From contig JAKSYS010000121.1 in the NCBI GenBank assembly GCA_022925895.1, positions 1-64,000 on the forward strand: a stretch of DNA of 64,000 bases, in the 5' to 3' direction. The notes under the pieces are model-generated. The model ran no database searches. It saw only the letters and a list, made by a program, of their open reading frames with translations, and was not told the DNA's origin. Made by a program: the position numbers and the translations under genes. Source of the stretch: Fragilaria crotonensis. Its lineage: Eukaryota > Bacillariophyta > Fragilariophyceae > Fragilariales > Fragilariaceae. Shown in pieces: positions 1 to 64,000 of the stretch (position 1 is its first letter; each line of letters starts with the position of its first letter).

Positions 1-271
1 ATATATCCATATCCGTATATACGTCAAGTGACTTTGAAGCCGACGGTTGGTGACATCATTCGTGGACGAGGGTACGGCGGGAACAGGGCCTCTGCGTGAT
101 TCGGACCTTTTGCCGTTTTGACAACTGACAACTGTCATGCGATTGTATGAATGTGTGTTCGGTGCTGAGTTCAGCGCCCAAATTGAGTTCTCACAAAGAA
201 GCATTTCTTGATACTTGGTATCATCTCCAAAAATAGCAATGCTTCACTTGAAGCTTTGAGATAAGAATAGC
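1..271. other. upstream region of the MCC alpha gene
   Basis: No coding region is seen here. It is the probable promoter and 5' leader of the carboxylase gene that starts at 272. No clear TATA box or other recognised element could be picked out. Confidence 0.4.
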
Positions 272-2443
272 ATGCACTTCACTACCCTTCTACGCCACAT
301 CACACGGCTACATCAACAAAGACGAAGCGCATCAACAGTCTCGCCTCCCTTCGAAAAGGTCCTCATTGCAAATCGCGGGGAGATCGCATGTCGGATTGCG
401 CGCACATGTCAACGCTTGGGTATCCAGACCGTGGCAGTATACTCTGAAGCCGACGGAAAAGATGCGCGTCATGTACAACTTGCTGATGAGTCGTTTCTCA
501 TTGGGACGGGTCCCTCAGCGACTCAATCCTATCTTCTAAAAGATGAAATTTTAAGAATCGCAGAACAAACGGGCGCGCAGGCAATACATCCAGCCTATGG
601 ATTCTTATCCGAGAATGCAGTTTTCGCGCAAGCAGTTAGCGACGCAGGACTTGTCTTTGTGGGACCACCGCCTTCGGCGATAACTGCCATGGGCAGCAAA
701 TCGCAGTCCAAGAAGTTGATGGAAGCGGCAGGAGTACCGGTTACACCAGGGTACCACGGAGCCAATCAAGATCCGAGTCATTTGTTGGAACAAGCCATCA
801 CGAAGGTTGGATTTCCGCTTTTGATCAAGGCCGTTATGGGAGGCGGTGGGAAGGGCATGCGGTTAGTATGGAAGGAGAGCGAGTTTTTGGAGGCGCTCAA
901 GTCTTGCCAACGCGAAAGTTTGGCTTCTTTCGGTGATTCATCGGTTCTACTTGAAAAGTACCTGGTGCATCCACGGCATGTGGAAGTCCAAGTCATGGCA
1001 GACCAGCATGGAAATGCCGTCCATTTATTCGAACGTGATTGTTCCCTGCAACGCCGTCACCAAAAAATTATTGAGGAAGCTCCAGCATCAAACTTGGATG
1101 CTGTTGTGAGACAAAAACTTGGAAGCATGGGCACTAAAGCTGCTCAAGCTGTGAACTATGTCAACGCCGGAACTGTCGAGTTCCTCGTCGACACGCAGTC
1201 GTCGTCCGATGAATTCTTCTTTTGTGAAATGAATACTCGATTGCAAGTTGAGCATCCGGTAACGGAAATGATTACAGGACTCGACCTAGTCGAATGGCAA
1301 TTGCGCATCGCAGCGGGCGAGGAGCTCCCCATCAAGAATCAACAAGATATCCCATGTCATGGTCATGCGTTTGAAGCTCGCATCTACGCTGAAAATCCTT
1401 TGAAAGAATTTCTCCCGGCGACTGGAACAGTCTGGCACCATAAACCACCAATCGATGCAAGAGTGGATACGGGAATTCAGTCTGGCCAAGAGATATCTGT
1501 TTATTACGACCCCATGATTTCAAAACTGATTGTCCATGGCTCCGATCGAGCAAATGCTCTGGAAAAATTGATATCGGCCTTGAAGCGTTATGAATTGGCA
1601 GGTGTTCCCACAAACATCGATTTTTTGATAAAGTGCGCTGAGCATCCGGTGTTTCAAGAGCCTGGGGCTTGCAACACTGGATTCCTTGAGCATTACATGG
1701 ATGATATTCTGGAGCGGAGTAATGTGACACCCAATCCTATTTTCTACGCTGCGGCCGCCTATTGCAGGATGCTCTTCGCGGAGAAGCGCATCGGTATCCA
1801 GAATCTGCAACGAAGTCGACTCTCAAATGGCAACCCGTGGTCAACTTCGTCGGGATCCTGGAGGTCAGGAGGAAGAGCAAGACGCTTGCTGCACGTGGTC
1901 GGGCACGACGTAAAGGCCGAGTGTTTGAGTCATGTGGACGGCTCGTTTGACATTGGCGTCCATCAATCGAACAGCTCCATAGAGTGGTTTCACGTAGACG
2001 GCACCCTCGACAAGGATGGGAGCCTATCTCTCATCGTCGACGGGTCCAAAAGGATTGAGTTCTCGTCTTTCCTGAAGCAATTGGGCGGCGACACGGAAGT
2101 GCACATCTGGTCGAAACGACCTGGGCGCGACCAATTCTTTGCAAAGGTTCGGTTTGAAGACCTACTGGCATCCAAGGTCAACAACGCTGATGGGGCCGTT
2201 GATGGACTAGGCAAGATATCTGCTCCCATGCCTGGTAAGATAGTCCGTATCAATGGTAGAGTCGGAGATATGGTGAAGAAAGATGATGTTTTGATCGTCA
2301 TGGAAGCTATGAAGATGCAACATTCGATTCGGTCACCTCGCGATGGTGAGTTGACTGAAGTATTTTGCGTTGAAGATTCAATTGTTGACGATGGATTTAT
2401 ACTGGCAACGGTAGTTACCCCGTTGGAAGGTCTTGCGACGTAG
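272..2443 (+). CDS. MCCA: 3-methylcrotonoyl-CoA carboxylase, alpha (biotin-carrying) subunit, mitochondrial
   Basis: 723 residues, the usual length for this subunit. It carboxylates biotin with ATP and bicarbonate; the beta subunit then transfers CO2 to 3-methylcrotonoyl-CoA in leucine breakdown in mitochondria. The first ~25 residues are rich in Arg, His and Ser without acidic residues, fitting a mitochondrial transit peptide. The biotin carboxylase region follows (KVLIANRGEIACR at ~28, the Gly-rich ATP loop GGGGKGM, then ERDCSLQRRHQKIIEEAP and EMNTRLQVEHPVTE). The C-terminal biotinyl domain holds the attachment site VMEAMKMQHS near residue 680. The QRRHQKIIEEAP segment and the MKMQHSIRSPRDG surroundings fit MCC alpha better than propionyl-CoA carboxylase alpha, which is the main alternative. 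A single exon, with the first ATG chosen. The beta subunit is not in this window. Confidence 0.9.
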   Translation: MHFTTLLRHITRLHQQRRSASTVSPPFEKVLIANRGEIACRIARTCQRLGIQTVAVYSEADGKDARHVQLADESFLIGTGPSATQSYLLKDEILRIAEQTGAQAIHPAYGFLSENAVFAQAVSDAGLVFVGPPPSAITAMGSKSQSKKLMEAAGVPVTPGYHGANQDPSHLLEQAITKVGFPLLIKAVMGGGGKGMRLVWKESEFLEALKSCQRESLASFGDSSVLLEKYLVHPRHVEVQVMADQHGNAVHLFERDCSLQRRHQKIIEEAPASNLDAVVRQKLGSMGTKAAQAVNYVNAGTVEFLVDTQSSSDEFFFCEMNTRLQVEHPVTEMITGLDLVEWQLRIAAGEELPIKNQQDIPCHGHAFEARIYAENPLKEFLPATGTVWHHKPPIDARVDTGIQSGQEISVYYDPMISKLIVHGSDRANALEKLISALKRYELAGVPTNIDFLIKCAEHPVFQEPGACNTGFLEHYMDDILERSNVTPNPIFYAAAAYCRMLFAEKRIGIQNLQRSRLSNGNPWSTSSGSWRSGGRARRLLHVVGHDVKAECLSHVDGSFDIGVHQSNSSIEWFHVDGTLDKDGSLSLIVDGSKRIEFSSFLKQLGGDTEVHIWSKRPGRDQFFAKVRFEDLLASKVNNADGAVDGLGKISAPMPGKIVRINGRVGDMVKKDDVLIVMEAMKMQHSIRSPRDGELTEVFCVEDSIVDDGFILATVVTPLEGLAT

Positions 2444-2646
2444 ATTGAATAAATCGCTCTTCCAAGTTGTCCTATATGCCTGGTTTATCGTAAGCTGAAC
2501 TTTCTTGAGACAATCAGAATCATAGTACTCTTCATTTTGAGGTTACAGCTGCACAGTGAATGCGACCCCACACGTTGAAGGTGAGGGACTTGAATTCGAC
2601 CCAGCCATCGATTAGGAGGCAAGGTCGTGCCTATTGAGATTTCTTC

Positions 2647-3489
2647 CTATGCGCGGCGCTCCAAGAATTGTTGCCGCAAAACCTTCATGGCGTTGTTTAA
2701 GTCCTTCTCCAACGCCTTCCCAATCGCAGCTGACCCCTGTTCCTCCGCCTTTTCTTTACTAACTGGAAGGATTCGAAGCAACAGTTTAGGGAAGAAAACC
2801 TGAATTGTGAAGGAGAGATGAAACTGAAATATTGTTTGACCATCTTCCATGGTGGTGGCAGTGACCTCGGTCCGCGATCGCGATACGGCTTTATTTTTTG
2901 ATGTGTCATCGTCAGCACCTGTAAGCTTGTTGAATATCCAAACTGCAATCTTAAATCCCTCGACTCGTTGCTTGTCGACAATCAACGAGAATTCGTAAAC
3001 GGGATAGCCGTCACCAGAGGGCTCCAGTAATTTGGCTCCAATGTAGGCTTCCGACGTCAAAGTCAAACCAGGAAAATGCATACCACCAGCCTCAACTTTG
3101 AGAATGGAATCAGATTCATCAGGATCGGTCGCGCCAAGTTCTGGACTGCGTCTCTTCCAAAGCTTTAAAAGTTCATCGGAATGTTCAAGTTCCTCAACCT
3201 TGCGAGTATTTCCCGCTGAAACCATGCAGTTTCTCTGAACCGGTTCTTGAAAGAATGCCAAGATTTCTTGAGGAGTCGCAGCTGGCACTGGGTCTGACGA
3301 GAACACGGAATCCAGACGGAAGACCAGAGATGCGTCTTTGTCGTTCGCCTCGACGTTCGTCGACGCACTCGAATAGATCTTTGTCATGGACACATGCCGA
3401 TTCGTCTGCCACGTCCTGACGGGGGCGAAACCAGCACATGCCTCCACGCCTAGAAAAAGGACCACAAGGAAAGTGCCTCTGCTGGTCAT
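2647..3489 (-). CDS. predicted plastid protein, DUF1997-like
   Basis: About 280 residues if translation starts at the ATG whose 5' end is 3489; an in-frame upstream start would add 14 residues that spoil the signal peptide. The N-terminus MTSRGTFLVVLFLG...CAGFAPVR is a hydrophobic signal peptide followed by a GFAP motif, the diatom bipartite plastid signal. The rest is a soluble alpha/beta protein with a beta-rich middle (FPGLTLTSEAYIGAKLL, YEFSLIVDKQRVEGFK) and a C-terminal helix after FFPKLLLRILPVSK. The pattern resembles DUF1997 proteins of plastids and cyanobacteria (function unknown, SRPBCC-like fold suggested). The family call is from memory of its general look and is tentative. It converges on the MCC gene, with ~200 bp between stop codons. 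Confidence 0.6.
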   Translation of the reverse strand: MTSRGTFLVVLFLGVEACAGFAPVRTWQTNRHVSMTKIYSSASTNVEANDKDASLVFRLDSVFSSDPVPAATPQEILAFFQEPVQRNCMVSAGNTRKVEELEHSDELLKLWKRRSPELGATDPDESDSILKVEAGGMHFPGLTLTSEAYIGAKLLEPSGDGYPVYEFSLIVDKQRVEGFKIAVWIFNKLTGADDDTSKNKAVSRSRTEVTATTMEDGQTIFQFHLSFTIQVFFPKLLLRILPVSKEKAEEQGSAAIGKALEKDLNNAMKVLRQQFLERRA

Positions 3490-3750
3490 GTCGTCGCGAC
3501 TTGCTTGATGGCAACCCGATGAGCTTGGCATAGGAAATTGCAGCTTCGCACGTTGAACAATCGAAGAAGTTCAACAAAGTACAGTATACCGTAGACACAA
3601 CTACTGAAAGTACCGAATATAAGATACTACGGTACTACAGTAGCGAACGCAGGATGGTCACGGTCTACGAGTACTTGCACTTGTACCATCTGAACGTAAA
3701 CCCCCAATCAAAGTACTGTGACAAATAAGCGGATGAGCAGCGAGTCTCCG

Positions 3751-4722
3751 TCATGAGCGCTTGCGGTCTTTCTTGTCTTGCTGAAGCTTTCTAAGTTTGC
3801 CAATGGATGCGGGGTCGTATGTGCTGAGGCCAGCCTCCCACAGAGCAACTCTGGTAGGACCCAGAGCTCGTTGCAATATGAAATTCGCCAATCCAGGTGC
3901 ATACTGGTTTATGTAGCAAAACGAGAGCGTCGGCTGTTGGGAAATCCAAGTTTCGCCGCCCAAGATCATGGTGGAAAGAATAAGTCTTGCACATCGAGAT
4001 GCGTCCATTTTTCTCTCATTCTTGGAGGGAGGTTTGCCGAAGAAGGGCGTTGCGACTGGTCCTGGACAGGGGACAGCGATTTTTAAGTTCGGGCGCTCCG
4101 CAGCTAGGGATGCGAAGTATCCAGAAATGGCATGTTTCGATGCTGCATAAGATGCAGATAACGGGACTCCGAATTTGGCGGCCACGGAAGAGGTAACCAC
4201 GAATTGCGATGGAGGCTGCGGTTGGTTCAACCAACACTGCGTCCAGTGAATTGGAGCTAAGGCGTTGATGCGAAATAGGTTTTCTGTCTCGTCTCTTTGA
4301 GTCATTGTAGCAGGTCGCTGTTGACCAATCCCCGCATTAAGAATAACGCAGTCAACCTGTCCAATTTCCTTGACTATTCGAATCATTTCCTGCTCGGAAC
4401 AATCGACATCCATTACGACCGTTCTAGTTCCGCTTCCACACTTGGACGCCACTTGCTGTAATTTGTCATTGCTTCTCCCGCTGAGGATGAGCTGGGCCTC
4501 GCAGCCAGCCAATAGCTGGGCCAGCTCCGCTCCGATTCCCGACGACGCCCCTGTAATCCAGATTCGTTTTCCTCCAAACTCTTTTTTGAGGCGCTGGGGA
4601 GTGACACAGAGCTTGTCAAATACCCACAATGATGGGTTGGCATCCATAAAGAAAAACGAGACGACAGACGCAGCCGCAGCTGTGGCAAGAGCCTGTGGGA
4701 GGTAAGGGAGAAGCGGCAACAT
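3751..4722 (-). CDS. short-chain dehydrogenase/reductase, membrane-anchored (DHRS7-like)
   Basis: 323 residues, single exon. Residues ~5-27 are hydrophobic and Ala-rich and end in FFFMDANPSLWVFD, probably an N-terminal anchor facing the ER. The Rossmann fold then shows TGASSGIG (NAD(P) binding, ~57), a DVD acidic patch, NAG (~130), a catalytic Ser in VVTSSVAAK, and the catalytic pair in YAASK (~194), followed by PGPVATPFF. All catalytic residues of the classical family are present. Length and the N-terminal anchor fit the DHRS7/DHRS7B branch of lipid- or steroid-type reductases; the substrate cannot be read from sequence. It diverges from the pseudouridine synthase gene, sharing an upstream region of ~640 bp. 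Confidence 0.85.
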   Translation of the reverse strand: MLPLLPYLPQALATAAAASVVSFFFMDANPSLWVFDKLCVTPQRLKKEFGGKRIWITGASSGIGAELAQLLAGCEAQLILSGRSNDKLQQVASKCGSGTRTVVMDVDCSEQEMIRIVKEIGQVDCVILNAGIGQQRPATMTQRDETENLFRINALAPIHWTQCWLNQPQPPSQFVVTSSVAAKFGVPLSASYAASKHAISGYFASLAAERPNLKIAVPCPGPVATPFFGKPPSKNERKMDASRCARLILSTMILGGETWISQQPTLSFCYINQYAPGLANFILQRALGPTRVALWEAGLSTYDPASIGKLRKLQQDKKDRKRS

Positions 4723-5363
4723 GGTTCTAATTTCTAATGCAGCTCATTTGAATTTGTGATGCTTGTATTCAACACGAAAAGCGATACTCCGAGTACGACT
4801 GTACATGTCAGTACGGCAGACAGGTGCGACTGCACGCAACGGCTATGTGTGCTACTGCAACTGGAGTTCTGTATCATAGCGCTACAGTTCGGAGTTCTCA
4901 TATACTGGAGTACAGTTGTGTCTTATGATATATGCATACGACGCGAACGTTGAACGAATTAAGATCTGGATTGGTCCAGTACTTCAGTACCCAGTGCTGT
5001 ACAGGTAAACGTTTTTTTCTATCATACACAGTATCATCTACTACCCTACTTGTACAGGCTTCTGTTTTCTGTTCCATCATGCAGTACCAGTACCCGCATA
5101 GGCGAAGAAGACGATCTCTGTCAGGAGTCGTGACATCATAGGTCACACCACGACACACGAAACAGCAAGTGAGCAGAACAAAGAACAGCCATCAATTGGC
5201 GACAATTGGCGGTCGATAGTTGAGCTCGTCCTTGTGCGCATACTCAACTTACCTTCGATATCGCCTTGGCATCGATAGGCTCTCCGAGCCTTTCTGGTCC
5301 TAGGATTGTCGCATCGCGAGGTAGAGGCGAGGTTTGAGACTTCGCAGCGAGAAGGGCATCAAA
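4723..5363. other. divergent intergenic region
   Basis: Lies between the dehydrogenase and the RluA-like gene, which point away from each other, so it should contain both promoters. It is rich in short GTAC-type palindromes and TAC/GTA triplets like most intergenic DNA in the window. No gene is seen. Confidence 0.4.
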
Positions 5364-6359
5364 ATGAAGTACTGTTCCGCATATTTCTTGTTCTTCATCG
5401 GCACATCCTTCGCATTCTTGCCAGGTCGTCGCCAGGGTCGCATACTTCATTTAACCGTGGTACGATCCAGCCTCAATGCTCAGGAAATCAATGATCGGCT
5501 TCAGAATAACATAGAAAAAATGAAGACTAGAGATCGAGCGGCCAGGGTGCTTACGAAAGAGGAAGTTAACATAGTCTATGACGACCGATACATCATCGTC
5601 GTCGACAAGCCGTCAGGAGTCCTGTGCGTCTCGAATGACGAAAGTATTCCTTCTCTTTGCAAGACTGTCTATGGAATGATCGAGAACCCAGCGATTGACA
5701 TGTCACAAATGGTGGTGCATAGACTTGGTATGGATACATCGGGTTTGATTGTATTTTGCAAGACCATGAAGGCTGTCAAAGGAATGAATCGACTGTTTCG
5801 CATGCGACAAGTTTCAAAAGAATACGAAGCCCTTGTATGCGGCTCTTTTCCTGAGGACGAGGGGGTCATTTCCATGCCCCTCATGCGCGACTACGAAATG
5901 CCGCCCTACATGCGAGTTTCGACAGACGCGCATCAACTTGCGTTGGCGTATTTGGACGACCCCGAGGCACTGCCCAAGAAATTTCTTGAACCTCCGAAAC
6001 CCTGTCTGACCAAATACACGGTTCTTGGGCGTGAAACTATTGAGGGATTGGACGTGACACGCGTTTCGTTAAGCAGCGTCACGGGGCGTACTCACCAACT
6101 GAACGTCCATCTTGCAGCCTTTGGTCATCCAATTGTTGCAGATGCCGTCTACGGGGTGAACGGTGTGGCGCTACCCAACGGAGGACTCAGCGAGGACGAT
6201 ATGATCCGCGACCGTCCTCACCGAGCCACTCTGGAACTCCAACAGCAGATCGCAAGTGCCACCAAGGATTGGAACATGTGTATCCATGCTACTCTGCTAA
6301 CTTTCAAGCATCCGGTGACAAAAACAGATTTGTCGATTCGGAGCCCCGCCCCCTTTTAA
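5364..6359 (+). CDS. RluA-family RNA pseudouridine synthase-like protein, plastid-targeted, catalytic Asp replaced
   Basis: About 331 residues from the ATG at 5364; an earlier in-frame ATG at 5334 would put charged residues before the signal peptide. The N-terminus MKYCSAYFLFFIGTSFAFLPGRR is a signal peptide followed by SFAFLP, a diatom plastid signal. The body has RluA landmarks: DDRYIIVVDKPSGVLC, then HRLGMDTSGLIVFCKT, KEYEALVCG, GRTHQLNVHLAAFGHPIVADAVYG. Active enzymes read HRLDxxTSG, where Asp is the nucleophile. Here that position is Gly (codon 5727-5729), so it may be inactive, may bind RNA only, or may use the Asp two residues later. Family assignment is firm; activity is not. Confidence 0.85.
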   Translation: MKYCSAYFLFFIGTSFAFLPGRRQGRILHLTVVRSSLNAQEINDRLQNNIEKMKTRDRAARVLTKEEVNIVYDDRYIIVVDKPSGVLCVSNDESIPSLCKTVYGMIENPAIDMSQMVVHRLGMDTSGLIVFCKTMKAVKGMNRLFRMRQVSKEYEALVCGSFPEDEGVISMPLMRDYEMPPYMRVSTDAHQLALAYLDDPEALPKKFLEPPKPCLTKYTVLGRETIEGLDVTRVSLSSVTGRTHQLNVHLAAFGHPIVADAVYGVNGVALPNGGLSEDDMIRDRPHRATLELQQQIASATKDWNMCIHATLLTFKHPVTKTDLSIRSPAPF

Positions 6360-7332
6360 ACTGATGGATGCGGTGCTACACCTACAGAATGCTTCTGAAA
6401 GGCGAGGGTGCTGCAAATCGAGCTGACGCTTTAGTCTGCATCTGTAATTAGTGTTTGCTACCTGACCGTAACGTTGCAAGATTTAGAGTAATTAGTGTAG
6501 AAGGCTCGGGAAAGGGGTGCAAATAGTTCACCACTGTTGAACCAATGATGATTTCCGTCGGTACAATTCTAATCCAACTCCCGGTGAAGGTGGAGGACAA
6601 GTACGGAAGCAGTACAACTGGAACAGAACGACAGGGAGCGTTCATAGGTCGCTTGCTCTCATCACTTATTGCTAGCAATGTTTTGACCAAACATTGGGCG
6701 TTGCGATGTGATTTGATTCAACTGCATCCATAAAGTGCCACAAGATTATGCTGAGCCATGTCCCGAGTACCGAGTACTGGATCTACTTTCCATTACACGG
6801 TACCCGCGTCAACATGTCACGCTTCGCGCTGTATGCCTCACCCTTTTTCTCAACGGACGTTGGGTGTCATCAACTCCAAATCCTAATCTCGATAAGGCAT
6901 GGTAAATCCCAATGCCGCCCTACACCTGGATCATGTTTCTATATCGTAGGATAACCATTTGTACAAATGTGCATCAATTCAAGAGATGAATAAGGGACTA
7001 AATTAAGGGTAATATGATGATGAATAGTTTCATGCGATGAACAGTTACCGCTAGAACAAAACACTTTTAAAACACGGGGAGAAAATAGACAAGCTATTGG
7101 ATGGCCGAATCAGTTCGAGGTCAACCTGGGCCCCCAAGCCGCACCATCGGACTTGAAAACCAAGATCGACTTGATCCTTCGCACATCCTGGTACAAGTAC
7201 GGAATTCATTCCAAAACAATAAAAATGAAGCAAGGCAGATTTCCTTTCAACAACCTGCATAGCAAATGCACACATCACAAGGATTTGGGAGTAGCAGCAT
7301 CAGAAGGGGGGGGGGGGGGAGAAGTGCTAGTG
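6360..7332. other. intergenic region between convergent genes
   Basis: About 970 bp between two converging genes. Only short reading frames without recognisable features occur. A run of 14 G at 7306-7319 lies just past the stop codon of the gene on the other strand, so it would be a C-tract in that gene's 3' untranslated region. Confidence 0.4.
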
Positions 7333-8874
7333 CTACCGTAAGTTCGCTTGATCCATCGCAGCGCTAGCGGCCTCGAGAAGAGCAGGAAGCGATGGACCGG
7401 TTTTGGAGTCAAACGAAAGATACTCCATCGTTGCTCCATCAGAGGAGTACCTGGACGGAGGTGGTGAAACCAGTGAAAAGCCATGCCTCTTCATGGTCAA
7501 ACCATGGGTGTTAAGCTCAACAGACTCATCCGAGGAACTCGATCCTGGAGGTGGTGAGACCATGCGTAGGAAAGAGCGCTGCTGAGACTGAGCACAGAGA
7601 TCTTCAGGAATTGGGGGACACGCTTTCTTAGCATACTCAAGATCATTGTCGCAGTAGGAATGAGGCGTTGATCTTGAGCGAGGCGTGACAATGGTTGGAC
7701 CATTTGGCACCTCATCATCACCACTTGTAGATCTGCAGGGAGGAGCGGCAGTCGTAGTGTCTGGGTTCGACATGGCCTGGTCCTCAGAAGTAGGATAAGG
7801 AGACGCAACTTCTGCTTCCAAGTGTTCGGAGTTAGCAGAGCAATTAATGATAGCTTCCGTTGAGGCCCTGGCAATGATACGGCTGCTCTTTTCAATCATT
7901 GAAGCCAGAACCCTAGTGTCAATCTCAACGGCCACACCGGTGAGGGTGACATCACCTGAAGGAGATGAGATGAACTTTCCCTCCATGAAACCTGGAGCCT
8001 CGAGTGTAACTTGCGAGTATCCTGCAGGAGAGCTGAGATTCAACACAGTCTGAAAAGAGAGCACATATGCTGCACAGTATTCTTCACTCGTCTCCACCCC
8101 ATCATTGACACTCTTCCTCTTTTTCAATGGCGGTAGTTCTGAACTTCCCCCATCCTTGTTCCAACGTTGAGGAAGGACACGAAAGGAAGTTCGAGCATCT
8201 AGAACATCAATTGTAGCCTGGTGTAACGATGAAATGACCTTGGCTTCCGGCGTTTCAAGTAGAGCCCTTAGTTCCTCTTCAGAAGCACCCCCCTCCTTCA
8301 ACGCCGCCTCCTCATCGACCAATGGTCGACAGAGCGCGTCGACCCAACATTGTTTTCTCCACATGAGAGCCTTCTCAAAAGTTTTCAGAATATTTCTGCC
8401 CATGGCTTCAGCGGACAGACGAAGGGCGTCACGGTCTTCAACCACCAGAGGACGACCCATCGCCACCATCGGGGCAGGTGGGTCGACTAGAGACGGAATG
8501 GAGCTTTCAGTGTCGTCCGATGGCAATCGTTCTCGCAGTTGAGGTGCGGTCGTCCCTCCAGGAGTTAGAGGTGCTTTGGCGTCAAGCGATAAAGAAGGAC
8601 ATGAGAATTGAAATGCGTTCGGATTTTTGGTCGTCTCGACGTTTGCTGCCCCCTTCTTGCGATTCAAGTCATTGTCAATGACAGAATTCGCAAGGTCCCA
8701 TGAATTACCGATGAAAGCGGATTCTGACGTGGTGTTTGACACCAAAAGGTTCATGAGAAGCTGCGCTTCTGATCGTAGGTCACCGTTATCACTTTCACAA
8801 TCGTCGTGCGAAACGCAAGTTCCCAGGCGGGCAGCGAAGCCGATCAACATCAACTGCTCCGTTGTATCACTCAT
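7333..8874 (-). CDS. orphan Ser/Pro-rich protein, probably nuclear
   Basis: 513 residues, single exon; I do not recognise the family. The first ~130 residues are low-complexity and Ser/Thr/Asp-rich. A more ordered stretch follows (~residues 145-260) with likely helices around DALRLSAEAMGRNILKTFEKALMWRKQCW. A basic cluster PPLKKRKS near residue 255 resembles a nuclear localisation signal. A second ordered segment (~270-350) reads like beta strands (TLEAPGFMEGKF, VTLTGVAVEID). The tail is disordered and carries two VSPPP boxes (MVSPPPGSSSSDE and LVSPPPSRYSSD), typical proline-directed phosphorylation sites. A nuclear, phosphorylated regulator is a reasonable guess and no more. No membrane segment or targeting peptide is seen. 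Confidence 0.75.
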   Translation of the reverse strand: MSDTTEQLMLIGFAARLGTCVSHDDCESDNGDLRSEAQLLMNLLVSNTTSESAFIGNSWDLANSVIDNDLNRKKGAANVETTKNPNAFQFSCPSLSLDAKAPLTPGGTTAPQLRERLPSDDTESSIPSLVDPPAPMVAMGRPLVVEDRDALRLSAEAMGRNILKTFEKALMWRKQCWVDALCRPLVDEEAALKEGGASEEELRALLETPEAKVISSLHQATIDVLDARTSFRVLPQRWNKDGGSSELPPLKKRKSVNDGVETSEEYCAAYVLSFQTVLNLSSPAGYSQVTLEAPGFMEGKFISSPSGDVTLTGVAVEIDTRVLASMIEKSSRIIARASTEAIINCSANSEHLEAEVASPYPTSEDQAMSNPDTTTAAPPCRSTSGDDEVPNGPTIVTPRSRSTPHSYCDNDLEYAKKACPPIPEDLCAQSQQRSFLRMVSPPPGSSSSDESVELNTHGLTMKRHGFSLVSPPPSRYSSDGATMEYLSFDSKTGPSLPALLEAASAAMDQANLR

Positions 8875-10478
8875 CTTCCCAGTAGGATTACCCTAACCCT
8901 GCTCCTCTGGCGAAGAATTGTAATTGAGAACGAGCAAACTTGTAGTACAGTAGTAGTTCGTTTTCAACCAATGCGCATCGAAGAATGAATGGAGATGTCA
9001 GCAAGTCGAGCGTTGGTTGAACCTTCTATACGTGTTGAGTTCGTCACAAGGCGAAATCGAGAAAATGTTGACACGTAAAAACGTACATCAATCTATACTG
9101 AATGAGGGTTCACTGATTCACGGCTGGTACATAATTGAGTACGCATAATACGTAGGTAGAAATCAGGTTCTGTGTATGAGGAGTACGTGCTGGCAGTGCA
9201 AAACGATCGGAGTCAACTTCGGTCTTTTGGCATTCATGCGCAGGTCGCCACATGAAAGAATAGAATTCTTTCATTGTTTTTATATGTGCCTGGAGGGTTA
9301 TAAACGATTTACCTCTTCCGGGACATGGATTATATAAGATATACAAATATTAAATGTACAATATCGCTATCCGACACGCCGTGCATTTTCATGCCTGACG
9401 AGCTCTACAACGGAGAGCAGCAATCACATGGGTTGTGACAAAGAAGACTTGTTCGTCGGACTATTTAGGCGAGAAACGTCCAAGGAACGAGGAGTGCCTA
9501 TTGAGGGATAGACTAAATTTTTGGTAACATGATCCAAACAAATTTTACACCTCGAACGTCCGGCAAAACGAGACATTAGAGAGATCCTCTTTTTATTGTT
9601 TACAGTACGGAACCCGTAACCTTACGAAGATTTGTGTAAACTTGTTCCTGTAATTTACAGTGTAAAATTGATGTCCTCTTTTTAGAAAAAACAAGATAAA
9701 TTTCACAACTCAGATTCCTTCGAAATTTCTCTTGTCTGGTACTCGGAGTACCACTGATTGCTATTCTCGGAGTACTCCTACTAGTAGTAGCGGTAGGTAC
9801 CAGTACAATTGTTCGTTGTTTCTATGCACATGTAGACTGCACCTACGGCTGGTAAATGCCAGTCCTAACTCCTAACACTCCTGACTGGTGCGGAGATGCA
9901 ACGTGTAGAGTCTATCAGTTGTCCCTCTCCTAACTCTTAGACATTACAAAAAGGACAGCTAGATTGGCTACTCATCACTACTGCGGCTACCTTTGTCATT
10001 CGGCCATGGCTTCATTGAAAGCCATGAGTATGTCATTGTTAGCAGGCATTGGCGACGCACAGTTGGGTACTACGTCCTTCCTCTTTCAACCTCTCAAACC
10101 TCGAAGCTGTTCTACAGTTAGATAACCCATTGCATCATTGTGACGGGTGTCTGCCTTCTCTTCTTCATCATAGGCTCTTACAGTGGCCAAGGAGTGTATG
10201 TCATCGCTGCATTGTTTGGTGCCGCCAGCATTTAGCTTCTCCTTGATGGATCCTCATCGCAACCAGAATTCAATGGCATGTTAAAGGAACCGACTCTTCA
10301 AGTGATCATTGCCCATTGCAAACTGAAGGGAACACTGCATTTCCATCCGGAGCCGTGGATATGCTCAGATACTTGGCACTTGTTGCCCAGGCTGCCATGC
10401 TCTTCCCATGAGGAGCCTCAAACGGTAAGTCTGCAATCAACTGCCGCACAAGCATGATGTCCATCAAATTTGTGGGAT

Positions 10479-10523
10479 CTGTCAAGAATGGAGCCACCTG
10501 CATGACCCTTCCATTCTTGACAG
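10479..10523. repeat. perfect 13-bp inverted repeat with 19-nt loop
   Basis: CTGTCAAGAATGG at 10479-10491 is repeated as its exact reverse complement at 10511-10523. It lies inside the decayed reading frame. It may be an inverted duplication in a relic element. Confidence 0.7.
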
Positions 10524-10663
10524 TTGAGACTGTTGACGCGGGCAATCACCTCAATCGAGCACGTGACGAAGACGCCAAGTTTCTCGTGTCCACGTTGCCG
10601 GAGGAAGATGTCGTTTCTTCCGTTGAATCACCCGAAACAAGGGCGATCGAATGACCTACATTG

Positions 10664-10693
10664 CGATGTGGTTGTTCTAGAACAACCACATCG
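10664..10693. repeat. 30-bp perfect palindrome
   Basis: The first 15 bases, CGATGTGGTTGTTCT, are followed at once by their exact reverse complement, with no loop. It could be a cruciform-prone site, a symmetric protein-binding site, or the trace of an inverted insertion. Confidence 0.8.
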
Positions 10694-11406
10694 GAATGGC
10701 AAACGTCATCGTCGAGTTCCGATGAGGACATGATACAAGATACAGTTTTGTGTTCGCGAACTTCCAGGGACATGCCAAGCGCGCCGCCTCAATTCAGCGC
10801 GCCGCACGATGAAAAGTCTACAAACTACTAGAACGTACGCTGATATACACATATTGTTTTCCACGTGGGTACTTTCCGAACGAAGTAAACACGTGGAACG
10901 GAATTTGTTCAGTGTCAAGTCGAAGGGAAATTCGGGCTTCAAATTTACCAAAGGACCCCAAAATTCATGAAGTTAAGGGAAAATCGAATCTCAATTTTAC
11001 GAAGCTGAGGACCCAGAACCGGTACTGGGTCGGGAGTTTTGTAAATTTGTATTGTAAAAATTCAAAAGAGGATCTCTCTATTTCGCTTATTTTAAATCCA
11101 GAGTGAAACCGTCGCTTACCTGGCTTTCAGGTTAGCAGGACGCCCTCTGTATGATATCATATGTCTCTGTATGCATGTGGTACACTACTAGTAGTTACCA
11201 GTTCCAGGTTCCAAGTATGCATAGAAGGTGCATATTCATACAACGTAATCAACACTCAAGGGGGGTTCCTGAACTTCGACTCATGTCAGTACATTCTAGA
11301 TGATTTTATTACGAGGTCAACTAAAAAACCGGAACCTCACATCAGGGTCTCCGGAGTACTACAGTACCAGTTACTCCTTGCTCTTCCTGTACAGTAGTAG
11401 TAGTAC

Positions 11407-11414
11407 CTCATAGA
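11407..11414. repeat. target-site duplication, left copy (CTCATAGA)
   Basis: CTCATAGA directly precedes the left inverted end of the hAT-like element; the same 8 bases occur at 12043-12050 directly after the right end. Confidence 0.85.
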
Positions 11415-12042
11415 CAGGCCTCTTCCAACTAGTACACTGTCCTATTTGTACTATTTTGGCAAAAATAGTACACTTTTTGGACCTTATAATAGTACAATTA
11501 GTACACCTGTACCAGTTTGTGTAGAAAGCTACTTGTGTAGAAGTCTACGTTTGCACCAAAAACTGGACCATGAATGGTAAAGCATTGCCTATTTCACAAC
11601 CAATCTTTGTGAGCCCCTTTGTAAAAATGAAAGAATAGCTTAGAACAGATAACCAGCTATCCAGAAATGTGAGAATGTTTCACATAAGTTTGCAAACCTG
11701 CTGCAAAAATCAATTAGTTCATCTCACGCACATAGCTACCGGTACCTGGTACAGTAGCACCTATGGCGAAACAAAGCCGGTTCGAGCAGCTGAGTTGATC
11801 AAAACTGAACTGGATACTTTGTTGTGAGGATGAGTTCATCATCTTCCTTTCAGGGTAGCTACAGTTTTTGTGTGAGATTGAGATACAATTCCACCCAATT
11901 CCTGCAGAATACAGGAGAACGCAGCGTACCCTTGTACCAAGCACGTACAATTGTACACATCTTTAAAATAGTACACTTTGGAAGGCTCAAATTAGTACAG
12001 TGTACTATTTTAAAGGCGATTGTACTAGTTGGAAGAGGCCTG
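11415..12042. mobile_element. non-autonomous hAT-like DNA transposon (MITE-like), 628 bp
   Basis: The ends are perfect 22-bp terminal inverted repeats: 11415-11436 begins CAGGCCTCTTCC and 12021-12042 is its reverse complement. An identical 8-bp duplication, CTCATAGA, flanks both ends (11407-11414 and 12043-12050). Ends starting CAGG and an 8-bp target duplication are the hallmark of the hAT superfamily. Sub-terminal DNA repeats short motifs such as TAGTACA on both sides, as hAT transposase-binding regions often do. No transposase frame is present, so it would need an enzyme from elsewhere. Perfect ends and target duplication suggest a fairly recent insertion. Confidence 0.88.
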
Positions 12043-12163
12043 CTCATAGATGTTCATAAAAAGGTTATGTAGTAACCAGTCTGGGGGGCGGCCATTGGCC
12101 GCGGTTGTTGCACGACGGTAGAGGAGGTCTGGTAAGATCTATACGCAGAGTACGGAGAACGAT

Positions 12164-12500
12164 TGCAAAATTTGTACCACGTTATAAGCATTGGAATCTG
12201 GAATTCAAAATAAATTTTCCATGGAATCTGGAATTGAAAATATGTTTTCCAGTACTCTGGACATTGGACATGTAGTTTCTACTGCAAAATTTGTACCACG
12301 GAATCTGGAATTCAAAATACATTTTCCAGTATTTCTAGACAGATCGAACAAACTGGATATGGCATTAACGGAGTACTTGTACATAAAATTGTTGTCCGTT
12401 CTACACAACGATTCGTACCACGTTATACAATATACATTTCTGGACACAGTGTAAAAAAGTTTTCATGTAGATTTCTACTGCAAAATTTGTACCATGTACT
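12164..12500. repeat. two interleaved short repeat families
   Basis: The unit GGAATCTGGAATTCAAAATA with a TTTTCCA tail occurs three times (near 12193, 12223 and 12300). A second unit, TGCAAAATTTGTACCA, occurs near 12165, 12282 and 12479, with a diverged relative near 12413. The two alternate, so the block looks like a small higher-order array or the debris of one repeated element. Confidence 0.65.
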
Positions 12501-13704
12501 TTTCTACAGCAAATGCTACGTCAGTACGTGGATTAAAAAATAAATATATACGATTACTTTTGAAAATACAGTACGACAATACCTGAGTTATCTTAGGTAT
12601 ATATAATAAAGGGAAATCCGATTGACATTTAGTTGTCTTCGATCAGGTCGAATACCGTCATTTGCTTGACCTCCCACAAGTACCTCTTGCTAACTCACAG
12701 AGTGCACTTCAATCCTTCAAAGAATGTTTGGGCCAACTAGGGCAAGAGCAGAATCCAGTGAAATAACATCATGGTGGCCTTGCTACTAGTGCATGTCCAA
12801 TATGAGTGCGGTGGAATCTGACTTTGCTCTCCTGACTGGGGGAGCAAGGGATCCACATTGGGAAACACAATTAACAGTGCTCCTTGGACTGAATTTTACA
12901 AGTGCAAACAATGCAGCACCATGGAGATTTGGTACACTTAAAAGTTAGTTCATTTTGAAAGTAAACAATGAAATTTAAGACACTTAATGGTGAGTAAACA
13001 ATGGCAAACAACTAGTTCCTGAATGAAAGCCAAAAACAAGTATTCAAAACTACCAAAAAAAGCCATTTTCACTAATTTTGTGTTTAGACGAAAGCAATGC
13101 GGCCTGGTCAGGAGTCGGGAGTCGGGAGTACCAGCACCGGTACAAGTAATCCATTTCACGGTATTAGAGCAACTGCTACCGCATGCGCTCTACCGTCCTT
13201 ACTGTGTATGATATATAGAACATACAAATACTACAGTATTAGATCATAAACGTTACTAAAGTAACGTTACGCTGGTAGATTTTCACTGACTGATACTTAG
13301 TGCGACGAGACGCTTTACGCAAATCTAAAATACCCCTCTGAGGAAAGCAGTACCTTCACACGTAATTCCTACATAGTTGAATGGTATTTTTGATGATCCG
13401 GTAACGCTGTGGGTACTCAAAAATGGTGCAGAAATGTTACTTCTGATCTATGTAGAACGTTACTCGAAAGACACTCACTTGGTGGTACTTCTAAGTTCTC
13501 CGGGTACTTCGGAGCACACACACAAGCAACAATAACAACAACAACGACGACACCACCAACAACTGCATGCGAATCCACCTCCGCCTCGTACAAGACAAGA
13601 ATTCAAGAAAAGTGGCTTCTTGCTCCAGACAAGAAGGAGGATGATCCACAAAGAATGGAGGATACTCATTTCCAGATATGGATGTTTGGAGTTTGGACAA
13701 TCAT

Positions 13705-14043
13705 TCCGGATGCCACTCTGGTGCGATATCATCGCAAACTAATTTTGAAGCAATGGCGTTGCGAACAATCTGAGTTGGCAGAAAGTTTCGGGGTGCTTTC
13801 TTGATCTCGGATCTGTTTCAAATTTGGCATTTGGACCAGAATTGATGGACTTGTGGTCCAAAATGTGGTGCAGAAATAGAGTCCGGATGCCACACTGGTG
13901 CGACATCATCGCAAACGAATTTTGAAGCAATGGCCTTGCGAACAATCTGAGTTGGCAAAACGTTTTGTGGTTCTTTCTCAATCTCAGATCTGTTTCAAAT
14001 TCTTGAATTGAACAAGAATTGATGGACTTGTGGTCCAATATGT
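13705..14043. repeat. tandem duplication, 177-bp period, about two copies
   Basis: The segment starting TCCGGATGCCAC at 13705 recurs at 13882. Both copies run through GAAGCAATGG, GCGAACAATCTGAGTTGGCA, ATCTGTTTCAAATT and GAATTGATGGACTTGTGGTC. The copies differ at scattered bases, so the event is not recent. The reading frame of the first copy is not kept in the second. Confidence 0.8.
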
Positions 14044-14220
14044 AGTCAAAAAATAATACAAGTGGATGTTGAGTTGGTAGGGACATGGAAAAATCTCGTA
14101 CATTGTGTAGTGGGCACTTGCCATATGCACTATGCACATGTATCGTACAATTGTCCGCCGTGAACAGTCCTGTCAGACGTATTTTGCAGTACTTCGTCGC
14201 GTGCGTACATTCTGTACTGG

Positions 14221-14365
14221 TGATTCAAGATGCGCAGAGTATGGGATACGACGGTACAGTATGCGCATACATGGATGAAAGCTTACTTATCGATCTATCC
14301 CATGATTATACGTTACTAGCATATCGTTGCACCGTTACCGCTCTTAGTACGCCCAACTTAACTCA
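14221..14365 (+). repeat. 5' LTR
   Basis: 145 bp, TG...CA, identical by eye to the 3' LTR. The following bases (TTTATCAGA) weakly resemble the primer-binding site complementary to initiator tRNA-Met used by many copia elements; this is uncertain. Confidence 0.93.
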
Positions 14366-14916
14366 GTTTATCAGACCCAAATCGCTCTTGACAATGGCAA
14401 ACGATGCCATGACATGCCTCCGATGGTAGTGACATGCGCTTAGGCAAGTACGGCTGTGGTAATTCGCCTGTGTCATGCGTTCCGCCCGTTAAGTCTGCGC
14501 ATGCGTATCACCACCATGAATTTATCCCCCTAAATCAGTGATCCTTAACACGTATGATGGTACGTGTGGCCTGAAGCGGAATGAGGTGATCATTCAATCC
14601 CCATTCGATTGTCGGATCGACCCCGACATGCAGTTGATGGATCGAAAGTATCCATTCTCCGATCCGTACCATCGCGGATGATCGATTCAAATACCGTCCG
14701 TTTGGCGAAAGTATTATGATATATAATACTGATTAACGAGTATACGGTACAAACGCGCCTAGTGCATACGATAGTACGGAAAACTACACTAGCACTGGCG
14801 TAGACGTGTCTACCGTTGAACGTATCCTTCTGGGATAAATAAACCCTGAGTTCCAAAACGAATATCTTTGCTTACTTCTTTTCGTACCCGACCTCTTCGA
14901 GCTTCACGAACGGAAC

Positions 14917-16439
14917 ATGGATATTCCTGTCATGCGCGCGGCGATGGTCCGCATCGGATTCTCCGAGCAAGCTGCTCAGGCGCTTGTTGAGGATCAAGGG
15001 ATTGCCACCCTAGAGGAGATCAGACTCCTGTCTGATGACGAGATCGAAAGTCTCTGCAAGGTGATCCGTAGACCGGGAGGAACGATTCCTCCACCCGCTG
15101 GGGCTGCTGCTGGTGCAGCGCAGGTCCAGAACCCTGGCGTCCAAGTAAACCTGCGGGCTGAGCTGAACCTCAAGCTCCTGTCGTTCTACTTACGCCATCA
15201 GGTGCGGGTTAGCCGTACGGTCGCTGTGGCTAGTGTCACTCTTGATAACATCCGCAGCATTCGAGAACTCCGTGAGTTCGAGTCGACTTATAAGAATCGG
15301 ACGACCTCCCGACCATTAACCCCAAAGATTGGCCCAAAACCATGGAAGCCATCGATGAATACCTCCGTTCAGTCCTTGGGGAACGTAAGATTCCGCTCGC
15401 TTACGTTATTCGCAAGAATGAGGACATCGCACCCGATACCGAAACCTTCCCGACTGTTCAGGATGAGATGATCGGGAGAGCTCCGCATTTTTCGATCAAT
15501 GCCGAAGGAGTCAGGGTACCTGATCCTGTCTACCTTGTTAACCGCGAGAAGGTTTGGGACATAGTTTCCCGCATTACTCGAAAGGAAGCGGCATGGACGT
15601 ATGTCAAACCAGCCCAGAAAACGCGGGATGGCCGGTTGGCCTACCAAGGCATCTACGGCCATTACCTAGGGCCGCAACACGTTGATAATATGGCCACGAT
15701 GGCCGAAGACAAGTTGAAGAACACTGTCTACAATGGCGAGCAGCGCCGTTGGGACTTCGAGAAATATGTCAATGTTCACAAGCAGCAGCACTCGGTGTTG
15801 GAAGGCTTGACGGAACATGGACATGTGGGTATCGACCCACGCTCGAAAGTTCGTTACCTGCTTGACGGGATCAAAACCGACAATTCGACGCCGTCAAGAC
15901 CCGTATCATGTCAGAAGAACGACTTCGCTCCGATTTCGACGGATGCGTGACACTGTACCAGGACTACATCCGTCAGACCTCTAAGACCAAGTCGAACCCA
16001 ACGGTTAACATCTCCGCGATGAAGACCGGCGGAAAACGCAAGTTCGATACGGTTGAAGATCGATACTACACAAAGATGAATATGCGTCGCTCACGCCTGA
16101 GCAGAAAAAGGATCTTGCGTCTAAGCGCCTTAAACGAGGCCATAAACCAGGCGCAAAAGATAGCAAGGTCACGAAAGGCAAGGGCGGCGACAACAACCCG
16201 AAGCCGAAAGAAGTCATTAAGAACCTCCGTGCTGTCAATCGCCAGATGTCCCAATTGGCAAAGCAAATGAAGAAGACATCCGTTGCCGACGATGACAGCT
16301 CTGGGCTCTTTTCTAAAAGCACCGCCTCGTCAGCCGGCGACCAAAGAAGGCTAAGGCGGGTGCGAACCGAACGAACGCAGCGCTTACGCGCCAGAAGAAA
16401 GTCTCCATCGATGAGTCCAAGAAGTGACGCTGTGCGTGC
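14917..16439 (+). other. gag region of the copia element
   Basis: Lies between the untranslated leader and pol. The opening part is protein-like (residues resembling a helical domain, GFSEQAAQALVEDQGI) and the later part is Lys/Arg-rich as in nucleocapsid regions. No clear CCHC zinc knuckle was seen. The region does not form one open frame; about three breaks. Confidence 0.7.
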
Positions 16440-19400
16440 TTGGCCGTACTCAGGACGCTGGGGTCGGTTGATGTGTCCGTTGCACATGAATCGGCAACTG
16501 ACCTTGACTCACACGCCGACCAGTGTGCCGTAGGCAGTAACTGCTTAGTAGTCCACGACTACGATCGTCCTATTAATGTGTCGGGTTATAACCCGTCAGG
16601 TCCCGTCGCCAAGGACCTTAAAACTGTTTCCGCGGCGCTCGCGTACGATGACCCAGTTTCTGGCGAAACGGTTATCCTCATGGTCCATCAGGCGATCCAT
16701 ATCCCTGACATCGCTCACAATCTCCTTTCAACGATGCAGCTCAGACTTAATGACGTTATTGTAAACGACGTTCCTCGTTTCTTAACTGACACAGTTACTG
16801 ACCTGACACATTCTTTGGTGATTCCAACCGATGCTACGGACGTCCCATACGTGATTCCCCTTTCGCTCCGTGGGATTACTTCGACTTTCCCAACTCGCAG
16901 ACCGACCACCACAGAGTACGAAACCCTCCCACACATTACTCTGACAGACCCGGATCTTCCGTGGGACCCGCACGACACAACATTTGCCCAACAAGAGGAC
17001 GCGCTCACGAACTACCTGTCGGAAACAGGGGACCGCATCGGAGCATCGCCACCGTCCCGCCGACTTTGCTCGGTTTCCAACATGCATTCGTTCGCCAGCG
17101 ATTTGCAGCGTGGACTCGACGCCCCGAGTATGTCCTTATCAGGAACCTCGCCAACGCTCGAGATCCATTCATTCGCCCGTTCCATTGCATCCCTTCGTTC
17201 CTCGGCGACAGGAAAGCAATTGGATCCCCAACTCTTGGCACGGAATTGGGGAATTGACATAACGACCGCAAGGCGGACCGTAAACGTCACGACCCAACGC
17301 GGCATACGCACGGTATTGCACCCAACACTTTCTCGTCGGTTCCGTACAAACGACCGTCAATTACGGTACCGGCGATTGCCGATTGATTGTTTTACTGACA
17401 CACTCATCTCTAACACTACCTCACGGCGAAACAATAAATACGCACAGGTATTTGCAACATCTGACGGTTGGTGTAGAGCATACCCCATGTCGAAGAAATC
17501 GCTCGCACATGAGGGGCTCTCCCTATTGTTCCAACGTGAAGGTGTTCCCAACGTAATGGTAATGGATGGCGCTAGGGAGCAGACGATGGGTTTGTTCCGG
17601 AAGAAATGCCGCGAGGTCGGAACCCGAGTGCGACAGACAGAGCCTCACACACCCTGGTCGAATGCGGCCGAAGCGGCAATTCGAGAACTGAAAAAGGGCG
17701 TTGGAAGGCAGATGGTCCGCTCCGGCGCGCCCAAGCGTCTTTGGGATGACTGCCTGGAACGAGAGGCATATGTCAGATCTCTGACAGCGCACGATATTTA
17801 TAAACTCGACGGGCAAGTGCCCGAAACCGTTGTCAGCGGCGAAACCGCTGACATATCACCATTCGCCCTATTCAAGTGGTATGAGTGGGTGATGTTCCGA
17901 GACACGTCTGTGACGTATCCGGACGACGCAATGGTTTTAGGCCGCGACCTCGGCCCTGCCATCGACATTGGTCCGGCTATGACCAGGAAGGTCCTTAAAC
18001 AGAACGGACAGGTCGTTTACCGGTCAACCGTCCGATCGCTCACGCCGGATGAGTTGGCCGACGAATCGACAAAGAAGAAGAGGGAAGAGTTTACGGAAAA
18101 GGTGAACGCAGTTTTAGGGGACGGTTTCAAATATGAGGATTTTGCGTCGGACCCGGAATTGGTTGACCTTGACACCCCACCTTCTCAAATTATGCCGACG
18201 ACGACGACGGCGAGATGCCTCAAGTCCCCGATGCTGACGACGAACCCGATGCCGACACACGATCAGTATGTCGGGGCTGAGGTGACACTCCCGCTCGGTG
18301 ACAGGATGTTAAGCGCGAAAGTTCGGAAAAGGAAACGCGCGATCGACGGGAGCCTCGTCGGAAAGGCAAACTCGAACCCCATCCTTGATACTCGAACTTA
18401 CGAAGTCGAATTCGCTGACGGCCAAACAGCGGAACTATCAGCCAACGTCATCGCGCAGAATATGTACGCGATGTGCGACTTGGAGGGCAACCAGTTTCTC
18501 CTTTTAAAGGGGATCGTTGATCACCGTAAAGACGGATCTGCGATCGAACGCGCAGATATGTTCGTCCAACGAGGATCGAATCGTCACTATCGAAAAACAA
18601 CCAAGGGTTGGCAACTATGTGTCGAGTGGAAGGATGGGAGCACATCATGGGAGCGGCTCGCTGACCTGAAGGAATCCAATCCGGTCGAGCTGGCCGATTA
18701 CGCGATTGCCCATGGAATCGAGAATGAACCCGCCTTCGCGTGGTGGGTACCCTTCACGATAAAGCGACGCGATCGGATTATCGCGGCGGTTAACAACCGC
18801 TACCATAAGCGAACGCACAAATTCGGACTCGAGGTCCCGAAGACATACGACGACTGCATTCGCATTGACCGCGAAAACGGTAATACCTTATGGCAGGATG
18901 CCATACGGAAAGAGATGACTAAGGTTCAGGTTGCTTTTCAAGTCCTGAACGGTGACTCAGAACCGCCTCCTACGTATCAGGAGATTCGCTGCCATCTCGT
19001 TTTTGATATCAAGATGGAAGACTTTCAGCGGAAAGCCCGCTTGGTGGCCGGTGGACACATGACTACGTCACCACCTGCATACGTAACGTATGCAAGCGTC
19101 GTCTCGAGGGAGTCAGTGCGTATAGCGCTAACGCTGGCTGCCCTTAACGACCTAGAGGTGAAGACTGCCGACATTGAGAATGCCTATTTAACGGCGCCGG
19201 TAGGTGAGAAGATATGGTGTCGGCTCGGTCCGGAGTTTGGGGCTGACGCCGGCAAGAAGGCAATAATAGTTCGGGCGCTGTACGGTCTGAAGTCTGCTGG
19301 TGCTTCATTCCGAAACCATCTCGCTGATTGCATGCGGCATTTGGGTTGGGAGTCATGCATGGCAGATCCGGACGTGTGGCTCAAACCTGAACTGCGACCA

Positions 19401-20543
19401 GACGACGGCTACAAGTATTACGCATACTGTTTGCTGTACGTGGACGACATTCTAGTTGTCCACCATAATGGAGTTCGGGCTCTAAATGAAATCGATCATT
19501 TCTTTAAGACAAAACCCGGCTCGATACGTGACCCTGAATACTATTTAGGGGCTAAGCTGCGTACGACAACGTTGCCAAATGGGGTACGTTGCTGGGCAAT
19601 GAGCTCAAGCAAGTACATCCAGGCTGCGGTACGCAATGTCAAGGAGTTTCACGACACGAACTTCCCGTCTCGACATTGGTCGAAGCGTGCAAAGGGACCG
19701 TTCCCTCTAAGTTATGCCCCAGAACTCGATGTTAGCCCAGTGTTGGGTGACGGTCATGCATCGTTCTATCAGACTCAAATCGGAGTTCTACGATGGTGCG
19801 TGGAGTTGGGGCGCGTCGATATCATCACTGAGGTTTCGGAGCTCGCGTCATACTTGACTCAACCTCGTGAGGGACACTTGGACGCAGTGTTCCACATCTT
19901 TAACTATCTGGACAAGAAGCATAATGCGAGAATTGTCTTTGATCCGACTTATCCGGTCGTCGACATGTCCTCGTTTAAGGAATGCGACTGGCGACAATAC
20001 TACGGAAACGTTAAGGAGGCGATACCGCCTAATGCGCCGGAGCCACGTGGGAAAGAGGTTGATCTCCGACTCTTCGTGGACTCTGATCATGCCGGTGACC
20101 AACGTACGCGACGGTCGCGAACAGGGTTCATTATTTACATGAATATGTCACCCATTACGTGGTTCTCAAAGAAGCAGTCTACGATCGAGACCAGCGTTTT
20201 TGGTGCTGAATTCGTGGCAATGAAACAAGGCATGGAAACGCTCCGAGGGCTTCGCTATAAGCTTCGGATGATGGGAGTGCATCTCTCTGGCCCCTCATTC
20301 ATATACGGGGACAATATGTCTGTGATTCACAATACTCAGCGACCAGAATCCACATTAAAGAAGAAGTCGAACTCGGTGTGTTATCACGCGGTTCGCGAAG
20401 CGGTTGCGATGGGTGAATGCCTGACTGGGCACGTATCATCTCACGACAATCCTGCAGATATTTGTACAAAGATCATTCCCGGTGGTCAGAAGCGTGACCA
20501 TCTTGTGGGCCTGATTTTATACGACCTTGTAGATCATCGTTGA
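16440..20543 (+). CDS. pol polyprotein region of the copia element
   Basis: 1,367 residues, open throughout. In order: a protease-like box LDSHADQCAVG near the start; an integrase core with the D, D, E signature spread over CFTDT, VMDGAREQ and AAEAAIRELK (~residues 310-430); reverse transcriptase from about residue 800 with LVAGGH, DIENAYL, RALYGLKSAG and the catalytic LLYVDDIL near 998; and RNase H with FVDSDHAGD near 1213 and FGAEFVAM, ending with HVSSHDNPADICTKI. This is the standard Ty1/copia arrangement. The first methionine is the track's choice; such elements are often expressed together with gag by read-through or frameshifting. Confidence 0.9.
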   Translation: MAVLRTLGSVDVSVAHESATDLDSHADQCAVGSNCLVVHDYDRPINVSGYNPSGPVAKDLKTVSAALAYDDPVSGETVILMVHQAIHIPDIAHNLLSTMQLRLNDVIVNDVPRFLTDTVTDLTHSLVIPTDATDVPYVIPLSLRGITSTFPTRRPTTTEYETLPHITLTDPDLPWDPHDTTFAQQEDALTNYLSETGDRIGASPPSRRLCSVSNMHSFASDLQRGLDAPSMSLSGTSPTLEIHSFARSIASLRSSATGKQLDPQLLARNWGIDITTARRTVNVTTQRGIRTVLHPTLSRRFRTNDRQLRYRRLPIDCFTDTLISNTTSRRNNKYAQVFATSDGWCRAYPMSKKSLAHEGLSLLFQREGVPNVMVMDGAREQTMGLFRKKCREVGTRVRQTEPHTPWSNAAEAAIRELKKGVGRQMVRSGAPKRLWDDCLEREAYVRSLTAHDIYKLDGQVPETVVSGETADISPFALFKWYEWVMFRDTSVTYPDDAMVLGRDLGPAIDIGPAMTRKVLKQNGQVVYRSTVRSLTPDELADESTKKKREEFTEKVNAVLGDGFKYEDFASDPELVDLDTPPSQIMPTTTTARCLKSPMLTTNPMPTHDQYVGAEVTLPLGDRMLSAKVRKRKRAIDGSLVGKANSNPILDTRTYEVEFADGQTAELSANVIAQNMYAMCDLEGNQFLLLKGIVDHRKDGSAIERADMFVQRGSNRHYRKTTKGWQLCVEWKDGSTSWERLADLKESNPVELADYAIAHGIENEPAFAWWVPFTIKRRDRIIAAVNNRYHKRTHKFGLEVPKTYDDCIRIDRENGNTLWQDAIRKEMTKVQVAFQVLNGDSEPPPTYQEIRCHLVFDIKMEDFQRKARLVAGGHMTTSPPAYVTYASVVSRESVRIALTLAALNDLEVKTADIENAYLTAPVGEKIWCRLGPEFGADAGKKAIIVRALYGLKSAGASFRNHLADCMRHLGWESCMADPDVWLKPELRPDDGYKYYAYCLLYVDDILVVHHNGVRALNEIDHFFKTKPGSIRDPEYYLGAKLRTTTLPNGVRCWAMSSSKYIQAAVRNVKEFHDTNFPSRHWSKRAKGPFPLSYAPELDVSPVLGDGHASFYQTQIGVLRWCVELGRVDIITEVSELASYLTQPREGHLDAVFHIFNYLDKKHNARIVFDPTYPVVDMSSFKECDWRQYYGNVKEAIPPNAPEPRGKEVDLRLFVDSDHAGDQRTRRSRTGFIIYMNMSPITWFSKKQSTIETSVFGAEFVAMKQGMETLRGLRYKLRMMGVHLSGPSFIYGDNMSVIHNTQRPESTLKKKSNSVCYHAVREAVAMGECLTGHVSSHDNPADICTKIIPGGQKRDHLVGLILYDLVDHR

Positions 20544-20695
20544 TAACCCCCTCACTGAGGTTCGAAGGGTTCCATGGGTTACCTTGTTCGTCATTGATGC
20601 TGACGACTAAATATCACTTTGATCGGATACCACCCGCCGAAGGTTACGACGACCTAATAGACTCGCTTGCTTTAGTCTCATTAGTTCGAGGGGAC

Positions 20696-20840
20696 TGATT
20701 CAAGATGCGCAGAGTATGGGATACGACGGTACAGTATGCGCATACATGGATGAAAGCTTACTTATCGATCTATCCCATGATTATACGTTACTAGCATATC
20801 GTTGCACCGTTACCGCTCTTAGTACGCCCAACTTAACTCA
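20696..20840 (+). repeat. 3' LTR
   Basis: 145 bp, identical by eye to the 5' LTR, preceded by a purine-rich tract and followed by the CTGG target duplication. Confidence 0.93.
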
Positions 20841-21343
20841 CTGGAACCTATGGTAACATCCTGCTTTATCATATTTCCTAAGAGTTACTCTCGTAGTAGT
20901 ACTACTTACTGTTAGTGTTGTTCTCCGATTCTGTGTCGAACGTCAACTGTGCATATGGTATTGAACCATTGCAACCAATCAGAAGAGACATCGTTCAGAT
21001 TGCAGATGTGCGATGCGTTCGTCGACTGAATGTGACATACAACATACAGATCCTGAAGAAGCCTGCGATCCTTTCTCGAGTACTCCGAGTACTGTACCTC
21101 GTACTGGTACAAATACCATGTAGAGTCCTTGGTGAAGTATTCTTCACTTTCCGCTTGGACCTCGTTGATACGTGAGTGAGAAACGCATGTCTCGGCTCTC
21201 CGTCCGATTCCGAGGTACAGCGTGTTTTGATTCGCCTTCTCCGCCGGAGTCTTCTCTGCTCTAATCATTCACACAACTACTTCTTAGTAGACTACTTGTA
21301 CTTTGTCAACTTTCAACTTTCAACTTTCAACTCTCATCCTACC
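20841..21343. other. upstream region of the orphan gene at 21344
   Basis: About 500 bp with no supported gene. It ends in a tandem array of the 7-mer TTTCAAC (21304-21331, three perfect units plus partial ones) just upstream of the ATG. Confidence 0.45.
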
Positions 21344-21988
21344 ATGCGCCAGAAACTTGTCAACAGTATCCGTGATCAGAACTATGCTGATCTGATCAGC
21401 TTGCTTCAACTGGATTCTTCGTATGCTGATCAAGGCCTCTTCACGTTGGCCAAGATGACCGGACTTGAATGGGCTGTCTACTGGGAGGATTGGAAGATGA
21501 CAGCAATCTTTTTCATCTTCGGAGCTGATCCCAAGAACAACATCTTTGATGGAGTCATGGAGATGCCTCCTGGATATGTCCCCCTTCCAGGATTTACCAT
21601 CGGTAGACCCATTCCAGGATTTGATGGTCTCTTCCTTCTCTTGAGGGAGGAAGACGACATTGAATACGGTATTGCCTTCCTGATGATTATGCAAATTTGC
21701 TACAGGGGAGAGTTCGATTGTAGAAACGAATACAAGCAGCTGTTGGAGAATTTGGTAACTGTGGATGCTGATTTCAAACTTGGGGACATGAAAGATCGTA
21801 TCATGACCTCGATGTTGGCGTTGAGGAGATGCGGACTTCCCAATGAGTTAGCGGTTCGCATTGTTGGAGAGATGGTGGTCGAAACGTTGTATGATGGCAT
21901 TCACGCTCATGCATTTCACGAACCTGTCCCTACCAACCAGGAGCCGTGGAAAGGACTTGTCCCGTCCTCCACAGCAACCACCGCTTAG
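21344..21988 (+). CDS. orphan protein, 214 residues
   Basis: I do not recognise this protein. The ATG at 21344 is chosen over an alternative upstream start because everything before it is a low-complexity leader (TTTCAAC repeats). The protein is compact and mostly helical in look: LVNSIRDQNYADLISLLQLDS, then ADQGLFTLAKMTGLEWAVYWEDWKMTAIFFIFGAD, then a Gly/Pro loop (MPPGYVPLPGFTIGRPIPGFDG) and helices around IAFLMIMQICY and MKDRIMTSMLALRRCGLPNELAVRIVGEMV. Two segments resemble the helix pairs of ankyrin repeats (one has the FGADP turn), which is only suggestive. No signal peptide is seen. The C-terminus is Ser/Thr-rich. It starts ~500 bp after the retrotransposon and may be a lineage-specific gene. 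Confidence 0.65.
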   Translation: MRQKLVNSIRDQNYADLISLLQLDSSYADQGLFTLAKMTGLEWAVYWEDWKMTAIFFIFGADPKNNIFDGVMEMPPGYVPLPGFTIGRPIPGFDGLFLLLREEDDIEYGIAFLMIMQICYRGEFDCRNEYKQLLENLVTVDADFKLGDMKDRIMTSMLALRRCGLPNELAVRIVGEMVVETLYDGIHAHAFHEPVPTNQEPWKGLVPSSTATTA

Positions 21989-22340
21989 GAGGATGCTGAA
22001 ACGGTGCTGGGAAGTACTACTGTAGCACTGGCTCGTTTGATGCTCACATGGCTTCACCTGCAATTACAGAGCGCGAGCTAAACTCCGAAGTGGACATTAC
22101 ATTACATTTTACATCGATAATCATGAGTACCTGGATTAATCCTCGTAAGGAATGGCCTTGCAGCGTCGCTAGTCTCTACTGTGCGTGAAGTACAACGAAA
22201 GTTTATGTAGTGCAGCGATAGCTGGAGGCATGAACGCTGCTACGTTCTCCAGTTCGCCTGGTTACAAGGATGCAATGGGTTAGACGAATGGCTTGTCGTC
22301 CGAATACGAAGACCCCCCAGCCATCAGTACCAGTCACGTG
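21989..22340. other. intergenic region between convergent genes
   Basis: About 350 bp between two converging genes; no gene or structured element was recognised. Confidence 0.4.
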
Positions 22341-23495
22341 CTATTCTTCTTGGTCGTCCTCTGTTTTCTTGCACAACTTGACTAGATCCAGAACGGGAGG
22401 AATCGAGGGTCGGTACAACAACGCAGTGTGCCCCATCACTTGAGCGACGTGCGCATTCAATGTCTCAGCAATCCGTTCGCCAAGAATCTTGGCTCCTTTT
22501 TTCTTGGAAACAGCCGTATTGAGCCGCAGCAATATCAGTTCGTATTTCCACAACGAAGCGTCGACCTGCTCCAACCATGAAGCGTTCATGGGAAGGTCTT
22601 TGACCACATCCTCTATTCCAACGTCTAAATCCTCCTCTATCCCCGGACCCGGCCAGAGATGCACCAATATTGATTTGTCCGTTTTCATTCGTCCCCCCAG
22701 TGCTCGTAGCGCTCGGCGTTTGGCACCATTAATCGTAGAATAGTCCGTCGCATCACGCGGTGTGATACGCTGAACAAAGTTTTGGACCAAGGCCGCGCAG
22801 CTGTCGCGGCTGGCACCGACTGCCTCCACCACTTGAATCCCAGCGTCTTGAAGGACCCGGTAGCCACCTCCATCCACCCGTGGATTCGGATCACGAAAGC
22901 CCACTACGACCTTGGTCACTCCCGCCAGCACCAACGATGCCGCACACGGTGGAGTCTTGCCGTGGTGACAACAGGGTTCGAGCGTCACATAGGCAGTCGC
23001 GGTATTCTCCTTGTCAACAAACGTACCGCCCACTAGTTTGGAGGGTCCAGCGTCTGTAATGTACTGTTGTGTCAGTTGAGTTACTTGTTCTAGTAATTGC
23101 GGATTGGATTTATCAATGACAGCTTCGGCCGCTGCCACCCCGTCGTCCAAGTGTCCTGCCGCTTGGAGCAAAGCAAAGACTTCGGCATGCGGCAGACCTG
23201 CCTTGGGGTGAAATCCCGCTCCAACAACTTGTGAACTTTGTACGATGACACATCCCACAGCCGGATTGGGAAATGTGTGACCAATACCCTTGCGAGCATG
23301 TTGCACAGCGAGTGCCAAGTATTGTTCGTCTTGTTCTGAGAGGCTGCTTGCGAATCGTCTGGATCTCATCCTTGTCTCATAATGATGTGGATGTCTCAGT
23401 CTCGTGGGAGGGAGAGGATGGAGAAAGGCTGCCGTTCTCACTCGAATGACGCGAATCATGATCATGGCAGTCAAAAATTGGGGTAAGGGCCTCAT
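22341..23495 (-). CDS. riboflavin-biosynthesis deaminase (RibD N-domain) fused to a CRM/YhbY-like domain, plastid-targeted
   Basis: 384 residues from the ATG at 23495, or 374 from 23465. The N-terminus (MIMIRVIRVRTAAFLHPLPP) looks like a signal or transit peptide with AAFLHP, fitting plastid delivery. The deaminase domain (~45-250) has the zinc and catalytic residues of RibD: HAEV, and PCCHHGKTPPC, plus NPAVGCVIV and the FRDPNPRVDGGG motif. It would deaminate the diaminohydroxyribosylaminopyrimidine phosphate. No reductase domain follows. Instead the C-terminal ~125 residues match the layout of the YhbY/CRM RNA-binding domain: KRRALRALGGRMKTDKSILV, WLEQVDASLWKYELILLRL, then LGERIAETLNAHVAQVMGHT and LLYRPS. 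The CRM call rests on the spacing and the VQVxGxTxxLYRP-type ending. An open frame extends further 5' to 23672 but is His/Ser low complexity. Confidence 0.82.
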   Translation of the reverse strand: MRPLPQFLTAMIMIRVIRVRTAAFLHPLPPTRLRHPHHYETRMRSRRFASSLSEQDEQYLALAVQHARKGIGHTFPNPAVGCVIVQSSQVVGAGFHPKAGLPHAEVFALLQAAGHLDDGVAAAEAVIDKSNPQLLEQVTQLTQQYITDAGPSKLVGGTFVDKENTATAYVTLEPCCHHGKTPPCAASLVLAGVTKVVVGFRDPNPRVDGGGYRVLQDAGIQVVEAVGASRDSCAALVQNFVQRITPRDATDYSTINGAKRRALRALGGRMKTDKSILVHLWPGPGIEEDLDVGIEDVVKDLPMNASWLEQVDASLWKYELILLRLNTAVSKKKGAKILGERIAETLNAHVAQVMGHTALLYRPSIPPVLDLVKLCKKTEDDQEE

Positions 23496-24504
23496 CAGCC
23501 CAATTTTTTGTCGATAAGGGTGGATGTTTTGTTGAGATGTTGATGATTGATGCTGATCGAAGTGGTGTGATGTGTGATGGGGTGATGTGTGATGGGTGAT
23601 GGGGGGGTAGCTCACTTGCTTTGCAACTGATCGATTTGAATGGATGTGGTGATGACACATCTGCCTGTTCATTCTTTCGCTTACCCACCCGCCATCCCCA
23701 GCAACTCCAGGCCTGTGCTAAGTGAACCATCCAGGAGCTTGTAGACTCCTAGAATTCTAACGTCATAACCACTGCGTTTTAGCCCACTATGCCACTGTAG
23801 AGACCTACTAGCACTAGCGCACTCGTCACCGTGGCATTTTCGGTATTACACGTAGTAGCCATCGACGTAGAATCATTCACTAGCACTTTACCATATCGAG
23901 TGCCTGTAGCAGTACAGCTGAGGCGACTTCTGGGAATCCTGTGGATTCTTCATATATATTCGGAGTAAAAAATCCTCACTCGTCCTATGTCATACTGTAG
24001 TACGTGTAGTATGCTACTGGTACCTTTTTGAGTAGGTTAGTATCCGTACGCCCGTACTCCGTATGCGTGAGTACCAGTGCTACAGTACCAGGTACCAAGA
24101 TTACAGAGGATGCAGGACCCCTACTGAGATTTCTTAGTACCGGTACCATACTCCAGTCCACTGTTCTACAGCGTTTCACAAAGGCAACAGGGTAGATACT
24201 GCACGGTACAAATCCTACAGTCTCCCGTGAACCAGTATCATACTTGGAGTGTTGAAGTTTGGAGTATCCTACTTGTACATGGGAGTACATAGTAAGGTAC
24301 TACCGTACTACTCACTGGTCACTAGTCAGTCCTTTAACGTTACTGGGTACTTGTACATGTACTATTTCGATATTCAATGTACTTGTACGGTATGAACGAA
24401 TTGTCGAGTGTCGCGTCGCACACATCTTTTTTGCTTTGATCATAAAATAGAGGTGTGTGACGAGTGACGAGTGACAAGTGACAAAACTCCAAAATTGCAC
24501 AACG
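23496..24504. other. divergent intergenic region
   Basis: About 1 kb between the divergent RibD-CRM and HCF101 genes, so both promoters should lie here. Near 23566-23610 are repeats of TGATGTGTGATGGGG. GTAC-type palindromes are dense at 24000-24380. A tandem 7-mer array, GTGACGA/GTGACAA, four units at 24457-24484, lies just before the HCF101 ATG. No gene is seen. Confidence 0.45.
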
Positions 24505-26106
24505 ATGATACACGTGGCGCCAATCCTATCGATACTACTGTTAGCACTCATATCGACGTCTGTGGGGGCCTTTGCACCTAGCCACAAATGGGGGCTTCAA
24601 ACGACGCGGCTTTACGAGCTTCCCCCAATCCCAACCGAATGGCAAGGGGAAGTCCTCAAGGTACTCAAGCAGGTGATTGATCCCGACCTTAATAAGGACA
24701 TTGTTACGCTTGGTTTTGTAAAGAACTTGGCATTAGACGAGGATCGCAAGCTATCATTCGACGTTGAGCTCACTACTCCGGCGTGTCCTGTCAAGGAACA
24801 GTTCGCATTGGACTGTGAAAAGCTTGTCAAGAGCCTTGAGTGGACGAAAGATGTGGATATTACCATGACATCGCAACCCACTAATATGGACACAGAGACA
24901 ATTGGCATGTCTCACATCGGCGCCATCATTGCGGTCAGCAGTTGCAAGGGAGGTGTTGGAAAATCTACGACTGCCGTAAATCTGGCATTCGCTCTGCAGT
25001 CCTTAGGCGCCACGGTCGGAATTTTCGATGCCGACGTTTATGGTCCCTCCCTACCGACAATGGTCAAACCCGATGACGACATTGTTCGATTCATCGGTCG
25101 CCAAATCGCCCCGCTTCAAAGAAATGGAGTTCGCTTGATGAGCTTCGGTTATGTCAACGACGGGTCGGCCGTCATGAGAGGGCCCATGGTCACGCAGTTG
25201 TTGGATCAATTCCTGAGCGTCACCCATTGGGGTTCAATGGACTACCTTGTCCTTGACATGCCTCCTGGAACTGGTGATATACAATTGACACTGACTCAGA
25301 GACTGAACATTACCGCAGCTGTCATTGTTACGACACCACAGGAGTTGTCCTTCGTAGATGTAGAACGTGGTGTGGAAATGTTTGATACAGTCAATGTTCC
25401 TTGCGTTGCTGTCGTGGAGAACATGGCCTACTATCAAGTCGAAAACAAGGCCAAGCTGGATACGGTTGCACTGCAGGCATCATTCGTTGATAAGCTGACT
25501 GAAATGGGTGTGTGTCAAAATGGTGTGACTCCGGATGTGCTTGCTGCCGAGCTAGTAAAGCTGGCTCAGGATTCGGCCACGACGGAGCCTGAGCAAGTGC
25601 GACTATTTGGTCCTGGTCACACGAAGCGCCTATCTGAACAGTGGGGAATCGAGCATATATATTCCATGCCTCTGCTCGAAAATATTGCTGCCAAAGGAGA
25701 TGCGGGAACTCCCTACGTCCTTGCTTATCCAGACAGTCCCCAAACGGCGATCTACAAGGAATTGGCGTCTTCTGTTGTATCCGAGGTTGCCAAGGCCAAG
25801 TTCAATCGTATTTCAGAGCAACCACTGATCGAATTTAACAAGGAACGGCATCAGATTGAAGCAGATGGTGGATCCATTTCTCCGGCTGATCTCCGACGTG
25901 CCTGTCGCTGTGCCGCCTGCGTCGAGGAAATGACAGGACGGCAAATCCTAATCCCATCCTCAGTTTCGGAACGTATCGAACCCATCAAGATGTATCCAAC
26001 CGGCAACTATGCGCTCTCTGTAAACTGGTCAGATGGTCACAAGTCGCTTTATCCGTATCGTCAGATTCGAAGTCTTCTCCAAGAGAAAGTAAAGATTAGC
26101 AACTAA
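24505..26106 (+). CDS. HCF101: HCF101-type P-loop iron-sulfur cluster scaffold, plastid
   Basis: 533 residues from the ATG at 24505. The N-terminus MIHVAPILSILLLALISTSVGAFAPSHK is a signal peptide with the plastid motif GAFAP. Then come a MIP18/DUF59 domain (~50-125), the Mrp/ApbC P-loop ATPase with SSCKGGVGKSTTAVNLA (~142-158), DADVYGPSLPT and DMPPGTGD, and a C-terminal DUF971 domain (~430-525; GNYALSVNWSDGH). This three-domain order defines HCF101, which hands 4Fe-4S clusters to photosystem I and ferredoxin-thioredoxin reductase. As in plant HCF101, the CxxC of bacterial Mrp after VENMAYY is absent. A CRCAAC cluster lies in DUF971. About 50 extra residues separate VENMAYY from LFGPGH, beyond what I expect for the family. 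Confidence 0.92.
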   Translation: MIHVAPILSILLLALISTSVGAFAPSHKWGLQTTRLYELPPIPTEWQGEVLKVLKQVIDPDLNKDIVTLGFVKNLALDEDRKLSFDVELTTPACPVKEQFALDCEKLVKSLEWTKDVDITMTSQPTNMDTETIGMSHIGAIIAVSSCKGGVGKSTTAVNLAFALQSLGATVGIFDADVYGPSLPTMVKPDDDIVRFIGRQIAPLQRNGVRLMSFGYVNDGSAVMRGPMVTQLLDQFLSVTHWGSMDYLVLDMPPGTGDIQLTLTQRLNITAAVIVTTPQELSFVDVERGVEMFDTVNVPCVAVVENMAYYQVENKAKLDTVALQASFVDKLTEMGVCQNGVTPDVLAAELVKLAQDSATTEPEQVRLFGPGHTKRLSEQWGIEHIYSMPLLENIAAKGDAGTPYVLAYPDSPQTAIYKELASSVVSEVAKAKFNRISEQPLIEFNKERHQIEADGGSISPADLRRACRCAACVEEMTGRQILIPSSVSERIEPIKMYPTGNYALSVNWSDGHKSLYPYRQIRSLLQEKVKISN

Positions 26107-26300
26107 CGAGAAGAAATGAGACTGGTTCGGTTAAGCTCGTATCGAAGCCCTTCGTCCGTCATCGGGGTATACAATTTGACCTATCTATGTGTGATTTCTC
26201 AAAAGCAGAGGTGCTGCAAAGGTCCACCTCATGGAGTCTGAACTCTCTACGTAAAGAGCAAACGTAGGGGTGTCAAACTGTGAAGATGATTTACGCCAAA

Positions 26301-26840
26301 CTACCAAGGCATTCCATAGCCAGTACATCTCCGAACGTCAAACCCTCCAAAAACTTGAGGCTCCAAAAAGTCGAGGACGGGCGTCTGCATGTTTTCACTC
26401 GCCTCTCGATAGACTTCCATAGGATCCCACGGACATTCTTGCTTTCGCAGCCACTTTAGGGTTTCCAATTGTCCTGCAGCGCCGGCTATAGCGCAATAAT
26501 CTGGGTCGTCCAGTGCTCCCAGTCCATGGTCCACAAGAAACTGCAACCCCTCTACATCTCCTCTGGAAATGCATTCTCGGTGTAGTCTTTGGGTGTAATT
26601 TCGGAAATTCCATCCAGTGGAAATGAAATACTTCAGCAACCGTGTGTTCATTTTGGATGATTTGTACCAAGGAGTTGGAAATAGATTACCTATTTCGAAA
26701 GGGTTTGTCTTCCGAGAAGAATCGCCACATTTGGTGGACGAGCTATGGGCACGATTTTCGTGCCATGCACGCTGAAAACCCTTGGAGACGCCTGCCACAG
26801 GAAGGTGTGATCGGGTGGGAAGGAATGAAAGGATTTCCAT
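26301..26840 (-). CDS. F-box-like / ankyrin-repeat protein, 5' end uncertain
   Basis: About 179 residues if translation begins at MEILSFLP. Just upstream in the same frame the sequence reads ISQDDIPHVLLMEILSFLP, which is how F-box-like domains start, yet no ATG precedes it before a stop codon. A 5' exon is therefore likely and this model may be partial. The C-terminal half shows degenerate ankyrin units of the type common in diatoms and protists: HRECISRGDVEGLQFLVDHG, CAIAGAAGQLETLKWLRKQ, then CPWD and VYREASENMQTPVLDFLEPQ. Proteins of this build may act in ubiquitin ligase recruitment, but the function is unknown. It converges on HCF101, with ~200 bp between stop codons. Confidence 0.6.
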   Translation of the reverse strand: MEILSFLPTRSHLPVAGVSKGFQRAWHENRAHSSSTKCGDSSRKTNPFEIGNLFPTPWYKSSKMNTRLLKYFISTGWNFRNYTQRLHRECISRGDVEGLQFLVDHGLGALDDPDYCAIAGAAGQLETLKWLRKQECPWDPMEVYREASENMQTPVLDFLEPQVFGGFDVRRCTGYGMPW

Positions 26841-26843
26841 CAA

Positions 26844-28000
26844 GAGTACATGTGGAATGTCGTCCTGCGAAATAGCGTCATGAGGAAACGTTTTCTACGG
26901 TCCGTTCCTTCTTGGTTCCGTGATGGATTCTTACCATGTCAGTGATCTGAATTGTTCTCCCGACTAAGTTGTGTGTTGTGTTGTCTATGTCGTGCTTAAA
27001 AAATGACGAAAACGAGACACGCACATTCACAAGGGGACTTCATCCAGCGTTTTAATCTTCCCTCTGTCGCCTGACCATCACTGATGTACGGGTCTTGTCC
27101 TTCGTCCTCCTAATGTTGCTATACTGGGAAATGCGGTGGATGAATAGTACAGTAGTGGAGAGACTTGTTACCAGGTACATACAAGTACCAGTTGCACCTG
27201 GTACTAGTACCGGCCGGTGTTTTCGCGATGCAAATTCTGCTGGCGTCATCCTCATTTTCTGAGAATTGCTTCCCCCCTCAATACGACTACCGGTAGTAAT
27301 CACGACGATCACACAGTGAGATAGATGCACAATGCACATGTGCAGTGTACGATGTACAATTCTCACTCATTGAATCACTCATCAGTACGAGCGTACGATA
27401 GACAGAGAAAATTCCTACCGGAAGATGCTAAGGTCCTGTGTAGCAGTATTTTAGTACAGTATGCAATTCATGGTGGTGTTCATTCGTCGCGGTGCACCGT
27501 ACGCTTGAAGCAGTGTCTCCTCACTTTTTCTGTGGCTTTATCATGACAAGCCTTATTGTGTCTTCGGTGCTTCTTCACTACTACTACAAGTGCATCATAC
27601 ATGACCATGGCGCCTAGTGTATGACTCCAATCTTAAGTCGATTTTGAGGTTCTATTTGTTGGTATGGTTAGGTCAAAGTACTTGGGCCTGTAATCCGCAA
27701 CGCACCGCCCAAGATCGAACTCCCCACCCACGAATGTCGGGCTGGTTACCATCAACAACTATCCACGTCGTGATGGCACTGCTAACCGTACACCTCCTCT
27801 CGACGCCGAACCTCCGACAACGTCCGAGATTCGGAAGCCCGAACCTTCATTATTATTCTATCATTGCCTCAATCTCGCGAATTTGCGGGATTTCTTCATG
27901 TAGACGGAATTCTCAGTTTCAGGGAATTGAAATGAAGTCGACATCCACGACCCCCAGAACATTTCGAGTAAAAGACGCTAAACCGCGTCGCCAGGTGCAC
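26844..28000. other. intergenic region
   Basis: About 1.15 kb. It may contain a missing 5' exon of the F-box-like gene. GTAC-rich DNA occurs at 27150-27300, with one copy of the recurring palindrome core ACTACCGGTAGT at 27286-27297. A 166-codon open frame on the plus strand (27617-28117) overlaps the end of the protease gene and has no protein-like features. Confidence 0.4.
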
Positions 28001-30046
28001 CTAAAGGAATCCCTGTCCACCAGGAAACGGTACCAAGGCAAGAAGTGCCAGCACGAAGGCCGCAAAGTAGACCATGATGCGAGCATCGTTGACTTGTGGG
28101 ACTTCGTTCCGCACTAGCCATGGTTTCCTTCCCAACCGCGCAAAGGCATAGATGATTCCGAGGGACGGAAAGAGCGACGAGTCGTTACCCTGCAAAAACG
28201 ACAATGCCAAAGTGATGGTGCACATAGCGGAAGCCACAAAGGCACGCCCTCGTCCAACAATGGCGGCAAGCGCGCCTCCGCCGTCCAGACCCACAATAGG
28301 AAGCATGTTGATAGCATTGCTGATGAGTCCAGCGAATCCAATACATACCGCAGGGTGAACAGGAATAGGCTGAGCGATGGGAAGAACCATAAGCTTAGGC
28401 GCAAGAATCGAAACAATCGCACCTGTCAAGAAGCTTCCCTTCAAGAGGGCAATAGGAACGACAGGAAAGGTGGTCAACATCGCTGCAGACGAGTTGAGAG
28501 TCGCCACGATTCCCCCAATAATGCACCCGACAGACGCTATCATACCAGACAATGGCCCACTAATAGAAATGTCAAACAACGAATCCAAATTCGGTGGGAA
28601 CGAACGATAGGATGTTACAGCTCCACATAATCCAAGTTCGGGGGAAAGGAGCGGCACAGGAAGGCCAAGCTCAACCATTCTTCGTTTTGCTGTGATACGA
28701 TGCGCCAATTCGTGAATCACTTGAATACCAATGACGCCGACAAATATTGGTGCGCAGGTAAGTAAAGTCTGAGGACTGATATCGCGTTGATTCATGACAG
28801 CATCAAAAAACGTTGGATTCAGTGCAAAGCATGAAACCGCATAAGTGGCTGTCGTCGCCGCAGCTAACGCACAAGCGAGAATTGACGTGACCGGGTACCG
28901 TGCCTCAATGGCTGGAACGATAGTACTTGGTATAGCCAAGATAGCAACTCCTCGGCCCTCGGCAAATCGTTTGGTATCTGCGATAAGGAACAGTTGGACT
29001 CGCTCTGAGACACCGGTTTTTTCAAGCCGCTCCTCGATTTCTGAAAAGGCGAGCGAAGTGTAGTTCTCTGGTGAAAGCGAATTCATGTTGCGTAAGCTGC
29101 CAGCAAAATACGCCGCCGTGGAAGAAAGCTCTACAGAAGAGCAAAAGAATTTTGATCCGGCCAGGACTTCATTTTGTATCACTGAAATATCCCCAGGAGA
29201 TAACTTTGTTCCCTTCAATTTTTTGGGATCATCCAAGTAGTATGCAAATGTGGGCGGGAGCCATCGCGGCGTCTCGACAAAGAAGGTGGCGTGCGTCTCT
29301 CCCATGCCCAGACTTTGCTGGGCATATCGGTTTATAGAACTTGCGTCACCAGCACGGTCTGCCTTGACTTCGGTCCCTCGTTGAAGTTCTTTCAGTTTTG
29401 ACTCCAACATTGTGGCGACTCGTCCGTTCCATCGTGTATTTGGATTCTCTCCACGCGCAGTCTCCTCGTCAAGCTTCTGCGCTGCTGCAAGCAAATCAGC
29501 TAGATAAAAAGTAAGCCGGATCCTTTCATCTTCATTGATTTCTCCCGCTGTATTCCGGGTGTCGGCAATCTGAAAGTCAATGTTGGTGTTGCGTGACGGG
29601 GCTCTTCCCATGGATCTCCGCAAACGTTGGTGCAGTCGTTCGACTATTGGTAGGAGCTTTTCAGGTGACCAATGCTCGTCTCTCAATTTCGTCACGAGAA
29701 CCGTTTTGTTGGAAAAGAGTTCCTCGATGATGGCATCTCGCTCCCTGTCGATATCTAGCGCCTTGCTCGATCTCAAATAGCTCAACTCTGCCTCCATTGC
29801 TCGAGCATCAGCCATCAATTCTCGAGCCCGCTTCTTCAATTCTAGTGCTTCTTGAAGCGACATGAGGGAATTTTCTTTGGCACTGAATGATAAGTCTTCA
29901 TGCGCTTGCAGGCCACTTTGGACTAATCCCCGGATCTTTGTTTGACGCATATTCAAAGTATGAAATTTAAGGGACGAAGACAAGGCTTCGCCAGTCTCAC
30001 ACAATGATCGAGAACATAAAACCAACAAAAATGCCTTGCTTTTCAT
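28001..30046 (-). CDS. EGY-type site-2 metalloprotease (M50), predicted plastid membrane
   Basis: 681 residues, single exon. The N-terminus MKSKAFLLVLCSRSL is a probable signal peptide, though no clean ASAFAP motif is visible. Residues ~50-130 look like a coiled coil (LQEALELKKRARELMADARAMEAELSYL shortened here). Then come several membrane spans and the zinc site HELAHR near residue 440. The second S2P motif, NMLPIVGLDGGG, is near 582 and supplies the Asp ligand. Both catalytic motifs are intact. EGY1/2 proteins are thylakoid-membrane intramembrane proteases required for chloroplast development; the size, N-terminal soluble part and motif spacing match them. EGY3-like members lack the zinc motif, so this is an active-type member. 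Confidence 0.87.
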   Translation of the reverse strand: MKSKAFLLVLCSRSLCETGEALSSSLKFHTLNMRQTKIRGLVQSGLQAHEDLSFSAKENSLMSLQEALELKKRARELMADARAMEAELSYLRSSKALDIDRERDAIIEELFSNKTVLVTKLRDEHWSPEKLLPIVERLHQRLRRSMGRAPSRNTNIDFQIADTRNTAGEINEDERIRLTFYLADLLAAAQKLDEETARGENPNTRWNGRVATMLESKLKELQRGTEVKADRAGDASSINRYAQQSLGMGETHATFFVETPRWLPPTFAYYLDDPKKLKGTKLSPGDISVIQNEVLAGSKFFCSSVELSSTAAYFAGSLRNMNSLSPENYTSLAFSEIEERLEKTGVSERVQLFLIADTKRFAEGRGVAILAIPSTIVPAIEARYPVTSILACALAAATTATYAVSCFALNPTFFDAVMNQRDISPQTLLTCAPIFVGVIGIQVIHELAHRITAKRRMVELGLPVPLLSPELGLCGAVTSYRSFPPNLDSLFDISISGPLSGMIASVGCIIGGIVATLNSSAAMLTTFPVVPIALLKGSFLTGAIVSILAPKLMVLPIAQPIPVHPAVCIGFAGLISNAINMLPIVGLDGGGALAAIVGRGRAFVASAMCTITLALSFLQGNDSSLFPSLGIIYAFARLGRKPWLVRNEVPQVNDARIMVYFAAFVLALLALVPFPGGQGFL

Positions 30047-30779
30047 CGCAACACAGTCCGAGCCCCCGGACTGGCAAATACAGAAATGAGTGCCTTACTC
30101 GGAGTACAAGATTAGAAACGAACACAGTGGCAACTGCAACTTCGCGATTTGGTAGACTATCGCACCAGATGCAACGTCCTGTACACAGCGATGTGGTGGA
30201 GCTCCGAATGATAGTTTAGTGGGGCCCTTCTGAAAGTGTGACAAGATCAGTGAGTGCAGGGATCAGGGTGTCTTCGAAAAGGACGAGCGCGGAAAACAAG
30301 AATTTTGAGTGTACAGTACGTCGTGCGTCTACATTCAATAAACCTAAAATGTGTTCTTAAAACTCGGGTTAGACCCCTACCACTTGTGATGATGGCTTTT
30401 TTATGATTTTTTTGTACAGTACACACGCTCGCCTTCATGTAGTTCTAACAAATTCATTACAACGATCGAAGAAAGATAGCAATCACGTGAGGAGCACGCG
30501 TGCAAGCTCAGGTGAGATTTGACTGTTCCTTTCAGAGGCAAGCAACGTACTGGTACATCCACTCTTCAGGAATTACATTGGCATTCCGTGTGTCCAGAGT
30601 GGCTCCTGCGTGTGGCTCAACCACACGAATTCTATCCTCATGCACAAACGGAACAAGGACAGTGCCCAGTCATACAGGCACAACGTCATGAAGAGCCACA
30701 GCGCCTTACGGGACTTGGTAGGGAATTCAGTAACGAGAGTACCAGTTTGGTCAAGAGTTAATGGAATCCTCAGCTACCT
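30047..30779. other. intergenic region
   Basis: About 730 bp between the EGY-like gene start and the DOCK gene end. Only short reading frames without support were seen. Confidence 0.4.
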
Positions 30780-33700
30780 CTACACGTAATGCATGCTAAA
30801 GCTGTCAGAGCTCCGCACTGCTCCATGATTGTTGGTACCTCGACTCACAACCGACGACCCATCCATAACACTGCCAGATTCTGACCCTGCTATATTATAT
30901 CCGGCTAAACCAGTATCACCAGATGAGACGAAGGAACCTGTCATCTGGAAAGATTCACTATCGGAGTCCGGTTCGAAATCATCACCTGAAAAGAAGCAGA
31001 CCTCCTCTGCCATAGGAATATTCGTCTGGCGGTACGTATAGAAGGAGAAATAGTTGTCTTGGCTGCACTGTTTGAGCCATCGAGGAGTTTCAGATTCAAG
31101 AACCATCGAGATGTTCGGATAGAGGGCCCTGCAAAGCGAGATAAAGGCACGCTGGAGCTCCGATTGGACAGCAATCGCCAAATCTGTACGATCGCTGGTG
31201 ACGGCGGTATTTACACTAGCGGCACTGCTTGACCGCACTCGCCCAACACTGTCTGGTCGAGGTACGTCTTGATATGTACCGGATGCTACGTGTCCCTTCG
31301 ACTGGGCCGAAATCGAATTTGCTCGAGAGAAGGATGGGTTCATGGACGGGCTAGCGGAATTGATGCCAATTCGAGCAGGACTGAATTCAGGCCCAGATGT
31401 TTGGCGACTTAGAGCACTTGTGGGGGCGCCATTCGTCCCTTTTCGGGCTTCCACCACAGCAAGCAGTTGATCGCGATTACGAGCAATGAGCAAATGCAGA
31501 ATCTCGATAAAGACGACGACACTTCTCGCCAATTTGATCTGGAGAACGCGAACCTCGTCCTCAGTAAGCTTGGCATAATCAACACCATCGGTTTCCTCGG
31601 CGACGGATCCATGCTTCTTCAAGAGTATCTGGCCCATCTCTTTTACTCGACCTGAATGAACGCAATCAGCAACGACTTTTGAAGCAGCGTTCCCAATACC
31701 ATGTTCCGTGGTCCTACCGACTACCTGCACCCCGTTGGTTGCAACCGCGGTACGAAACAACACCGAGCACCACGAGCAAACCGCATCTAAACCTGCCTCA
31801 AGAGGACTTTGGGTGAAGACACTTCGCTGAATGACTGCTTGTCGAGCAACGCAGGCGGGGAATGTGCGCTCAACCTGCAAGAGTGTGACTCTGAGATTTT
31901 TCTCTGCAAAATCACCTGAAGACTTCAACCAATCTCTTGAAGGACGGTTCCTCTCCCTCTTGATGGGTTGCAAGAAGGTAAATCTGTCGGCACTAACAAG
32001 CTCGCTCCCATCCGCAAAAGAGACGCTATTTTGACGCGAATTCTCGTTTGGACGGCTTGATTCGTCGGATACTCGACTATTACTTCCAATGGAACCAAAC
32101 ATCGATGCACTGTAGGACCGAGAGTGATTTCCGTAGCGATGGTGTGATCGATATTGCTTCAAGCCTTCCGAAAGCGTACTCTTGGCTGGCCGACTCTCCT
32201 GGTTGGAGGTTCCGGGAGTGGTGAAAGCAGACTCGATGTACCTTAAAAACCATTCAGGGGTGCCGCGGATTTCATGTGACTTCCTCAGCAATGGTCGAAG
32301 AGGAGTGGCCTTGATCTTCACTGGTTCCAAAGGTCCGGGTCCAAGAGCTCGTCTCTGCTGCGAAGATCGCCAATTGCTATGCTGTTCAGGTCGACCGTCG
32401 TCGAGCACAAGATCTATGGGGGTGTTCTCTGGAAGGATGCTACGAATGACTCTAGAAAGATTGTCACCAAATTCTTGCAACTTCACTGAGCTGGGGGCCC
32501 TGTAAACAAACTCAGCACCAAGAAGGTCGTCCGGTGCGCCTCCGTGAAACCAAACTCTGTAAAAACGACCGATCGGGTGTGAAAAGTCAAGACCTTGCTC
32601 GTTCGTGTCCACAAATGGAACCTGTGAAGCGACTACCAACGAGAGTTGCCGGTATGCCCGAGCTAGCTTCGCGTAGTTGTAACGAACTGCATAGTAGCTT
32701 GTTGCCAACCCCCACGCCGCTCGACTGCTTTCCGGAATGCCTGCGTTCAAGTACAACTCTCCAGCGGCCTCCGCAGCTTCAATCATCCTTTCCTCCATCT
32801 CACGCAGGGACATCCAAGGACTGGAACTTCCGTACTCAGATGCAAAAGTCACTCCATAGAAAAGATGTTTGTTACCACTGATCTCCCAATCACCTGTTCT
32901 CATCCGCACACTATTGGCCACGCGATAAAATATACGACGAAACGTATTCGTCTTTTCAATTTGACGTCCGTAGTCCCCCACAGCGCGATCCTCGACACTC
33001 GTATCGTCGAAGTCGTCTGTGTCGTAATACTCGTCCGGTTCGCCCGCAGGACCTTCGCCATCGATGTGTACGCTATCCGTCCACGGTAGGAAAGGCGCAC
33101 TGGACCATATCATCTCGTGCAGGCGAGCAGCCTGTCTCAACGTCAGTTGTATATGATAGTGACATGTAGCCTCCTCTGCGTAGTTATGCCTATCAGCATG
33201 AAACTCCGCTAGCTTCTGAAGCCACGCAACTCTATGGGAAGGCAGTTCTGTGGGGGAGAACACATCGGCGGCATCCAGAAAAGCATCCTCAAGCGCCTCG
33301 TTGTGCACTACTATTTCCCTCTGTGCTGTCGGTTGCTCCGTGCCAAGAAACTGCTTGCAGTAACCTGCAGAAGCCGTGATAATCCTGTGGACACTGATGC
33401 GTCTGCTCTGATTCAACGCCTGAACTTCTAGAGTCTGTTCTTGTTCAATGATATCTTTGCTTGAAGGAGACATCGGCGATCGTGCGCGCTTTAGAATGGA
33501 TAGGGCGTGTGCAGCAATGTAGGCTCTGTAAAGCTTCTTCATTTTCTCAGCGAGAAGAACAACGCCACTGCGAAATGCGACATTCTGGCTTGCTGACTGG
33601 TGGTGGAGCCTGTCAAGTGTCCTCCAGAACATGCTCAGAGTTGCCTCGGCACTATCGTTTGAAAGGTATTGGACTGGTGTTAACATTCGTCGCTGTTCTC

Positions 33701-36700
33701 TGTAGTATCGCGTAGTTGCAATAGCAACTATTCTTTCCATCACTTCGGTTTGAACAGCAAGAAGTGGCTGTCTGATTCTAAAGAAACTCCCGAAGCTATT
33801 CCAGGTGACGCGTAGAATCAATGCCAGAAACTCGAGCGATTGCACCCTCACGTTGGCCCGCCTCGCTCCACAATGCATCATAACGACTCTCATCCAGTGT
33901 TGGAGAGTCTCTCCTACAGCCTCGAAAAAGACTTTGATGCCAAATATCTTCACAAGCTCAACTGACGCCATCAATGTTTTTGTAATGACGATATCGCTTT
34001 CTCGAAGTGTGAGGGAATGCAAGTACACAGAAGCAGCTGCGCGTACGAAAACAACTGTATCAACGGAAGAGAAGTGGACTTCGGATCGAGAGCGACTGTC
34101 TAAGTCCAGCATGGGCGGTTTCACGCTTGTCCGCAGGCTTGATGAGGCAAACATATCAGGTCTCTCGGGCTTGACGATCGTTAACATTTCGCGAACGATG
34201 TAGCGGCATGAGTTTATGACCACTAACGAGCCGTCGTGAGATTGCCATTTCCTGGAGCTAGTGCTGGTGTAAGTGGGCTCATCATCATCGTCAGCTTTCT
34301 TCTCCTGCTGGTATCTCCTTCCCATCGGACCTCGCCATAAGGAAGGATCGTCACTTTTCTGTTTGATCGACGGCACGTACTCTTTAGCCCAGACTGCGAC
34401 CTGGTCGTCATCTTGTTGTCTGTCCTCGCAGTCCTCTGTATCCTCGACCCCACCATATTCAAACGTAGAAAGGGTGAGATTCAGTAAGCTGAGCATGTCA
34501 AATATATGAGGATCTTGATTCGCCTCATTGACGACATTCGGGCTTCGGTCCGCGCCTGCTAAAGTCATCATCACAGGTCCGTACTTCTCGTGACTCCCTT
34601 TCCCTTGAGCTGCACGGCAAAGCTTCCGCCACAGCGACTGGAGAAGCCCGATGGGAGCACTTTGCAGAACGTAAACAACACACGGCAGCAAATCTTTCCT
34701 GAGCTGCGACTTTGCGTGGAGACTGGACAAATACGAAATGTGACCCAACACCTTCAGAAGAAACGAGACATAAATGCTTGCAATTAAGGACGACGAGCCT
34801 CCAACTTTGCCTTCCACACTGTGCGACCAAAACAGTTCGTGGAGCAGCGAGGAAGCTCGGTGCTGAATCTTTTGCTCCGCGTGCTCTGTCCCCGACAAAC
34901 AGATGTCGAGTACAAGCTCGGATAGCCACTGAGGTCTCAACGGTGGGAGTTTGACAAGATCGTTCGCATTCGGGCCATCGGCGGTAGCGAACCCTGGCAT
35001 TCCAAGTGACACAAAAGTCTCAAGCGCTGCATCAAAGAACGATCGAGCCGCAGCTCCTTGCGAAGACGGAGGCAAACTTTTCCAATTTCCCATCTGCGGA
35101 GAGTTTATACGAACAAAATCAGGAAGTCTAATGAAGGCTGTGACAGCATTCAGTCTTAACTTGCAGATTTCCCACGAACATCTTAGTCCGATCTTGGAGT
35201 CCCTGTCCTGCCAGTGTTTCCCATCTTTTACGACGAACCTTGAAAAGTAAACCAAAACCAGGCGATGGGCACATGCAGGATGAAGGAATGCAAACATGTC
35301 CCTCAGAAATCGTACGACTGAGTCATTCACATCAATGCTGACTTGCTGAAATTCCTTGGAGTCAAAATTTTTACTGTCGATACATGCGTCTGTCACCATG
35401 GCGATCAGTGTTTCAAGGCGGTTCAATATCACATCGTCCAGAACAATCAGGGGCGGGCTATCAACAGATGGCAACGCGGAATTGTCCACTTGTCGCAGTA
35501 AGTGGTGAATTCTTGATCCAAGACTCTTCTTGATGAGTTCAAGAAGAACTGGTGCGCATGCAACGGCGCACCCACGAGCACGCATAGCAGCATCTCGGAG
35601 CGGAGCTATTCCATCCGAAGTCCCCGACATATATTCGTCCGTCATCTTTATCGTTTCCGCGGTGGGAGCACTCTTGCTTGACTGGCGTCGCTGCTCGGTC
35701 AAAATAGCAACCCACTGAAAGATAATGACCTCGTACACGTATGGAAACCATCGGCCATTTGGATGATGGGTCGTCACGACCGACAACACCCGATCAAGGT
35801 AGTTGGGCAACTTCTTGGCATTTTCGATCTCTGGTTTCAACGATGACATTTCTAGCCCCAAGTTAGGAGGCCCCTTCTCGCCAGCGACTTGCGTCGCTTC
35901 GTCGGCAAGGGGCAGTGATGCCGGTATTGAGTCTCCCTGTTTGAGCAGAAAGTCGTCTGCGGGAAGGGTCCAATCTATACTGCATGTGCTATCACTCTTC
36001 CTATGGTGAGCATGGCCAACGTGCTTTTCTTCACCAGCCGTGCCCTTAGGCTTGTACCCGAGGCTTTCCCCAATCACGTCGAGGAAAGCCGTCCCTGCAA
36101 GTTCTATCGCATCGTCAGTGGTCAACGATTCCTTCTCATGTTCACTTTTTCGGGAGAGATCATTTGACGCCGATGCAACAGCACCTTGCCCGCGAAGTGG
36201 CGGTGCCTTGCCGAGCTTCGGGACTCGCATTTGTCTAACTGGTCCAGGCGTTCCTTTGCGAACCAATTCGTGGTCCAGCGGTGAGGGAGCGTGCAGCACG
36301 GATATAGGGAATTTCCTCATATCAGCGGACTCTATATTTTTTGGGACAACAGCGTCAATGAGATTACCATCATTATCTTCACGTATAGTTGCCAGTGCAT
36401 TCGAGGGAAGCGTCATAAATTTTCGCCGACCGGCATTTAAACTTGGACCACCGAATCCGGCATTGGCGAGCACTTGCAGCGGGTCGTCTCCTTTACGAGA
36501 TAGAGAAAGGGCGTCCGGAAAGTCGTGTGATGACTTGAACTTCTGGTCCGTCCACGCCAGCGCAGCACCCTCAAACGACGTCGGATGTACCTCAGCACGA
36601 TTAAGTGAGGCGAAAAGGTCTCCCTTGGATCTCCCTTCTTGGAGGATCTCACCCCCACAACCGTCGAACGCCTCAATTGCAACAGGTGGTGGTGGTGTTT

Positions 36701-39700
36701 GCGTCTTTCCTCCCTTGATCACAGCAGCGAAGATGGACTCACTGGAGAAAATCAAGCTGTCCGAGTCAGAGCGCGAGTGACGCCTTCTCGATCCAGACGA
36801 TTGTCGCTTGGCCAGAGTTGGGCGATCCAGCTGCTTTCCTTCGCTTCCTCCAAGATTTGGGTCCCACATTTCGACATTGAGAGGCTCGACCGCACCGACA
36901 CCGTTTGAAGAGAAAAGAGTTTGCTCGTCAACAAGGGCTGAAATTATTGTCCCAAAAGTTGCCACGTTCCACTTCGTTTTCCCGTCCAGTTGCTTAAGTC
37001 CAAACCTAGAAAGGTGGCTTGAGACATTGTGGATAAGGTGAAGCAATGTTGCAAAAGCATGTACTCGGAGTGGTAAGACCATCGCAGGATTCGCCCAAAG
37101 GAGAGATGGTTCTCCAGTTCCATACACCAGCACGGTCAAGAGCTGTTCCACAACTCTTAGCGAATGATGTGCTAGAGACGAGCCTGAACACAATCCAGGC
37201 TTGGTCACATCAAGACATGCGTAAAGGACCTTCTGAGATCGTTCTGATGATTGTTGAAGAGCTTTCGAACGAGTCGTCGCCTCCCTGAGGAAAGTGAGTA
37301 AATCAGCGCGCCCAAGCCTCCACGGAGAGGTTACAGGAAGTTTTGAAATGGATAGTGGCTGTGGAGAACTGGCCCGTAATTGCAAGAACTCGGTCAGCGT
37401 CGCATTCTGTGGATGAACCGAAGAGTGCACTACCACGCGAACCTTTATGAGAGAGGAAAAGATTAGACGAATTCACAACCGGCGTATGTTCATTCTGTCA
37501 CATACCTGGAGCGACATTTCGTCGACGGCAGCTGAGGAAGCCTTGCACAACTGGTCCGATGTTGCGTCAGAAAAGGCTTGACTTCCAATCGATGACGCCC
37601 TAGAACGCAGAGACTCCTTCCTGGGCATGCCGTCATCACCACCCTGGTTGTCGTCGACGCTTCCCACATCAGAATCGGCTTCATCAGTTCCAACACCAGC
37701 ACCAATTATTCCCTTATGTATCTTTTGAATAGGCTCTTGGGCCTCAGGTTTCAGAGTCAGGACGATCTCGTCATCCGGGCCTGAATAAGTCTGCTTCGCG
37801 TCGTAGCACAGCTTGACGTCGTGGAAACCGTTGTCAATGAGACATGTCTTGTCGGCATTGTATGTTATTGGAAGAAATCCACATCCCAACGGTCGCAGCA
37901 CTGCCTTCTTCGGAAGAGGATCGTTGAGCTGTACACCGAATTGCTTCGAGAGACTCTTTCCGCGTTCCGTCCATGTTTTCTTCGGTTTGATCTCAACGTG
38001 ATACACGGAAAGAGCAAAGCGAATCGAACCAAAGGATTACCCGGGACACAGAGGGTAAGCGGCAACTTCACCTTAAACTCACTGAGAAAGCTAACTGTTG
38101 TCGAGGAGAAGGAGCAGGATGTGAAAGCATAGTTGACAAAAACAGGACCACGACGTTGGTTATGAATACAAGGGCCATACTCAGGAAGCCTCGCAACGTG
38201 GGAATTCAATTCTTCGTCCCATTGCACTTCGCGAAGCTCGATCTTTGTCACAATATTCCCTTTAGGACAATTATGTACAAGTCTTGGCGTACATAGAAGT
38301 TCATTGCAGAAAGATGTATGAAAATATGGTTCCGAGTCCGAGCTGTGCAGCCCATATCGTCCTCGACCCATTCGTAGAGGATTCATCATAGACCTTCCAA
38401 CAGTCGGCGAAACCTGGAGCGGGACTGCAGCTAGTTCCTGCGCGTAAAGAGTTGACTTGTCGTGTGCGTCCGGGGACAAATCGACGCCATCACTGTGTTC
38501 ACTTGACCGTTCGGTCGAATTAATTCCAGTCTTAAGCATGGGAACGACATTCCTCCCCAGAAGTGCCGTCGGTTCTGCAACGTAATTGACTCCCCACGAA
38601 TCAACGACGTAGTCGCGGTCGCTGCGTTCTCGGTATGAGGGGCTCTCATGTTTTGCTTCGTTTCCCCCAATTCGCCTAATTTGTAGCTCTCCCGTAAAGT
38701 CAACAAGCCTATGCCGAGATAGGGATCGTTTGCTATGGAGGACAGAGTGCAAACCGAGGTAGCCATAATAGCGCATGACTAGCATCACGGTACCGCCATT
38801 CGTATTTGGAGCTGGACCAGCAATTCCCGCTCGTTCTAGGTTTGCCCGCGGATAGAGCATGACCATGATGTGGTCAATGATTTGGCGCTCACCAATGGAG
38901 ATGCCTGCTCTAAACTGAAACAAAGGTATCTGAACCGCTCGGCTGATCGGCACGACCGGTGTGTCCGTTCCAAACACTTGCAACAGGGGCGTGACACCAA
39001 ATGCGAATGGCATCACGAATTGCCCTTGTCGATCTGATGCTTTCTGTGCCTTCTCGCGATATTTCTCTCTGTCAACGGCAGTGCTTCGTAAGGGTGCCCC
39101 GTCCTGGTCTTGCTTCGTGTACGCTTCCATGTCGCTCTTGTCAGACAATACCCTTTGGACAACGATAATCGCGTACAAATTGGCAATGTTCAGGTTTGAA
39201 GGGACTGGAAATACTCCACATCGGGTGCCCTGAGTACGTTCAGATTCCGGTACATCGCCAGTTGATCCGTCATGGAATGGCCAAAGCGACCCGAAACATC
39301 TCTCCTCAACCTTACGATCTGAAACAACGTCGAAATGCAAAACCTCGGTAACACGCCCGCATTTTTGTAAGTTTGGGATTGGGACTGAGCTATTGTCATT
39401 TGAACCCGTCGACATCGTCTCCACGTGATAAATGGCCAAGGAACAGAAGAGCGGTTCAATTTCACCACCTAACGCCGTAAATCCGATGGCTTTGGTATCT
39501 ATTTGTAAGTACCGCCAGCTTGGCGGGCGATCGGATAGAAAAGGCAAACAGGACGCGACTGTCGTCGCAGAGTGCAGTCTCGAAAGTGGAGCATTTTCGG
39601 CTCGCAATTTGGCAGGTGTGGGCTCCAGGCGCGTGTTCACAAGCAAGGAGTCTGAAGTGAAGTCTGTTCTAGGATTGAGAAGCGGAGGCTGACCAGGAGT

Positions 39701-41908
39701 TGGAGGCATCAACTCGCCTTGTTCTTCCTCATCCTCGTCCAGAACATTCCACCAGCCGAAGCGCGAGGACGCGCCGAGGGCATCCAACGACTGTATCGAT
39801 GCTTTATCACCCTGACGCGGCGGTTTTCCTGACTCTTTTGATGTAAGCGGGCCCGATGGAAGTCTTTTCAATGGGGGGAGAGTAGGGACGTCCGGGGAAC
39901 TAGCAGGACCTTGCTTGGTGGTGGAAGAGCCAGATGACACTGGAATGCCTCTGCCGCTAGTAGTATTCTGATTCGGAAACAGAGCTGCTCCATTAGTCGG
40001 TGTTCCCACAGTTGCCGACATCGCGGTCGACTTTCGAGCTGGTACAGTCCTCAAATTTGAGCTATGATTGTCGTCCGGACCAATTGCTGGATTGGGACAC
40101 GATATTGTGCCAAATACATCAGGGACGGTGTGTTTCTCGATGATTTCCTGCTCTCTTCGTTTCTCTAGACAATGCTGTTGGTCCTCTCGAGTTTCATATA
40201 TCCCCAAATCTGATTCGACAGGTAACGCGGGATCGTCGCACCCGAACAGTGGAACGCACCCTCCTGTCATTTCCAAGTTACTTAGAGCCCTGCCGCCAGG
40301 GGTTGTTTGACCCAACTGAGACAGCAGTGCCTGGGCTTGTTCGGCTGTTATACTCTCTGAGGACTCCATGTCGACCTCAGTCTGAGGTCGACCTCCCGCC
40401 AAGGATAACAGTGCTGCGTCTATGTGTTCGTTGACGCCCACCTTCTTTTTCATTTCGCTCCCTACGACCGAATCGTCATCAGAATCTTCAGCAGCAATTT
40501 GTGGTACATTGAGCAATGTACCGGTCGCATTCTTGGGAGTCGACACATTCATGCTTCCATCTGGATTTATGTCATTGCCGCCTAAAGCCCATCGCGAAAA
40601 CATGGCTTGTTCCTCAGAGGGTGGAGGGACGTTCTGACAATCAGTTTCGATCTCAGGTGATGGAGGCTCACTCAACTCATCGGTGCCTAAAGATTCATGG
40701 ATATCTTCACCACGAGCCCACTTGGAAAAAAGGCTCTGTTCGCTAGAAGGTACGGGCGCAGACCTCGACTTTCTCAATGAAACATGCCTCTTGCCACCTG
40801 AAGATCCTTCGCCACGAGCAAGCTTGGAGAACAGATCTGTGTCATTCATGCGAGACACCGCTGAGTCTGACAACTTGGGGGGAGAATCCGCATCGCAATC
40901 ACCATCCTCTATCCCGTGGTTTGAAGAGGTCGCTTCTTCTTTTGACTTCCAGTTTGTCGGAGAAGGCGAATCATTAGCTCCCCGAACCCACTTAAGAAAA
41001 ATATCATTGTTGTCGGCTGTCCCTTCTCGAGCCGTTTTCTCCTCTCTTTTCCTAGGTGTTATTGGCGAAACATCATCACCTCTCGACCACGACGGAATTG
41101 CACCTGGATGATCAGTCGTGGCCGGCGGTGAGGTCACGGATCGTCCTTGCGATTTGATGTGTGACTTCGGTTTTCGCTTCATCGACTTTTTCTGCCAATT
41201 TTCCAGCCGTTCGCTACGTGCGTCATTACCCCAGACTGGCTGATACGTTGTGAGATAAGAACTTCCGGTGTAGAAGCGAGGATCGGATTCGTCGATACCG
41301 TCTGTCGTCGGATACGGCGACAATCCATATCCAAAGGCCTTGATCGAGCCAATCAAATTTTCCACATGAGGAGGCAGATGTTTACCCTTGGCTTCCCTAA
41401 TGGCATCTCCAACAATTCTTCTTGTTTCCTTCAGCACACGAGGGGGCACTATTGGCCCGAAGAATAATGGCCGAGGCAAGACAACCTTCTCCGAATGCAT
41501 GGCAATCGACTTCGTCACTTTCGTTGGGGCATTGTTTTGAGGAAACACCAGCTTCTGTTGCGGGGAGAGGGGTGCGGCTGCTTCGCCGGTGAGGGCCGCG
41601 ACGGCTGCTTGCAGATTCGAGGAAGCGTTATCTGACGGACTGCTGGCAAATGCAAATGTTCCCGAATCCTCAACAGCGTTGAAAGCATTGACGAAGTGTG
41701 ACGCAGAATCATTGGATTTACTATTCTTCGAGGTGGTCGAGGTTTCAGTTATCTCAGATCCAGTGCCGGTGGTACTGGGTTTTGTTGATGAAGCAACGGG
41801 CTCTGAAGTCGTTGACTCGGCGTGGAAGCTTCCGCCGCCTGCCATCGCCGAAAATGCATTGATTTCCAGGATTCTTCGTTCCTCGTCATCGTCTTTAAAG
41901 TCACTCAT
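30780..41908 (-). CDS. giant DOCK-family Rho guanine-nucleotide exchange factor (DOCK-C/D type)
   Basis: Roughly 3,690 residues, against ~2,000 in animals. Start: ATG with 5' end at 41908. Exon 1 runs to ~38020; a single-base frame change follows between ~38010 and 38035, where no GT-AG intron fits; an intron of 63 nt (37443-37505, phase 0) precedes the last exon, 37442-30780. The first ~750 residues are disordered with repeats of LFSKWARGED. Then a segment typical of DOCK-C/D (IEPLFCSLAIYHVE, KYREKAQ, QFVMPFAFGVTPLLQVF), DHR-1 lipid-binding domain with FKVKLP, a long helical middle, and DHR-2 (about 33300-31080) with GRFYRVWFHGG, EFVYRAPSSVKLQEF and RTFPACVARQAV. DHR-2 loads GTP on Rac/Cdc42-like GTPases; DHR-1 binds phosphoinositides. 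The GTPase partner cannot be told from sequence. Confidence 0.9.
37443..37505 (-). other. 63-nt intron in the DOCK gene
   Basis: On the minus strand the exon ends CTCCAG, the intron begins GTATGTG and ends CATAAAG, and the next exon begins GTTCGC. Phase 0 on both sides joins two otherwise separate long frames (SLQ to VRVVVHSS). Confidence 0.8.
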
Positions 41909-42824
41909 ATTGCACAATAACTAGAGGTATATCTCAGTGGAGTGAGTGCTCTGCAGTGTGATTGATGTACGTGCGCCGAGAGGACGGCTGTTGACGCCTC
42001 AACACACTTCGTTGCAACTGAGTCTTCAATAGTGTGATCTGGGACGAAGGGCGAAGGAGTCCTTGCCGATAGATTGCTACTACTACCGGTAGTAGTATGA
42101 TTGTGTAGCGTACATTTGTACTCCGGACTCCGGATCTACACAACATAGTACCACGCGTGAAAGCTATGCATATGACATACCATAAAGAGGCGCTACATGT
42201 AGCTAGCTAGTACCAGTACCTGGTACAACGAGTACAATACGGGAGTACCAGTATTATAGTGCATGGGTACAGCGTACAGCACAATGCCCGACATCGAGCT
42301 CGCGCGCCAAACGTGTTCGTGTGAAATACTACAGTACGACTCTGCAGATTACGTATGATATGACATATGTACGACGTACGACGCCAATTGAAGAGCGCGA
42401 TTCATAACGACGAAATGGCGAGTTCCACGAGCTCCAAACTCGAAGGTGACATGCAACCTCAGCAAGGAACGCATAAATACTAAATAGACTGTATGCTTTA
42501 TTAATACTTGCAATGGAGAATGGAGAGGAGCATTAGAGTCTGCAATAGTAGTAGTACCTGGTAGTTCGTGACACTGTTGCGACGACATCGTAGTCTAACA
42601 CGATGTTATACCAGTCTACTCGGAATCCCAAGTACTACCGGTAGTACAAGCATCTTTTATGGCCAAGGCTCAACGAGCAACAAGTCTGAAGCGTACGACG
42701 CACCTCCTCCCTACTGCAGCAGCGTTCGAAATACTCCGAAACATCCTGAATTACGTTTGGCAGAACAGAGAAGGTGTCTTTGGGAAGCATGCAAGCACGA
42801 TCCATCAGAATGGGACCTTCATAA
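41909..42824. other. intergenic region with symmetric GTAC-type sites
   Basis: About 900 bp between the DOCK start and the glycerol kinase end. It carries two strong palindromes: the 20-bp TACTACTACCGGTAGTAGTA at 42078-42097 and GTACTACCGGTAGTAC at 42632-42647. No gene is supported. Confidence 0.5.
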
Positions 42825-44716
42825 TTACTTCCTTCGTGCTCCGATTACAAATCCTACGGATAGAGCTGCTATGCCCACCGCAACCAGAGCAGTAGAACTG
42901 AATCCAGAACTCAGTTTTTTCTCTTCAAACACAACAGCTTTCGTTGCTGCTATTCCAGTAGGATCATCAACCACCGCATCATAAAATTCGTCAACTTCTT
43001 CTTCATCTTCAACCCATCCCATACTTCTAGAGACAGCATTTTGCCATCCTCGCCAATTCTTAGCGCGATCGTCGTCAGACATTTGCGGATTCCAAACTTC
43101 TGCAAGGTGCCATAGCTCGCGAATTTCGTCAAGATCCTTCCATATCCCAACGGCCAATCCGGCGGCAAACATAGCCCCCATGGCGGTAGTTTCCTGAACA
43201 GCAGGTTTGACGACCTGAACACCAATCATGTCCGCTTGGAATTGCATCAACAGTTGGCAGGCCGTACCGCCACCATCAACTTTGAGAGACTTGAGTCGCA
43301 CCTTGGAATCCGCGTACATGGCATCAAAGACCTCCTTTGCCTGGTAAGCAGTTGCTTCCAGGGCGGCTCGACACACGTGACCTCGATGGTGCGTCGCCGT
43401 GATTCCCACTATGCACGCCCTCGCATCGGATCGCCAATGAGGAGCAAAGAGACCAGCGAAAGCCGGTACTAAATAGAGACCATCGTTGCTAGCAGTTGCG
43501 AGTCTCTCAGCGTCAGGAAAATCGTCAATAATCTGCAATTGATCACGGAGCCATTGAAGGGTTGAACCGGAATGGCTAACACTTCCTTCCAGGGCGTAGA
43601 CGACGTCTTCATCGATTTTGTAAGCGATTGTGGTTAAGAGCCCGTGAGATGATGTGATTATCTCAGTCCCAGTATTCATCATCAAGAAGAGACCCGTGCC
43701 ATAGGTATTCTTGGCTTCGCCAGGATCAAAGGCGCACTGTCCGAAGAGAGCAGCCTGCTGATCCCCCAACATTGCTGCCAGCGGCACCATATCAAATGCA
43801 GTGATTCCGCAGTTCTTTGATATCTTGGCATATACATGACTTGAAGACTGTACTTGAGGCAATGCCGACAGAGGCACACTGTGAGGGGCACATATCGCAT
43901 CGACTAATTCAGTGTCCCACTGGACCTTATGAATGTCGAGAAAGAGCCAGCGAGATGCATTGGAGACATCCGTCATAAAGTCGCCGCCTACATTGGCAGC
44001 TCCCGCGTGCGGTGACTTAACTCCTGTGAGCTGGTAGAGCAACCTACGTCTCTGATGAGATCAATTCAGTTTATCACGCGCCACTTTCACCAACTCACTT
44101 ACCAGGTGTCAATTGTACCGAATCGCACGTGTGGACTCATTTCAGGATCCGCAATATCCGCCTGAAGCTGCGCTACTTTGTCCAACAACCATTTGACTTT
44201 GGTTCCTGCAAAATAGGATGCCAAAGGAAGTCCTGTCTTGTCTCTCAGGCGATGCACATTGCCATCCGCGATGTGGTCGGCAATATGGCCCGTGCGAACG
44301 TCATCCCACACGATGGCATTATAATATGGCACGCCCGTAAGGGAGTTCCATGCAATGGTTGTTTCACGTTGATTTGTCAACCCTACGGCTTGGAGCGGAA
44401 AGCGGTCCAAATCGACGCCACGCTTCTTGAGGAGTCCAGATACAGCGTCGACACATGCGACGACGTTGTCCCAGATTTCGATAGGGTCGTGTTCGTGCCA
44501 TCCGACTTTGTCTTCGCCATCTGGAAAGATTTGAGTATGCTCCATCTGTGCGGAGGCAACGACCCGACCATCCTTGGAAAAGATCAAGAAGCGCGTCGAC
44601 GAAGTTCCTTGGTCAATCGCGCCGATTAAGCATGCTTTGCCATCTTGAAGCAACTTAGGATCAAGAAAAGTCTTGATCTTGCCTTCCTTGTTGAAGTTGG
44701 CGAATAACTGGTCCAT
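42825..44716 (-). CDS. glycerol kinase with C-terminal membrane anchor
   Basis: 610 residues in two exons: 44716-44103 and 44043-42825. The 59-nt intron (44044-44102) starts GTAAGTG and ends CGTAG, phase 2, joining GTIDTW to LLYQLTG. It phosphorylates glycerol to glycerol 3-phosphate with ATP. FGGY-family motifs: IGAIDQGTSSTRFLIF at the start, NQRETTIAWN, YYNAIVWDD, GDQQAALFGQ, KNTYGTGLFLMMNTG, and KVDGGGTACQLLMQFQAD. The length beyond the usual ~500 is due to a short N-terminal extension and a C-terminal tail. That tail ends with a hydrophobic span (TALVAVGIAALSVGFVIG) followed by ARRK, a typical tail anchor for the mitochondrial or peroxisomal outer membrane or ER. The start chosen is the first ATG; the upstream in-frame codons begin with GTG. 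Confidence 0.92.
44044..44102 (-). other. 59-nt intron in the glycerol kinase gene
   Basis: Donor GTAAGTG, acceptor CGTAG, phase 2; splicing makes one Trp codon across the junction and continues the family alignment. Confidence 0.85.
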
Positions 44717-45485
44717 GGTGGGTTGGGAAGGCAGTCTAGTCGACTCTAACGCGTCCACATTAATGCGAACAATGAGCAGATCACAGTTAACGGAAAAGGC
44801 ACAGGAGCTTGGAGTGTCGGGTGTCAGCTCGAAACGGTACTACCGGTAGTACTATACCACTTGTACTCTATGCGCTGATTACAGTATGCTCGAGTTCCGG
44901 GTTCCTACTGATATCAGGTACAGTACTTGTACTCGTATGCTTCCGCTACAAGTATGCATACTGCAGTACTTTTCGTGTACCAGTACTCAAAGTAGTCTAC
45001 TACTACTACTACTATCACATCCTATATCCTATATGCATATCATTCATTTCATATATATATATGTACACTTTATGACAGTGGTACAACTGTATTAGTAGTA
45101 GCACAGTATCGTGTATAGTATCGTACAAGTCTTCCGGCTTCCGGACCACACAAATGGTTATCTCAATTTTCCCAATTTTTATATCAAGCGATCCACGATC
45201 CAGAGTGAACTGTTTCACATTTCATTCAAAAATCGGAACTGTTATACGGTCCTTTCCAACATCCGTGATCAATAATCTACATCGTGGATCGCCAAACCAG
45301 ACACATGTAGCTCCATTCCAGGGACGCGAGACTTCCTAGTATGATGTTGTATAATCTGTACAGAACAGAGAGTACACATAAGTCCGAAGGCAGATCTCCC
45401 CTTGGCGATGCAGAAAGTAACTCTCACAAATCCCACCATTGAGTGCACCGATATCAATAGCAAGAAACCAGCAAATTAGGTAACT
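44717..45485. other. intergenic region with microsatellites
   Basis: About 770 bp. It holds the palindrome GTACTACCGGTAGTAC at 44837-44852, a (CTA)n tract at 44997-45014 and an (AT)n tract at about 45050-45062. It is probably the glycerol kinase promoter plus spacer. No gene is seen. Confidence 0.5.
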
Positions 45486-45944
45486 ATGAAAGTCAATACC
45501 AAAGACACCATCCTTCTCTCCCCATCTATCCATTTGCGCCCAAATCGGTCCATTCTTGAAAAGGATCTCTCATCGGGCATCCAGAACGAGGACAATGGGG
45601 AGCTGGGTCGCCAAGTCAACTACGAACCAACGATGATTGTCACTCCAGTGATGACTTCAGGCCGCACTGAACGCAACTCTAAGAATCGTCCTCGTATCAA
45701 CAAGAACACTGTTGACGAAGTCTGCACTATGCTAAACATGCTCTTCATCAAGGAAACTATGAAGGAGAATGTTACCGCCGAGATCAAACGGGAAGTGGAA
45801 AACCAAGCAACCACGGAAAAAGTCGAGGAGGCTATGAACGAGAACAAGCTGGGGCGTCTAAGAATGTCTATCCTCAACCCCAAGACCGAGTCTCCAGTGT
45901 ATGTCCATCGCAGTGCCCGTTTGGCCTCGCTGGACAAGAACTAA
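45486..45944 (+). CDS. orphan small charged protein, 152 residues
   Basis: I do not recognise it. Single exon from ATG at 45486. The sequence is highly charged and helical in its second half, with a stretch near residues 75-125 (TVDEVCTMLNMLFIKETMKENVTAEIKREV shortened) that could form an amphipathic helix or coiled coil, and ends in a basic segment (VYVHRSARLASLDKN). There is no signal peptide, membrane span or known motif. Codon use and protein-like composition favour a real gene, but it has no conserved landmark. Confidence 0.5.
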   Translation: MKVNTKDTILLSPSIHLRPNRSILEKDLSSGIQNEDNGELGRQVNYEPTMIVTPVMTSGRTERNSKNRPRINKNTVDEVCTMLNMLFIKETMKENVTAEIKREVENQATTEKVEEAMNENKLGRLRMSILNPKTESPVYVHRSARLASLDKN

Positions 45945-46076
45945 TACCCTTTGGATCCCCTTGGTTGAAGGAGTTCAACCGGTAGACGCATAATTTGAAA
46001 TAATACACTTTGATTCATGTGACATCAGGAAAAATGGTCTGAGGTGCAACATATCTCTATCAATCGTTGTTCACAT

Positions 46077-48451
46077 CTATTTTGCGGCACGAGCCGCCCA
46101 TGCGCCCTGTGGTCGATTCACATTCTTTTCTGGAGCTACAGCCGGAAAATCATCTAGGGTAGGCCACAACGATTCAGCTCCACGTCGTGCGGTTGCTCCA
46201 TCAGAAGTACCAGATGCTGTCCTCGTCAGAGAATGGTTGCGCCAATCACCCGATGGCGTTGGCGACTGTGATTCAACGCCCCAGATTTTATTGGACGCCC
46301 TCGCGAAGCAGCAGGAGAGTTGGAAGAGAGCGAATGACTCCGCCAATCGCCCGACGGAGATGGGGGTTCGTCTCGTGCTCCGATTCTGGAAGCGGGTGAT
46401 GGTGGTGGTTTCCATGATGGAGTAGTGCTCATCTGTGCCGCCGATGGGGTGGAATGCGACTGCCAATCTGTCACAGGATGCGTTGGCTGTGATTTTCCAG
46501 CGTCAGATTGAAGCTGTGCCTTCGCTGCCCACGATCCTGGAGCTGGTCGATAGGGCGCCTTCGTAATATGTGGTGCAGGTGGAGTTGCTCTTACTATCTG
46601 CGTTTGTACCGCCTGTTGAGATGAAAGTGTTGGCAATGCTCGCTGTGCCGTTCGAATCTGTGTTTTGATTTGTGTTGTAACCCCGGGCTTGGATGCGGAC
46701 TTATTCTGAATGTGCGCCTTTTTGGCAGACGATACAGGTGCCCAAATGTCCCCGTTAGGTTTGGGAGGCGGAGTCTTTTGCACCTTGGGCAAAGCAGGTT
46801 GAGGGACAGGCATAACTTTCGCTTCCGCGATCTGTTCGACAGGCTCATCGGTAAGTGATGGCTCGGGATCACCAGCGTCAGATGGCTCAGGCGTATTGGT
46901 ACGGGAGACAATAGGCGACAACCCATCGTCTTTCTTCTTCTTGTTACGTTTCCGGGGAGGTCTCTTTTTCCTTTCAGGCTCCTTAGGAAGTTGCAGCTCC
47001 TGCTCCTTTTCGTCTCCCACCTTGCTGGAAGCAACCTCTGAGTCAGATTCACCGTCTCCAATATCTTCATTGTTAAAGTAGTGGTCTAATTCACTGTTTC
47101 TCCGTTCTGGCAACGCAAAGTCGTCGTGAACAAATGAAAAACCACGAAATGCATCGGATCTCACTTTGCACGGAGTGAAATTCCCCTGACTCATTTCCGT
47201 GACGGATCTTGGAAGTGGCATTTCTTTGAATTCGTCATAGAAATGTCGTAGATCTTCATCATTGTCTACTGGCTTGCTGTCTGGCGGTTCGACTTCCTTC
47301 TTCCCCAACTTGTCCCAGTCCAGGTGCTTGAAAAAGTCAGCCCCCTTCAATCCAGCAACTCCGCCTACTTCAAACATTGTCGATCGTGCTGCTCCCCATC
47401 GTTTCGTAACGTCCCGGTTCAACAAACCCTTGAGCAGCTTGCAAGCCGCAGCCGTCGAGCCATCCGGCATTTTGACCTTTTCCGACATGATTTTACTGAA
47501 GAGGTCTTTCGCACCCTTGCGCGATTCAAAGGGAGGGCGCCCGGACAACATTTCATACGCAATGCAGCCCAATGACCACCAATCCGACGCTCGGCCATAT
47601 CCCTTTCTCGACAGCATTTCCGGACTCATGTATTCTTGCGTGCCGCATACAGTCCGTGCCCTGGATTCATCTTCTTCAGTGCTAAAGCCACCAAACCCAG
47701 TTTCCGAGGAAAAATCCCTAGCTAGCCCAAAATCTGTCACACAAACGTGACCATCGGAGCACAGCAAAATGTTCTCAGGCTTAAGGTCCCGATGCAAGAC
47801 TCCGCACGTGTGCAAGTGATCGAGCGCAAGAATGATTTCTCCCAAATAGAATGCCGCAGTCGATTCCCGGAATATCCCTTCCCGACCCAACCTCAAAAAG
47901 AGCTCTCCGCCGGCCAAAAAGTCCATAATGATGAAAAGCTTCTCCTTTGTTTGAAAGGAACAGTGCATTGTGACAACAAACGGATGACGAATCTTAGTCA
48001 GAATGTCGCGTTCGGCGTGAATGTTCTCGACATATCCAGAGTTACGCTTCAGAAGCCTCTTAGAAATGACCTTCATGGCGAGTATCTTTTGACTCTGACG
48101 ATTTCGGACCTGTAAGACCTTTCCGAATGCGCCCATGCCGATGACCTTCAACAATTCAAAATCTTTGGGCGTGACATATCGAATTGGCTTGTCATTACTA
48201 GGGATCGCGCGGACCGGGTCAGCGTTGTTCTGTTTGTCACCAATGTTGTTTCCACCGTTATTGTTCGCGGACGTCGTCTCTGCATTGGCAGCGAAGACAT
48301 CAAAATCAACATCATGTTTCCCACTCGTTGGCCTCTGAGCCACACTCTTGCTATCCTTGTCATCAAGGTGCTCATCACAATCTGGAATATCACCGGGATC
48401 AGGGGCTGCAACCTTCTTCATGGCAAAGGTCCCTTCGATCATTGCTTCCAT
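46077..48451 (-). CDS. AGC-family Ser/Thr protein kinase (S6K/PKA-like)
   Basis: About 790 residues. The kinase domain (~98-375) is complete: GMGAFGKV (ATP loop), AMKVISK (catalytic Lys), HRDLKPEN, DFGLARDF and the activation loop CGTQEYMSPEML, in which the Thr is the usual PDK1 site. The C-terminal AGC extension ends with a hydrophobic motif FRGFSFV near 437. Catalytic residues are all present, so it should be active. The tail (~450-790) is Pro/Ser/Lys-rich with three copies of a DW(R/Q)(S/N)HS motif. The frame changes by one base between ~46270 and 46330; the last motif copy and the end (LWPTLDDFPAVAP, QGAWAARAAK) read in the second frame. Read literally, the frame ends earlier, at 46226. 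Substrates are unknown. Confidence 0.85.
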
Positions 48452-49357
48452 GATGGAATCTTTCGTTTTGCGTGTTCAACGGTGCTACGGTAGAAAGAAA
48501 GAGATCCCGTTTTAGGGAACAGCCGTTTTCGACTGAGATTGGCCGGCGCCAACACACGTGTGTGTGGGAATGTTCCTTCGCGGCTTGATTGGCTTGCAGT
48601 CGTTCTGTTTAATTCCTGCAATCAATATACTACACGTTGTGCGATCACGACTGTTGACATCGACTGCCCTTTGCGCTTCTATCAGGAATACGAGGGCGTA
48701 GTCGTGCCTTCCGATGTGGAAAGTTTGGACAAAAGCATTCAAAGGAGACGCCAGAGAGGGTGGATGTCGATGTTTTGTCTGCATATGACGTACGTGTTCC
48801 AGTATGGTAACTACCGTTGATTTTTTATGTGAATCTACATACAAGGTACACGTACTTGTTTTGCGGGTAGAATTTTTTGAACGATCAAAATGATGATCGG
48901 GTCAATTTCACGTGTTGTTGCTGTTTATTGTCGTATGTGCTTGGTCTACGACTTCATAGAGGAGCCATGCATACTTTGCACTTTGCACACCAGTTACTGT
49001 ATATGTTATATGTAGCACTAACAGTATCTGCACTCTGCACAGTACTCGTGTCAAATAACACAGACAGAGCATCTATGCATGTAACAAAGAGTAACTAACC
49101 CATGATCCCATGAACACAATGTACACGCTGTGTGTAGTCATGCTCTCAGAGTCCTACCAGTGGTAGTATGACATAAGAACATGGACAGAACACATGAATC
49201 CCAAATCCTAAGAATGATTCGATGAAGATTCACCCTGCAACAATGGGATGTAACGACTTGGATATTGGTCATGTCTGTGGGTTCGGAGTAGTGCAACATG
49301 TTCGAAATACAATAATGAAACGAGTTGTTCTGATGCCACCAAGCCACGCATGCCTGG
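48452..49357. other. intergenic region
   Basis: About 900 bp upstream of the kinase gene. A TGACGTACGTG sequence near 48786 resembles a CRE-type half-site pair. No gene is supported; the short plus-strand frames have no features. Confidence 0.4.
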
Positions 49358-50476
49358 TCAACTTTTGACTCCGTTCTTTCTCAGAAAAACATGATATCGA
49401 TGTCGAAAGATAGTGTCATTCACGAAGGCCAGAGATGTTGGGTCCACATCCCATCCATAGTGTTGTATACTAGGCAGCCACCACTCTTGATTCACACCAC
49501 CCCAGTCAAGAAATTCTTCGCAGAACGGATATGACACTTGCTCCACCAATACGGCAGACCCTGGTCTGGCAATCCGAACCATTTCGCTGACCCACTTGCC
49601 ATAAAAATCATTCTGCTTCTCCTGTCCCGTCAAAATCAGTTTCTTTTCCTTCAAATTCGCCTCCTTTTTCGCTGCACGACAGAGCCTCTGGTATTTGACA
49701 AAGTTGGCATTGATGCTGCCAAGATCCAGTTCTATAGGATCCAAGAGTGGCGATATGTAGCCCGTATAGACCAAATCAAAGGAGTCGGACGGCACGTAGG
49801 ACAAGTCTGTCGAATCCCCCACACATATTCGACCCTTTTTCGACGCCCCGGGCGTCGAATGGTCAAACAAAGCGTTTGCCTTCTGCGTGGAAAATGGGAG
49901 GTACTCATTGCCGTACACATGCAGTCCCGTAATTCCCGCGTCGCGCAAAATCTCTAAAGTCATGTACAAGTTGAGTCCAATGCCACAAGCCGATTCGTAC
50001 ATGGACTGCCCGCTTTTGATGTTTGGAGGAAAGTACTTTTGTTTAAATGCAAGCATGCCGGCTTTCACCTCATCGTAAGAGTGACCCCAACTGTCAAACC
50101 CCTCCTTTCGAAAATTCTGCAACCATTCGGTCACATTCTGCGTTTTGTTCAGTTGATCTTGCACATATTCAGCTTCAAACGTTGCCTTGTCAACATTGGC
50201 TGCTTCACGAATAACTTCGGGGCACTCGTACTGGATTTTTATTTTTGATGTTGTCGTTGCGGGCCTACCATGGTAGAGAAATAGGAAGCCCACCAAGAAC
50301 AAGATGGATGTTCCTGTCGTTGTCGCAACCCATCGACGATCCAGGAGTCGGGACAGAGGAGTCTTACGAACCTTCCGTTCCATGCCAATCTCCATCGCGT
50401 TCGAAGTCACAAGCCCTCGTCTTTCGTCGTCCTTCATTGGCGTTCGAATGACGGATATCCTTGCGTTGATTGGCAT
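49358..50476 (-). CDS. membrane-anchored SAM-dependent methyltransferase-like protein
   Basis: 372 residues from the ATG at 50476. A basic cytosolic N-terminus is followed by one membrane span at about 49-70 (TTTGTSILFLVGFLFLYHG), giving type II topology as in Golgi or ER enzymes. The lumenal part carries a class I methyltransferase fold: YESACGIGLNLYMTLEIL (motif I, SAM loop), LHVYGNEYLPFSTQKA, GDSTDLSYVPSDSFDLVYTGYI (post-I/motif II), and EMVRIARPGSAVLVEQVSYPF. Potential N-glycosylation sites (NKT, NVT, NDT) occur on the lumenal side. The substrate is unknown; sugar or protein methylation in the secretory pathway is a guess. A first in-frame non-ATG codon upstream was ignored. Confidence 0.75.
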   Translation of the reverse strand: MPINARISVIRTPMKDDERRGLVTSNAMEIGMERKVRKTPLSRLLDRRWVATTTGTSILFLVGFLFLYHGRPATTTSKIKIQYECPEVIREAANVDKATFEAEYVQDQLNKTQNVTEWLQNFRKEGFDSWGHSYDEVKAGMLAFKQKYFPPNIKSGQSMYESACGIGLNLYMTLEILRDAGITGLHVYGNEYLPFSTQKANALFDHSTPGASKKGRICVGDSTDLSYVPSDSFDLVYTGYISPLLDPIELDLGSINANFVKYQRLCRAAKKEANLKEKKLILTGQEKQNDFYGKWVSEMVRIARPGSAVLVEQVSYPFCEEFLDWGGVNQEWWLPSIQHYGWDVDPTSLAFVNDTIFRHRYHVFLRKNGVKS

Positions 50477-51121
50477 GCTTCTTCGCAACGAAGCCAAGCA
50501 GTATAGGACTTGGAGTAGTCTCCTACATCAGCAACGACATGCAGTGAACTGTCCAATATGAAAATCTGTAAATATCATACAGTACCGGACTACAGTTTTT
50601 ACGATATTACAAAATTCTAAATAAGGTTGCGCATCCCCCCAGATTTATATATAATCTACGCGTACTGTTTAGTAGAATCTTACTCTGCCCGACAGCATCT
50701 CTAGTAGTAGGTCGTGTGTAAATTGAAGTTCTATATGTATGCATATGAGCTTGATTGCATCGAAACGTATGGCGCCAAATCGATATTTCTATGATCTATG
50801 AGTTGCCTTTGGGTCTATGCTGTTGTACCCGGTCACAGAGTTCTACTAGTACTACTGAGTCTCTGAGCGCTGAGGTACAGAAAATCGATCCGAGTTCACG
50901 GGTCGAATAGACCACCAGGTCGGAGCATTTTGTCTAATAGCGCCCCCTGATTGCGATGCACTTGATCTCGGAACTTTAGCATGATTGAGTCAGGGGATGG
51001 ATGTGCGACACCAGTGAATCAATCAAATTCTCGCGAAACAAACCTTCCGTGACCGAATCATGTGTTCAATGAACACATGCTTCATGACTCATGACCATGT
51101 AACCTGCACGCGATACTTTAT
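50477..51121. other. intergenic region
   Basis: About 640 bp between the methyltransferase start and the end of the DUF6824 gene. No gene or clear repeat was recognised beyond scattered TAC/GTA triplets. Confidence 0.4.
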
Positions 51122-52257
51122 CTACCACAGAGGTGCACCGGAGTCATTTTTCTTGTCTTCTTCCCACTCCTGCTGCCCGTACGTCATTTCAGTTGGAGGG
51201 ACTATCGACGTTGACATTGCGGAAAGGAGCTGGTGAAGTGGCGACGAAGGCTGAAATTCCGCTGAAAGCGAGTTACACCTGCGAGCGAATGAATCTTGGG
51301 GATGAAAATCTGAGGAGGGACGGTAACAACGAAAGGCGTGATCAGATTACATTCTCCATCGCATAGTAATGTCGCAAGTCCGCGAAGCACGATGAAACTC
51401 ACCAAAGGTGACTCCAGGTAATCGTCGTGTCTCTGATGGCATCGCCTCTGCCGCCGACTCCGCTGCGTGAGACGGACGATGTACATTTCTCGCTTGCTCG
51501 AGTCGATTCAACTCATTCAATATTTCAAGGTTTGCCTGTGTGAACATATCCGACAGCTTTTGATCAGATTCTTTGTAATTGGGAGCATGAAAATGGGTTA
51601 GAAAGGTGTTCATGTAGTGGTGCATACCATTAATCGTAGTAGGTTGCTTCTAGGTGTGGCACTCACGCGTGGTTGTGACCTTTGCCATGAGGTCCTCAAT
51701 TTTCGATGAGATCTGGAAGTGGGAGCTGCTGATGATTGTCATACTATCATCGGCCTTGGCTTGTTCCGCTTGTCGCCTCTCTTTCTTCGCCTTTGTGCTC
51801 GATTTATAATTGGAATGAAGAGCGTCCCGAATGGTTTGACCAACCTTTTCCCTCGCAAGATGATCACCGACTTCTTGCCACATACCAGTCGCAGGGTCCA
51901 GCTTTATGAAACCTCCATCCGGACTTTGAGATCTAACTGTCTGAATAATTGAAGACACGATCGCAGATTTTTCTAGTTTTGTTGTTGCCTCGGAATAGCG
52001 GTCTAAAAATTTGGCAACGAGCTTACGGAATCTTCTATTCCCAGGATGTAGGAAACAGGTCTTTCCTGTTCAACGCATAACAACAGTAAGGAAACTGACA
52101 AAGGCACGCAGTGAACGGAACATGGAAATCACCGTGGTCGCGAACAGAACGTACCCTTGCCGCAAACAACATCGTATTCGCCTGGAGAAAAAAGAGCGGG
52201 AAGGTCTCTGTTGCCCGCATCTATAGGCGACTGAGGACCATCCGGTTTCGAAGCCAT
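51122..52257 (-). CDS. DUF6824-domain protein, four exons
   Basis: 285 residues from exons 52257-52155, 52065-51667, 51570-51403 and 51309-51122. Introns of 89, 96 and 93 nt all have GT-AG ends and all fall in phase 1; splicing yields one continuous protein ending at a TAG. The DUF6824 core is clear: EYDVVCGKGKTCFLHPGNRRF, FLDRYSEATTKLEKSAIVSS, then GGFIKLDPATGMWQEVGDHLAREKVGQTIRDAL. This domain is greatly expanded in diatoms and other stramenopiles; the DVVCGRGxxxxxHxGNxxF signature and the W-x-E-(V/I)-GD...KVGxAIR ending are typical. The function is unknown; nuclear or DNA-related roles have been assumed for the family. The remaining ~150 residues are Ser/Gln/Glu-rich. An ATG two codons upstream (52263) is equally possible. 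Confidence 0.85.
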
Positions 52258-52263
52258 GCTCAT

Positions 52264-53599
52264 GAAATGTCGTGATGGTGCGAGCAAAAGGTATAGATAC
52301 TGAATATGGGCGTCGAGTTGGCGATGGTGTGTGGTCCAGCCTTTAATGTATTGATGATGATCGTTTTTAGTATTATTGGCAGTCGGAGTATTCCCTTCTA
52401 CCGGTATGTCATACTTGTACGATTGCATACAAAATGCAATCGAACGACTCTCCAAGGTGTCGTGCATTTTTTCCGATGAGAACAAGGATAAAGCCGTGGG
52501 AGCTGCAAATGAGATACATTGGTATGCATATATGCATACGTGGAATAGTTATAAGATGCACGTGCGCAAAAGACATTTTGGCATTTAAGTGACCTGCATC
52601 ATGCGTCCTGCCTCCTGCCAAGCATTTGAGTCCGCCTCATGGAGTGGCACGGCAAAGGACGACTCACAAGGCTAAAAGCATCGCATTGCCGGGACAGGTT
52701 GATGGAATTAGCATATAAAACGCTAGAACTAAATGCTGGCATATTCAGAAAGGTGTTCTGTATTGGACTTAGATTTTACTCCAGTTCATTTGAATAATTG
52801 AGAACAGAAATTTACCAGATTTCCAGTCAGCCCAGATGGCTCTTCCGTAGTACAAATGTACCTGGTACATGTAGCTGGTAGTAGCATTGAAATCGCTGGA
52901 GCGCAATGTGGTTCAGACATTTTGGATTTTGGACTATTTTGTACTACCCGTAATGCTGGAGACTGGAGACCTTGATACTAGCGTACACATATACTGTAGT
53001 ACAAGTACTCGAGACTCGAGTACGTGGTACAGTACTCACTGCTTATTGCGCATTACGTATATTCATAGTGCATATTATTTCTCTTTGGTCTTGAGTCTTG
53101 AGCCTTCAGTAACCAATCATATATTGCTTGCTTGTGGTGTGTCGTTTCACACCGGCCGCGTTCAGTTTTTCCGTGTCATCTGCAAGAATAAATGCGCCGT
53201 GAATTGCGGCAATCGCAGTCCTACCGCCGTCGCTCGGTGAAAACTGTCACTGATTGATCAAATTCCTCCTAGTCACTTATCTGAACCGGCAAGTTTTTGC
53301 TGCTTTAACATGTACTACTAGAGTACAGTAATGATGATGCTGACATCTAACAGGGTACAAACAGACTCATCTGTGGATGGTCAACTGGTAACTTCAAGAT
53401 TGACGAAGACATGTAGTTGTTGGCATATTGGCATCCTCTGCTAGTTGCATACATCTTGTCACAGTGTGCACCAACAAAATTTGAATCACACAAAACACAT
53501 TCACCTTCCCACCAAAGTCCAGCATTTTGAGCAACCTCCTGGAGGAGGTTGAACAAATCTCAAAACAGGATCCATTTAAATTACTTCCTTTCACTACCA
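52264..53599. other. intergenic region
   Basis: About 1.3 kb. It holds the DUF6824 promoter and GTAC-rich DNA at 52850-53040. A 117-codon open frame at 52887-53240 lacks protein-like features. Confidence 0.4.
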
Positions 53600-54330
53600 A
53601 ATGACCACATCTTCAAAAATGGTACCTGCAACATTGAAAAGAACAAAGCCACAGCAGCTATGACATGCGGTCTAGGCTTTTCTATCAAAGCTGACTTTCT
53701 TGATCTTATTGATGAACACCTTCCAATTGGACGAGGTGTGGAATGGGATGGTGCAGAAGAACAAGAAAATCTTCTCATTCAACTAGCTAGTCAGCACCCT
53801 GGTATGGGTAATATGGAGGAGAGCCTCAAGCACAGCTTTGTTCCTCTCTTGCCTCCCCGCACAAGTGATCCCAAAGCCTGGATGAAGTCATAAAAGCAAT
53901 GGACCTCTGCAATGATGAATAAAGCAGAAGGCTGATGTGTTAGCTAGTTTGCTGCAAAGAATCCGAGGGATCAGCTGCTGCTGAGCACCAGCCAGGACAT
54001 GCAAAATATTTATGAAGGCGATGACAATGACCATTACAAGGAGGGGAAAATGAAAATGAGGAGGAAAGGTAGTTGATCATGACAATCCTCCACCAAAAAA
54101 GGAGATGTTGTTTCCTGGGCCTGCTCCTCCGGGTAGGCCAGCAGTGATAGAGATTACACGTTCTTGAAGTGGCGGAGATCATAACAGGAAAAGTACTACT
54201 GGTAGCTAAGGCAAAGTGCAGAATTATCAAAGATTTGGCGCAAAGGAGCACATAATTAGCGGCAGTTGAATGAACACTTCATGCAGACAACAATCTCGCA
54301 GCAATCATGGCTTTCTTGTCTGTTGCTAAC
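53600..54330 (+). pseudogene. decayed DUF6818-like gene
   Basis: From about 53640 the plus strand reads GLGFSIKADFLDLIDEHLPIG, then an EWDG segment, NMEESLKHSF and RTSDPKAW. The order of a helix with D-L-(I/L)-D-E-x-L-P-I-G, then W, then a SLKxxF helix, then T(G/S)DP is that of DUF6818, a Myb-like domain abundant in diatoms and oomycetes. The frame stops at 53891; beyond it an acidic low-complexity stretch (YEGDDNDHYKEGENENEEE) continues in another register, with further stops. It looks like a relic copy of a multi-copy host family. The family call is from memory of its signature. Confidence 0.4.
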
Positions 54331-55192
54331 AAGAAGACAAGCACCTCGTGCATTGATAGAATTTTGAGCCCCCATGAATCCTAATTCTGAGGTTGCCACA
54401 CATGCATGCAAGCAAAGATTCCTCAGGCCCAGCAATAATGCCCATGTATGAGAGAAGAAAAAATTTCACTAAAAAGGCTCTGATGCGGATGACAGTTTCT
54501 TGCACAGCAATCATTCGGTCAAGATGGATACCAAGAATGTGGAGGGGTGGAGGGAGAAGGTTCTTGCTGCAGAAGACTAAGGGAAATGGCATATTCTCAT
54601 TTAAACAGCAACAGGAACTTTCCAAAAAGTAGGAGTAGGAGTGATATAGTTAAAAATGTTTAGAACATCAAGCAAACATTTAATTGACATTAGCTAAAGC
54701 AGTCGTATAAATGCTGCAAGCTTCCAACCTGTCAAGCTTGCACATTGCGTAGAGTAGAATCATCGTTTTCAAGATGACTTTTCTTCCCCTTATTCTTTGA
54801 AGGCTAGCCGATCTTTCAGACAAGGGAAGGCTTGCTAAATGCTTTTCATTTCCCATTTGTCAGAATTGCGCTATCGGTAGAGTACAAGTACTGGAAACGG
54901 TACTGTACACTCCAGCACATGTACGTACAGTATGATATCTGATATCTGATAAGCTGGTACAAGTATGTACCAGGTAGCTTCATATGCATATCATACGTGA
55001 TGCTCTTATACAGTAACTCAGTAACCAGTAATAGGTCTTCCACGCGTCCCTCGATAGCAACACGTCATCGTACGTGCGATCCTCGCACTGCAAGTGTCAT
55101 CCATATCGGGAAGCCGATCCGCGGGGTTCTCTTTCTGGAAACTTTACTCTGCCGCACATTTCTGACACGTAGCAAAGTGTGTATTGTTCATC
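54331..55192. other. intergenic region
   Basis: About 860 bp. The first part may still belong to the decayed DUF6818-like copy; the end is the promoter of the plastid dehydrogenase gene and is GTAC-rich at 54880-54980. No intact gene is seen. Confidence 0.4.
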
Positions 55193-56153
55193 ATGCTTCT
55201 TCGCCTTGCCTCATATGCCGCCTTCATTGTAGCTTGCAAAGCTTTTGCCGCACCGATAACCATTCGTACTAGCACGACTGCACTCAAGATGACTGACTTT
55301 GATGAGACTCGAGGAGGGACTTACTCTATCGCCGATCAACGCGCTCGAGTTGCCAAAGCCAAGGAAGAAAATAACCAGCGTTTCTTGGACATCAGTAGTG
55401 TCTACGACGGAGGTGACTTGTCCGGAAAGCGCGTCTTGGTAACTGGAGGAAATAGAGGCTTGGGACTCGAGATTGCCAAGGAGCTTGTTCAAATTGGTGC
55501 TACGGCAATTATTGTGTGTCGCAGCAGCACCCCAGAGCTTGAAAAGTTGGTTGGGAAATACAATGTTTACAAAGATGTTGATCTGACCGATACTGAAGCC
55601 GTCAAGGCTGTTGCCAAGAAGGTCAAAAGGGACGGCGGTGACATTGACGTCGTCATCAACAACGCGGGATACTTCTATGAGCCGTGCGAAAAGATCTTGG
55701 ACGATAGTCTTAACTTCGACGAGCAGTTGAAGCAAATCGATATCTGTGCGTTGGGACCGTTACGCATGAATTCTGCGCTTGTGAACGCAGGGGCATTGGC
55801 GACCGACGCCAAACTTGTCATCATCACGTCTCAGGCTGGATCAGTGGAATGGAGATCCACTCAAAACAAGGACGAAGGCGGCGATTATGGTCACCACATG
55901 TCGCGTGCCGCCTGTAACATTGCTGGAGTCTTGCAGGCAGAGGAGCTCCGAAAGAAGGGATACACCGTCATCCTACTTCACCCTGGATTTAACAGGACTG
56001 AAATGACAAAAAGTACGAAGCCATTTGGGATATTGAGGAGCTGTAGAACCCAGAATTGGGGCAAAACGTGTCATCTATGAAACCATCAAAGCCACATTAG
56101 AAGACACTGGGAAGTTCGTCAATTGCGAAGATGGATTACAGATTCCATGGTAA
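55193..56153 (+). CDS. short-chain dehydrogenase/reductase, plastid-targeted
   Basis: About 320 residues from the ATG at 55193. The N-terminus [21 protein letters not shown] is a signal peptide plus AFAAP, a diatom plastid signal. The Rossmann fold shows TGGNRGLG (~88), NNAG (~160), a Ser in [12 protein letters not shown], and HPGFNRTEM near the end. The usual YxxxK is HHMSRAACN here, so the catalytic Tyr and Lys are not obvious: this may be an atypical or inactive member. Two single bases seem missing near 56008-56012 (an A run) and 56034-56042; reading on after them gives a sensible end ([27 protein letters not shown]) to a TAA at 56151-56153. Taken literally, the frame stops at 56080. Confidence 0.75.
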
Positions 56154-56679
56154 GGCCCTCGCTATCTAGTACTTCTAGAGTATGCCATCAGCACAACCAT
56201 TCAATTTAGCATGCACGAAGGGTAATCCTGATTTACCTCATGGCTCATAGCCTTCAGGACAATACCATGTCAGGTCATAGCAATATTGTAGGCTAGCTCC
56301 TGTGTCGATCGGGCCGTGGCATGTGGACTCCGCAAGTTATCACGCTGTTAACTTCTTCACATACCTTCACGCACATTTCGAACGAAGAACCGTTACAGCG
56401 TTGTCCGCAGCCTGCCGCCGGCCCAGGTTTTCAACCAAAAATATCGCACCAGTTGCTAGGTATTCGAATAACACTTTGTTGCCAGGAGACAAACGGTACT
56501 TTGATTGCTGGTACGACGTAACAAAGTACCAAACGAGTGAATCGAATGAGTTGCGTCTCCGTTGTCGCGAATTGACGAGATGACAACGATCAGAGTGGCG
56601 AATTGATCACAGAATCCCATCACCCATCAACAACGAGCGCTTCTTGCCCACTCAAGGAAGGTTGCATTCGTCACCACCT
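56154..56679. other. intergenic region between convergent genes
   Basis: About 525 bp; only short unsupported reading frames were seen. Confidence 0.4.
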
Positions 56680-58262
56680 CTACTCCAGTCGTGTATCGAA
56701 AAATTCCTTCGAAGCTCGTCGTTGCCGTTCCGGGTGCTGGACTTCATTCCCTTCAACCAAGCCTCTGTGCCGGTATCTCATGAGCTGACTATTGACACCT
56801 TCAAGGCCGCCGCTGTGCACATACATAATCTCGCGTCCAGTCAAAAAGTTACACGACTCTGCATCGCCAACGACAGGCCAGTGTCGCAGCAGCAGATGCC
56901 AGGCAGGCGCACCGTACAACAGATCAACCTTAACACCGCAACTCTCCATCTCCCGAAAGGAATCCAAAATGTCAACATCGGGTTCTCCGAAGCGAAAGTA
57001 TCGGAATTTCTCTGCCCCTTCCAAATAGAATGACGCCATGGGAGCTGGTTTCAAGACCTGCGGAATCTCATCTTTTTCACCAGTCCCTCCAGTTTCCATG
57101 TTCAACGCCATCATTTGTCGTTCAGCGTATCCCTCATCGCCAACACAAGGAATGACCACAACATCAATATCCATTCGACTGGAGGGATCGCTGCTGGTCT
57201 GCATCTTTCGAAGCTCTCTATGTAGAATAATAGCTGTGGAGCAAGTTCCTCCAGGAACAAAAACCGACAAGGGTCGTCCATTTCCATTTTCTGCCCAAAA
57301 CAATAAAATTTCACCGGCCAATAACTTGCACCCTGGAACCGCAAACCCGCAGGCACCACCTTGTGGGATCTGCGTCTCAAGCTTAGTAACAATTGTGGTT
57401 CAACAGTCACACACCTCGATGACTGGACTTACCCAAACAGAGTCTCCACTCACTGGTATTGGCAAATCAGCGGGAGCGTCCGATTTGCCACCAGAGTCAC
57501 CTCCAAAAAGGTGATTGTACTCATCGTTCGACACTTCGATCACTTCCATGCCCAGAGCTTTTGCTCTAAAGTAGTTACCGCTGGGGTTCTTTTTCAGAAA
57601 GCGAGGTAGCTTCTTGGTATAATATACGAATCGCTTCTCTCGTACGATATTTCTCAGCCTTTCAGATTCTTCCTCCGGCACGTCTTCGTCGTAGCTGTTA
57701 TCATCATTTCCATCAGGATTAACGGTAGCCGTTGCCTCCGCATTCTTCGATTGAACAACCGCCGCAAGTGCTAGCATGGCATTACTTTGCGATCCTCCGT
57801 AACTAACAACACACTTGGGAAACTCCGCAGCAGGTATTTGGTTCAGTGCCAACATCTTGCGTGCCTTGTTTCCGCTCACGTTGGATCGTTCTAGCCGTAG
57901 CAAATCATCGCGCTTAATATAAACCTGCTTCCCTCGTACCGAGACGATTTCGACTGGCGACGGTTTCAGAGGGGATGCGACGGGTCTCAGATCCACCTTT
58001 TCCATCGTCCTGAAATCAGACGGGGTATAACTCTGCTTCGGAATCTCTACGTCCTCAAACGAAACCTTCCTCCAACCATCTGATCCCTGACTGGAGTTCT
58101 CTCACAATGACGGCCTACACCCACATTTCCCAGGTCGTGATCCAAGTCATCCACATTCATTCGATCCTTCAAGGAGAAACATCGAAACGATGCCTGAACT
58201 GTTGGAGAGCGAACGGCTGACAGCCTACTAGCAACGTGAAGTGCTTTGGTGACAACGACCAT
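56680..58262 (-). CDS. PLP enzyme of the D-cysteine desulfhydrase / ACC deaminase family, probably mitochondrial
   Basis: The catalytic part runs from MEKVDLRPVASP (58005) through exon 58005-57433, a 62-nt intron (57370-57432, GTAAGTC to CGCAG, phase 0) and exon 57369-56680, about 421 residues. PLP-binding Lys is in SNVSGNKARKML; other fold-type II motifs are SYGGSQSNAMLALAA, PQGGACGFAVPG and FVPGGTCSTA. Such enzymes break D-cysteine to pyruvate, sulfide and ammonia, or open the ACC ring. A frame further upstream from the ATG at 58262 reads MVVVTKALHVASRL...VQASFRCFSLKDR, a good mitochondrial presequence. It connects to the main frame either by a 41-nt GT-AG intron (58090-58130 region) or if one base is missing near 58065. 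The 5' structure is therefore tentative, the enzyme family firm. Confidence 0.82.
57370..57432 (-). other. intron in the PLP-enzyme gene
   Basis: Donor GTAAGTC, acceptor CGCAG, phase 0; joins GDSVW to IPQGGACGF and restores the family's fold-type II order. Confidence 0.85.
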
Positions 58263-58911
58263 TTTCAGCGACACACAGATAATAGAGAAAGAAAGCCCCC
58301 GCTGACGGGTTAGTCATTTCGGTCGCAGTACTAATACGTCTGTGATCGGGAGGTTAGCAGTGATGCGATGGATCCAGACACTAGAGCACCTTGTGTGTAC
58401 CCTCTCAGAGTGCAGCACACCGCGACGAAGTCGAGAAATGAGAAACAAAAATACAGATTTTTAGAAAATCGTTATCATCTGTTGGAGTGTGTCTGTACGC
58501 CTACTAGCGAGAGCACGGTGTTCGGAATTGGGAATCCTCCTGAACATCGCTGGAACACCACCTCGGGCGACAAAATCAGCGCGTGCAAGGTGCAAGGTGT
58601 GCTCTCTCTGTGATACGCACTCGAAAAACATCCAGAGTGTAATAGAAGACGATTCAAATCTGCTACTACGAGTAGTCTAGTACCAGGAAGATCTCTAAGC
58701 TATCGAGTCCTCACCAGGAGAATCACGAGTGACTTCGAGGACATAACTGGGTATTGCACTTAGGCACTCGTAAGTAGATTATAGCATTCAATTTGCCTCA
58801 TTATAGCATCTTAGGTTTGCCAGGTGTGCGTGGAGACCCCTGTAAGCATTGCAAATTTGCCTCTCAGCGCAATCATTTCATTGCGTGGAGTTTGATCACA
58901 CGTCCACGTTC
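58263..58911. other. intergenic region
   Basis: About 650 bp upstream of the PLP-enzyme gene. No supported gene. Confidence 0.4.
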
Positions 58912-59730
58912 CTATTCGTCAACTTCCTCCAAAGTGCACAAGCTATTAGTCATGCGACTATCTCGAGTCCACACGTAACTTTGAAACTGATATTTTTCCT
59001 CAAGAAAGTTATTGTCTTCCTCGAAATCGGCGAAGAACCCGTAGTCATCGGGATCGTCTTCTAAGCAAGAGAGGATCGTTGCTGGCGATGTAGCGTCATC
59101 GCTACTGCTGATGATTTCCAATTGCTTATTCGACATTTGGCCGTTCGCTGGTGTCTCGAAGGAGGAGCGGCGTGTCATTGCAGCAAGGGATCCTTGGACG
59201 CTGTCCTTTGCTTTCTTGACAAGGACACGTATGAACTTGAACCGTAAAAGACAAGGAACATGGTGGATGTGTCGCTGCATGAACCCAACAGCACAGTACA
59301 ACAATTGATCCACCTTGCAGCACGACACGAGAAAGAACATCAACCTAAGCAGTGCCGCCGAAGGCTGGGTGCGTCCCTCAAAGGACTTGTCGCACAAGGA
59401 CATGTCAGACAAGGTCGAGAGCCAACTAGCCTTTTGCTGGAGCTGGCTTGACACGAAGGATCGGGTGGGTGTGAACGAGGGACGTCTTGGTATTTCAGTC
59501 TCATTTTTCGACATCGCGTTACTCAATCCTTGGCGTGCTCGATGGTTGCCAATCGATTTCGCGGTTGGCAGCGGAGAAGTGCTCAGATGTGGTTCTTTCA
59601 TGGTCGCAAGCTTAGTATGGAACGATCCCCTTGATGTCCGATACACTTGCGATCCAAATTGAAGTTCAGCATGCATCGTTCCCCTTAGCAACCCCTCGGG
59701 TGCTGCAAAACCCCCCGATTTGTGCCCCAT
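58912..59730 (-). CDS. orphan protein, 272 residues
   Basis: I do not recognise it. Single frame from the ATG at 59730. The first ~110 residues are Ser/Thr/Arg-rich and probably disordered. Residues ~120-175 are hydrophobic and Cys-rich (LLRLMFFLVSCCKVDQLLYCAVGF), either a membrane hairpin or an unspliced intron read as protein. The C-terminal ~90 residues are acidic with DDYGFFADFEEDNNFL, a pattern seen in several diatom proteins of unknown function, and end with SLCTLEEVDE. The model might be two exons with the middle removed. Confidence 0.5.
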   Translation of the reverse strand: MGHKSGGFAAPEGLLRGTMHAELQFGSQVYRTSRGSFHTKLATMKEPHLSTSPLPTAKSIGNHRARQGLSNAMSKNETEIPRRPSFTPTRSFVSSQLQQKASWLSTLSDMSLCDKSFEGRTQPSAALLRLMFFLVSCCKVDQLLYCAVGFMQRHIHHVPCLLRFKFIRVLVKKAKDSVQGSLAAMTRRSSFETPANGQMSNKQLEIISSSDDATSPATILSCLEDDPDDYGFFADFEEDNNFLEEKYQFQSYVWTRDSRMTNSLCTLEEVDE

Positions 59731-60416
59731 TGGCTCGATTCGCGAATGGCGTAAGGCTGAATTGGAAACTACACCCGTTGGAATCTACTCCGAGTACACC
59801 ACTACACCCTCGCCAGAAATGCTGCACCCGCCGAGAAACGATGACGAGGATCCATCAGCAAGAAACGCAAAGCATGGATGATGTGAGAGGGATTTGCCGG
59901 AGTGGATGTGATTGGCAATTCTTTAGTCTGATGTCATTTATCTACCGATGACAACGCAGATTCTAGACCTGAGATTGGATAAAAAAATTGTTGGATATGT
60001 CACTGCCACGTATATGCGAAGCTTGACACCCACCCACGGAAAATGCGCAAAACTCAGATTGCGAACGATGGACTTCAACAACGACCCATCGTCACGATAG
60101 CATTGCATTCGAGGCGACAACCCATCAGAGACGAGGAAGGAGCTCAATCGGAAAACGATGACAACTTGTGCAAGACAACGCAACATCGTAACGCAGTTCA
60201 GACTCATGGACCACTACTGCGCTTCAACCACGCGCATACAATGGCTATGATTTCATCTTGAAGTACGTACGTTCGCTCCAGCAGATCCCATTTGCAACGA
60301 TGGTTTCAAGCAGATGAAGTATGAAGTATACAGTGTGCTTTAAACATTAGAAGTACCCCGATGATGAAAGTGCAAATTACGAATCGCAAGCAATGGTGTT
60401 GGCGGGAACAAAACTT
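59731..60416. other. intergenic region
   Basis: About 690 bp. Contains the probable promoter of the orphan gene and 3' flank of the HSF gene; no gene supported. Confidence 0.4.
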
Positions 60417-61564
60417 TTAACCCATATAGTGGCGGAATTGACTGTTGCTCAATGCGGTCGCCGCCGCAAAGCCGGCGGCAAAATCGGACGTTGGTATCAC
60501 ATTGTTGGGCACCGGATGCGGCTGCGTTGGCAAGCCGTGGAACGGCAGGCGGTCTACGGCGTTGGGCAGTGCCACCTGCGAAGCCGTGTCTTGTCCTGAG
60601 TTTTTTACCATCATAACGGAAGGAGATACATCGGTATTGAAGTAGGCCTGTGGGAAGTACAACATGGGGTTCTCATGTGCGTGTTGCGGTTGGTGTCCTT
60701 GATCCCCGATAGCATGCCCTCCGATCTGCAGCTCCGAACTTGACAAAGCGTTCTGAAAGGACACAATGCTTTGGTGATCGCTTGGTGTCAGCGTGGTGGA
60801 ACCGTGTTCTCCGTGAATGGCCTTAATCTTGTCGGATGAAAGGTACGCACCGGAGTAGATGGGCATGCGCGCTTTCGGACCACCTTGAACTGTGCATGGA
60901 AGTAATATTGACTCATCATCAGCCTTCGCAGGCACCGGATGGAGTTCACTTATCTTATAAAAATCAGGTTCACGATCGACATCGGTTGATCCTTTCTCAG
61001 CAACACCTGGTCGTTTCATCTGTTTACATAGATATGGTAGCCTCGCAGGAAGCGTTCGTGGTAGTAGCTGTTGCGATCGCGTCCCTGAGTAATTCTCCGG
61101 AAGCCCCAGCCGTTCGCTTGACGAATGAATGATGAGAATTTGGAATGCTCGAAGTAGGTCGGGATGACACTAGTCTCGAATTCACGAGGCTTGAGGACTC
61201 GCCAGGATCTACCGTGGGGCATCCAGGCGACAACGTCAGACAGGCCCGGATGGCTGAGGATGGCATGCATCTTTGCAGGGAAGTTGGGAACTCTCCCAGG
61301 TGGTGTCAAGGGTGTCAAAGGATCCGGATCTTTTTCGTGAGAGAAGTCTCTATATTGAAAGAAAGGGGGACCGCAGTCATCAACTCTGCTCTCCCCGCTT
61401 CGCGTATTGCCCAACTCCGTAACAGGCCCAACCTCCGGAGTAATCCTGGCTTTCTTCAATGCTCGGTTGTCCTCGACTTCTGAAATACTCTGCCAGTAGC
61501 CTCTGTCATTATCAGGTAACGATTCTCCTGGTGGCCTTTCCTTTCTTCGATTGGAGAGACTCAT
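60417..61564 (-). CDS. heat-shock-factor-type transcription factor
   Basis: About 383 residues if read through one apparent missing base near 61041. Start: ATG at 61564 (MSLSNRRKERPPG); an upstream ATG at 61672 is possible. The HSF DNA-binding domain (~95-185) shows FPAKMHAILSHPGLSDVVAWMPHGRSWRV, a helix-turn-helix EFETSVIPTYFEHSKFSSFIRQANGWGFRRI, and YYHERFLRG. (Both motifs are given in short pieces of the full stretch.) After the missing base the frame reads LPYLCKQMKRPGVAEK, the usual end of diatom HSF domains. Read literally, the first frame stops at 61016. No leucine-zipper oligomerisation region is obvious; the tail is Gln/His/Pro-rich. HSFs are the most expanded transcription factors in diatoms. 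Target genes are unknown. Confidence 0.85.
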
Positions 61565-61752
61565 TGCTTCTGTTGAGAGTAATGAAGAAACGAAGACGCA
61601 AGCATGTATGTTAGCTGAACGCCCGTCAAAGTTATTACCCCGGCGATTTTGTGAGCCCTCACATCTTGACATCGTTATGGAGAATTTTGGCACGATGCAC
61701 GCTCAGGAATTCTAAGGTTTTCACAAGCACAGTATATCAACCAAATTCCCAT

Positions 61753-61819
61753 GATGATGTCATCCATGGCGTTCGTCTGACATCACTGTTACGTTCTCTT
61801 GTGCTGACGTCAGTGTTAC
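61753..61819. promoter_or_regulatory. CRE-type sites upstream of the HSF gene
   Basis: A perfect palindromic CRE, TGACGTCA, lies at 61805-61812, within the unit TGACGTCAGTGTTAC (61805-61819). A near copy, TGACATCACTGTTAC, lies 27 bp before (61778-61792), and ATGATGTCAT at 61753-61762 is a third related site. They are ~190-250 bp upstream of the HSF ATG at 61564. TGACGT-type elements mediate CO2/cAMP responses through bZIP factors in Phaeodactylum; function here is inference. Confidence 0.5.
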
Positions 61820-62762
61820 ATCTCAAATTGAAGCCACGGACAAAACCTACGACAAGGTTCAAGTTGATGACGATATGATTTTCATTGTGACAGCGCATGG
61901 CAAAACGAAGTGATGGTTCGTAATGTCATAAGGCATATTGCACTATACAATTCGAGGTGGGTAGCCAAGGAACCATCCGAGGCGACTACCTTCACAATAC
62001 TCGGGATTCTGCATAACCTGGTACATGTAAGGACATCTACTCCGCACTCCTGAGTAAGTATGCATACTTAACATACATGTCAAGTCCCTGTACACTGTGG
62101 AAACAAAACAGGACGAAGATCCGACCAGTCCTTTGTTTCCGATTCAAACGGTGGACGCGAGACTGTGAAGCAGACAATGTGGGCAACGCTGCAATCTGCA
62201 ATCAACGGATGTGCGATGGAGTGAACTCGCAACTAGAGGTGAGACTCACCTTTCGAATCCTTGTCAAGCATTGCGATATTGTTGTCAACAATGGCCTTGT
62301 GTCCCTTGTCACGACTGTGTCCTTGGTCCTTGGTACAATCAGTCGTGCATAATTCGGTTGTGAGCCTGATGTCTGCCAATGCTGACGCCATGGTGACAAG
62401 CGCAGGCATGTGTGTGTTTGACCTTAATGATCCGCGTCATATGTTGTTTTGTTTCGTTAAGTATTTTCAAACCCAAATAATATACGAAATCGTCCTGTGT
62501 TGATATCAATCAATTCATGCAGCCCCTCTGACGTCATCGATCAAGTTGTAGGATTCGACAGTTCGCACTTGCACAATGCACAAGCACAAGCGACATACTG
62601 TCCGAGTATGTTCTGCCCTTGCTCTATGCATACCAGGTACTCGTATGTACCATACAACGAGTACTGTACCTGGTAGTACTTTTTGGGATTTGCTCTTATT
62701 GTTAATTGTTACTATGTATGTACATGTACAGTGTATCATATCCTACTATATTATAAATTAAT

Positions 62763-62802
62763 TGTGTGCGTGTGTGCGTGTGTGCGTGTGTGCGTGTGTG
62801 CG
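62763..62802. repeat. octanucleotide microsatellite (TGTGTGCG)n
   Basis: Five near-perfect 8-bp units of TGTGTGCG in a row. Confidence 0.85.
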
Positions 62803-63449
62803 TCTGTTACGGAGTATGACCACTCTGGGGTACTGGATCAAATGTTGCACTGTTACGTGGATTACATGTACTACAGGTCTACAGTACATAAACGGACGGT
62901 AATTTATGTTGAAACGACAGTGTGTTACGTTACTGAACTACAATACTGTACGAATTCAAAGTTACTGGATGGAATACTCATTGAATTTGCTGTGAACAGG
63001 TTGCTTGACAAATGCTACTGTAAAATATACCGTGCGATGAACTGCAATACTGGGGCATGATAAGTACCAGGTACCTGGTACTGTACTTCATGAAGTTTCC
63101 TACGTGGGTACCATGGTACTGCATACTGTAGGGGAAAAAGTAGTGATACGGAGTACGACCAGGTTGGGGGTACTGTACGTCCAGTTTCCTGTAGTAGACA
63201 CTCCGATCAAATGTGGAGGCACCCACTAGTATGACATATAATATTCAATATTCGGTCTACAAGTACAAGTACTGTACGCGACAATAATGAACAACGAAAG
63301 ACATTTAAACGTATATGAATATATTACACGAACAGAATGCCCAGACGCCAAGAAATTAGATCCAGTCAGTCCGGGTCAAGTACAAGTACTCGTACTTGTA
63401 CAACAGTACTCGTACTTGTACCGGGGATTGTAGTCTACAAAGACCGTAC

Positions 63450-63471
63450 CTGGTACTACCGGTAGTACCAG
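63450..63471. repeat. 22-bp perfect palindrome containing GTACTACCGGTAGTAC
   Basis: The longest member of a family of symmetric intergenic sites sharing the core ACTACCGGTAGT (27286-27297, 42082-42093, 42634-42645, 44839-44850, 63455-63466). Confidence 0.8.
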
Positions 63472-63679
63472 AGGTACTCGAAGTAGTCGTAACTGTACCA
63501 GCTACAACTCGTACTCCACACACACGATATGCCCTTGTCAACACGTCGCTTGATAGAGTCAGTTGGTGTATTCGACTGATGGTAGATGGTATTGCCTCTG
63601 TTCGGATTAACTAGAATCATCTCTGCTCTCTTTGCTATCCATGTCTATAGTGAGACTGCGGATATCACTCCTTACCGTG

Positions 63680-64000
63680 ATGCTTACTTGGCGTGCTGCG
63701 TTTGGAGGCGTCGCCGCTCGTCGATTGGCGTTTGGACAGATACCTCGTATCCAACGACAAAAACGCTCCTTTGCTGTGTGGTCCAGCAAGCCTGGCAGGA
63801 GTGACCAGAACACAGAATACAAGCCATACGTACAGTCGACTCCTTCCTTTCGGCGGCCGCTTTCTACAGCTAGTGACAAGTGGATAGTGCCCAAGTCCGT
63901 GACGATACCAGAAGACCGACTCGAAATTTCGTTTGCGAGGGCGTCTGGGGCTGGAGGCCAGAATGTCAACAAGGTGGAAACCAAGGTAGATATTCGGTTC
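63680..64000 (+). CDS. ICT1/ArfB-type peptide-chain release factor, N-terminal part (cut by window end)
   Basis: 107 residues from the ATG at 63680 with no stop before the window ends, so it is partial. The first ~65 residues are rich in Arg, Ser, Ala and Gln and poor in acidic residues, a mitochondrial-type presequence ([20 protein letters not shown]). Then [21 protein letters not shown] followed by [11 protein letters not shown]: the class I release-factor GGQ loop that triggers peptidyl-tRNA hydrolysis. The short lead into the GGQ domain, with no codon-recognition domain before it, and the IPxDRLEISF...[14 protein letters not shown] spacing identify the ICT1/YaeJ (ArfB) group, which rescues stalled ribosomes and in mitochondria can be part of the large subunit. 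The opposite-strand reading frame over the same bases is a shadow. Confidence 0.82.

Follow-up and report, generated by a model that had tools for sequence, protein, structure and literature searches.

What might a riboflavin-pathway deaminase do with a domain related to ribosome-associated RNA-binding proteins in the place of its reductase, and do the two really form a single gene? The question is raised by a coding frame at 22341..23495 on the minus strand (384 aa plus stop) of the window, by which we mean the whole 64,000-nucleotide stretch of the Fragilaria crotonensis contig JAKSYS010000121.1 analysed here. The longest open reading frame at this locus (22341-23672, minus strand) comprises 443 codons and runs without interruption to a stop at 22341; residues are numbered throughout on this 443-aa ORF, in which the methionine of the shorter frame is residue 60, and the numbering of the initial annotation is lower by 59. 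The start of the 443-aa ORF (23672) falls within a dispersed repeat that extends from 23610 to about 23951; its edge at 23610 is sharp and lies 115 bases upstream of the probable start codon, and its far edge was placed by eye. Codons 1-21 lie inside this repeat, and the part queried (23500-23760) gave no fewer than 39 further genomic matches, with identities of 74-100% (of 57 candidates, 40 were scored). Since the start at 23672 sits in this repeat, the methionine at 23495 is the likelier start, and the first 59 codons of the longer frame are probably non-coding. Read from the translation, the N-terminal extension of the protein (23343..23495, minus strand) is rich in R, H and P and contains a short hydrophobic stretch and the sequence RTAA/FLHP, which we take by eye to be a plastid-presequence motif. 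The extension as a whole resembles a diatom-type bipartite plastid presequence, which would point to organelle targeting.

The RibD-type deaminase carries out the second step of riboflavin (vitamin B2) synthesis, and the first half of the protein had initially been read as a RibD deaminase with its full HAEV and PCCHHGKTPPC set. Profile matches and motif positions bear this reading out. The RibD-type pyrimidine deaminase domain (22761..23342, minus strand; residues 111-304) is matched by the NCBIfam RibD model TIGR00326 at 159.7 bits, for a cut-off of 156.35, over residues 120-303 and model positions 2-136 of 343, and by PF00383 with an E-value of 2.8e-15. Both elements of the RibD-type motif set, HAE and PCxxHGKTPPC, are present in the fusion protein: the HAE motif (23181..23189, minus strand; residues 162-164), presumably the zinc and proton-shuttle site, and the PCCHHGKTPPC motif (22944..22976, minus strand; residues 233-243), which we take to be the zinc-binding site, are intact. 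The domain shows 42-54% identity with 25 aligned deaminase segments from bacteria (taken from 80 fetched), the fusion protein has 30-42% identity in a tblastn comparison with 80 RibD loci (the best 80 of at least 567 relatives), and the best solved relatives of the deaminase half are RibD enzymes, such as 3zpc. A profile of 68 near-full-length bacterial RibD proteins aligns with residues 109-174 and 220-304. Between the two motifs, the profile gap and the alignment delimit an insert of about 45 residues (residues 175-219; 23016..23150, minus strand), which is missing from all 25 aligned bacterial segments. We consider it very probable that this half of the protein performs the deamination step.

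The C-terminal half had been proposed to follow the CRM/YhbY fold, with a profile search devoid of CRM matches as the outcome that would speak against it; a match was found, and the proposal is upheld by PF01985, by YhbY profiles and by hhalign. These methods, together with an alignment with 46 YhbY proteins, place a divergent CRM (CRS1/YhbY) domain at residues 312-423 (22404..22739, minus strand). With PF01985, the whole protein scores 26.0 bits (E 1.1e-5), just below the cut-off of 27, and residues 303-443 alone score 29.8 bits (E 7.4e-7), above it; across the 62.1-Mb genome the fusion is the best of three places, at 27.9 bits, again above the cut-off. Because this score is borderline, independent tests were made with YhbY profiles. 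A profile of 13 bacterial YhbY sequences, from which the fragments L112 and L113 were left out, yielded 34.1 bits against a top score of 8.8 in 5000 shuffles, and a profile of 46 (46 of the 51 YhbY loci, omitting also L106, L107 and L110, with the query not included) yielded 31.2 bits against 7.7 in 5000 shuffles. When compared by hhalign, the same 46 sequences matched residues 309-432 with a probability of 96.9%, the top value in 200 shuffles being 11.6%. The N-terminal helix of the domain (INGAKRRALRALGG) lies inside the hhalign match and is weak by HMMER (1.4 bits), and the second half is close to YhbY (ELI, MGHTALLYRP). TIGR00253, the equivalog model of the YhbY ribosome assembly factor, scored 21.9 bits for a cut-off of 78.5, and a single-sequence structure model (mean pLDDT 37.6) was too poor for a fold search. 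Because the YhbY profiles and hhalign beat their shuffled controls, and the RibD profile and BLAST searches described below are negative over this part of the protein, we regard the CRM homology of the C-terminal half as real.

A profile made from the YhbY alignment with the query among its members also matches chain Xh of PDB 8a22 (mL127; E 2.2e-9), which we take, going by its name, to be a mitochondrial ribosome protein. Since the profile matches mL127, a CRM-like domain may be built into some mitoribosomes.

The CRM domain of the fusion protein lacks the GxxG loop, an element that contributes to RNA binding according to passages of a review (PMC7352785). No G..G occurs anywhere in residues 303-443, the strict I/L-G-x-x-G pattern being found in 41 of the 46 YhbY proteins. 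The stretch that replaces the loop and the following turn (residues 332-361; 22590..22679, minus strand) has no GxxG and a net charge of -6, and this acidic stretch occupies the site of the CRM loop and the next helix. A reshaped loop may nevertheless remain in the domain, because hhalign sets PGPGIEE opposite the GxxG loop. The net charge of the CRM domain is +3, the range among the 46 YhbY proteins being -1 to +12, and amounts to +9 without the acidic stretch. RNA binding by this copy, weakened as a default assumption, would still be possible because the domain is basic overall.

A separate CRM-like gene that keeps the loop, as GSKG, occurs in two near-identical places of the genome (L017 on contig C73 and L018 on contig C869, with 95-97% identity in blastn segments), which may be alleles or the result of a duplication. 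PF01985 gives the first exon of this gene 20.0-21.4 bits, below the cut-off; once a predicted 193-base intron is removed, the 46-YhbY profile matches the CRM domain of the C73 copy at 27.9 bits, the top score in 5000 shuffles being 7.3. The same copy has a long DA repeat in its N-terminal part.

The genome was likewise searched for the riboflavin pathway. The fusion gene, at 160.4 bits, is the sole RibD deaminase found with TIGR00326. Besides it, the model matches four places, of which two are the reductases and two are weak matches (28.2 and 27.9 bits; model positions 42-93 only), and the ORF around one of the latter (L015) contains a PF00383 cytidine/dCMP deaminase domain. The reductases are two different stand-alone RibD_C proteins (L010 and L011), located on contigs C647 and C870, and GTP cyclohydrolase II was found as well. 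Given these reductases, the cyclohydrolase and a single RibD deaminase found, the pathway would need the fusion deaminase; since introns hide genes from a six-frame search, all these gene counts are lower bounds.

The explanation that we prefer, and in which our confidence as a whole is evenly balanced, is that of a plastid deaminase working with reduction in trans and bearing a structural or docking CRM domain. A nuclear, probably plastid-targeted gene would encode the cell's RibD-type deaminase, with the CRM domain standing, almost exactly at the domain boundary, in the position of the reductase, and the presumably active deaminase would supply its product to a reductase encoded elsewhere, on C647 or C870. 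The weakest step concerns the divergent CRM domain, which would be mainly a structural or docking appendage, and not a canonical GxxG-dependent RNA chaperone, and would stabilise the deaminase or tether it to a partner, for example an organelle ribosome or its rRNA, through a basic face. The loss of GxxG and the presence of an acidic stretch, while the separate CRM-like gene keeps GSKG, argue for such a structural role, whereas the net charge of +3 argues against it, fitting RNA binding equally well. If the CRM domain were only structural, an unrelated fold would turn out to be able to take over the position of the reductase at this boundary.

It is also conceivable, if rather unlikely, that the protein has two jobs, the deaminase making riboflavin and the CRM domain binding organellar rRNA or intron RNA for ribosome assembly or splicing. 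The CRM homology and the net basic charge of the domain are consistent with this, as are two precedents: CFM4, a single-CRM plant protein described in part of one paper (PMC4021458) as having a GxxG loop, acting in chloroplast rRNA processing and being an RNA chaperone, and yeast Rib2, in which, according to passages of another (PMC8256712), a pseudouridine synthase domain is paired with a riboflavin-pathway deaminase. The fusion protein, however, has an acidic stretch where CFM4 is described with the loop, and another CRM-like gene with the loop exists in the genome. The initial annotation had pointed in the same direction by suggesting either control through RNA or moonlighting in the biogenesis of plastid ribosomes; its domain identities stand, whereas the missing GxxG and the separate loop-bearing gene leave the roles themselves as possibilities. 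Should the protein indeed have two jobs, the supply of flavin would be physically coupled to translation in the organelle and, were the CRM domain conserved and found to bind rRNA or an intron, vitamin B2 supply would be linked to organelle gene expression. It is unlikely, in our estimate, that the plastid deaminase and the reshaped CRM domain act together in a way that couples flavin synthesis to RNA processing or ribosome assembly in the organelle, this being an invention shared across the algal group and parallel to yeast Rib2.

The low PF01985 score of the whole protein (26.0 for a cut-off of 27), the lost loop, the insert and a dip in codon usage just past the junction would all suit a CRM domain that is merely the decaying, functionless passenger of a recent fusion. 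Yet the frame is open to its end and the codon-usage score stays positive over the CRM half and, because the second half of the CRM domain is well kept (ELI, MGHTALLYRP), we deem a functionless passenger quite improbable.

Whether the two halves belong to one gene depends on the junction between them. Only about 8 residues separate the end of the deaminase match, at residue 304, from residue 312, where the CRM alignment starts, and this spacing indicates that the CRM domain replaces the reductase almost at the domain boundary. From residue 101 onwards, the in-frame codon-usage score is positive at all 30-codon steps, with a dip right after the junction, and third-position GC is similar in the two halves (0.508 and 0.55). 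Over residues 321-350 a different frame has a slight advantage (0.13 against 0.09), as might be expected if the CRM part belonged to a separate transcript, by way of either two genes or an assembly artefact; this is nonetheless very improbable, with no stop, no frame change and only about 8 residues between the domain matches, and with a deaminase profile match that continues to its normal end ahead of the CRM match. We thus take the gene fusion to be real, as judged from the sequence.

The absence of the reductase half, which had been claimed at the outset, is confirmed by several searches. The TIGR00326 match ends at model position 136 of 343 and leaves the reductase part uncovered; PF01872, the reductase family, is not among the six Pfam matches obtained on the fusion protein at E up to 1; the profile of 68 RibD proteins reports no match on residues 303-443; and BLAST of the same residues against 81 RibD loci gave 22.3 bits at best, no better than shuffled versions, which found a match in 200 of 200 cases with a median of 23.5 and a top score of 29.6 bits. 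The 81 loci comprise 80 from the genome_contigs collection (the best 80 of at least 567 relatives) and one from viral_contigs. A bifunctional RibD is recognised by a C-terminal RibD_C reductase domain, which the fusion protein does not have, and the fusion gene should not carry that annotation. Plant PyrD carries a degenerate reductase, and PyrR a COG3236 part. That the C-terminal part of the fusion is a degenerate RibD reductase domain of the kind seen in plant PyrD is almost certainly wrong: 13 of the 80 rows listed in the locus search do extend past query residue 210 (to 219-299, that is, residues 332-412), but the RibD profile is silent on this part, for which reason the identity was rejected, BLAST against RibD loci equals shuffle level, PF01872 is missing from the Pfam matches and the CRM score lies far above shuffles.

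The fusion protein can be set beside several known systems. It resembles the bifunctional bacterial deaminase-reductase RibD/RibG in its deaminase domain, its motifs and the end of that domain, and differs from it in having a CRM domain instead of the reductase and about 45 extra residues between the motifs. As in plants, where part of one paper names the deaminase (PYRD) and the reductase (PYRR) as separate enzymes (PMC10964609), the two are separate proteins in this genome; unlike plant PYRD, the deaminase here continues into a CRM domain. The nearest precedent is yeast Rib2, in which a riboflavin-pathway deaminase is also joined to a domain of RNA metabolism, although the partner domain is a different one, lies on the N-terminal side and works within the fungal order of reactions, with reduction first. 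The work on the Aspergillus Rib2 structures suggests that the domain fusion of yeast Rib2 may aid structural stability (PMC8256712). The homology to bacterial YhbY covers the whole CRM domain by hhalign; unlike YhbY and the plastid proteins with one CRM domain, for example CFM4, however, the fusion protein lacks GxxG, contains an acidic insert and is fused to an enzyme. Fusion of a riboflavin deaminase to an RNA-related domain seems to have happened on at least two occasions, to a pseudouridine synthase in yeasts (as described in passages of PMC8256712) and to a CRM domain here.

In the sequence collections searched, the deaminase-CRM fusion is known from one sequence. Among the 81 RibD loci, drawn from viral contigs as well as bacterial genomes, none contains a CRM match at E 1e-3, and the reductase half is reached in 79 of them, the exceptions (L068 and L071) being short loci of 2048 and 1931 bases. 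No RibD deaminase fusion was seen among the 51 YhbY loci (in the YhbY searches, 14 of 30, 100 of 150 and 8 of 99 genomes had a match), and the only one of the 51 with a RibD-profile match (L102) has it in a separate downstream ORF that is dCMP deaminase-like by eye. Two YhbY rows have an open frame longer than 300 aa (G217/L143, at 839, and G032, at 522), and the visible upstream part of the 839-aa frame has no RibD match. Among 10 candidate stretches from viral_contigs, no relative of the C-terminal part was found. These collections were not meant for algae, and therefore say little on how widespread the fusion is; with one fusion sequence only, conservation supports no role for the CRM domain. 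Literature searches retrieved no paper joining CRM domain, riboflavin and deaminase, none joining riboflavin biosynthesis, diatom and PyrD, and none joining RIB2, tRNA pseudouridine and riboflavin; a looser search had, among the matches listed, none with both CRM/YhbY and RibD terms. Part of one paper describes RibD gene families as expanded in two sea-ice diatoms (PMC13149256), and RibD numbers would consequently vary among diatoms.

Several other features were observed in the window, in which an Rfam search gave no match. Part of the dispersed repeat upstream of the fusion gene is carried twice by one further locus (L152). The neighbouring gene, in opposite orientation (24478-26106, plus strand), encodes FeS_assembly_P, Mrp/NUBPL-type NTPase and GBBH-like_N domains, an order that we take to be that of the chloroplast iron-sulphur factor HCF101, and has by eye a plastid-type presequence (AFAP). 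A long ORF at 16440-20543 (plus strand) appears by eye to be like a copia-type retrotransposon polyprotein. Finally, an ORF at 5334-6359 (plus strand), separate from the fusion gene and about 16 kb from it, resembles by eye an RluA-type pseudouridine synthase; a domain of this type is fused to the deaminase in yeast Rib2.
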